A DNA stretch of 42,855 bases from the NCBI GenBank assembly GCA_943325035.2, contig CALPNW020000004.1, forward strand, positions 1-42,855, given 5' to 3'. Below are positions 1 to 42,855 of this stretch, piece by piece. A model generated the notes under the pieces. It searched no databases. It was not told the DNA's origin and was given only the letters and a program-made list of their open reading frames with translations. Position numbers and translations under genes: made by a program. Numbering within the stretch: the first letter of the stretch is position 1; each line of letters begins with the position of its first letter. Source of the DNA: Sphingobacterium thalpophilum (GTDB lineage Bacteria; Bacteroidota; Bacteroidia; Chitinophagales; Chitinophagaceae).

Positions 1-1604
1 AGCGTTGTGCCGGAACAGATACTGGTATCATTGCCTGCAACAGCAGTGGTAGGTATAGGAAGAACAGTAATGATGGAATCAATGGTATTGCTTTTGCAAT
101 TGCCTTCTGCCAGCGCATATACACTGTATCTGATTTTTCCTGCAACTATTCCTGTATTGTAAAGTAAAGATTGCTGTGTGCCGGTTGGGTCCGGATTTAC
201 AGCAGCAATATTTCCGGTAACTGAACCGCTTAATAAAGCTGCGCTCCAATAATAAGCACTGTTGGCAACACTGCTGTTTACACTCACCAATCCGGTAGCG
301 CCGGAACAAATAGTATCTCGGATAGCAGTAACTTTAATTACCGGCGTACTATCTATCTGAATGTACATATCCGAATTAGTACTACACCCTTTACTATCGG
401 TTACTTGTATATTGTAAGTGCCACTTGCATTTGTTTTTACCGATAATACAGCCGTATCAGCTTTTGACGACTGAAAAGAATTAGTGCCTGTCCAGCGATA
501 GTCCGTGTAAATGCCGGACCCGCCGGAGGCATTTGCATTTAACAGTAAATCTTTCCCGGAACAAATGGGTGCGTTGGTAGTTGGCAATACTTGTGGAAGC
601 GGATTTACCTGGAACGAAATTCCATTGGAATGGGCACTGCAGGTTTCATTGACCAGACTAGGTATAGAAGGTGCCACATTTACACGGTACAAGCCACTAT
701 CAGTAATTGCTGCATTGATGAAGTTGTACGTATTTGATCCTGCACCTGTTCCTGGGTTGCCCATATCCGTCCAGGTAGAACCGCCATCATTGCTTTTCTG
801 CCATTGATAAGCGTGGTTGGTATAAGGGCTGTTGATTAATGTTGATTGCATATTCGCAGAACTGCCTACGCAAATATTATCGGTATTTTTGTTTAGCTGA
901 ATGCTGATCTGTGGAATACAGGCTTCAAATAAAATATCGTCGAGGGCAACATCATTTCCGCAGGCATCAGCGCCTCCCCAAAAATCAACGATTTCAATTT
1001 TAAGCGTTCCTGTACTTGCCGGCAGATCAAACTGAAATCCATATTTCTGCCAGTTTACCGGGCCGTTTGTTGGAGACAATGGTAGATTTCCGGTGGTATA
1101 TGTTGCCAATAATGTATTGGATAGATCGCGGATTTTGAATGTGATTTTTGGGTAGACTAAACCTGACCCGCAAATTTTTTTAGTTTCACTGGTATTTACA
1201 TTGGCCAGCCAGGCAGAAAAACTATAGCTGGAACCAGAGCACAATCCGGTTACGGTTTGTTGCAGAAAAATGGATTTAGCACCTCCGGCGTTCACCAGGA
1301 ATAAGTTTCCGTTGGTATTACCCGTATGGTCACTGCCCCTGGTCCAGTCGGCCTTGCCGGCGTTTTCTACTTTTGGTGTAACAATATACCTGCCATCTGT
1401 TGAAACGCTGCCAAAAATATAATTGGTTGAACCTGCCGGCGCAGTTGTTATAGTACCTGAAGATGCACCTTGTCCAAAATCCTGTTTAAATACCGGAACC
1501 ATTGCTGTACTGGAACAATAGGTACTACCGCTCTGTGCAAAAGAGCTTGTACAGAGCAACAGAAATACTAATTGGAATAGTATGTTGGGGGAGGGGCGTC
1601 TCAT
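1..1604 (-). CDS. Large secreted multi-domain protein with Ig/PKD-like repeats, N-terminal part; continues past the left edge
   Basis: The reverse complement from the ATG at 1604 reads open to position 1: MRRPSPNILFQLVFLLLCTSSFAQSGSTYCSSTAMVPVFKQDFGQG... Signal peptide, then repeated 'ICSG/ICVGS' Ig-like modules (e.g. YQWQKSNDGGSTWTDMG, PICSGKDLLLNANASGGSG, DTICSGATGLVSVNSS). Missing from the ORF track because its stop lies outside the window. Confidence 0.85.
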   Translation of the reverse strand, partial: MRRPSPNILFQLVFLLLCTSSFAQSGSTYCSSTAMVPVFKQDFGQGASSGTITTAPAGSTNYIFGSVSTDGRYIVTPKVENAGKADWTRGSDHTGNTNGNLFLVNAGGAKSIFLQQTVTGLCSGSSYSFSAWLANVNTSETKKICGSGLVYPKITFKIRDLSNTLLATYTTGNLPLSPTNGPVNWQKYGFQFDLPASTGTLKIEIVDFWGGADACGNDVALDDILFEACIPQISIQLNKNTDNICVGSSANMQSTLINSPYTNHAYQWQKSNDGGSTWTDMGNPGTGAGSNTYNFINAAITDSGLYRVNVAPSIPSLVNETCSAHSNGISFQVNPLPQVLPTTNAPICSGKDLLLNANASGGSGIYTDYRWTGTNSFQSSKADTAVLSVKTNASGTYNIQVTDSKGCSTNSDMYIQIDSTPVIKVTAIRDTICSGATGLVSVNSSVANSAYYWSAALLSGSVTGNIAAVNPDPTGTQQSLLYNTGIVAGKIRYSVYALAEGNCKSNTIDSIITVLPIPTTAVAGNDTSICSGTT

Positions 1605-1630
1605 ACTTTTCTGAATGCTCTTAAAGTTAC

Positions 1631-1661
1631 GAAAGATAAAAGGGTGATATACCGCAATCAA
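1631..1661 (-). promoter_or_regulatory. Possible Bacteroidota-type promoter for the Ig-like protein
   Basis: Minus strand: TTG (1661-1659), 20 nt spacer, TATCTTTC (1638-1631), close to the TTTG/TAnnTTTG consensus; about 27 nt upstream of the ATG. Confidence 0.4.
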
Positions 1662-1770
1662 TGAAACACTACAAGAAATAAGGTGAAATCACCATGGCCT
1701 GCTCTAACATATTATTAGCTTATGAACTGCGTGTTTTTTAGTTTCTTTGCAGTTCAATTATTCATATCCT

Positions 1771-4092
1771 ATGTGGTATAAGGCAGGCAGGTTCATATTG
1801 CGTCACCGGATTGGTTTATTAGTACTACTTTTTTTAGCAACGGCCTTCATGTCGTGGCAAGCCAGCAAAGTTCAGCTGAGTTATGATTTTACCCGGGCCC
1901 TGCCAACAGATAATCCCAAGTATATAGCCTATCAGGGTTTTTTAAATGAATTCGGATCGGATGGAAATACGGTTGTAATAGGATTCAATACTGCTAACTT
2001 CTATGATCTGCATTTTTTTAATGCAGTTGGAGATCTTCATCAACGCTTAAAAAAAGTTCCCGGGGTGAAGGATGTCTTGAGTGCACCCGAAGCCATCAAT
2101 CTGCTGAATGATACTTTGAACCAGCAGTTGATACCTCAGAAAATTTTTCATTATCCCTATCAGTCTCAGGTTGCGTTGGATAGTGCAAAAGCAGTTTTTG
2201 AAAATCTTCCCTTTTATCAGTCTCTGCTTCACAACTCTGCTACAGGTGCTTATCTGATGGGGGTTACTGTAGATAAGGATACGATCAATAGCAAGTACAG
2301 ATCAATTATGATCGAAAATATTCTTGCAGAAATAAGGCAGTTTGAATCATCTTCCAGATCAACCGTACATGTGAGTGGCTTACCTTATATCAGAACAGTT
2401 GTTGGAGACCGGATCAAGAAAGAAATGAACTGGTTTCTGATAGGGTCCCTGGTATTATCGGCTATTACTTTATTCTGGTTTTTCCGTTCATTCAGTGCCA
2501 TGCTGATGAGTTTACTGGTGGTTGGAATGGGCGTTGTTTTTAGTTTAGGTACACTGGTAATGCTGGGGTACAAAATCACTTTACTGACTGCGTTAATCCC
2601 GCCATTAGTGGTGGTGATCGGCGTTCCAAACTGTATATATTTTTTAAATAAGTACCATACTTCTTTCAGGGAATCCGGCAATAAACACGAGGCACTGGTG
2701 AACATGGTTGGAAGAATGGGTATCGTTACCCTTTTCTGTAATATTGCTGCTGCCATTGGGTTTGCAGTGTTTGCACTTACTAAAAGTCAGTTACTGAAGG
2801 AGTTTGGCGAAGTGGCAGGGATCAATATTTTACTGCTGTTTTTTATCTCTCTGATCTTTATTCCGTCGGTACTCAGTTTTTTACCGGAACCAAAAGCAAA
2901 ACATACCAATTATTTAGACAATGCCTTTCTGGCTAAGATACTGGTAAGAATAGAAAAATGGGCATTTCATCAGACCCGTCTGGTATATGGCATTACCATT
3001 GTAGTTACTGCTGTTGCAATCATTGGGATCTTTCGGATTAAAAGCGAAGGGTTTATTGTAGATGACTTGCCCAAAGGAGATAAAATCTATACAGATCTTA
3101 AATGGTTTGAAGGTAATTTTGGCGGAGTAATGCCGCTTGAAATTGTTGTTGATACAAAGAAAAAAAATGGTTTGTTGCGTTCGGTGAAACCCATCGCCAA
3201 AATCGATGAGTTCTCGGCCTACCTGGCAGCCGATTCTTCTACAGCCCGTCCACTGTCATTTGTGGAAGGATTGAAATTTGCGAAGCAGGCTTATTTTGAC
3301 GGGGATAGCCTGAGTTATGCCATCCCTTATGAATCTGATCTCGCTTTTATTGGCCCTTACCTGAAATCGAAACCGGATAGCGGAGGTCTTAAACAGGTAA
3401 CGCCATTAACCAAACTCCTGAACAACTTTATTGACAGCAACAAGCAAAAGGCAAGGATCAGTGTAAACATGAAAGACATTGGCAGTGCCAAACTGCCCCT
3501 TTTATTGCAGAAGTTTGAACAGAAATCTGCCGAAATTTTTGATACCGCGAATTATACAGTAAGTTTTACCGGCAGCAGTGTGAGTTTTCTGGAAGGTTCC
3601 AGTTTTATTATCAAGGGGCTGAAGGAAAGCATATTCTGGGCTTTTTTACTCATTACCCTTTGTATGTTTTACCTGTTTCGTTCGGTTAGGATATTAATCT
3701 GTTCGCTGATTCCAAATCTTGTACCGCTGATCATAACTGCCGGAGTGATGGGTTGGGTAGGAATTGCCTTGAAACCATCTACAGTATTGGTTTTCAGTGT
3801 GGCACTTGGAATTGTTATTGATGTTACCATACGTTTTCTGATCAATTATAAACAGGAACTGCCGGCCAATAATGGGGACGTTACGCCTACGCTGGTTCAA
3901 ACAATACGTCATACAGGGATCAGTATTATATATACTTCCTTAGTATTGATTGCCGGGTTCATTATTTTCTGTTTCAGTGAATTTGGCGGAACAAATGCGT
4001 TGGGATGGCTCACCTCACTCACATTGGTAGTGGGAACTATTACCAATTTAGTGTTATTGCCAGTATTGATTATCAGCTTCTTACGAAAATAA
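1771..4092 (+). CDS. MMPL/RND-family transporter (predicted exporter)
   Basis: ORF 1747-4092; about 12 hydrophobic segments in two halves separated by periplasmic loops, RND-like layout. ATG at 1771 (MWYKAGRFILRHRIGLLVLLFLATAF) preferred over the TTG at 1747. Confidence 0.8.
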   Translation: MWYKAGRFILRHRIGLLVLLFLATAFMSWQASKVQLSYDFTRALPTDNPKYIAYQGFLNEFGSDGNTVVIGFNTANFYDLHFFNAVGDLHQRLKKVPGVKDVLSAPEAINLLNDTLNQQLIPQKIFHYPYQSQVALDSAKAVFENLPFYQSLLHNSATGAYLMGVTVDKDTINSKYRSIMIENILAEIRQFESSSRSTVHVSGLPYIRTVVGDRIKKEMNWFLIGSLVLSAITLFWFFRSFSAMLMSLLVVGMGVVFSLGTLVMLGYKITLLTALIPPLVVVIGVPNCIYFLNKYHTSFRESGNKHEALVNMVGRMGIVTLFCNIAAAIGFAVFALTKSQLLKEFGEVAGINILLLFFISLIFIPSVLSFLPEPKAKHTNYLDNAFLAKILVRIEKWAFHQTRLVYGITIVVTAVAIIGIFRIKSEGFIVDDLPKGDKIYTDLKWFEGNFGGVMPLEIVVDTKKKNGLLRSVKPIAKIDEFSAYLAADSSTARPLSFVEGLKFAKQAYFDGDSLSYAIPYESDLAFIGPYLKSKPDSGGLKQVTPLTKLLNNFIDSNKQKARISVNMKDIGSAKLPLLLQKFEQKSAEIFDTANYTVSFTGSSVSFLEGSSFIIKGLKESIFWAFLLITLCMFYLFRSVRILICSLIPNLVPLIITAGVMGWVGIALKPSTVLVFSVALGIVIDVTIRFLINYKQELPANNGDVTPTLVQTIRHTGISIIYTSLVLIAGFIIFCFSEFGGTNALGWLTSLTLVVGTITNLVLLPVLIISFLRK

Positions 4093-4215
4093 TTGCCCTT
4101 TTTGCATATTCCCTACAACTTCTAGCTATAATGTTGGAACAATGAATTGCAGCGTTTATTTAACATTTGATGCCTATCTTCAGGTTTCCTTAACATTTAA
4201 AATATATAAACGCTT

Positions 4216-7200
4216 ATGAGAACATTAGCAGTTATTTTGACGATGGTCCTGTTCAGTTTTGCACAGACTTATGCTCAAACTAATCGAACTGTTACCGGTA
4301 AGGTAACTGATGATGCAGGCTATCCGCTTGCTGGGGTAACTGTTTCTGCCGCAGGAACAGCAAAAAATGCAATAACCGATGCTAAGGGGTTATATACCAT
4401 CCAGGTGCCGGCAAATGCAGTTTCATTGAAATTCTCTTCTGTAGGCTTTGGTGATATAGAGGCTAGAATCGGAGGCAGAACATCTATCGATGTTAACATG
4501 GTATCTGAAGCCAAAGCACTTTCTGAAGTGGTGGTTGTAGGTTATGGTGTTCAACAGAAAAAATCCTTTACGGGGTCTTCTTCAAAAATTGATACTAAAG
4601 AATTTGCTTCTCTGGTAACACCTTCAATCGATAAACAATTAGGTGGACGTGCAGCGGGTGTTCAAGTATCAACTGCTGGTGGTGGTGTAGGTACTCCTGC
4701 TAGAATTCGTATCAGAGGTGTTAACTCAATAAGTGGTGGACAAGATCCATTGATCGTTGTTGATGGGGTTCCATTTATTTCTGGAAACCTTGCAAACGTT
4801 ACCAACTCAAATACTTTGTCAGATATCAATCCAAATGATATTGAAAATATTGAAGTATTAAAAGATGGTTCTGCAACGGCTATTTTTGGTTCTAGAGCTG
4901 CTAACGGAGTAATTATGATTACTACCAAAAAAGGTACTAAAGATGGTAGAGTAAAAGTAAATTATGACGCTACTTTTGGATTTAGTTCACCTGGTAGTAC
5001 CTATCAGTTATTGAATTCAGATCAATTTGTAACGATTGCCAATGAAAAAAGAGTGAATGCTGGCTTAGCCATTGCTGCTCGCCCTAGTCCAACAGGCACA
5101 AACACAGATTGGCAAGGGTTGGTTTATAATCAAAATGCATTAGCCGCTCAACAAAATATTAGTTTTTCTGGTGGAAGTGCAAAATCAACCTATTTCTTTT
5201 CTTTAAACTATTCCGATCAAAAAGGAATCATTGTTTCGAATAGTCAAAAAGCGTATCGTTTGCGTTTTAATTTCGATACAGAAGTAAACAAGTTCGTTAA
5301 AGTAGGTAATAACCTTACTTTATCTAAAGTAATTGACCTTGATCAAAATAATGGATCAAATGCATTGAGCGGAACAGTTGCTTCTGCATTAAGGGCTTTA
5401 CCCAATGTTGAGCCATATAACCCTGCCAATTCAACTGGTTTTAATATCCAATGGCCTTTATTAAATCAATTTGGCTTAGGACCAAATACTATTCCTGTAG
5501 ATGACAACTACACAAACCCTGCATTTACTACTCAAATAAATAAATACAGCTCAGACAAATTAAGAATCAACAATAACACATTTGTTGAACTTAGTTTAAT
5601 GAAAGGGTTGAAATTCAAGACCGTGTTTAATTTTGATGTATTCAGTGATTATGGTTTCCAAGGATTGGACCCAAGACATGGAGATGGTTTCAGTAGCGTT
5701 GGAAGTGTTTTCAACTCTCAAATCACTACACAACGTTGGGTATGGCAGAACTATTTAAATTATAATAAATCTTTTGGTAGCCATAATTTATATGTAACAG
5801 CGGGTCAGGAAGCACAAAAAGACTTTTCTAGAAGTGTTTCTGGTTCACTATCTACTATTTCAGATATTTTCTTTGTGGGTAATAACGTGATTTCTGGAAC
5901 TGGAGTTACACAGTTTAGTGGTGGTGGTTATGGTAAATCTGGATTCCAATCTTTATTTGGACGTGTAAATTATGATTTTGCTAATAAATATTTTTTACAA
6001 GCATCAGTGCGAAGAGATGGTCAGTCTTCATTGGCGCCTGAAACTCGTTTTGGTGTTTTCCCTGGTTTCTCAGGTGGATGGAAAATTTCTCAAGAAAAAT
6101 TCTGGGATAAAAGCTCATTCTTAAGAAAATATTTAAGCGACGTTAAGTTGAAAGGATCTTACGCAATTGTTGGTAATGCGCTTGGAGGATTTCCTTATTT
6201 AAGTACTTTCTCAGCAGCTAACTATGGTAACTTAAGCGGTTTGGCTCCTAACTTAATAGGAAACCGTTCTTTACAATGGGAAAGAAGTAAGAAATACGAC
6301 ATTGGTGTAGACATTGCTATTTTAAGTGGTCGATTCAACTTTACATTTGATTGGTTCTTGAATGATATCGACAATTTAGTATTAGCAGTACCAACACCTC
6401 CAACTGCGGGTATTCCCAATAACTCTATTTCTCAAAATATTGGTACACAGAGAAACAGAGGAACTGAAATTAGCTTGAGTGGAGAAATTATTCGCAGTAA
6501 AGATTTCTCTTGGAATTTTAGCTGGAACCATACTAACCTAGAAAACAAGATTACTTCTCTTTATACAATTGGTGGAAATCCAGTAAATAGTATTCCAGGA
6601 TCTTATAATACTATTAATGTGGGTAGTTCATTAAACGTGTTATATGGATACCAATATGCAGGTGTTAATACTGCAAATGGTAATCCGATGTATTATGATG
6701 GTATTGGCCGATTAGTACAACACAATATTGCTAATGGTGCATACTTTTTTGCAAATGGAAAGAATGACCCCACTTTAGGTGTACAAACTTCACTAGGATT
6801 GAATGATAGAAAATTCCTAGGATTGAGTTTGCCAACTTATTTTGGCGGTATCTCAAACACTTTCAGTTACAAGCAATTTACACTTGATTTCATGTTGAGG
6901 TATTCTGGTGGTAATAAAGTAATGAATATTACCCGTCAGGAAGCTTTAGTTAGTCAGAACTTTCACAACAATGGAGTTGAAGTCTTAAACAGATGGACTA
7001 CACCAGGTCAGGTTACCAATGTTCCTCGATTAGTTCAAGGACAAAGTAATAACATTAACCAAAATGGTTTAGCTATTTCTCGTTTTGTAGAGTCTGGAGA
7101 TTTTATCCGTTTACAGAATGTTTCATTGAGCTATACCTATAATAGTAAGCGTTTAGCTGAACAAACCAATGGGTACATTAAAAATCTACGATTCTTTATG

Positions 7201-7332
7201 CAAGGCCAGAACATGGGCTTGTGGACAAAATATTCAGGTTTAGATCCGGAGAATGCTTCTCAGGCTGGACAGGATAATGCTGTATCACCGCAATTGAGAA
7301 CCGTATCTTTTGGTGTAAATGTTGGGTTCTAA
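4216..7332 (+). CDS. SusC/RagA-family TonB-linked outer membrane protein (pair 1)
   Basis: Signal peptide, CarboxypepD_reg-like domain (VTGKVTDDAGYPLAGVTVSAAGT), TonB box/plug (LSEVVVVGYGVQQKKSFTGS; IRIRGVNSISGGQDPLIVVDGVP; GSATAIFGSRAANGVIMITTKKG), C-terminal aromatic VGF. Confidence 0.95.
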   Translation: MRTLAVILTMVLFSFAQTYAQTNRTVTGKVTDDAGYPLAGVTVSAAGTAKNAITDAKGLYTIQVPANAVSLKFSSVGFGDIEARIGGRTSIDVNMVSEAKALSEVVVVGYGVQQKKSFTGSSSKIDTKEFASLVTPSIDKQLGGRAAGVQVSTAGGGVGTPARIRIRGVNSISGGQDPLIVVDGVPFISGNLANVTNSNTLSDINPNDIENIEVLKDGSATAIFGSRAANGVIMITTKKGTKDGRVKVNYDATFGFSSPGSTYQLLNSDQFVTIANEKRVNAGLAIAARPSPTGTNTDWQGLVYNQNALAAQQNISFSGGSAKSTYFFSLNYSDQKGIIVSNSQKAYRLRFNFDTEVNKFVKVGNNLTLSKVIDLDQNNGSNALSGTVASALRALPNVEPYNPANSTGFNIQWPLLNQFGLGPNTIPVDDNYTNPAFTTQINKYSSDKLRINNNTFVELSLMKGLKFKTVFNFDVFSDYGFQGLDPRHGDGFSSVGSVFNSQITTQRWVWQNYLNYNKSFGSHNLYVTAGQEAQKDFSRSVSGSLSTISDIFFVGNNVISGTGVTQFSGGGYGKSGFQSLFGRVNYDFANKYFLQASVRRDGQSSLAPETRFGVFPGFSGGWKISQEKFWDKSSFLRKYLSDVKLKGSYAIVGNALGGFPYLSTFSAANYGNLSGLAPNLIGNRSLQWERSKKYDIGVDIAILSGRFNFTFDWFLNDIDNLVLAVPTPPTAGIPNNSISQNIGTQRNRGTEISLSGEIIRSKDFSWNFSWNHTNLENKITSLYTIGGNPVNSIPGSYNTINVGSSLNVLYGYQYAGVNTANGNPMYYDGIGRLVQHNIANGAYFFANGKNDPTLGVQTSLGLNDRKFLGLSLPTYFGGISNTFSYKQFTLDFMLRYSGGNKVMNITRQEALVSQNFHNNGVEVLNRWTTPGQVTNVPRLVQGQSNNINQNGLAISRFVESGDFIRLQNVSLSYTYNSKRLAEQTNGYIKNLRFFMQGQNMGLWTKYSGLDPENASQAGQDNAVSPQLRTVSFGVNVGF

Positions 7333-7371
7333 TAAATTCTTAAAATGATTAATGACATTAAAATAATGACA

Positions 7372-9006
7372 ATGAGATTTAATAAATTTTTTACAGCTAC
7401 AGCAATCACCGCCATAGTGATGGTTGCATCGGGTTGCCAGAAAGTACTGGACGAAGGGCCTTATAATGCCTTTACAGATGAGAGTGTTTTTACCACGCCA
7501 GAAAGGGCTTTATTAGCTTTAAATGGTGTTTATGATGCCGGTCAAACAGGAAGTACTACCCTTGGGGGTCGTGGCTATCCATTTGGTGCTGCTACAGTTG
7601 AGCAAGGAGATAACCGTGGTGAAGATGTAGTTAATCTAGCCGCTTTTTACCAGGTTACTTATCAAGGCACTTATAATCCGAACACTGCCAACAATCAGGC
7701 AATGTGGGACAATACGTACAATATGGTCAATAAAGCCAATATTGCTATTGATGGATTTAAAAAAGTAGGTTCTAGTGGAGTTATTTCTGCAAGTTTAGCA
7801 TTGCAATATGAGGCTGAATGTAGATTTCTCCGTGCATTAGGTCATCATGAATTATTGGTGCATTATGCTCGTCCATTCCTAGATGGAAATGGAACAGCAG
7901 CTGAAGGTGGAGTTCCTTACCGCGATTATGCAGTAACTGGTTCAGAAGCTTTAGATAAATTAAAAACCGAGAAAAGACCAACAGTTGCAGAAGGTTATGC
8001 AAAAATAATAGCCGATTTAAATTTTGCAGAAACAAACCTTGCAATTACACAATCTTTAGGTGTAGTAAGAGCTACAAGAGCAGCGGCGATTGCTTTAAAA
8101 CAAAGGGTTTATATGCATATGGGTCAGTGGGCAAGTGCAAAAGCAGAAGGAGATAAATTAATACCTGCAACAGTAACTCCACTAACCCCAAATAGTACAG
8201 TTGCATTAATTGGTGGTCATAGACTAATGGCAACCCCTGGAGAACCATTTGGTTTGCCTGGTGGTAATAGTGTTACTGCAGAAAACATTTTTTCTATTAA
8301 AAATGACGCTTTAGATAACAGTTCTGTCAATGGGGCAATGGCTCAAATGTATGGTTCTGCAGATTTGGGCGGCCGTGGACTAGTATCTATTTCTCCAATT
8401 ATTTGGAACAGAGCAGAATGGTTGGCCACTGATTTAAGAAGAACACAGAATAACAGATTAGGCGGAACTGCGAACGGTACATCTGCAGCTGGCTTGGCCT
8501 TTATGACCACTAAGTATACCGATTATGTTAACCGTGGAGATAATTGTCCGATCATTCGTTTTGCAGAAGTATTGTTGAATCAAGCAGAAATTGAAGCTCG
8601 TATTTCTACAGGTGCTGTATCTGCAAGAGCAGTAGATTTATTGAATATGGTAAGAAACCGCGCTAGTGCAACTCCAGCTGCAACACAGTTTACTACTGCA
8701 AGTTTTGCTGATCAAACTGCTTTTGTAGGGGCAATTTTGCTTGAGCGTAGAATTGAATTCTTGTCTGAAGGACGCAGATGGCCAGATATCCACCGTACTG
8801 CAATGGATCCAATTGTAGCTTTAAGAGCTGCTGGTATTCCTGCTAAAGTGAATAACGGTACTACTGGAAGTGCTTTGTATGGTATTGGAGTACCTGTAAC
8901 ATTAGGACAAGCAGCTATTCCTTATAGTGATTTCCGTTTTATATGGCCTATACCAAATGGTGAGGTTACACAGAATCCTGCTATCAAACAAAATCCTTTC
9001 TATTAA
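7372..9006 (+). CDS. RagB/SusD-family nutrient uptake outer membrane lipoprotein (pair 1)
   Basis: Directly downstream of susC; lipobox VASGCQK; C-terminal SusD features (RFAEVLLNQAEIEAR, ERRIEFLSEGRRWPDIHR, FIWPIPNGEVTQNPAIKQNPFY). ORF listed from 7345; ATG 7372 fits the signal peptide best. Confidence 0.92.
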   Translation: MRFNKFFTATAITAIVMVASGCQKVLDEGPYNAFTDESVFTTPERALLALNGVYDAGQTGSTTLGGRGYPFGAATVEQGDNRGEDVVNLAAFYQVTYQGTYNPNTANNQAMWDNTYNMVNKANIAIDGFKKVGSSGVISASLALQYEAECRFLRALGHHELLVHYARPFLDGNGTAAEGGVPYRDYAVTGSEALDKLKTEKRPTVAEGYAKIIADLNFAETNLAITQSLGVVRATRAAAIALKQRVYMHMGQWASAKAEGDKLIPATVTPLTPNSTVALIGGHRLMATPGEPFGLPGGNSVTAENIFSIKNDALDNSSVNGAMAQMYGSADLGGRGLVSISPIIWNRAEWLATDLRRTQNNRLGGTANGTSAAGLAFMTTKYTDYVNRGDNCPIIRFAEVLLNQAEIEARISTGAVSARAVDLLNMVRNRASATPAATQFTTASFADQTAFVGAILLERRIEFLSEGRRWPDIHRTAMDPIVALRAAGIPAKVNNGTTGSALYGIGVPVTLGQAAIPYSDFRFIWPIPNGEVTQNPAIKQNPFY

Positions 9007-9027
9007 TCTTGATATAAACAATAAAGC

Positions 9028-9822
9028 ATGAAAAAAAATATTTTTAATAAACTAGGCCTTTTCGGATTGATGCTTGGTGCAATGGCTTCTACCAGCTCTT
9101 GTAAAAAGGATTTACCTGCGGCTGAAGTTGATCCAAATGCACAGGCGTTTGTAGCTGTTCATAATTTCGCAATTAGAGTTCCATCTAATATTACCGTTAA
9201 TTTAAACAGCACCAATTTATTGGTTGGTGGCGCTCAATCTAGTATTGCATATAATGGAAGCCTTGCAGGTCCATATGCTGGTGTTAAGCCAGAGAGCAAT
9301 GTAGTTGCAGTTCGTACATTAACAGGTACTGCAGATTTAGCTGCTAGAACTGTATCATTAAGTGCAGCAAGTGCAACATCATTTTTTGCGTATGACACTT
9401 TGAGTCCAACCAATACCATCAAATTGTTGGCATTAAACAACGATACAAAAGTTCCTGCTGCAGGTACTGCGAATGTCCGTATGTTGAATTTTGCACCCAA
9501 TGTGCCAACTTCAACAATTACATTAACAAGAACTGCAGATGGATTTGGTGTTGCAGCTACGGGTACAACCACATATTCTAATGTAAATTATGTTGGATCT
9601 GTTGCATCGCCTAATGAAACTGCATTATCTGCTTACACCAACATTCCATCAGGTACATACACTTTGGTTGTAACTGTTGGAGGAACTACTGTATTTTCTA
9701 CTGCAGCGTTCACAGTGAGAGACGGTAAATCTTATTCTTGGATGTTACGTGGATTAGGCGCTGGGCATCCAAATATTGGAACCTTCACCTTGGGAGGAGC
9801 TACTATACTGCATAACCCTTAG
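9028..9822 (+). CDS. DUF4397-like lipoprotein
   Basis: Lipoprotein signal (STSSCKK); repeated beta-rich motifs (ANVRMLNFAPNVPTSTITLT..., TNIPSGTYTLVVTVGGTTV) resembling DUF4397; co-directional with susCD1. Confidence 0.7.
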   Translation: MKKNIFNKLGLFGLMLGAMASTSSCKKDLPAAEVDPNAQAFVAVHNFAIRVPSNITVNLNSTNLLVGGAQSSIAYNGSLAGPYAGVKPESNVVAVRTLTGTADLAARTVSLSAASATSFFAYDTLSPTNTIKLLALNNDTKVPAAGTANVRMLNFAPNVPTSTITLTRTADGFGVAATGTTTYSNVNYVGSVASPNETALSAYTNIPSGTYTLVVTVGGTTVFSTAAFTVRDGKSYSWMLRGLGAGHPNIGTFTLGGATILHNP

Positions 9823-9850
9823 AAGTCATATTCTAAATAATTTATATAAA

Positions 9851-9878
9851 ACCGCCCCGATAATCGGGGCGGTTTTTG
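9851..9878 (+). terminator. Rho-independent terminator
   Basis: ACCGCCCCGA TAA TCGGGGCGGT followed by TTTT; 10-bp GC-rich stem, extendable by A/T pairs. Confidence 0.9.
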
Positions 9879-9958
9879 TTTATTTATAGCTCTACAGAAT
9901 ACTTATTCACCAGTTTTTCCTCTTTTTTATAAATGTTTAACCCTTTTTAGAATAATGA

Positions 9959-9992
9959 TTGTTCTAAATGTTAAATTATTTAACTATTTTCG
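9959..9992 (+). promoter_or_regulatory. Putative promoter of susC pair 2
   Basis: TTG (9959-9961), 23 nt, TATTTTCG (9985-9992); same arrangement upstream of susC pair 3. Confidence 0.45.
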
Positions 9993-10027
9993 GAGATCCA
10001 AAAAACTAAAAAACTAAAAACTGAATT

Positions 10028-13000
10028 ATGAGAAAACTAGTCACAGTTTTCCTGTGTGTGGTATTGACTGTTTTACAACTGAACGCTCAAAATCGTACAA
10101 TTACAGGAAAGGTTCTCGGCGATAATGGCGCCCCTTTAACAGGAGCTACCGTAAAGGTAGTTGGCTCTTCAATCAAAACATTAACCAATGAAGTAGGAAA
10201 TTATTCTATTTCTGTTCCTGCAACAGCTAAATCTTTACAGATATCATTTGTGGGTTTTGCAAACAAAACACTCACCATTGGTAAAGAAAGTAACATTAGT
10301 GTTCAATTGATCAATAACAGTGCTGACTTGGATGAAGTGGTGGTATCTACAGGTATTACCAAACAAAAAAGATCAGAATTTACTGGAGCTGGAACAACTA
10401 TTTCAGCAAAATCTTTGGTTGATCGCCCAGTAGGGTCTTTTGATCAATTATTACAAGGTCAAGTTCCGGGATTGTCTGCATTAACAACAAGTGGTCAACC
10501 AGGAACAAATACTAATATCATTATTAGAGGTCAAGGTTCAATTTCTGGTGGAAGCAGCCCATTGTATATTGTTGATGGTATTCCAGTGGAAGCTGGTGTT
10601 TTTCAAGGATTGAATCCACACGACTTTGAAAGCCTGGATGTATTAAGAGATGCAGCTGCATCTTCTTTATATGGTTCTAGAGGTTCTGCTGGTGTAATTG
10701 TAATTACTACCAAAAAAGGAAAGGCTGGAAAAATGAAATTCGCTTATAATGGTCAAATAGGCCAAAAAGCAAGACCCACTTTTGCTTTTAGACCAATGAA
10801 TACTACTGAACTTTTAAAAGCTCAGGAAGATATGGGTAAAATTGCTGGTGGCGGTTCTGCAATGCCAGGTTGGTTTTATTCAAAGCAAAATCCTCGTTAT
10901 GCTACTTTAGGAACTGCTGGTCAAGCGCAAGCAGATTTTTTGTTAGACTCTATTTCAAAAATCAATACCAATTGGGCTGATTATATGTTTAGAGATGGTA
11001 ATTTTTCTAATCATCAGATTACTTTATCAGGCGGTACGGGTAAAACAACTATTTATTCTAGTTTGGAATTCTACAATGAAGAAGGTACAACACCAAGAAC
11101 AGATATGAAGCGTGTATCTTTTAGAACCAATGTAGATTATGTAGATGATAAATTTAGCTTATCTGTACAGTCTAGTTTGGCATACACTAAAAGAAATTTC
11201 CAACAAAGTGCTACTACCAATAGCACAGGTAATCCATTCTTGGCTATTAATATACAGTCTCCCTACGGTTTAGCATTCAAACCAGATGGTTCTGGAAATT
11301 ATGCAACTGGAATTGGTGCGCCATTTACTGGAGCAAACCAATTGGATTTAACTAGATATGATCTAAACTATAACGATCAGTTAAAAGCAGTATTAAGTAT
11401 CAATTCTTCCTATAAAATAACCAATGACTTAACTGCATCAATTACTACAGGTATAGATTTTAGAGAAACTCAAGCTTCAAATTATTTAAGTAGACAAGCT
11501 TTTTTAAGAACCCCTGCTGCTTCATCTTCTCCTACAACTATAGCAGGTTCTCAATTTGAATCATTAGGTAGATTTTTATCTTTAAATGTACGTCCTTCAA
11601 TAAGCTATAATAAAGTTATTTCACAAAAGCATAAAATTAATGCGGGTGTTTATGGAGAAGCTTTGAATCAATATTCTAAAAGCTTCTCATTAACTGGTTA
11701 TGGTATTGATCCACGTACACCAAATACTCCTGCTGCAATTACACAAGGAAACGCTGTGAACTTATTGTTTGCAAACGTTGGTGGAGGTAAATCACAGAAT
11801 GCATTATTATCTCTTTTGGGAATTGCAACCTATACTTATGATGGAAAATATTCTATCACAGGTTCATACAGATATGATGGATCTTCAAAATTACCTTCTA
11901 AAAATAGATGGACTCCTTTCTATTCTATTTCTGCAAAATGGAATGTGATGAAAGAGAAGTTTATGCAGAATGTTAACTGGATCAATAATTTAAGTGTAAG
12001 AGCAAGTTATGGTGGATCTGGAAATAGTGATAACTTTCCTTTCGGAGATTTTGGATATTTACCAACTTATTCAGCTAGTGGTAACTACTCTGGTTTAACA
12101 ACAATGGCTGTTAGTTCTTTAGGAAATCCAGACTTGAAATGGGAAACTGTTTATCAAACCAATATAGGTACTGACTTTTCTTTCTTTAAAGATAGATTAT
12201 ACGGTAGCATTGATGTGTACGACAAGCGTACCAAAGATTTATTTGTTCAAAAGCAATTAACAGCTGAAGGAACTGGTGCTTCTATAACTGTAAATGCGGG
12301 TACTATGCAGAATAAAGGTGTTGAAATGGTATTGAATTATGATTTAATCAATAACAAGGATCTACGTTGGACGATCACTGCAAATGCTGCATACAATAAA
12401 AATACTATTCTAGATTTAGGTGGCTTAGATTCATACCCTTCTGGAACTTCTTTGATATCTGTTGGTAAGCCTTTGGGTTCAATCTTCGAAGTGAAGTGGG
12501 CAGGCGTTGATCCTGCAAGTGGTGCGCCATTATATTATACCAAAGCTGGCAAAGTAACATCTTCATACAGTGCAAATGATGCCGTACAAGATTATGGAAC
12601 TTACGAAGCTCCTTGGAAAGGTGGTTTCGGATCTCAATTGCGTTATAAAGCATTTGACTTCTCTATTTTATTTAGCTGGCAACAAGGGGCATATAAAACA
12701 GATAACTTAGAATATTTTGCGGAGAATCCTGTTGGATTTATGGGTGGTGGATACAATCAATCTTCAGATTTGAATTTCTGGAAGAAAGCAGGTGATATTG
12801 CATCAACACCTAGTCCTTTGTATGGTACCAATTTCTCTTCTAAATTAATTCATGGAACTGATTTCATGCGTTTAAGAGATCTAACAATTGGATACAATAT
12901 GCCAGCAGCTCTAATTAAGAAAATCGGATTTATTTCAAGATTGAGATTCTTTGTTCAAGGTAGCAACTTAGCTATTTGGACAAAATGGAGAGGAATGGAT

Positions 13001-13084
13001 CCTGAAGCGGGAGGTTCAAATATTAATTTAAGTGAATTCCCTAATCCACGTGCAGTAACTGGAGGATTAAACATTACTTTCTAA
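10028..13084 (+). CDS. SusC/RagA-family TonB-linked outer membrane protein (pair 2)
   Basis: ITGKVLGDNGAPLTGATVKVVG; LDEVVVSTGITKQKRSEFTGAG; IIRGQGSISGGSSPLYIVDGIPV; SSLYGSRGSAGVIVITTKKGK; C-terminal ITF. Confidence 0.95.
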   Translation: MRKLVTVFLCVVLTVLQLNAQNRTITGKVLGDNGAPLTGATVKVVGSSIKTLTNEVGNYSISVPATAKSLQISFVGFANKTLTIGKESNISVQLINNSADLDEVVVSTGITKQKRSEFTGAGTTISAKSLVDRPVGSFDQLLQGQVPGLSALTTSGQPGTNTNIIIRGQGSISGGSSPLYIVDGIPVEAGVFQGLNPHDFESLDVLRDAAASSLYGSRGSAGVIVITTKKGKAGKMKFAYNGQIGQKARPTFAFRPMNTTELLKAQEDMGKIAGGGSAMPGWFYSKQNPRYATLGTAGQAQADFLLDSISKINTNWADYMFRDGNFSNHQITLSGGTGKTTIYSSLEFYNEEGTTPRTDMKRVSFRTNVDYVDDKFSLSVQSSLAYTKRNFQQSATTNSTGNPFLAINIQSPYGLAFKPDGSGNYATGIGAPFTGANQLDLTRYDLNYNDQLKAVLSINSSYKITNDLTASITTGIDFRETQASNYLSRQAFLRTPAASSSPTTIAGSQFESLGRFLSLNVRPSISYNKVISQKHKINAGVYGEALNQYSKSFSLTGYGIDPRTPNTPAAITQGNAVNLLFANVGGGKSQNALLSLLGIATYTYDGKYSITGSYRYDGSSKLPSKNRWTPFYSISAKWNVMKEKFMQNVNWINNLSVRASYGGSGNSDNFPFGDFGYLPTYSASGNYSGLTTMAVSSLGNPDLKWETVYQTNIGTDFSFFKDRLYGSIDVYDKRTKDLFVQKQLTAEGTGASITVNAGTMQNKGVEMVLNYDLINNKDLRWTITANAAYNKNTILDLGGLDSYPSGTSLISVGKPLGSIFEVKWAGVDPASGAPLYYTKAGKVTSSYSANDAVQDYGTYEAPWKGGFGSQLRYKAFDFSILFSWQQGAYKTDNLEYFAENPVGFMGGGYNQSSDLNFWKKAGDIASTPSPLYGTNFSSKLIHGTDFMRLRDLTIGYNMPAALIKKIGFISRLRFFVQGSNLAIWTKWRGMDPEAGGSNINLSEFPNPRAVTGGLNITF

Positions 13085-13109
13085 TTATCTAATTGAAAAA
13101 AATATTAAA

Positions 13110-14519
13110 ATGAAACTACATAAATACTTTGTTTACACAGTACTTGGTGCGAGTTTATTAGGCAGTTGTTCTAAACAACTTGAACTAGCTCCCACCGACG
13201 TATTCTCTGATGTAAACGCATTCACTACCATTGCAGACGCTCAATTAGCAGTTAATGGAGCATATGCTCGTTATGGTGCAAATGCAAACACCATTTATTC
13301 AACTGCTTTGGTTACAGATGAAGCAAAATTAGGTGTGGATAATGCAGGCCAAGGTGCACTTACTTTTAGATATCAATACAGTGCAGATGCAACCACCGGA
13401 GGTGATGTTGCTGCAGCTTATACTGGTTACTATTCGTTAATCGATCAGGTGAACAGAACGCTTGATAAATTACCAAGTGTTGCCGCATCTGCTGCAGAAG
13501 AGCCAAGAAGAAATATCATTAAGGGTCAATTATTGGCTTTGAGAGCAATAGCACATTTTGATCTATTACAGACTTACAGTAACGCATATAGCCCAGCAGA
13601 ATTAGGAGTTCCTATCATGTTGAAGTCTGATATATTAGTTAAGCCGGCTAGAAATACTACATTAGAAGTAGTTACTCAAATTGAAAAAGATTTGAATGAT
13701 GCATTTGCACTTTCACCTGTAGTATCTACTGCTTCTTTTCAAGATACAGTAATGAATCAAGTGAATATCAATGCATACCGTGCTAAGGTAGCTTTGTATA
13801 AAGGTGATTTTACGAATGCAATTACTTATTCAACATCGGTAATCAATTCAAATGTTAAGCCATTGGCAGCCAATGCAACTGATTTTGGTGGAATTTGGAC
13901 AGATGCCAATGTGTTTGAAACATTGTTTAGAATCAGATATGCAACAGGTACGAATATTGGTGGACTTTGGACTACCACTGGAAACTTGGTATATATCGGA
14001 CCAGCGGATAAATTGATGGCAACATTTACTGCTACTGATATCAGAAGGGCTGCTTATTTTGCTTCTTTCCCAACAACACCTGCAAAACCATATGTAAATA
14101 AATTCTTTAATTCATCTAAAGGTGGCAGAGTTGTAGACATGAAAGCAATCAGAATTGCTGAAATGTATTTGATACGTGCAGAAGCTTATGCTAAATCTTC
14201 AACTCCAAATGTTTTATTAGGATCTGCTGATTTAAATACACTTAGAGCAAGTAGAATCACAGGATATGTGAATGCTGTATTTGCAACTCCTGCTGATTTA
14301 TTAACTGCAGTTTTAAACGAGAGATATAAAGAGCTTTGTTTTGAAGGCTCTAGATTGTTCGACTTAAAAAGAAATAATCTTTCGGTAAGTAGAGGCGCAA
14401 CTGATGTAACCAGTGCTTCATGGCAGACCATGTCAGCTGGAAACTTCAGATTTGTTTTCCCTATTCCTCAGTATGAAATATTGGCAAATCCTAATATGGT
14501 ACAAAACCCAGGTTATTAA
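13110..14519 (+). CDS. RagB/SusD-family lipoprotein (pair 2)
   Basis: Lipobox LLGSCSK; IRIAEMYLIRAEAYAK; NERYKELCFEGSRLFDLKRNN; FRFVFPIPQYEILANPNMVQNPGY. Confidence 0.93.
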   Translation: MKLHKYFVYTVLGASLLGSCSKQLELAPTDVFSDVNAFTTIADAQLAVNGAYARYGANANTIYSTALVTDEAKLGVDNAGQGALTFRYQYSADATTGGDVAAAYTGYYSLIDQVNRTLDKLPSVAASAAEEPRRNIIKGQLLALRAIAHFDLLQTYSNAYSPAELGVPIMLKSDILVKPARNTTLEVVTQIEKDLNDAFALSPVVSTASFQDTVMNQVNINAYRAKVALYKGDFTNAITYSTSVINSNVKPLAANATDFGGIWTDANVFETLFRIRYATGTNIGGLWTTTGNLVYIGPADKLMATFTATDIRRAAYFASFPTTPAKPYVNKFFNSSKGGRVVDMKAIRIAEMYLIRAEAYAKSSTPNVLLGSADLNTLRASRITGYVNAVFATPADLLTAVLNERYKELCFEGSRLFDLKRNNLSVSRGATDVTSASWQTMSAGNFRFVFPIPQYEILANPNMVQNPGY

Positions 14520-14546
14520 TAGTTGAGACCAACAAAAAACATAATT

Positions 14547-15425
14547 ATGAAAAAAAATAAATTTTATTTTCCAGCACTCGGATTAACCTTGATGGTGATG
14601 ATCCTGGCTTGTAATAAAAACAATCCATACGATACAATTACCCCACCAGCACAGGCGCATTTTTTGAATGCTACAATTGGTACCTATTTTGTAAAAAATG
14701 ATCCTAACTCAACTTTTAAAATTCCAGTTGGAGTTACTACTAAATCAGGATCAAGCAGAAATATTACTTACACAGTAACTTCTCCAACAGGAGCAACTTC
14801 TGGATCTCAATATACATTACCGGCAAGCTCTGTTACAATTGCCGCAGGTAGTGTTGTAGATTCATTAACTGTAAAAGGAATTTTTGCAGGATTCCCAGGA
14901 GTTAGGGTTGATACCTTGACCTTCAATATTACTGGTGGAGACGCTGCAGCGTCAGATTATAATAGAACTTACAAATTGGTTATGCGTAAGTTTTGTGATG
15001 TTATTTCTACAGGATTAACAGGAAATTATACCACATCAAGAGATTATGATCAATCATTAACTGGCGCTGCAAGTGCTGCAAGGTATACCGCTTCAGTATC
15101 TAACTGGACTCCTTTAACTGCAACTACTGCATCTGTTACTATTAAAAACCTAGCTGCAACAAGTGATATTGGTTTTGGTCCTTTTGCAGCCAATGAGCCA
15201 ATAGCTTTAAACGGCGTAACTGCTATTTTAAACTGGACTAATCCTGCTAGCTTTACGGTAACTATTGCTAGTCAACCATACATGTTAACTACATTTGGTT
15301 ATGGTGCTTCTACTATTTCTGGAACAGGATCATTTTCTTCTTGTGACCAAACATTTACACTAAATACAGTAGTTAGGGTTTCTGTAGGAGCTTTTACTGC
15401 TGTGATTTCTACATTGACTAGATAA
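14547..15425 (+). CDS. Hypothetical lipoprotein associated with susCD pair 2
   Basis: ATG 14547: MKKNKFYFPALGLTLMVMILACNKN lipobox; N-terminal Calx-beta/DUF4843-like segment (FKIPVGVTTKSGSSRNITYTVTSPTGATSGSQYTLPASSVTIAAGS). ORF listed from a TTG at 14523. Confidence 0.7.
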   Translation: MKKNKFYFPALGLTLMVMILACNKNNPYDTITPPAQAHFLNATIGTYFVKNDPNSTFKIPVGVTTKSGSSRNITYTVTSPTGATSGSQYTLPASSVTIAAGSVVDSLTVKGIFAGFPGVRVDTLTFNITGGDAAASDYNRTYKLVMRKFCDVISTGLTGNYTTSRDYDQSLTGAASAARYTASVSNWTPLTATTASVTIKNLAATSDIGFGPFAANEPIALNGVTAILNWTNPASFTVTIASQPYMLTTFGYGASTISGTGSFSSCDQTFTLNTVVRVSVGAFTAVISTLTR

Positions 15426-15445
15426 TTGATCGTTGATATATTTAC

Positions 15446-15480
15446 TGCCTCGTTAATTTTTATTAACGAGGCAATTTTTT
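15446..15480 (+). terminator. Rho-independent terminator
   Basis: TGCCTCGTTAA TTTTTA TTAACGAGGCA followed by ATTTTTTTT. Confidence 0.9.
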
Positions 15481-15497
15481 TACTTTGATACTATTTT

Positions 15498-16199
15498 ATG
15501 AAAACGTTATTTCTTGGTTTGGTTTTTATTTTTTCATTTCAATCGATCCTTCAGGCACAATCAGGCAGTAATAGTTTAGCATTGCTGCAAGATTTAAATG
15601 GAAGTCCCTTAAGAGTTGGAAATGCTAAATCTGTAGAGGGTAATCCTTTTTTCAAATCGAGCTTTTGTGAAGCGAACCTAATTACTAGTGAAGGAAATAA
15701 ATACGCTAATGTTCGAACCAAATTAAATTTGCAGAATAACATCGTTATTTATACAAAAACTGAATTGGATGAAAATGAGTTTACACCAACAGTTCAAATA
15801 AAGCAAATTCAATTTATTGGATGTTCCGATAGTAAAGGAGTGGCAATTTTTCAATCTGGTTTTCCACCAATTGGCAAACAAGATGAAAGTGTTTTTTACC
15901 AAGTATTGGATTCTGGTAAAACTAAATTGTTGAAATATTATCAAATAGATGAAACACAAAATGCCGTAAACGGATTAAATCCCGGAGCACCTTCTATTCT
16001 CTTGCTAAAAGTTGAATTTTATTTTGTATTTGATTCTTTAAAAGGAATGAAGAAAATAACTAAATCCAATGACGATGTGTTGAACTATTTTTCTGATAAG
16101 AAATCTTTAATAGAAACATTTATTGCAACCAATAAATTAAAGTGCAAAAGGGAGGAAGATTTGATAAAAGTGTTCAATTATTATAATTCTTTAAACTGA
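15498..16199 (+). CDS. Secreted hypothetical protein, no recognised family
   Basis: Signal peptide MKTLFLGLVFIFSFQSILQAQ; 233 aa; flanked by its own terminators. Confidence 0.75.
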   Translation: MKTLFLGLVFIFSFQSILQAQSGSNSLALLQDLNGSPLRVGNAKSVEGNPFFKSSFCEANLITSEGNKYANVRTKLNLQNNIVIYTKTELDENEFTPTVQIKQIQFIGCSDSKGVAIFQSGFPPIGKQDESVFYQVLDSGKTKLLKYYQIDETQNAVNGLNPGAPSILLLKVEFYFVFDSLKGMKKITKSNDDVLNYFSDKKSLIETFIATNKLKCKREEDLIKVFNYYNSLN

Positions 16200-16220
16200 T
16201 TAATGTTAAACTATAAATGC

Positions 16221-16250
16221 AAAGCCAATCTTAAACAAGATTGGCTTTTG
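16221..16250 (+). terminator. Rho-independent terminator
   Basis: AAAGCCAATCTT AAAC AAGATTGGCTTT followed by T-rich sequence; 12-bp perfect stem. Confidence 0.75.
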
Positions 16251-16345
16251 TGTTAATAGTAGAAGTAGGACTGAGTTTCAGTCGGTTGCTAAAATCGATA
16301 TATGAAAAGAAGAATTGAGCCTTTTATACAAATAATGTTTATTTT

Positions 16346-16378
16346 TTGTAAAAATTAGTGATTCTTTAACTAATTTCG
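16346..16378 (+). promoter_or_regulatory. Putative promoter of susC pair 3
   Basis: TTG (16346-16348), 22 nt, TAATTTCG (16371-16378); TTTAACTAnTTTCG shared with the susC2 upstream region. Confidence 0.45.
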
Positions 16379-16403
16379 CCATCCTTAAATAAAAAACTGA
16401 ATT

Positions 16404-19400
16404 ATGAGAAAACTAGTCACATTATTCCTGTGTTTGGTAATGTCCCTGTTGCAATTACAGGCTCAGAACCGGACATTAACAGGGAAAATTACCGATGAGA
16501 AGGGCAGTCCGGTATTCGGAGCCTCTGTATTGGTTAAAGGAACTACTATTGGAACTACCACTAAGGAAGACGGACGTTTTAGTCTTTCAGTTCCGACTAC
16601 AGCAAAAGAGTTAATCGTTTCCGGACTCAATCTTGGAAAGAAAGATGTGAAGATTGAAAAGGGGAATGTTATTAATGTAACGCTGACCTCTACTATTGAA
16701 AATTTAGATGAGGTGGTTGTTACTGGTTACTCAAGGGAAAAGAAAGGTTCATTTGCAGGTGCGGCTACTGTAGTGAGCGGTAAATTAATCGAAACTGTTC
16801 CTGTAGGATCATTCGACCAGGCTATGCAGGGTCGTGTTCCGGGTATGCTTGTAAACTCTGGTTCTGGTCAGCCGGGAGCTGGTGCTTCGGTTACCATCAG
16901 AGGGGTACAATCTATCCAGGGTGCTGGTGCACAGCCATTGTATGTTATTGATGGTGTGCCATTGCCTGCATTTGATATGCAGTCAATCAATGCCAACGAC
17001 TTCGAATCTATCACTGTATTGAAAGACGCTAACGCAGCTGCTCTTTATGGTGCAAGAGGCGGTACCGGTGTTATTGTAATCACCACCAAAAAAGGTAAAG
17101 CTGGTGCAACCAATCTTACTTTCAGATCTCAGTTTGGATTTACTCAAAAGCCAGACTTTGGAAGAATGGACCTGATGAATACCAAAGAAATGCTGGCTTA
17201 TGAGGAAAGAGAAAAATTGCCTAGTACGCCAGGATGGGTATATTCCCCGTTGAACCCGGCAATTCCTGCTGGTTCTTCTGTTGCCCGTAAGGCATTTTTA
17301 TTAGACAGTATTGGTAAAATAGATATCGATTATACCAATATTTTCTTCCGTCAGGGTATTACCAAAACCAATGAGTTAAACGTATCCGGTGGTAATGAAA
17401 AAACAAGATTTTACCTGGCAGGTCAGTTATTTGATCAGCAGGGTATTGATCTGAATTCTCAGTTAACCAGATACAACGTTCGTTTTAACATTGAGCATAC
17501 TGTTAACAAATTAACTGTACAGTTTAATAATACGATTGGTTACTCTGTTAACAAAATAGCGGAAGGTGATGTACTGGGAAACAGTGCAAGAAATCCATTC
17601 CAAATGACTTTCCGTGCTAAAACTTATGAGAATCCATACAATGCAGATGGTTCACTCATTATCGGTTCTAGTACTCCATTGGTTCCCAAGCAAATGGGTA
17701 ACCTGTTGGAAGGTCTGCAGAATTCCAACAGAGGATATAAGCAGTTGAAGTTGAACTCTGGTTTAACGGTTGCTTACAAAATATTCCCTACTGTTACGTT
17801 CAAAAATACCGTTGGTCTTGACGTAGCAAGCAATGGAGAAACACGTTATATTAATGCAGCCTCTTATATAGGTTCTTTACAGACTTTCCAGTCTGGTCTG
17901 GCTCAGGAAGCTAACCTGATGAATACCCAGATGATCAACACTACCAGTTTGATCTACAATAAGCGGTACAATGATATCCATGAAGTAGAAGCAGGTGCTT
18001 ACTATGAAGTGGTTCAGGGATGGCAGAAAGCGGTAGGATTTACTTTGTATAATTTGGATCCACGTTTAACCGAAACTGGTCAGGGTGCGGGTGCATTGCC
18101 TGTGAGTTTAGGTCAAACAACCTATCCTCAGAATGCCACAAGTGCTAAGTCTTCATTTGGTATCCGTTCATATTTCGGAACCATCCGATACACTTATAAG
18201 AATAAGTATTCTATTAATGGTAATATCAGAAATGATGGTACTTCCCGTATTGCAAATATTGCAAACAGAGAAATTACCACCTGGTCTGCCGGTGCAACAT
18301 GGAACGTATTGAAAGAAGGTTTCATGAAGAACCAAAGCATATTTACTGATCTGCGCGTACGTGCCAGTTATGGTATTGTTCCAAATATCGGTAGTATTCA
18401 AACAGCTAGCTATGGCGCTTATCTTACCAGTGTTACCAACTACCAGGGACCTCAGGTGCCAACTTTTGGAACAACAAGCTATGCTGGTTCTGGTGTAACT
18501 GGTCTGGCTCCAACCGGCCCGGGTAACCCTAATCTGAAAATCGAGAGAATTCAGAAAACCAATATCGGTATCGATTTTGCCCTTTGGCAGAATCGTGCAA
18601 GATTCACTGTAGACGTTTACCAAAACAAAACAGTTGACTTGTTTGTCAACCAGCCACTTTCCGGAACAACCGGTTTCGGTAGCTTATACATCAATGCTGG
18701 TATCATGACCAATAAAGGTGTTGAGTTAGTGGCCAATTTTGATCTTGTTAAAAAGAAAGATTTTGGTTTAACAGTTGGTTTTAACCATTCTATCAATAAC
18801 AACAACATCGAAGATCTGGGTCTTGTGAATGAATTCTTTGCAGGAACATTCGTGATCAGAAAAGGTCTTCCTTATGGTTCACACTATACTTATAACTACT
18901 TAGGAGCTGATGTAGCAACCGGTAGGCCGAAATATGAAAAAGCAGATGGCACTATCACCACAGATATTGCACAAGCTGGTCAGTTTGCCAAATATGGCAC
19001 TTACCTTCCTAAGCACCAGGGCGGTTTCAACTTCGAACTCCGTTACAGAGCTATTACTGTGAGTGGTTTATTCACTTATCAGTTTGATGTTGTTAGAAGT
19101 AACAATACCAGAAACTGGATCACCAGAGGTACTCCGGGCTATCAGCAAATCGTAAGAGGTTCTAGAGAGTTGATCGAGAACCAGTGGCAGAAGCCGGGTG
19201 ATGTGAAATTATTCCAGTCTTCAGCTTATGATAGAAACTTTACTTCTTCTGATCTGGAAAATGCTAAGTTCCTGCGTTTCAGAAACCTGACTGTTTCTTA
19301 TCAGATACCTCCTATTAAAACTTCAGGTGGTACTGTTTTAATCAAATCTGCAAGATTCTATGTTCAAGGTCAGAACATCGCCATATGGAGTCCTTGGAGA

Positions 19401-19490
19401 GGTTTGGATCCTGAAGACAACAACAACATCAGTCTGAATGAGTATCCTAACCCAAGAATGATTGTAACAGGTATCGATATTAATTTTTAA
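16404..19490 (+). CDS. SusC/RagA-family TonB-linked outer membrane protein (pair 3)
   Basis: LTGKITDEKGSPVFGASVLVKGT; LDEVVVTGYSREKKGSFAGA; VTIRGVQSIQGAGAQPLYVIDGVPL; AALYGARGGTGVIVITTKKGK; C-terminal INF. Confidence 0.95.
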   Translation: MRKLVTLFLCLVMSLLQLQAQNRTLTGKITDEKGSPVFGASVLVKGTTIGTTTKEDGRFSLSVPTTAKELIVSGLNLGKKDVKIEKGNVINVTLTSTIENLDEVVVTGYSREKKGSFAGAATVVSGKLIETVPVGSFDQAMQGRVPGMLVNSGSGQPGAGASVTIRGVQSIQGAGAQPLYVIDGVPLPAFDMQSINANDFESITVLKDANAAALYGARGGTGVIVITTKKGKAGATNLTFRSQFGFTQKPDFGRMDLMNTKEMLAYEEREKLPSTPGWVYSPLNPAIPAGSSVARKAFLLDSIGKIDIDYTNIFFRQGITKTNELNVSGGNEKTRFYLAGQLFDQQGIDLNSQLTRYNVRFNIEHTVNKLTVQFNNTIGYSVNKIAEGDVLGNSARNPFQMTFRAKTYENPYNADGSLIIGSSTPLVPKQMGNLLEGLQNSNRGYKQLKLNSGLTVAYKIFPTVTFKNTVGLDVASNGETRYINAASYIGSLQTFQSGLAQEANLMNTQMINTTSLIYNKRYNDIHEVEAGAYYEVVQGWQKAVGFTLYNLDPRLTETGQGAGALPVSLGQTTYPQNATSAKSSFGIRSYFGTIRYTYKNKYSINGNIRNDGTSRIANIANREITTWSAGATWNVLKEGFMKNQSIFTDLRVRASYGIVPNIGSIQTASYGAYLTSVTNYQGPQVPTFGTTSYAGSGVTGLAPTGPGNPNLKIERIQKTNIGIDFALWQNRARFTVDVYQNKTVDLFVNQPLSGTTGFGSLYINAGIMTNKGVELVANFDLVKKKDFGLTVGFNHSINNNNIEDLGLVNEFFAGTFVIRKGLPYGSHYTYNYLGADVATGRPKYEKADGTITTDIAQAGQFAKYGTYLPKHQGGFNFELRYRAITVSGLFTYQFDVVRSNNTRNWITRGTPGYQQIVRGSRELIENQWQKPGDVKLFQSSAYDRNFTSSDLENAKFLRFRNLTVSYQIPPIKTSGGTVLIKSARFYVQGQNIAIWSPWRGLDPEDNNNISLNEYPNPRMIVTGIDINF

Positions 19491-19531
19491 CTAAAAAGGA
19501 TTGATATCTTATCATCTACTTGAATCAAAAA

Positions 19532-20968
19532 ATGAAAGAAATGAAAAAAAATAAATTAGTCATCTTCTCCTTTTTATTACTGACGCTCTCTGCCTGCCAG
19601 AAAGTGATGGATATTAAGGAAACCGATTTCATCGGTGGCGACGTTGCATTGAAAACGGTTGCCAATAATGAGCAGGGTATCATTGGTGCTTATGCAGGAA
19701 TGAACGTAGAAATGGGCATTTTGCTGAACAGTGTTTTCTCTGATGAAGTAAAAGTGGCAGAATTCTATAATGCGGCTACTGTTCACGAGTGGCAATATGC
19801 ATCTACTGATATTTCAATCAGAGATAGCTACACTGCATTTAACCTTTATTACAGAATCATCGACCGGGTTAACCGTGTTTTACAGGCATTGCCTGGTGTA
19901 GCTGCAACAACTCCTGCAGAAACTGCATTGAAAAACCGTTTAACCGGCGAAGCATTGTTCCTGAGAGCTTATTGTCATTTTGAGTTATACAGATATTACA
20001 GCAACAGTGCTGTATCTTCTGATCTGGCAATGGCTTATATGGAAACACCTTCATTGGCTCCTACTTCAAGGATTACCGTGGGCCCTTACTTTATTAAATT
20101 AAAGGCGGACTTAGCTGCTGCTAAGCCTTTATTGCCAACAGCATTAACGGACATTTACAGAGCTACTGCTCCTGCCGCTGCTGCATTACAGGCAAGAGTT
20201 GCTTTGTACCAGAAAGAATATGCCAATGCAATTGGGTTCAGTACAGAATACATTAATGCTATTCCTTTGGCTGCAGCTGCTTCATTTGCAGGTATCTGGA
20301 CAGGTGCCAACAGCACTGAGGTTGCTTTTAAATTAAGCCGTACTGCTTCTGTTGGTGGTAAAATAGGTTCATTGTACAGAGGTACTTCTGCAAGTGCTTC
20401 TAATATCGGTACTGTAACCTGGAAGCCATCCGACAAATTATGGAACAGTTACGATCAGGTAACTGATGTTCGTTTTGCTGCTTATTTTAAATCAGAACCA
20501 TTGTTGAATGTTCCTGGTCGTGATCCAAAGCTGATCAATAAATACGCCGGTGGTGCTTATGGCACTTCAACCGAAAATCTTGCTGATGCAGTTGTTTTCA
20601 GAACTGGTGAGCAATACCTGATCCGTGCCGAAGCTAAGGCTGAAGGTGCTGACCTGGTAGGTGCTGCTGCAGATTTAAATGCACTGAGAGCTGCGCGTAT
20701 CACAGGATACGTTAATGCTACTTTTGCAACTAAAGATCAGCTGATCACTGCTATCATGGATGAGCGTTTCAAAGAACTGCCTTTTGAAGGTCACCGTTTC
20801 TTTGATCTGAAAAGAAGAAATTTACCGGTAAGCCGTTTGGCTGCTGACGCTCCAAATGCAGCTGCCATGACGCTTTCTGCTGGTAATTTCCGGTTCTTAT
20901 TACCTATACCTAACGTTGAAATACAGGCCAACCCTGTTATTCAGCAGAATGCAGGATATACCAACTAA
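19532..20968 (+). CDS. RagB/SusD-family lipoprotein (pair 3)
   Basis: Lipobox LSACQK; FRTGEQYLIRAEAKAEG; DERFKELPFEGHRFFDLKRRN; FRFLLPIPNVEIQANPVIQQNAGY. ORF listed from a TTG at 19520; ATG 19532 or 19541 more likely. Confidence 0.93.
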   Translation: MKEMKKNKLVIFSFLLLTLSACQKVMDIKETDFIGGDVALKTVANNEQGIIGAYAGMNVEMGILLNSVFSDEVKVAEFYNAATVHEWQYASTDISIRDSYTAFNLYYRIIDRVNRVLQALPGVAATTPAETALKNRLTGEALFLRAYCHFELYRYYSNSAVSSDLAMAYMETPSLAPTSRITVGPYFIKLKADLAAAKPLLPTALTDIYRATAPAAAALQARVALYQKEYANAIGFSTEYINAIPLAAAASFAGIWTGANSTEVAFKLSRTASVGGKIGSLYRGTSASASNIGTVTWKPSDKLWNSYDQVTDVRFAAYFKSEPLLNVPGRDPKLINKYAGGAYGTSTENLADAVVFRTGEQYLIRAEAKAEGADLVGAAADLNALRAARITGYVNATFATKDQLITAIMDERFKELPFEGHRFFDLKRRNLPVSRLAADAPNAAAMTLSAGNFRFLLPIPNVEIQANPVIQQNAGYTN

Positions 20969-20987
20969 TCAATTAGATTGATATAAT

Positions 20988-21022
20988 AAAAGGGGCTATA
21001 CAATTTGTATAGCCCCTTTTTT
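20988..21022. terminator. Strong, possibly bidirectional terminator between convergent genes
   Basis: AAAAGGGGCTATACAA T TTGTATAGCCCCTTTT then TT; near-perfect palindrome with A-tract and T-tract. Confidence 0.9.
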
Positions 21023-21050
21023 ATGGGTAGATCTTTTCGGTATTATTATT

Positions 21051-21163
21051 CTATACTGCTGCGAGTTATTTCAATATAGCTTCTAGTTAGTTGAATGCAG
21101 TTGCGAGTTATTTCAATACAGCTTCGAGTTATTTGAATGCAGTTGAGAGTTATTTCAATACAG
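21051..21163. repeat. 21-bp tandem array overlapping the 3' end and stop codon of the TlpA-like gene
   Basis: Units: CTGCGAGTTATTTCAATATAG (21059), CTTCTAGTTAGTTGAATGCAG (21080), TTGCGAGTTATTTCAATACAG (21101), CTTCGAGTTATTTGAATGCAG (21122), TTGAGAGTTATTTCAATACAG (21143); partial copy at 21051-21058. Confidence 0.93.
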
Positions 21164-22292
21164 CTGCAAGTTTTTGTTCCAGTTCAGCTCCTCTTAAACC
21201 GGTAGCGATGATCTTTCCCTGAGGGTCTATCAGTACATTAAAAGGGATTGCATCAAACTGATAAAGAGATGGCATAGTGCTTTGCCATTGCTTCAGGTCA
21301 CTAACCTGTTTCCAGTTCAACCGATCATCTTTAATGGCCTTCAGCCAGTCTTCCTTATCACTATCGAGTGATACGCCGAGTATGGTAAAATTTTTGTTCT
21401 TATACTTGTTAAATGCAGCAACTACTGCAGGATTTTCTCCCCTGCAAGGGCCGCACCAGCTGGCCCAGAAGTCTACCAGCACATATTTTCCTTTTAAGCT
21501 GCTCAATAAAAATGGCTGATCATTCACATCCGGCAAACTGATTTCCGGAGCCTGCTGGTTTAGTAAGGCATATCCTTTTGGCTCAGGGGCCTGTTGAGGT
21601 GCTGCGCTGGTTGCGTTCACCATTGCTTTGATCTTAGATAAACCGGTATGTTCTTTAAATAATTCAGCAGACTCATTCACCAGTACTTTCAGTTCATCCG
21701 GGTTCATTGTTCTGGATGCCATTCCCAGTGCATAATAACGCGCTGCCGGGCTCTTACTCTCCTTAATGAAGGTTCGTACCGAAGTGTTCATGTTTTTGAT
21801 CTGTAGCTCACGGTCTGCTTTTACCAGATTCAGCACACTGTCTGTACCGGGTTGTTTTTGCAGGGTATCAATTTTCTGGAAGATGGCATACAATACTGAA
21901 TCCTGGTTGCGGTAATTTTCGAAAAGGGTATGCAGACTTTCGGAGGCCGCAGATCCGGTGATCTTATACGCTCTGTATTGATTAGCATCCATAGCTACTT
22001 CAATATAGTCGTTGTCGTTCACCAGCAAAACATCCGGACCGTTCTCGAGTACCAGGCGATACAATCCTTCTTCACGGGCTACTCCCTTCAGGGAGAATTT
22101 GCCGTCTTTTTCCAGCCTACCCGAATCGAGTATAATGGGTTGCTCAGCACCAAACGGGAGCTCCTGTAAAAACAATTTTGAGGTCACTGCATTTTTAATG
22201 GTACCGGTTACTGTAAAGCCACCGTACTTTTTTTGTTTGCAGGCCGTAAGCAGAATACCTGTGCTGAGCAGCAGGAATACAATTTTTTTCAT
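21150..22292 (-). CDS. TlpA-like thiol-disulfide oxidoreductase lipoprotein with DUF4369-like N-terminus
   Basis: Lipobox LLTACKQK; N-terminal FTVTGTIKNAVTSKLFLQELPFG; thioredoxin motif VDFWASWCGPCRGENP. Confidence 0.9.
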   Translation of the reverse strand: MKKIVFLLLSTGILLTACKQKKYGGFTVTGTIKNAVTSKLFLQELPFGAEQPIILDSGRLEKDGKFSLKGVAREEGLYRLVLENGPDVLLVNDNDYIEVAMDANQYRAYKITGSAASESLHTLFENYRNQDSVLYAIFQKIDTLQKQPGTDSVLNLVKADRELQIKNMNTSVRTFIKESKSPAARYYALGMASRTMNPDELKVLVNESAELFKEHTGLSKIKAMVNATSAAPQQAPEPKGYALLNQQAPEISLPDVNDQPFLLSSLKGKYVLVDFWASWCGPCRGENPAVVAAFNKYKNKNFTILGVSLDSDKEDWLKAIKDDRLNWKQVSDLKQWQSTMPSLYQFDAIPFNVLIDPQGKIIATGLRGAELEQKLAAVLK

Positions 22293-22297
22293 GCGTA

Positions 22298-23737
22298 TTA
22301 TTTATTAAGTTTTTCTTCCAGCAATTGTGTAACCATTTTTGGATCGGCTTGTCCTTTACTCCTTTTCTTTACTTCTCCTACAAATAAACCGATCAGTCCT
22401 TTTTTGCCTTTTTTATATTCTGCTACCTTATCGGGCATAGCAGCCAAAGCTTCTTCCACCCATTTTCCGAGTTCGTTGGTATCGCTAACCTGTATAAGCT
22501 GCAACTCACTGGCAATTGCAAGGGCAGACTTATTGTTCACCGCCAGTACCGGAAGTATTTTAGCAGCAGCAACAGAAAAATTCACCTGTCCGGATTCAAC
22601 GAGCTGAATTAATTCTGCCAGTTTTTGCGGGGCAAGTGTAAATTGTTCAAAGCCCCAATCATGCTCATTTAAATACTGCCTGATGGGACCAAGTATCCAG
22701 TTGGCAACATTCTTATAAGAGGGGGTATGTTGAATAACTGATTCAAAATAATCGGCCGTGGCCTTATCGTCGGTTAGTTGTGCTGCATCATAATCGCTTA
22801 ACCCATAGGATTCCTGGTACTTTACAATAAGTACTGCAGGCAAATCAGGCAATGATTTTGCAATACCATTGATGTATTCATCAGCCAGTATGAAAGCAGG
22901 CAGATCGGGATCTGGGAAATACCGGTAGTCATTGGCCTCTTCTTTATCCCTGATGGCAAAAGTAGTATCGTTCAACGCATCAAAACTTCTGGTTTGCTGC
23001 CTGATTGTGTTGCCTGCTTCTACCTCCCTGATCATCCGCTCAATTTCATACTCAATGGCTTTTTTTACATTGCGGATGGAGTTCAGATTCTTCACTTCTA
23101 CCTTGGTGCCCAGTTGTTGTTCTCCCCTCAGCCGGATAGATACATTTGCATCGCAACGCAGGCTGCCCTCTTCCATATTGCCATCGCAGATATTTAACCA
23201 TCTCACCAGCTTACGAACTTCCGTTACATACTGCCATGCCTCCTCTGCCGAAAACAGATCAGGCTCTGTAACAATTTCTATGAGTGGTGTTCCTGCACGG
23301 TTTAAATCTATGCAGGTATAATGTTCATCAATATCGTGAATGCTTTTTCCTGCATCTTCTTCGAGGTGAATTCTGTTGAGCTGAACGTAACGGCTGGTAT
23401 CACCGGTTTTTATTTTTATTTGCCCTCCTTTACAGATAGGGGTGGTATGTTGTGAGATCTGGTAGCCTTTGGGAAGATCGGGATAGAAATAATTTTTTCT
23501 TGCAAAATAGTTGGTCTTTTCAATTTCACATCCACAGGCGATGCCCATTTTTATGGCAAACTCAATCGCTTTCTTATTGGTTTTTGGCAGTGTGCCCGGA
23601 TGTGCTAAAGTAACCGGACTTACCTGCGTATTCGGTTCAGACCCAAACAAAGTGCTGTCTCCACAAAAAAGCTTGCTTTTTGTAGAAAGTTGTGCATGCA
23701 CTTCTAAGCCGATTACTGCTTCGTATTTATTATTCAT
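22298..23737 (-). CDS. gatB: Asp-tRNA(Asn)/Glu-tRNA(Gln) amidotransferase subunit B
   Basis: YEAVIGLEVHAQLSTKSKLFCG; GSLRCDANVSIR; TKVEVKNLNSIRNVKKAIEYE; RYFPDPDLP. Confidence 0.97.
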   Translation of the reverse strand: MNNKYEAVIGLEVHAQLSTKSKLFCGDSTLFGSEPNTQVSPVTLAHPGTLPKTNKKAIEFAIKMGIACGCEIEKTNYFARKNYFYPDLPKGYQISQHTTPICKGGQIKIKTGDTSRYVQLNRIHLEEDAGKSIHDIDEHYTCIDLNRAGTPLIEIVTEPDLFSAEEAWQYVTEVRKLVRWLNICDGNMEEGSLRCDANVSIRLRGEQQLGTKVEVKNLNSIRNVKKAIEYEIERMIREVEAGNTIRQQTRSFDALNDTTFAIRDKEEANDYRYFPDPDLPAFILADEYINGIAKSLPDLPAVLIVKYQESYGLSDYDAAQLTDDKATADYFESVIQHTPSYKNVANWILGPIRQYLNEHDWGFEQFTLAPQKLAELIQLVESGQVNFSVAAAKILPVLAVNNKSALAIASELQLIQVSDTNELGKWVEEALAAMPDKVAEYKKGKKGLIGLFVGEVKKRSKGQADPKMVTQLLEEKLNK

Positions 23738-23783
23738 AGACCCCTGATCCGGCTGACGAAACCGGTTGCTTTATTTATAGTTG

Positions 23784-26402
23784 TTAACTGATCAGTTCCC
23801 GAACTTTTTCAATAACTGTAGCAAGATTCGATGTATCCTGGCCTCCTGCAGTCGCCAGTGTTTTCTGGCCACCACCTCCGCCTTTGATGAGCGGAGCAAT
23901 CAGTTCTTTAATAATTTTCGGAGCCTCCCAGCTTTTTGCTGCTGATAGGGTATCATCAATCAATACGGCCACCTGTGCCTTGCCGTCTACATTGGCTGCC
24001 AGTACTACCACATAATTGTTGAGGTCTTTTTTTAATTCGAAACAAAGTTTCTTTACCGCATCTGCACTGCCTGCATCTACTACCTGTCCAATAAAAGAAA
24101 TGCCATTGATTGTTTCAATCTTACCCAGTAATTCTTTCTGCACCAGCAATAATTGCTTTGCCTCAAAAGATTCTATTTTTTTACGGAGTTCTGTGTTTTC
24201 CTGCAAGAGTTGCTCAACCGATTTAAGCAGTTCTTTCGGATTTTTTAAGCTGTCCCTGATCTGCCGGATCTCATTGAATTGATTACTGATTAAGGTATAA
24301 GCTGCCTCTCCGCAAACTGCTTCTATTCTTCTTACACCTGCAGCTACTGCAGATTCATGTTGTATTTTAAATAAACCCAGTTCTCCTGTATGGCCTACAT
24401 GGGTTCCTCCGCACAACTCAATAGAGTAATGGGGATCCATGATCACTACCCGCACTGTATCACCGTATTTTTCTCCGAATAAAGCCATTGCACCCAATGC
24501 AATCGCCTCGTCCTTTTTCATCTCTTTAATAAATACCGGAATATTGGCCCTGATTTTTTCGTTCACCAGTTGCTCAACCTGCTGAATTTCTTCCTCACTC
24601 ATTTTAGCAAAATGAGAAAAATCAAAACGCAGCAGCTGGTTGTTGACCATGCTTCCTTTTTGTGCAACATGGTTACCCAAAACGGTTCGTAAGGCTGCGT
24701 GCATGAGGTGCGTAGCACTATGGTGTACGGTGGTATTTCTTCTGTTCGCTTCATTTACAGTGGCTATAACTGCAGCTCCGATATTTTCGGGGAGGGTGTC
24801 TGTAAAATGAATAATGAGGGTATTCTCTTTTTTGGTATCTGTTACGGTAATCAGTTCTCCCTCAAAATCGAGCACACCAATATCTCCGGTTTGTCCGCCG
24901 CTTTCCGCATAAAACGGTGTTGCAGACAGTACAATCTGGTAAGACTGATTGCCCTTTGCTTTTACCTTTCTGTATTTGATCACATTGGTTGTTATTTCCA
25001 GTGAATCATATCCTACAAATTCCTGCAATGCATTGCTGCCGGTTTCTATCCAGTCTTCTGTATCTACTGTTGTTGCCGCACGGCTTCTGTTTTTTTGCTG
25101 AAGCATTTCTGCTTCAAAGCCGGCATCGTCTACCTTAAAATTATTTTCAGAAGCAATCAGTCGGGTGAGGTCTATCGGAAAACCAAAAGTATCGAATAAT
25201 TCAAAGGCTGCCTTTCCTTCAATAGTTTTACTGCCCGTGCTGTTGATGATATCATCTATCCGCTTCAGTCCTTTATCCAGTGTTCGCAGGAACGCATCTT
25301 CTTCTTCGCGCACTACTTTGGTTACAAAATCCAGCTGAAGGGTAAGCTCAGGAAATACCTGTTCAAACTGCTTTGCCAGAACGGGCATCAGCTGGTACAG
25401 CAATGGTTGTTTGTAGTTCAGGTGTGAATAGTAATAACGAACCGCTCTTCGCAGAATTCTTCTGATCACATACCCGGCACCTGTATTGGAAGGAAGTTGT
25501 CCGTCTGCAATGGTAAATGCAATTGCACGGATATGGTCTGCTATCACACGGAAAGCGATTGCTTCTTTGCTGTCGCTTCTGTCGTAGGTTCTTCCGGTTA
25601 TTTTTTCTATGGCGCTGAACGTGCCGGTAAATACATCTGTATCGTAGTTGCTTTGCTTGCCTTGTATTACCCGAACCAAACGTTCAAATCCCATTCCGGT
25701 ATCAACATGTTTTTCGGGTAGTGGAACCAGCGAGCCATCTTTCAGTCTGTTGTACTGGATGAATACATTGTTCCAGATCTCAATTACCTGTGGATGGTCT
25801 TTGTTGACCAGTTCTTTACCGGGTATTTGAGCTCTTTCCTCATTGGTCCGGCAATCAACATGAATTTCGGAACAGGGCCCACAGGGTCCGGTATCCCCCA
25901 TTTCCCAGAAATTGTCTTTTTTATTGCCGTATACAATATGATCTTCCTGTACCAGTTTTTTCCATTCTTCCAATGCCAGTGTTGATGCCGGGATCCCTTC
26001 TTTGGCATCTCCTTCAAATACAGAAACGTATAAGCGGTCTTTTTCGAGTTTATATACTTCTGTTAACAGTTCCCAGCTCCAGGCTATGGCTTCCGCTTTA
26101 AAGTAGTCGCCAAAACTCCAGTTGCCCAGCATTTCGAACATGGTATGGTGGTAAGTATCTACACCCACTTCTTCCAGGTCATTGTGCTTTCCGCTTACAC
26201 GAAGGCATTTCTGGGTATCTGCTATGCGGGTATAGTCTGGTTTCCGGTTGCCCAGAAAGTAGTCTTTAAACTGATTCATACCCGCATTGGTGAACAACAG
26301 GGTCGGGTCGTTTTTAACCACAATAGGTGCGGAAGGAACGATCTGGTGCTTTTTTGAAGCGAAAAAATCTAAAAATTGCTGGCGAATTTCGGCACTCGTC
26401 AT
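23784..26402 (-). CDS. alaS: Alanine--tRNA ligase
   Basis: MTSAEIRQQFLDFFASKKHQIVPSAPIV; FTNAGMNQFKDYFLG; HHSATHLMHAALR; ELCGGTHVGHTGELG. Confidence 0.98.
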   Translation of the reverse strand: MTSAEIRQQFLDFFASKKHQIVPSAPIVVKNDPTLLFTNAGMNQFKDYFLGNRKPDYTRIADTQKCLRVSGKHNDLEEVGVDTYHHTMFEMLGNWSFGDYFKAEAIAWSWELLTEVYKLEKDRLYVSVFEGDAKEGIPASTLALEEWKKLVQEDHIVYGNKKDNFWEMGDTGPCGPCSEIHVDCRTNEERAQIPGKELVNKDHPQVIEIWNNVFIQYNRLKDGSLVPLPEKHVDTGMGFERLVRVIQGKQSNYDTDVFTGTFSAIEKITGRTYDRSDSKEAIAFRVIADHIRAIAFTIADGQLPSNTGAGYVIRRILRRAVRYYYSHLNYKQPLLYQLMPVLAKQFEQVFPELTLQLDFVTKVVREEEDAFLRTLDKGLKRIDDIINSTGSKTIEGKAAFELFDTFGFPIDLTRLIASENNFKVDDAGFEAEMLQQKNRSRAATTVDTEDWIETGSNALQEFVGYDSLEITTNVIKYRKVKAKGNQSYQIVLSATPFYAESGGQTGDIGVLDFEGELITVTDTKKENTLIIHFTDTLPENIGAAVIATVNEANRRNTTVHHSATHLMHAALRTVLGNHVAQKGSMVNNQLLRFDFSHFAKMSEEEIQQVEQLVNEKIRANIPVFIKEMKKDEAIALGAMALFGEKYGDTVRVVIMDPHYSIELCGGTHVGHTGELGLFKIQHESAVAAGVRRIEAVCGEAAYTLISNQFNEIRQIRDSLKNPKELLKSVEQLLQENTELRKKIESFEAKQLLLVQKELLGKIETINGISFIGQVVDAGSADAVKKLCFELKKDLNNYVVVLAANVDGKAQVAVLIDDTLSAAKSWEAPKIIKELIAPLIKGGGGGQKTLATAGGQDTSNLATVIEKVRELIS

Positions 26403-26513
26403 TTTGTATCACTTTTTATGCCCGATTATTAGGGCGTAGAAACTATATTTGTTGCTATTTCAAGGATGGCAAAGGTAAGGATTTAGGCGGCTTTGCACCA
26501 TGAACAATCGGCA

Positions 26514-27485
26514 ATGAAAAAGGTAAAATACTTCTTTAACACCCATACGCTCCGTTACGAGAAGCTGAGTGCCCCGCTCAGGGTCCGGTTATTACAGGTA
26601 ATTGGCTATATAGCTGCATCCATTGTAACCGGTATTCTCATTTTTGCCATCACGTTCAGGTATGTGGATTCTCCGAAGGAAAAGTACATGCGCCAGCAGA
26701 ATGATGATCTTAAACAGAATTACAGTGTACTGCAGGAGCGGGTTAAACAACTGGAGCTGCAAATGGACGAAATTGAAAGCAGGGATAATAATGTATACCG
26801 TTCCATCTTTGGATCCGATCCGGTTCCGGACAGTGCCCGTGTAAAAGACATAGAAACAAAAAAAGAAGTTAAGCTGGTACAAAGTATGGGAGAAACGGAA
26901 CTGGTGAACAGCATGACTGCCCAGCTGAACAATCTGTCGCTGAGAACGGCCTATCAGTCCAAATCCTTTGTGGATATTGCCGACCTGGTGAAGAATAAGG
27001 AAAAGCTATTAGCCGCAACACCCTCCATTCAGCCGGTTAGTAATAAGAATTTGAACAGGGTGGCATCGGGTTTTGGATATAGGATAGACCCAATTTATAA
27101 AGACAGAAGATTACATGCCGGGCTTGATTTTACCGCGCCAACCGGAACGCCAATATATGCTACGGCCGATGGCCTGGTAAGGGATGCCGGATTTAATACA
27201 GGTGGTTATGGTAACCGGGTGCTGATCAGTCATGGGTTTGGCTATGAAACGACCTACTCTCATATGTACAGAATCAAAGCCCGGATTGGGCAAAGAGTAA
27301 AGCGGGGAGAAGTGATTGGCTATATCGGCAGTACGGGAAAAAGTACCGGGCCGCATTGCCATTATGAAGTTCATAGAAACGGGGTAGCTGTAGATCCGAT
27401 CTACTATTTTTACAATGACCTGACCCCTGCTCAGTTTGACCGTATACTGAAACTGGCCGCTGCCAGCAATCAGAGTTTTGATTAA
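26514..27485 (+). CDS. M23-family (LytM-type) metallopeptidase, membrane anchored
   Basis: N-terminal TM, coiled coil, HAGLDFTAPTGTPIYATADGLV and HCHYEVHRNGVAVDP. ATG 26514 preferred over the TTG at 26493. Confidence 0.92.
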   Translation: MKKVKYFFNTHTLRYEKLSAPLRVRLLQVIGYIAASIVTGILIFAITFRYVDSPKEKYMRQQNDDLKQNYSVLQERVKQLELQMDEIESRDNNVYRSIFGSDPVPDSARVKDIETKKEVKLVQSMGETELVNSMTAQLNNLSLRTAYQSKSFVDIADLVKNKEKLLAATPSIQPVSNKNLNRVASGFGYRIDPIYKDRRLHAGLDFTAPTGTPIYATADGLVRDAGFNTGGYGNRVLISHGFGYETTYSHMYRIKARIGQRVKRGEVIGYIGSTGKSTGPHCHYEVHRNGVAVDPIYYFYNDLTPAQFDRILKLAAASNQSFD

Positions 27486-27500
27486 CTAAAACAGATTTAC

Positions 27501-27749
27501 TTGGAACCCGGCGTAAGAGAATACCTGACCAGAATTTTAAATACCCTATCTGTTGGATTGTTCTGGCTTGCCATTAATTCAACAGCTGGTATCATGTTTG
27601 GCCATGCCTTTTTTCAGGATCATATTTCTACCGGAAATGTGATTTTCTACGTTTGGTTTCTGCTAAGCCTTGCTGCATTTCTCTGGTGGGTAATCCGCTT
27701 ATGGAGTAAACCAATTGACTACGATGCAGAGGACGGCGAACCGGTTTAA
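27501..27749 (+). CDS. Small membrane protein, hypothetical
   Basis: 82 aa with two hydrophobic helices; TTG start; immediately downstream of the M23 gene. Confidence 0.6.
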   Translation: MEPGVREYLTRILNTLSVGLFWLAINSTAGIMFGHAFFQDHISTGNVIFYVWFLLSLAAFLWWVIRLWSKPIDYDAEDGEPV

Positions 27750-28660
27750 TTTTTACCGTCTTTGGTATCCAGAATAACCGGTGTATTCCCTTTGCCCAGC
27801 ACAATTACTTTTGAATTGGGAGAAGTTACCAGTGCTTTCATTACCTGTATTTGTTCGTATTGTAATTGTTTGTCGCCCAGTCCGGCACTGATAATCTTTT
27901 GATAATCTGCAATACCCTGTGCTTCCACCCGCTTGCGCTCTGCTTCCTGCTTTTCTTTTTGCAATACGAATTCCATTTTCTGTGCATCCTGTTCTGCCCT
28001 GATCTTATCTTCAATAGATCCTTTTACGTTAGCCGGTAGGGTGATATTGCGCACCAGCAGTTGCTCAAGTACCAGTCCTCTTTTCTTAAAATCTTCGTCG
28101 ATGCTTTTAAAAATTCTTCCCTGAAATAAATCGCGCTTGGTAGAATAAAGATCTATGGCAGTAAAGTAAACAGCGTTATCGCGAATCTTTGTTCTGGTAA
28201 GCGGACGAACAATTTTATCTCTGTAATCGAGCCCGGTTTCTTTTACCAGACGGGGTGCCTGATCACTGGTTACCCGGTAGAGTACAGTCAGGTCCAGCAC
28301 TACTTCCAGGCCGTCTGCAGTTAATACACGAATGGCATCATCGCCGCCTTTATCTCCTTCGTCGTGCACACCACTCATGGTATAATTCTGCGTTTTCACA
28401 TCAATTGTTTTAACCTCTACGAGTGGGTTGACTACGTTTAATCCGCTGTATAAAATATCATCCGATACTTTTCCGAATAATGATTTTACCCCAATCTGGC
28501 CTGCATCTATCTGTTTAACACAGGCGGTAAAAAATCCCAGCAGCGCAATCACAACTCCTGCAATCCGGATACCACCGGACAGTTTTTGAAATTCTGCTCT
28601 TTGTTTGCCTAAAGCAAATGAAACAATGATGGCCAGTATGCCTAAAATAATAAGTATCAT
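27746..28660 (-). CDS. SPFH/prohibitin-family membrane protein
   Basis: N-terminal TM; CVKQIDAGQIGVKSLFGKVSDDILYSGLNVVNPLVEVKTIDVKTQNYTM; IEDKIRAEQDAQKMEFVLQKEKQEAERKRVEAQGIADYQKII. Confidence 0.9.
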   Translation of the reverse strand: MILIILGILAIIVSFALGKQRAEFQKLSGGIRIAGVVIALLGFFTACVKQIDAGQIGVKSLFGKVSDDILYSGLNVVNPLVEVKTIDVKTQNYTMSGVHDEGDKGGDDAIRVLTADGLEVVLDLTVLYRVTSDQAPRLVKETGLDYRDKIVRPLTRTKIRDNAVYFTAIDLYSTKRDLFQGRIFKSIDEDFKKRGLVLEQLLVRNITLPANVKGSIEDKIRAEQDAQKMEFVLQKEKQEAERKRVEAQGIADYQKIISAGLGDKQLQYEQIQVMKALVTSPNSKVIVLGKGNTPVILDTKDGKN

Positions 28661-28713
28661 AAAGTTGATTAATGGTGTTCACTTAATTTACCGATAGTGC
28701 AAGGTATACTTAT

Positions 28714-29136
28714 TTAGCTGCTATGGTCTGCAATTATCAGCCATTGCCCCCTGATCTTACGGAACAGCAAAGTATAGTGCCCGCTGATGTTTCCAACCGA
28801 TCTGGTGAGCTGCCATTTTCCCAGCACAAACCAGGTGTCTGCAGACAATGGGCTTACCTGTAAAATAGTAAAAGCCAGTTTGCCCATATTGGCTGTATCA
28901 GGGTAGCTCTTCTGGTAATTTTGCAGGGTGGTATTGTATCCATAAGTGGGTCCGTTTTTTCCAACAAACAAAAGACTGTCATTGTTCCAGTAGCCTTTCA
29001 TAAATGCGGTAAGGTCTCCCTTGTTCCAGGAAGCCGTTTGTTCCGCCAGTATTTTCCGGATTGTCTGGTCCGGGTTATTTTGTGCACTTGCGGTATTCAT
29101 CAGTAAAAGCAGTGCAAACAGTTTCAGTATTTTCAT
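28714..29136 (-). CDS. NTF2-like / DUF4440 secreted protein
   Basis: Signal peptide; ILAEQTASWNKGDLTAFMKGYWNNDSLLFVGKNG; ...GHYTLLFRKIRGQWLIIADHSS. ATG 29136 preferred over the TTG at 29142. Confidence 0.8.
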   Translation of the reverse strand: MKILKLFALLLLMNTASAQNNPDQTIRKILAEQTASWNKGDLTAFMKGYWNNDSLLFVGKNGPTYGYNTTLQNYQKSYPDTANMGKLAFTILQVSPLSADTWFVLGKWQLTRSVGNISGHYTLLFRKIRGQWLIIADHSS

Positions 29137-29138
29137 GG

Positions 29139-29882
29139 TCAATCATTAATTTTTGCAGTAGTAAGGTACAAATAATCAGGCAAGATTCTTACCGCTCTTA
29201 CCATTTCGCGTTTCCCGTGAGGCCCCTGAATTTTAGTAACAGTAAAGCCAGCGGCTTCCATGGCCCTTCGAACAACCGTTTTACTGCAATAGGTCGTTAA
29301 AATGCCGCCGATCTTCAGCATATCAAATAGTTTACTGAATATTTCTGCTGACCAGAGTTCCGGCTGAACAACCGGAGAGAACGCATCAAAATAAATACAA
29401 TCGTATTGTATGGTCTCCTGTTCCTGAAACCCTGTGCCTGGTGGAATAGTATTACGGCTGAATAATTGCAGACTGTTCTTGTGTTTATACATTTGAAAGG
29501 AAGTATGAATGGTTGTCCACTCCTCCCAGTTACAATGATGTAACTGTTCAAATAAAACTGCCTGATTGGTTACTGCGCCATAGTTCAACGCTTCGAATTC
29601 ATTTCTGGTTAACGGGTAGGGTTCTATGCTGGTATAGTAAACCGGATGGGCTGTGCCGGTTATTTTTACTGCAGTTAACAATGCATTGAGGCCGGTACCA
29701 AAACCTATTTCGAGCAGGCTGATTGGTGAGGGGGACCGATTCAGCAAATATTGCAGTCCTGCCTCAATAAAAACATGGGTACTTTCCATAATGGCCCCGT
29801 GTTTACTGTGATAACTCACTTCCATTTCCGGAACAGCAATGGTATGTGATCCATCGGCGGTAAGCGCTATAATTCGATTCAT
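29139..29882 (-). CDS. MnmD-like tRNA (5-methylaminomethyl-2-thiouridine) methyltransferase (MnmC N-terminal-domain homologue)
   Basis: LLEIGFGTGLNALLTA; YDCIYFDAFSPVVQPELWSAEIF; LTTYCSKTVVRRAMEAAGFTVTKIQGPHGKREMVRA. Start MNRIIALTADGSHT at 29882 avoids overlap with the divergent gene. Confidence 0.88.
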   Translation of the reverse strand: MNRIIALTADGSHTIAVPEMEVSYHSKHGAIMESTHVFIEAGLQYLLNRSPSPISLLEIGFGTGLNALLTAVKITGTAHPVYYTSIEPYPLTRNEFEALNYGAVTNQAVLFEQLHHCNWEEWTTIHTSFQMYKHKNSLQLFSRNTIPPGTGFQEQETIQYDCIYFDAFSPVVQPELWSAEIFSKLFDMLKIGGILTTYCSKTVVRRAMEAAGFTVTKIQGPHGKREMVRAVRILPDYLYLTTAKIND

Positions 29883-29909
29883 CGTTGGCAAATTAGGTAA
29901 CTTAACACA

Positions 29910-30503
29910 ATGAACTATGTTACACATCTTTCAAAAGATAAAAAACTGGCTAAGATCATTGGAGCAGATCTGCACGAATTAAAATTGCAGAAAAATATTC
30001 CGTTGCGCCTGATGGCCAGCATACTGAGTCAGCAACTGAGCACCAAAGTAGCTGCGGTGATCTTTAATCGTTTTCTCGAACTCTATGATGGTAAGGAACC
30101 ACAGCTACAGCAGGTACTGGATACGCCCAGTGAAACCCTGAGGTCTATCGGCCTGAGCAATGCTAAAACAGGATACGTGAAAAATGTAGCGGCCTTTTGT
30201 ATAGAGCATGCGGTTACTGATAAAAAACTGGCCAAAATGCAGAATGAAGAAATTGCTGAATTGCTGGTGCAAATTAAAGGGGTGGGCAGGTGGACGGTTG
30301 AAATGCTGCTGATGTTTAGTTTAGGAAGAGAGGATGTATTTGCGGTGGATGATCTGGGGATACAGCAGGCTATGACCCGTATCTATCAGCTGGATGCTGC
30401 TGATAAGAAATCAATGAAGGAAAAAATGCAGCAGATCTCTGCCGCCTGGAGTCCTTACCGCACTTATGCCTGTTTACACCTCTGGCAATGGAAAGATCAG
30501 TAA
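29910..30503 (+). CDS. DNA-3-methyladenine glycosylase, AlkA-like HhH-GPD family
   Basis: LMASILSQQLSTKVAAVIFNRF; IKGVGRWTVEMLLMFSLGREDVFAVDDLGIQQAM; WSPYRTYACLHLWQW. Confidence 0.92.
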   Translation: MNYVTHLSKDKKLAKIIGADLHELKLQKNIPLRLMASILSQQLSTKVAAVIFNRFLELYDGKEPQLQQVLDTPSETLRSIGLSNAKTGYVKNVAAFCIEHAVTDKKLAKMQNEEIAELLVQIKGVGRWTVEMLLMFSLGREDVFAVDDLGIQQAMTRIYQLDAADKKSMKEKMQQISAAWSPYRTYACLHLWQWKDQ

Positions 30504-30516
30504 GCCTGCAAACTGG

Positions 30517-33102
30517 TCAGGCAGAATTTCTGGCTGCGTTGATAATGCCAAACATACTGCGTGTCACCAGTTTTTCATAAGTGGCTTTCTGGTCTTCCGT
30601 TAAGGATGTATTGTGCAACTGATGCAATGCATATTGTTGTATGGTAAGCAGCGGCAATACAATTTTATCACGCAGTAATATGGACGCCCTGCCTGTTTTA
30701 TCCTCCTGCATTAATTGGTCGGCTCCGGCCAGTTCCAGCACCAGTTTTTCTGTTAAATCAAATTCATTTTTGATCAGCTGCCAAACCGGTCCGAATAAAG
30801 GGTCGTTCTGAATATAGGCTGTTAATGGAAAGAAAGATTTAAGCATACTCATCATGCTGTTGTCTATCAGGGTTCTGAAGTATAGTACATTGTTGAATAA
30901 GGATTGAACCTCTTTCCATTTGCCCAGCTCCTTCATTGTTTGTAATGCAGTTCCTACACCAAAATAACCGGGCACATTTTGTTTGAGCTGGCTCCAGCTT
31001 CCTACAAATGGAATTGCTCGGAGGTCTTCAAATTTCAGTTGGTTGGAATTGCCTCTTTTTCCCGGCCGGCTGGCAATATTACTTTTACTGTAATAGTCAA
31101 GCGGACTGAACTGCTGCATATATGGTAGGAATTGCGGATGTTCCTTGAAAGACTGGTATACACCATGACTGATTTCACCGAGTTGCTCCAGTATTTGTCT
31201 GTCTGTGGTGGAAAGTTGCTTTCTGTTTTCTGCGAAAACGGTATTACTTACACCTGCACTCAGAAACTGTTCGAGGTTGAACTGCGAAGACTGAATGGTG
31301 CCAAAATTAGAAGTGATCGTTTGCCCCTGAATAGTTAATTGAATTTCTTCGTTCTCAATATTATTACCAAGCGATGCATAAAACTGATTGGTCTTTCCAC
31401 CCCCACGCGAAGGAGGCCCGCCTCTGCCATCGAAAAATTTCACCTTAATGGCATTTTTTCTGGAAATGAAAGTAAGTTGTTCTTTAGCAGTGTAAATGCT
31501 CCAGTTGGCCTGTAAATAGCCCCCGTCTTTGGTTCCGTCACTAAAGCCCAGCATGATGGTCTGGTACTGGTTTCTCTGGGTCAGGTGATTTTTATAAACT
31601 GGAAAGCTATACAGAAACTCCATGATTTTTTCTGCTTCTTTCAGGTCATCAATTGTTTCGAATAAGGGTACTATGTCGATGGTTAACTGTTGGGTGTTCC
31701 ATCCGCAAAGCCGGAATAAAGTAAATACCTCCATTACATTCAATGCAGACTGACAGTTGCTGATTACATACCGGTGACAACCGGCCTCTCCGTTTATTTG
31801 CTGGATGGAATGGATGGCAAAAATACTTTCGAGGGTGTCTTTGGATATTTCTTCGGTCACCGCAGAAGTTTCCACCACTGTTTCAATTGCGCAGAGTGCT
31901 TCTATTTTAGCAGATTCACTGAGTGATGCATAATTAACGGGCAGTATGCCTGTTCCGGTATTTTTCAGGAGTGTCTGGTGAATATCATGAATCACCCTGG
32001 TGTGAATTCTGCTGTCCTGGCGGATGTCCAGCGACGCAAACCAGGTTCCGAAAATTTTTACTTTATTGATAAGACTGTCTACCCTGCCAATGTAAAGGCT
32101 GTGGTGCTTCTGTTGAAGGAGATCCTTAATAGCAATCAGTGTCTGCAACAGTTCGTCTTTATGAATCCGCTTGCTTTCTTTGGGGCGGAATACATTTTCA
32201 TACAATTGTTCTTCGAGCCCGCTGATCAGCGTGTCTACTCCGGCAAAAGTGAGTTTGCGTTTTAGTTGACGGATATCCCTGTAATAGCAAACCACAATGG
32301 CACTCCGCAATGACTCCGCTACTTTAAGGGTAGTGGCCGCATTAACAAATGGATTGCCATCTCTGTCTCCTCCGGGCCAGAAACCGAGTTCAATAAAAGG
32401 GTTGTTGCAATCGTATTCTCCGTCGAAAATTTCCCGTTGAATAAAATTGTAAATATTGCCGATGGAACGGTACAGGATATTCTCCAGGTACCACATCAGA
32501 TTAAGGGCTTCGTTGAAGGGGGTGGGTTGTTTTTTATTAAAGAAAGGAGTAATGCCAAGTTGCTGAATAAAGAGGTTGATCGTTTGAAAATCATTCTTTG
32601 CAATGGCTTCTCCCAGGTCATGAATAATGCCCAGCACACTGCCTGGATAAAATTGGGTAGGGTGAGCAGTAAGTACTACGCGTACTTTAAAATTCCGGAG
32701 TTTTTCTTTTAACTCAGGTATTTTTCCGGTAAATAAGGCTTCGTTATACAGCGCTTTTAAACTGCCTGGTCCATTGAGCGGATGAACAGAATCAAACGCG
32801 GCGTCTTCTATGGAATCGAACAAAACCACCTGTCTTTCTATGTACTGAACAAATTTAAACAGCCGCTCTATTTTGTCTGTGTCGGTAACGGCCGTAGTAT
32901 GCTGTTTAAAGAACTGGTCTATGATCTGCATAGGATCCCGGCCTTCCTGATAGCCATCAACACAAGCCTGCAATAGAATGGGTAACAGGGCGCCAACATT
33001 GGCAATGCCTGAAAATGGCAGCGCTGCAAATAAGCTGTTGTAGATCGTATACTTATCGGTAACGTTCCATTTGAATTGTTGTATGTTGGCGGAAGACGGC
33101 AT
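30517..33102 (-). CDS. ppc: Phosphoenolpyruvate carboxylase (divergent motif subtype)
   Basis: VVLTAHPTQ; LGFWPGGDRDGNPFV; FDGRGGPPSRGGG; 861 aa. Confidence 0.93.
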   Translation of the reverse strand: MPSSANIQQFKWNVTDKYTIYNSLFAALPFSGIANVGALLPILLQACVDGYQEGRDPMQIIDQFFKQHTTAVTDTDKIERLFKFVQYIERQVVLFDSIEDAAFDSVHPLNGPGSLKALYNEALFTGKIPELKEKLRNFKVRVVLTAHPTQFYPGSVLGIIHDLGEAIAKNDFQTINLFIQQLGITPFFNKKQPTPFNEALNLMWYLENILYRSIGNIYNFIQREIFDGEYDCNNPFIELGFWPGGDRDGNPFVNAATTLKVAESLRSAIVVCYYRDIRQLKRKLTFAGVDTLISGLEEQLYENVFRPKESKRIHKDELLQTLIAIKDLLQQKHHSLYIGRVDSLINKVKIFGTWFASLDIRQDSRIHTRVIHDIHQTLLKNTGTGILPVNYASLSESAKIEALCAIETVVETSAVTEEISKDTLESIFAIHSIQQINGEAGCHRYVISNCQSALNVMEVFTLFRLCGWNTQQLTIDIVPLFETIDDLKEAEKIMEFLYSFPVYKNHLTQRNQYQTIMLGFSDGTKDGGYLQANWSIYTAKEQLTFISRKNAIKVKFFDGRGGPPSRGGGKTNQFYASLGNNIENEEIQLTIQGQTITSNFGTIQSSQFNLEQFLSAGVSNTVFAENRKQLSTTDRQILEQLGEISHGVYQSFKEHPQFLPYMQQFSPLDYYSKSNIASRPGKRGNSNQLKFEDLRAIPFVGSWSQLKQNVPGYFGVGTALQTMKELGKWKEVQSLFNNVLYFRTLIDNSMMSMLKSFFPLTAYIQNDPLFGPVWQLIKNEFDLTEKLVLELAGADQLMQEDKTGRASILLRDKIVLPLLTIQQYALHQLHNTSLTEDQKATYEKLVTRSMFGIINAARNSA

Positions 33103-33180
33103 ATGTTATAAAAGAACAATTTATGAAAATTAGCCCTAACAGTCGTTTGTTTGAGGCCGGAATGGGTGATCCGATAAATT

Positions 33181-33211
33181 TTTAAGTGGAATTAAACCTT
33201 CTGCACTTAAA
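33181..33211. promoter_or_regulatory. 8-bp perfect inverted repeat upstream of the ECF sigma operon
   Basis: TTTAAGTG (33181-33188), 15 nt, CACTTAAA (33204-33211); about 38 nt before the ATG at 33250. Confidence 0.35.
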
Positions 33212-33249
33212 TTTATCTAATCACTATTCTTAAAACGGCACTGCAGTTC

Positions 33250-33789
33250 ATGGATGATCCAGAAATAATCACCCGGTTTAAACAGGAAGCTACCAAACAC
33301 AGCGCCTATACCGTTCTTGTTAAAAAATACCAGGAGAAATTATACTGGCATATCCGGAGAATATTGCCGGATCATGAGGATGCCAATGATGTATTACAAA
33401 ATACTTTTATAAAAGTCTGGAACGCGCTGGCAACTTTTCGGGAAGACAGTCAGTTATATACCTGGCTTTACCGGATAGCTACCAATGAGAGTTTAAGTTT
33501 TGTTGAACAGCAGAAGCGAAAAGCGGCTATTCCTTTTGATGAAGTGACCGAAGCCTATACCAACAAAATTGCGGCGGATACCAATTTTGATGCAAACCGG
33601 CTGGAATGGAAACTGTTGCAGGCCATTCAGCAATTACCGGAAAAGCAACGGCTGGTATTCAGTTTGCGGTATTACGATGAAATGACCTACGATGAAATGA
33701 GCCGGGTTTTAGATACCAGCGCTGGGGCACTAAAGGCCAGCTACCATCATGCAGCAAAAAAAGTGGAGGAATTTATTAAAAACGGTTAA
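33250..33789 (+). CDS. ECF-subfamily RNA polymerase sigma factor
   Basis: YWHIRRILPDHEDANDVLQNTFIKVWNAL (region 2); LPEKQRLVFSLRYYDEMTYDEMSRVLDTSAGALKASYHHAAKKV (region 4). Confidence 0.95.
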   Translation: MDDPEIITRFKQEATKHSAYTVLVKKYQEKLYWHIRRILPDHEDANDVLQNTFIKVWNALATFREDSQLYTWLYRIATNESLSFVEQQKRKAAIPFDEVTEAYTNKIAADTNFDANRLEWKLLQAIQQLPEKQRLVFSLRYYDEMTYDEMSRVLDTSAGALKASYHHAAKKVEEFIKNG

Positions 33790-33822
33790 ACCCCCGGGGT
33801 TATAATCAGTCAAACCAACAGC

Positions 33823-34335
33823 ATGGACAATCAGAAAGACATACAAGAAGAACTGGAAGCTATCGCCCCTTTACTGGCTGGCTTGGCGAAGAAACCGGTT
33901 CAATCCTTGCCCAAAGGCTATTTTGAGCAATTCAGCGTAAACCTACCTGCAGAAAAGGCCGTTGTGGTGAAAATGCAGTTCCTGCGGAAATGGATGAGTT
34001 ACGCCTCGGCTGCAGTGGTTGCCGGTATATTGGTTACTGCGGCTTTTGTTTATACAGACCGTGCTAAAGGGATTTCCGAATTTGAACAGTACAGTAAAAT
34101 GGACATTCCCTCCGAAATGAATAAGCTGTCTGAAGAGGAAATGCAAAATTATCTGGCCGGTGCAGTAGTATTAGCCGGTGCAGGGCACTCGGCGGTGGGT
34201 GTAGAAACGGAGCAGGCAACGGAGGAGCAAGGTGCTGAGGAAGAGGGTACTACTGCTACAGCTGTTCGGATAGGTCAGGTTTCTGATGAGGATTTGCTTG
34301 AGTATCTCCAGGAAAATACCGGAAAAATTAATTAA
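33823..34335 (+). CDS. Single-TM protein, candidate anti-sigma factor
   Basis: Directly follows the sigma gene; N-terminal LPKGYFEQF motif; single TM (WMSYASAAVVAGILVTAAFVY); acidic C-terminus. Confidence 0.6.
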   Translation: MDNQKDIQEELEAIAPLLAGLAKKPVQSLPKGYFEQFSVNLPAEKAVVVKMQFLRKWMSYASAAVVAGILVTAAFVYTDRAKGISEFEQYSKMDIPSEMNKLSEEEMQNYLAGAVVLAGAGHSAVGVETEQATEEQGAEEEGTTATAVRIGQVSDEDLLEYLQENTGKIN

Positions 34336-34356
34336 TACACCCCTTAAAATAAAAAA

Positions 34357-34839
34357 ATGAAAAAGTTATTGCTATTGATGCTATTGGTATCCTGTGCTTT
34401 TACTGCTGCTATTGCTCAGCCCGTTAATTCACAACAATCACCACCACCACCACAAAAGGGTCCACACAAACCCGGACAGCAGGCACGTGATAATGTAGAA
34501 GCACTTAAAGTGGCTTTTGTTACCCGACAGTTAAACCTTACTGCCGAGGAAGCACAAAAATTCTGGCCGGTTCACAACAGTTATATGGAGGAACTTAAAA
34601 AAGCCAGAAAAGAGTATACAGACAATGAGATTTCTTTTGAAGAAAAGGCATTGGCTATCCGCAAAAAATACAATACAGATTTTAAGAAAATCCTGAACAG
34701 TGATGAACGCGCCAATCAATTATTCAGGTCCGAAAAAGATTTTAATAATATGATGCGCAAGGAATTGATGGACCGCAAAAAGAATAAAAATCCTAAACCG
34801 AATAAAGGAATGGGCCATAATCCACCGGAAAATAATTAA
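34357..34839 (+). CDS. Spy/CpxP-like periplasmic helical protein
   Basis: Signal peptide; Pro-rich linker QQSPPPPQKGPHKPG; LNLTAEEAQKFWPVHNSYMEELKKARKEY helical hairpin; third gene of the ECF operon. Confidence 0.65.
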   Translation: MKKLLLLMLLVSCAFTAAIAQPVNSQQSPPPPQKGPHKPGQQARDNVEALKVAFVTRQLNLTAEEAQKFWPVHNSYMEELKKARKEYTDNEISFEEKALAIRKKYNTDFKKILNSDERANQLFRSEKDFNNMMRKELMDRKKNKNPKPNKGMGHNPPENN

Positions 34840-34841
34840 GT

Positions 34842-34955
34842 CAACCCTGCGCTGATTCAACTAATCCGTGCCTATTAAATTCCGCAGTGTTGATTCAACT
34901 ACCCTGCGCAGGTTAAACTACCCTGCGCTGATACAACTTACCGGTACCAGTTAAA
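34842..34955. repeat. 19-bp degenerate tandem array overlapping the 3' end and stop codon of the MBL-fold gene
   Basis: Six units: CAACCCTGCGCTGATTCAA (34842), CTAATCCGTGCCTATTAAA (34861), TTCCGCAGTGTTGATTCAA (34880), CTACCCTGCGCAGGTTAAA (34899), CTACCCTGCGCTGATACAA (34918), CTTACCGGTACCAGTTAAA (34937). Confidence 0.85.
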
Positions 34956-35706
34956 GCAGCTGGTGCCGGTATACAGGAGCAGAGATGTCGTGATAAAATA
35001 AAAAGGACCAGTTGTTCCTGTTTCCCTCTTCCCACCAGAGTCTTCTGAGTTCCATGCATTTTTTTCCGTCGAAATCATATTTAGCTACAAATCTGCTTTT
35101 CATTTGCTGTAGCTGAGGCGCATCATCCCCACCAAAGAAGACGATCTCCCCATCTTCCTCTATAGTAAATACCTGGTGAAATTTACTATGCGCTCCGGTG
35201 AGTTCGTAACGGATATAATTGTCTATGTAGCCGGTATCTTCATCCAGCCAAATCACTTTGCTGAACTCTGCGAGTAGCTCAAAATCGGCAGGTACATAAG
35301 AAGCAGAACCAATGCCCATTGCAAAATCAAACTCTCTTTGCTGAACATAATATGTAGCGTAGGGGAATGCAATGAATTGCTCTCCGGTTTCATCGTTTCT
35401 GGTACAAATGCCACCTGCATGGTCCTTGTGAAGATGGCTCATTAATACCTTGGTAATCTGCGAGGGATTAAATCCGGCTTTCTGCAGGCTATGGTAAAGC
35501 TGAGGTGTTCCATCCGCCAGATTGTATCCAAGCCCGGTATCAATCAGTATAATATCATTAGCTGTGATGATCAGGAACGGTTGAATTTCTACCAGCAAGC
35601 TTCCGGTTGGCCGGTTATTCAATTCTTCGGAACTGGTATCGAAGGGAACAAATACCTTGGTTTTATCTATCGTAAAACTGCCTTCGGATAAAGGAATGAT
35701 TTTCAT
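34951..35706 (-). CDS. MBL-fold metallo-hydrolase
   Basis: MSHLHKDHAGGI (HxHxDH motif); DIILIDTGLGYNL; GAHSKFHQVFTIEEDGEIVFFGGDDAP. Confidence 0.9.
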   Translation of the reverse strand: MKIIPLSEGSFTIDKTKVFVPFDTSSEELNNRPTGSLLVEIQPFLIITANDIILIDTGLGYNLADGTPQLYHSLQKAGFNPSQITKVLMSHLHKDHAGGICTRNDETGEQFIAFPYATYYVQQREFDFAMGIGSASYVPADFELLAEFSKVIWLDEDTGYIDNYIRYELTGAHSKFHQVFTIEEDGEIVFFGGDDAPQLQQMKSRFVAKYDFDGKKCMELRRLWWEEGNRNNWSFLFYHDISAPVYRHQLL

Positions 35707-35715
35707 AAAAAATAG

Positions 35716-37050
35716 TTAACGCAACACCATCTGTCTGTCGGCATCTAAACGGAGTAAAATAAAAAGCAATATGGTAAAGGAAACCAGCGAGGATCCTCCA
35801 TAACTGATGAGGGGCAATGTTACTCCTGGTGAAGGGAACAACCCAATGGTCATACAGATATTGAAAGCAATGTGAAAGAAAATAATACTGGCCACACTGT
35901 AGGCATAAACCCTGCTGAAAGTACTTCGTTGCCGTTCTGCAATAGCGATGATCCTTAACAGTAAAAACAGGTAGAGCATCAGAAAAGTAAAGCTGCCGGC
36001 AAAGCCAAATGCTTCCGCCAGTGAAGCAAAAACAAAGTCGGTATGCTGTGCGGGAACGTATTTGCCCCTGGTTTGGGTACCCTTTAAAAATCCTCTTCCC
36101 CAGAACCCACCCGACCCGATGGCAATCTTACTCTGGCGAACATTATAGTCATCCGGTTTTCTGGGGGCCTTATCCGATTTCTTGGCCGATTTTTTATTGA
36201 GGCTGCAATCGTAATCTTTTCCGAAGGCACTGTATACCCTTGCACTCTGGTAACACTCCAGTACATTATTAAAAATGAATGGCACTGCAAAACGCTGTAT
36301 GCCTACACAGGTAAACCAGATCACCAATATCAGGTAAAGCAGCCCCTTGCTTTTTTTAATATTTCTACGGAAGGTAAAGATCAGTAAAATAGCTGCAACA
36401 GACAGCAGGATAGCCAGTGTGTCCGGTTCTATCAATAGGGTGGCTATGATGAGTGCAACAAAAGAAAATCCAATGATCAGCACCACCGGAGAAAGTCCCT
36501 CCCGGAACATCACCAGAAAAAAACAGAAGTAAACCAGTGCCATACCAGCTTCGTGCTGTGCCACAGAAATAACTGCAGGAAGCAGACAGATCACTCCTGC
36601 AATGATCTGGGATTTGAATTTGGTGAAGTCTGTTTCCGGTTGTGATAAAAACTTTGCAAGTGCCAGTGCAGTGAAAATCTTACAGATTTCAACAGGCTGG
36701 AGGTTAAAGCCACCGCCCAGCGGTATCCAGCTTTTAGAACCACTGATATTTTTTCCCAGTACAAAAGTAGACAGCATTAATAAAATACCAAATACATAAA
36801 TCAGATTGGCAAATGCTGTAAATAGTTTGCTGTCTGTAAGTAAAATCAGTGTGGCAATAACTGCACAAATGGCTGCAAAAATAAGTTGTTTGCTATAGTT
36901 GGTTTTGCCGCCAATAAAGGATTGCAGCCAGTTGGTGTCTGTCCGGTATTCAATCATAAAAATGCACAGAATACCAATGCCTACCAGTAAAGCATATAGC
37001 CAGATAACCGTGTAGTCTACCCCCTGGGAAATATTTTTTTGTCTGTTCAT
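35716..37050 (-). CDS. rodA: Rod shape-determining protein RodA (SEDS glycosyltransferase)
   Basis: Multi-TM; FNLQPVEICKIFTALALAKFL; VPAQHTDFVFASLAEAFGFAG; FPSPGVTLPLISYGGSSLV. Confidence 0.95.
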   Translation of the reverse strand: MNRQKNISQGVDYTVIWLYALLVGIGILCIFMIEYRTDTNWLQSFIGGKTNYSKQLIFAAICAVIATLILLTDSKLFTAFANLIYVFGILLMLSTFVLGKNISGSKSWIPLGGGFNLQPVEICKIFTALALAKFLSQPETDFTKFKSQIIAGVICLLPAVISVAQHEAGMALVYFCFFLVMFREGLSPVVLIIGFSFVALIIATLLIEPDTLAILLSVAAILLIFTFRRNIKKSKGLLYLILVIWFTCVGIQRFAVPFIFNNVLECYQSARVYSAFGKDYDCSLNKKSAKKSDKAPRKPDDYNVRQSKIAIGSGGFWGRGFLKGTQTRGKYVPAQHTDFVFASLAEAFGFAGSFTFLMLYLFLLLRIIAIAERQRSTFSRVYAYSVASIIFFHIAFNICMTIGLFPSPGVTLPLISYGGSSLVSFTILLFILLRLDADRQMVLR

Positions 37051-39140
37051 GGCTTTCCGCTGTCTCTTCTTTTTCTTTTATCATCATTCAATAAAAGGGA
37101 TGATTTTTCCTTTGCCTTCCGGGCGGGCTCTTTCCCACTGACTGGTACAGATCCGGATTCCAGCGCAGCTTCTGTATTGGCATTATTGGTTTCTTCCTGT
37201 ACTTCCGCTTTGGCGCTTGCTTCTTCTTCGGCAGCTATTCTGGCTTGTCTTTCTGAATCTTTTCTCAGGTACCAGTTTTTGATGGCCTGAGGAATCAGGT
37301 TGGTATTGGATACTTCTTCTACTCTCACCAGTCCTGCGGAACTGATGGTATCATTCAGGTATTTTTCCATGATGAATCCTGCAATTGGTCCGGCGGCAAC
37401 AGAACCGTAGCCTCCGTTTTCTACCACAACAGCCACTGCAATTCTCGGGTTGTCTTTTGGTGCGAACGCAACAAAGAGGGAGTGGTTTTTTCCGTGCGGG
37501 TTCTGTGCAGTTCCGGTTTTGGCGCAGTACTCCACTCCCGGAATTTTTGTGTAAGCAGCCGTTCCATAAACAGTTACATCGTGCATACCATCGTGTACCG
37601 CCTGGTAGGCACTGTCTGATATATTAGTGACAATATGCTTCTTTCTGTATTTATTTAACAGGGTGGTATCGTTATTATTCTCCTGTTCTATGCTGTCTAC
37701 AAAATGGGGTGGAAAATAATACCCTTTATTGGCAATGATGGCCATCAGATTAGCCATCTGTAAAGGGGTTGCTGTCATCATATCCTGCCCTATACCCAGC
37801 GTTAAAACACTGCAGCTGTTCCATCTTTTTGGCCCCCCAAAATATTTATTGTATTTGCTGGTGTCGGGAATACTTGCTTTGTCTTCACTCGGCAGATCCA
37901 CTTCCAGTCTTCTGCCCAGGCCAAATGCATTCATATATTCCTTCCATTTTAAATAGCCTTGTATGGTACTGCCATATTTTTTATTGTCGATGGCTTTACG
38001 GAATATATCAGAAAAATAAGAGTTGCATGAATTGGCGAGAGCCAGTCTGAGATTAGCGGCATGTCCTGGATTATTGTGTTCGCATTTTACAAACACCCCT
38101 CCGCATGCACCGTATCCTCCATAACATCCTACTCCATAAGAAGGGGTGATTAAACCTTCGTCCAGCGCAACCAGTGCACCCAGTGGTTTAAAGGTTGATC
38201 CCGGAGGATATTGACCTTTGATGGCACGGTTATACATTGGCTTTGCAGTGTCCATGACCATACGTCCCCAATTTTTTCTTCTGGCATTGCCGGTAAGTAC
38301 ATTCGGATTGTAAGACGGGCTGGAAACCATGGCAATAACACCACCCGTTCTTGGATCAATCGCTACTGCGCTGCCGATTTTATTTTGCAATAATTTTTCA
38401 GCTAGCTGCTGTACCTCAACATCTATACTCGTATATAAATTTCTTCCTGCAATGGCAACGGTATCAAAGAGCCCGTTTTCATAAGCGCCCTGTATGCGGC
38501 TTTTGTTGTCTCTGATAAAACGTTTGATGCCCCTCTGGCCCATCAAAACAGTTTCATAGGTTTTCTCCAGGCCGTTCATGCCTGCATAGTCTCCCATCTC
38601 ATATCCTTCTTCTTTGTGCTTACGCAGAAAGGAAGTATCTACCTCTGCAATATATCCCAGCAGCTGTCCGGCTGTATTATACGGGTAGGTTCGCACAGAT
38701 CTTTCGCTCAATGCATAGCCTGGAAATTTATACATGTTCTCATTGAGCTTTGCGTAGAGCTCCTGATTCAGTAAGGGTTCAAATACACTTGGCTTTACAC
38801 TGGTGTTTTTAAAGATGGCCTCCCGAATTCTTTTTTTGTATTCTAAGGTATCAATCCCCAGCAGTTGGCAAAGCGCGAGGGTGTCGGTTGTTTTTGCTTC
38901 TGAGGGGGTAACAATCAGGTCGTAGCTGATGATGTTCTCTAACAGGGCTTTTTTATTCCGGTCGAAGATGATTCCTCTGTCTGGGTAAACGATCTTCCGG
39001 TAGATCGCATTATTTTCTGCAGCCAGTTTGTATTTAGAAGAAACCAGCTGCAGGTTGATCAGCTGTATAGTGATCAGTAGAAATACTGCTGCAAATATGA
39101 TTTGAATTACCCGGCCACGGCCTTGATTAAATACAGACAT
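37047..39140 (-). CDS. mrdA: Penicillin-binding protein 2
   Basis: PPGSTFKPLGALVAL (SxxK), ANSCNSYFSDIF (SxN), CAKTGTAQNPHG (KTG); ATGA overlap with rodA. Confidence 0.95.
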   Translation of the reverse strand: MSVFNQGRGRVIQIIFAAVFLLITIQLINLQLVSSKYKLAAENNAIYRKIVYPDRGIIFDRNKKALLENIISYDLIVTPSEAKTTDTLALCQLLGIDTLEYKKRIREAIFKNTSVKPSVFEPLLNQELYAKLNENMYKFPGYALSERSVRTYPYNTAGQLLGYIAEVDTSFLRKHKEEGYEMGDYAGMNGLEKTYETVLMGQRGIKRFIRDNKSRIQGAYENGLFDTVAIAGRNLYTSIDVEVQQLAEKLLQNKIGSAVAIDPRTGGVIAMVSSPSYNPNVLTGNARRKNWGRMVMDTAKPMYNRAIKGQYPPGSTFKPLGALVALDEGLITPSYGVGCYGGYGACGGVFVKCEHNNPGHAANLRLALANSCNSYFSDIFRKAIDNKKYGSTIQGYLKWKEYMNAFGLGRRLEVDLPSEDKASIPDTSKYNKYFGGPKRWNSCSVLTLGIGQDMMTATPLQMANLMAIIANKGYYFPPHFVDSIEQENNNDTTLLNKYRKKHIVTNISDSAYQAVHDGMHDVTVYGTAAYTKIPGVEYCAKTGTAQNPHGKNHSLFVAFAPKDNPRIAVAVVVENGGYGSVAAGPIAGFIMEKYLNDTISSAGLVRVEEVSNTNLIPQAIKNWYLRKDSERQARIAAEEEASAKAEVQEETNNANTEAALESGSVPVSGKEPARKAKEKSSLLLNDDKRKRRDSGKP

Positions 39141-39259
39141 AAGTGGAATGGCCGGTTGTTACGGCAATACGAAATTAGGATTTTAGAAATTGGATTTTAC
39201 AATTAAGCATACAGAATTCTAAATAAGACAGAGCTTATCTTTTATTTTAGCCCGGCAGG

Positions 39260-39790
39260 CTATTTATTGGTGCGGAATCTGGCCTTGCGGCTGAAAAGCA
39301 TTTCAGTAATAAAAATGAGTAAAAGGCTGATTCCGGTAGTGGCAGTTATTTTTCCGAGGAAGTAAACGAAATCGCCAAACTGAAGCCATTCCAGCAGCAC
39401 CAGGTAAAAATGGTGAAGGAAGGTAAGCAGGCTGATATAAAGGCTGTAGGGAGCCCATCCCATGCTGCTGAGACTTGGTTCCACATAGCTCTGTTCTGTA
39501 CTTTCCTTTGGAATCAGCAGGGAAAGCAGAAAGGGCCTGATATAGGCAATCAGTGAACAGGCTGCAGCATGTAAGCCCATCGTTCCGGTAAAATAGTCCA
39601 GACTAAGCCCAAAAAGAAAAGCAATGATCAGTAACGGAAAACGACCCAGGTTGAAAGGAAGCCAGAGTATATAGAGGAAGTAGATATAAGGAACAATAAA
39701 CTGGTGCAAAGGGGGTATCTGGTTAAGGATATATACCTGCACTAAAATGAACAGCAGAAAACGGATAATATTTTTTAAAAGGGTACTCAT
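39260..39790 (-). CDS. mreD: MreD-like rod shape-determining protein
   Basis: Multi-TM, 176 aa, LPFNLGRFPLLIIAFLFGLSLDYFTGTMGLHAAACSLIAYIRPFLL; position between mreC and pbp2. Confidence 0.85.
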   Translation of the reverse strand: MSTLLKNIIRFLLFILVQVYILNQIPPLHQFIVPYIYFLYILWLPFNLGRFPLLIIAFLFGLSLDYFTGTMGLHAAACSLIAYIRPFLLSLLIPKESTEQSYVEPSLSSMGWAPYSLYISLLTFLHHFYLVLLEWLQFGDFVYFLGKITATTGISLLLIFITEMLFSRKARFRTNK

Positions 39791-40635
39791 TAATTTTTTC
39801 CACTGTTTTCCAGTTGCATCTGTTCGGTGTACCGGACATTTTCAATAACGTTTACAAACTGTATGGTAAAGAAGTTGGTGGCTGTTTTTATTTTGAGGGT
39901 ATAAAAATTACTGGATGGGTCTGCTGTTATGGAGGCAACTGTTCCAACTATCAGCTGAGAAGGAAAATTAGCAGAGTAAGTACTTGTTACAACCGTATCT
40001 CCCTTTGCTACTTTGGCACTTTTGGTAACATTTTTAAACAAGAGGTAAGAAGGATCTGCTCCGTCCCACTCAATACTGCCTGATATGTTGTCCTTTTTCA
40101 GCATGGCACTTACTTTACTGTTTCTGTGCAGTAAGCTCATGACCCTGCTGATATGATCTGTTGATTCTACCACAACACCTACTATACCGGAAGGTCCGGT
40201 AACAGCCATGCCTTTTTTGACGCCCTGCAATGTGCCTCTTTCGAGCATTAAATAGTTGTTCTGTAAAGTATAGGTATTGCCAATGACCCTTGCAGGAAGG
40301 AAACTGTATTTTCTGGGTCTTCCCAATGTATCGTTAACTGCAGTATCTTTTACGGTAAGGCGTAAACTGTCTGCAGACAGAAAGCTGGAAGGCAATTCAT
40401 TTCTGAGTTTTGCATTTTCTTCTGCAAGCAAACGATTGGTTTCTGCAAGGTTAAAATAACTTCTTAATTTGCTGTACCGGCTGTTTATGTTGCCGGTAAC
40501 ATCGTTGGCTGCGCCCGCAAAAAAAGTTTCATGGGTTTTGCTGGAAGAGGTTAACAAAACAATGGCCACTACCTGCAACAGAATGAAGCTGATAAAATTA
40601 AAGTATTGCCGTATGAAGAGAAATATGTTTTTCAA
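39790..40635 (-). CDS. mreC: Rod shape-determining protein MreC
   Basis: N-terminal TM; ARVIGNTYTLQNNYLMLERGTLQGVKKGMAVTGPSGIVGVVVESTDHISRVMSLLHRNSKVSAML; TAATG overlap with mreD. Confidence 0.93.
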   Translation of the reverse strand: MKNIFLFIRQYFNFISFILLQVVAIVLLTSSSKTHETFFAGAANDVTGNINSRYSKLRSYFNLAETNRLLAEENAKLRNELPSSFLSADSLRLTVKDTAVNDTLGRPRKYSFLPARVIGNTYTLQNNYLMLERGTLQGVKKGMAVTGPSGIVGVVVESTDHISRVMSLLHRNSKVSAMLKKDNISGSIEWDGADPSYLLFKNVTKSAKVAKGDTVVTSTYSANFPSQLIVGTVASITADPSSNFYTLKIKTATNFFTIQFVNVIENVRYTEQMQLENSGKN

Positions 40636-40652
40636 TGCAGCTTACTTTCGTA

Positions 40653-41678
40653 CTATCTCATGATGAATGGAAAACGCTGGTAGTTCTTCAATGCAAGTCC
40701 GGTGCCACGTACCACACTCTTCAACGGATCGTCTGCAATATGTACGGGCAACTTGATCTTTGCGCTCAAACGCTTGTCCAGCCCACGTAGCAGCGCACCG
40801 CCGCCGGTAAGGTATAAGCCTCTTCTGTAAATATCTGCTGCCAGTTCGGGAGGCGTTGTTTCCAGTGCCTTTAGAATTGCTTCTTCAATTTTAAAAATAC
40901 TCTTATCGAGTGCTTCTGCAATTTCCTGATAGCTGACAAGTATCTGTTTGGGAATACCTGTTACCAGGTCACGGCCGTTTACAGGCATATCTTCCGGAGG
41001 ATTGTCTAAATCTTTCATAGCAGCTCCAACATTGATCTTGATCTGTTCTGCAGTACGTTCACCGATCAGTAAGCTATGATATCTTCTTAAAGCTTCCATG
41101 ATATCTGCAGTAAATTCATCACCTGCAATACGGATACTCTGGTCGCATACAATACCAGCCAAAGCAATTACTGTGATACCTGTTGTACCACCACCAATAT
41201 CAATGATCATATTTCCAACAGGTTCTTCCACATCAATACCAATACCCAGTGCTGCGGCCATCGGCTCATGGATCATGTATACTTCTTTTGCACCTGCCTG
41301 CTCTGCACTGTCTCTTACCGCACGTTTTTCTACTTCTGTAATAGAAGACGGAATACAAATCACCATTCTCCAGCTTGGCGGAAACAATGGCTTTTTAGGG
41401 TAGATCATTTTCATGAGTTCCCTGATCATTAATTCCGCAGCATTAAAGTCTGCAATCACCCCATCTTTTAAGGGACGGATCGTTTTGATGCTTTCATGCG
41501 TTTTTTCGTGCATCATTAAGGCCTTCTTTCCAACGGCCAGTACTTCCTTCATATTATTGCGGTTAAGGGCAATAATAGAGGGCTCATTTACCACTACATC
41601 ATCATTGTGAATGATGAGTGTATTGGCAGTACCCAGGTCCATCGCAATCTCCTGTGTAAAAAAGTTAAATAATCCCAT
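40653..41678 (-). CDS. mreB: Rod shape-determining protein MreB
   Basis: FTQEIAMDLGTANTLI; VVNEPSIIALNR; MIIDIGGGTTGITVIALAGIV; LTGGGALLRGLDKRL. Confidence 0.98.
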   Translation of the reverse strand: MGLFNFFTQEIAMDLGTANTLIIHNDDVVVNEPSIIALNRNNMKEVLAVGKKALMMHEKTHESIKTIRPLKDGVIADFNAAELMIRELMKMIYPKKPLFPPSWRMVICIPSSITEVEKRAVRDSAEQAGAKEVYMIHEPMAAALGIGIDVEEPVGNMIIDIGGGTTGITVIALAGIVCDQSIRIAGDEFTADIMEALRRYHSLLIGERTAEQIKINVGAAMKDLDNPPEDMPVNGRDLVTGIPKQILVSYQEIAEALDKSIFKIEEAILKALETTPPELAADIYRRGLYLTGGGALLRGLDKRLSAKIKLPVHIADDPLKSVVRGTGLALKNYQRFPFIMR

Positions 41679-41711
41679 TGTATAATAGAGTTCTTAATAT
41701 AATTGGTAATA

Positions 41712-41742
41712 ACTACAAAGGTGCTTGAAATTAGTGGAATTA
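41712..41742 (-). promoter_or_regulatory. Possible promoter for the mreB cluster
   Basis: Minus strand reads TTG TTAATTCCACTAATTTCAAG CACCTTTG: TTG, 20 nt, one mismatch to TAnnTTTG. Boundaries approximate. Confidence 0.35.
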
Positions 41743-41756
41743 ACAAGTGCCGGCGC

Positions 41757-42855
41757 TTATTCAAATTCAAATCCAATGTCTCTCCTGTAGAACATTCCTT
41801 CAAAAGAAATCTGCTCCAGTATGGATCTCGATTTTGCTGTTGCTTCGGCAATATTTCTTCCGTATGATGTTACTGCTAAAACCCTGCCACCATTTGTAAG
41901 AATAATATCGCCCTGCCGGCGGGTACCTGCATGAAACAGCATGCTGTCGTTGGTTTCAGGCAATCCGGAAGGAATGTTAATTGGCTTATCTTTTGCATAA
42001 TTACCGGGATAGCCGCCGCTTACTGCCATAATAGTTGCAGCACTGCGTTCATCAAAAGAAATATTTGCATCTTCGAGTGTGCCATTGTCCATCGCAGCAA
42101 AAAGGGCCACCAGATCGGTACTGAGCCTTGGAATAACCACTTCTGTTTCGGGGTCTCCCAGCCGGCAGTTGTATTCAATCACAAATGGTTCTCCGTTTAC
42201 ATTCATCAATCCAAAGAAAATGAACCCGAAATAGGTAAGGTTTTCCTTTGTCAGGCCCTCTACCGTTGGGCGTATGACACGGTCTTCCACTTTTTGCATA
42301 AAAGTTTCATCCATAAAAGGAACAGGGCTTACGCAACCCATTCCGCCTGTATTGGGGCCGGTTTCGCCCTCGCCAATGCGTTTATAGTCTTTTGCATGGC
42401 CTATAATCTGGTAGTCTCTGCCATTGGTGAGCGCAAAAACACTCACTTCTATACCTTTTAAGAATTCTTCGATCACCACTTTTTCACTGGCAGCACCAAA
42501 CTGTTTTTCGCGGATCATTTCATTAAAAACCAACAGGGCTTCTTCGGTAGAAGCAGCGATCACTACCCCTTTGCCCGCCGCAAGTCCGTCGGCCTTCAAA
42601 ACCACGGGCAGGCTGTGCTGCCGGATATAATCCAGTCCTTCCTCAAAATTGTCTGCGGTAAATTCTGCGTAGGCGGCCGTGGGAATATGGTGTCTTTGCA
42701 TGAACTTTTTGCTGAAGGCCTTGCTGCCCTCGAGCTGCGCGGCTTCAGCAGAAGGCCCTACCACAATCACCTGCTGTAAAGCAGGATCTGCCTGAAAAAA
42801 GTCATAAATGCCTTTTACCAGTGGTTCTTCCGGACCTACCACCAGCATATTGATG
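41757..42855 (-). CDS. purD: Phosphoribosylamine--glycine ligase, partial (5' end beyond the right edge)
   Basis: INMLVVGPEEPLVKGIYDFFQ; KADGLAAGKGVVIA; GPNTGGMGCVSPVPF; EYNCRLGDPETEVVIPRL. Frame stays open to the window edge. Confidence 0.96.
   Translation of the reverse strand, partial: INMLVVGPEEPLVKGIYDFFQADPALQQVIVVGPSAEAAQLEGSKAFSKKFMQRHHIPTAAYAEFTADNFEEGLDYIRQHSLPVVLKADGLAAGKGVVIAASTEEALLVFNEMIREKQFGAASEKVVIEEFLKGIEVSVFALTNGRDYQIIGHAKDYKRIGEGETGPNTGGMGCVSPVPFMDETFMQKVEDRVIRPTVEGLTKENLTYFGFIFFGLMNVNGEPFVIEYNCRLGDPETEVVIPRLSTDLVALFAAMDNGTLEDANISFDERSAATIMAVSGGYPGNYAKDKPINIPSGLPETNDSMLFHAGTRRQGDIILTNGGRVLAVTSYGRNIAEATAKSRSILEQISFEGMFYRRDIGFEFE

Follow-up and report, generated by a model that had tools for sequence, protein, structure and literature searches.

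A 21-base tandem array across the stop codon of a TlpA-type gene in Sphingobacterium thalpophilum, probably a neutral minisatellite of one lineage

The window, i.e. the whole stretch of 42,855 nucleotides of Sphingobacterium thalpophilum DNA that was analysed, contains a TlpA-type gene whose 3' end runs into a tandem array of 21-base units, each derived from the end of its coding sequence, stop included. We consider that this array is most probably (at a probability of roughly 0.8) a neutral, lineage-specific minisatellite produced by tandem duplication across the TlpA-type stop codon. It sits between this gene and a convergent SusD gene, in a spacer that also holds a hairpin. The features of the region are as follows.

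19520-20968, plus strand: SusD/RagB-family gene, the convergent neighbour (open reading frame, Pfam).
20988-21022 (about), no strand assigned: terminator-like hairpin, symmetric, with a 15-bp stem (RNA fold and sequence).
21047-21066 (approximate by a few bases), minus strand: degenerate last unit of the array, CTCGCAGCAGTATAGAATAA, frame lost (sequence).
21049-21172, minus strand: the array, about six units, a 21-base minisatellite with a 42-base higher-order period (Tandem Repeats Finder, distances between units).
21150-21152, minus strand: TAA, the real stop codon of the TlpA-type gene (position as in orthologues).
21150-22292, minus strand: TlpA-type thioredoxin-domain gene (open reading frame, Pfam DUF4369 and AhpC-TSA/Thioredoxin_8, homologues).

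Tandem Repeats Finder counts 5.9 copies of the 21-base unit in the array and proposes a second solution, at 21060-21172, with a period of 42 and 91% matches. With at most 3 mismatches allowed, the window holds 5 matches to the unit pattern; shuffling predicts 0.11, and none of the shuffles gave five, so that the array exceeds chance. The comparison of the units shows a two-step pattern, in which A and B types alternate as A-B-A-B-A followed by one degenerate A-like unit. The A-type units (0, 2 and 4) differ from one another by 2-3 bases of 21 and the B-type units (1 and 3) by 2 bases, while 5-7 differences of 21 separate the A-type from the B-type.

Unit 0 corresponds to the last seven codons of the TlpA-type gene, and translation in the frame of this gene gives ...EQKLAAVLK*LSTAFK*LEAVLK*LATAFN*LEAILK*LAAV*. 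The TAA of the gene recurs each 21 bases through the next four units, which makes five in-frame TAAs in all. The sixth unit, CTCGCAGCAGTATAGAA-TAA, carries a one-base deletion and has TAG in place of TTG; this TAG comes at codon 5, two codons early, and the TAA of the unit itself is out of frame. Tandem Repeats Finder and the translation thus agree with the preliminary description of a 21-bp array of repeated gene endings with in-frame stops, and the array, its period and its frame stand as first reported. The 42-base alternation of A and B units had been missed, and the statement that every unit keeps a stop at the same position is right for the five TAA units and wrong for the sixth. An open frame that crosses the array in minus-strand direction was rejected as a gene; such a frame is expected when the repeated unit lacks a stop in the frame concerned.

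We looked for the origin of the array in the orthologues of the gene. Homologues were present in all 36 same-genus genomes searched, and the 3' end could be read at 28 orthologous loci, all in congeneric species. The position at which the protein ends is about the same in these 28, two of which share the exact KLAAVLK terminus, and the array is found in none, the end being followed by ordinary spacer or by a hairpin. The closest species compared, with a protein 78% identical, has the same end codon and no array. Therefore, the end of the gene is ancestral and the array is new in this lineage, and the earlier proposal that a coding 3' end was amplified into the spacer is borne out; the array grew from the ancestral coding end. 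In the same spacer downstream of the orthologous gene, other species (L022 and L028) carry different short repeats (TTGATAATTGACAATTGATAATT; CTCACTTCTCACTCC), which suggest an independent birth of arrays at one place.

A mobile or dispersed repeat that landed by chance at the TlpA-type stop codon would leave copies away from gene ends, the observation that the preliminary description had named as refuting its own reading. Such copies were looked for in the genome, in relatives and in sequence collections, and there were none: no further copy of the unit occurs in this genome (about 90% complete), nor was it found in 100 relatives, phages, plasmids or viral contigs. Considering also that the ancestral coding end itself forms unit 0, we regard this origin as extremely unlikely. 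A single exact match among the genomes of 84,980 species (L049) spans the 3' end of an acyltransferase-like gene in another organism; no array is present there, and the match was dismissed as chance. All these collections may lack entries from the species of the window.

The neutral minisatellite could have arisen as follows. A 21-base segment spanning the TlpA-type stop codon would have been duplicated in tandem, presumably by slippage or short-homology recombination, as known from minisatellites in general; divergence of the two copies would have given the A and B types, after which a second duplication would have copied the 42-base A-B pair as a whole. Any tandem duplication across a stop leaves the protein unchanged, because the upstream copy still gives the last codons and the stop, and the array thus adds length only to the untranslated part of the spacer that separates the convergent genes. 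Duplications would be tolerated at such a place since there is no promoter, start or ribosome-binding site to damage. The repeated in-frame stops would be a passive outcome, as the length of the copied segment is a multiple of three.

We then surveyed 1.68 Mb of this genome, with a single threshold set and with gene calls that were simple longest open frames, so that some edges are blurred, and obtained 20 tandem arrays in spacers. Twelve of these 20 lie between convergent genes, compared to 19% of the spacer bases (binomial p 5e-5). In the same way, 13 of 22 non-coding arrays have a stop codon no more than five bases away, while random placement gives 5.05 ± 1.98 and 0 of 2000 trials reach 13. 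The window itself contains a second example, located in another convergent spacer and starting 5 bases downstream of a stop codon; its sequence is unrelated to that of the 21-base array.

34844-34938, no strand assigned: second spacer array, period 19, 5 diverged copies (Tandem Repeats Finder).

The location bias is common to arrays of unrelated sequence. Against a null of mock arrays made from the genome's own spacers, 6 of 120 pairs of arrays scored as sharing unit sequence, the number expected by chance, and the arrays are therefore not one dispersed family; a small excess of shared sequence in a first test, in which p <= 0.05 was reached by 8 of 66 pairs, vanished under this null. In the closest relative, 1 spacer array was found in 306 kb, a sample too small for a comparison of densities. 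Among the spacer arrays of the survey, the top-scoring one is a 29/14-base array (AAAAGTGAACACATAAAAAATCAACACAT) at L091:686-820, which fills a convergent spacer ahead of a terminator-like hairpin. Additionally, a 63-base unit in 2.4 copies with 97% identity was observed inside an open frame at L119:12860-13009.

Several arrays of the survey start inside the last codons of a gene and repeat its stop.

L102:6710-6785: stop-repeating array, 21-base period.
L123:12943-13020: stop-repeating array, 24-base period.
L117:9160-9219: stop-repeating array, 25-base period.
L078:14263-14349: stop-repeating array, 20-base period.

The arrays at L102, L117 and L123 are missing from the orthologues too, in one case with a protein 94% identical; the gene at L123 has few relatives, so that its comparison carries little weight. 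At L117:9209-9928, the ABC ATPase gene extends about 15 residues beyond the point where most same-genus orthologues end, and the array begins at the new stop.

These sister arrays bear on the question of whether the stops are repeated for a purpose. Selection might keep the in-frame TAAs as back-up stops, limiting the extension after read-through or loss of a stop to seven residues, and indeed the five full units all keep TAA in frame and the periods at L102 and L123 are also divisible by three. The sister periods of 20 and 25, which occur beside 21 and 24, show in turn that keeping the frame is unnecessary, and one unit at L102 has changed TAA to CAA. Within the array, the variable columns are evenly distributed over the codon positions, and the probability that three stop columns are invariant by chance is 0.21. 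Taken together, the even distribution of changes, this value of 0.21, the sister periods not divisible by three and the lost stop imply that no selection is needed to account for the frame and the stops. As the orthologues manage without the array and a single nearby stop would suffice, a role as back-up stops is, in our opinion, very unlikely. The preliminary description had taken length, frame and stop to be kept; as a feature of the array, this is not supported by the same data, nor by a last unit that has lost its frame.

The hairpin lies about 25 bases past the array, where a strong terminator had been announced at about 30 bp, and has an A-tract on one side and a T-tract on the other. 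Judged from its sequence, it is terminator-like and seems placed to end both convergent transcripts; it is absent from the output of a simple terminator scan. The RNA folding of the array itself is no better than that of shuffles on either strand (z 0.60 and −0.75). A longer stretch containing the array and the hairpin reaches a fold z of −3.69, which is due to the hairpin beyond the array. No Rfam match above the gathering score was obtained anywhere in the window.

The array could also act as a regulatory or stabilising 3' untranslated element, or as a series of protein-binding sites about two helical turns apart, affecting mRNA decay or colliding polymerases. The 21-base spacing, the position between convergent genes ahead of a strong hairpin and the similar placement of other arrays are in line with this idea. 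On the other hand, the folding at the level of shuffles, the lack of an Rfam match, the lack of shared sequence between arrays and the existence of the locus without the array in relatives make such a function improbable. REP and BIME clusters likewise occur between genes, after stop codons, but they consist of palindromic units in many dispersed copies, whereas the unit described here is not palindromic, as seen from the same fold z values, and is confined to this site.

The strong excess in convergent spacers among unrelated sequences may be accounted for in another way, by a mutational hotspot in which the duplications result from colliding polymerases or from supercoiling between convergent genes, the bias coming from mutation and not from tolerance. 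The excess could reflect such a hotspot as well as relaxed selection; since relaxed selection in promoterless spacers explains the same bias, we hold the hotspot to be unlikely. It concerns the origin of the array and is compatible with an array without function. In its broader form, convergent gene ends would in this lineage be a birthplace of minisatellites, where transcription collision or replication-transcription conflict duplicates stop-spanning segments of about 20-25 bases and gives 3'-spacer arrays with a fast turnover, a proposal that we likewise consider doubtful.

By its structure, a head-to-tail series of short units that include the gene's stop, and by its absence from related lineages in the comparison between species, the array may be classed with the known stop-overlapping tandem repeats. 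In Yersinia pestis, 10 of 88 variable loci are stop-codon-overlapping VNTRs, with motifs of 8-41 bases, most of 16-19 (Table 2 of PMC3689786). Like the array, they consist of short tandem units that contain the stop and run into the spacer, and their authors stated that they should affect the protein little (PMC3689786). The sequences differ, and variation of the copy number between strains has been shown for the Y. pestis loci (PMC3689786), whereas the present array was compared between species. The diversity of these Y. pestis loci is lower than their authors expected and was read as a possible constraint (PMC3689786), a point that speaks against the neutral minisatellite. In Mycobacterium tuberculosis, VNTR3239 is formed by tandem repeats in the rnc-fpg1 spacer (PMC2734929) and is, like our array, a lineage-restricted array that fills a spacer, this spacer being only a few bases in relatives (PMC2734929). 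VNTR3239, however, lies upstream of a gene whose expression is correlated with the length of the array (PMC2734929), while the array described here lies between convergent 3' ends.

A genome-wide preference of tandem arrays for convergent 3' ends was not found described in the titles and abstracts of the part of the literature covered. Taken alone, the array is of little significance. The genome-wide pattern is somewhat more useful: this small genome has about 12 young arrays at the 3' ends of its genes, unrelated to each other and with a clear bias towards convergent spacers, and none of those looked up in sister species is present there. This pattern would point to a simple rule, namely that a stop codon can be spanned by a tandem duplication without harm, and makes such arrays candidate markers for strain typing in this lineage.
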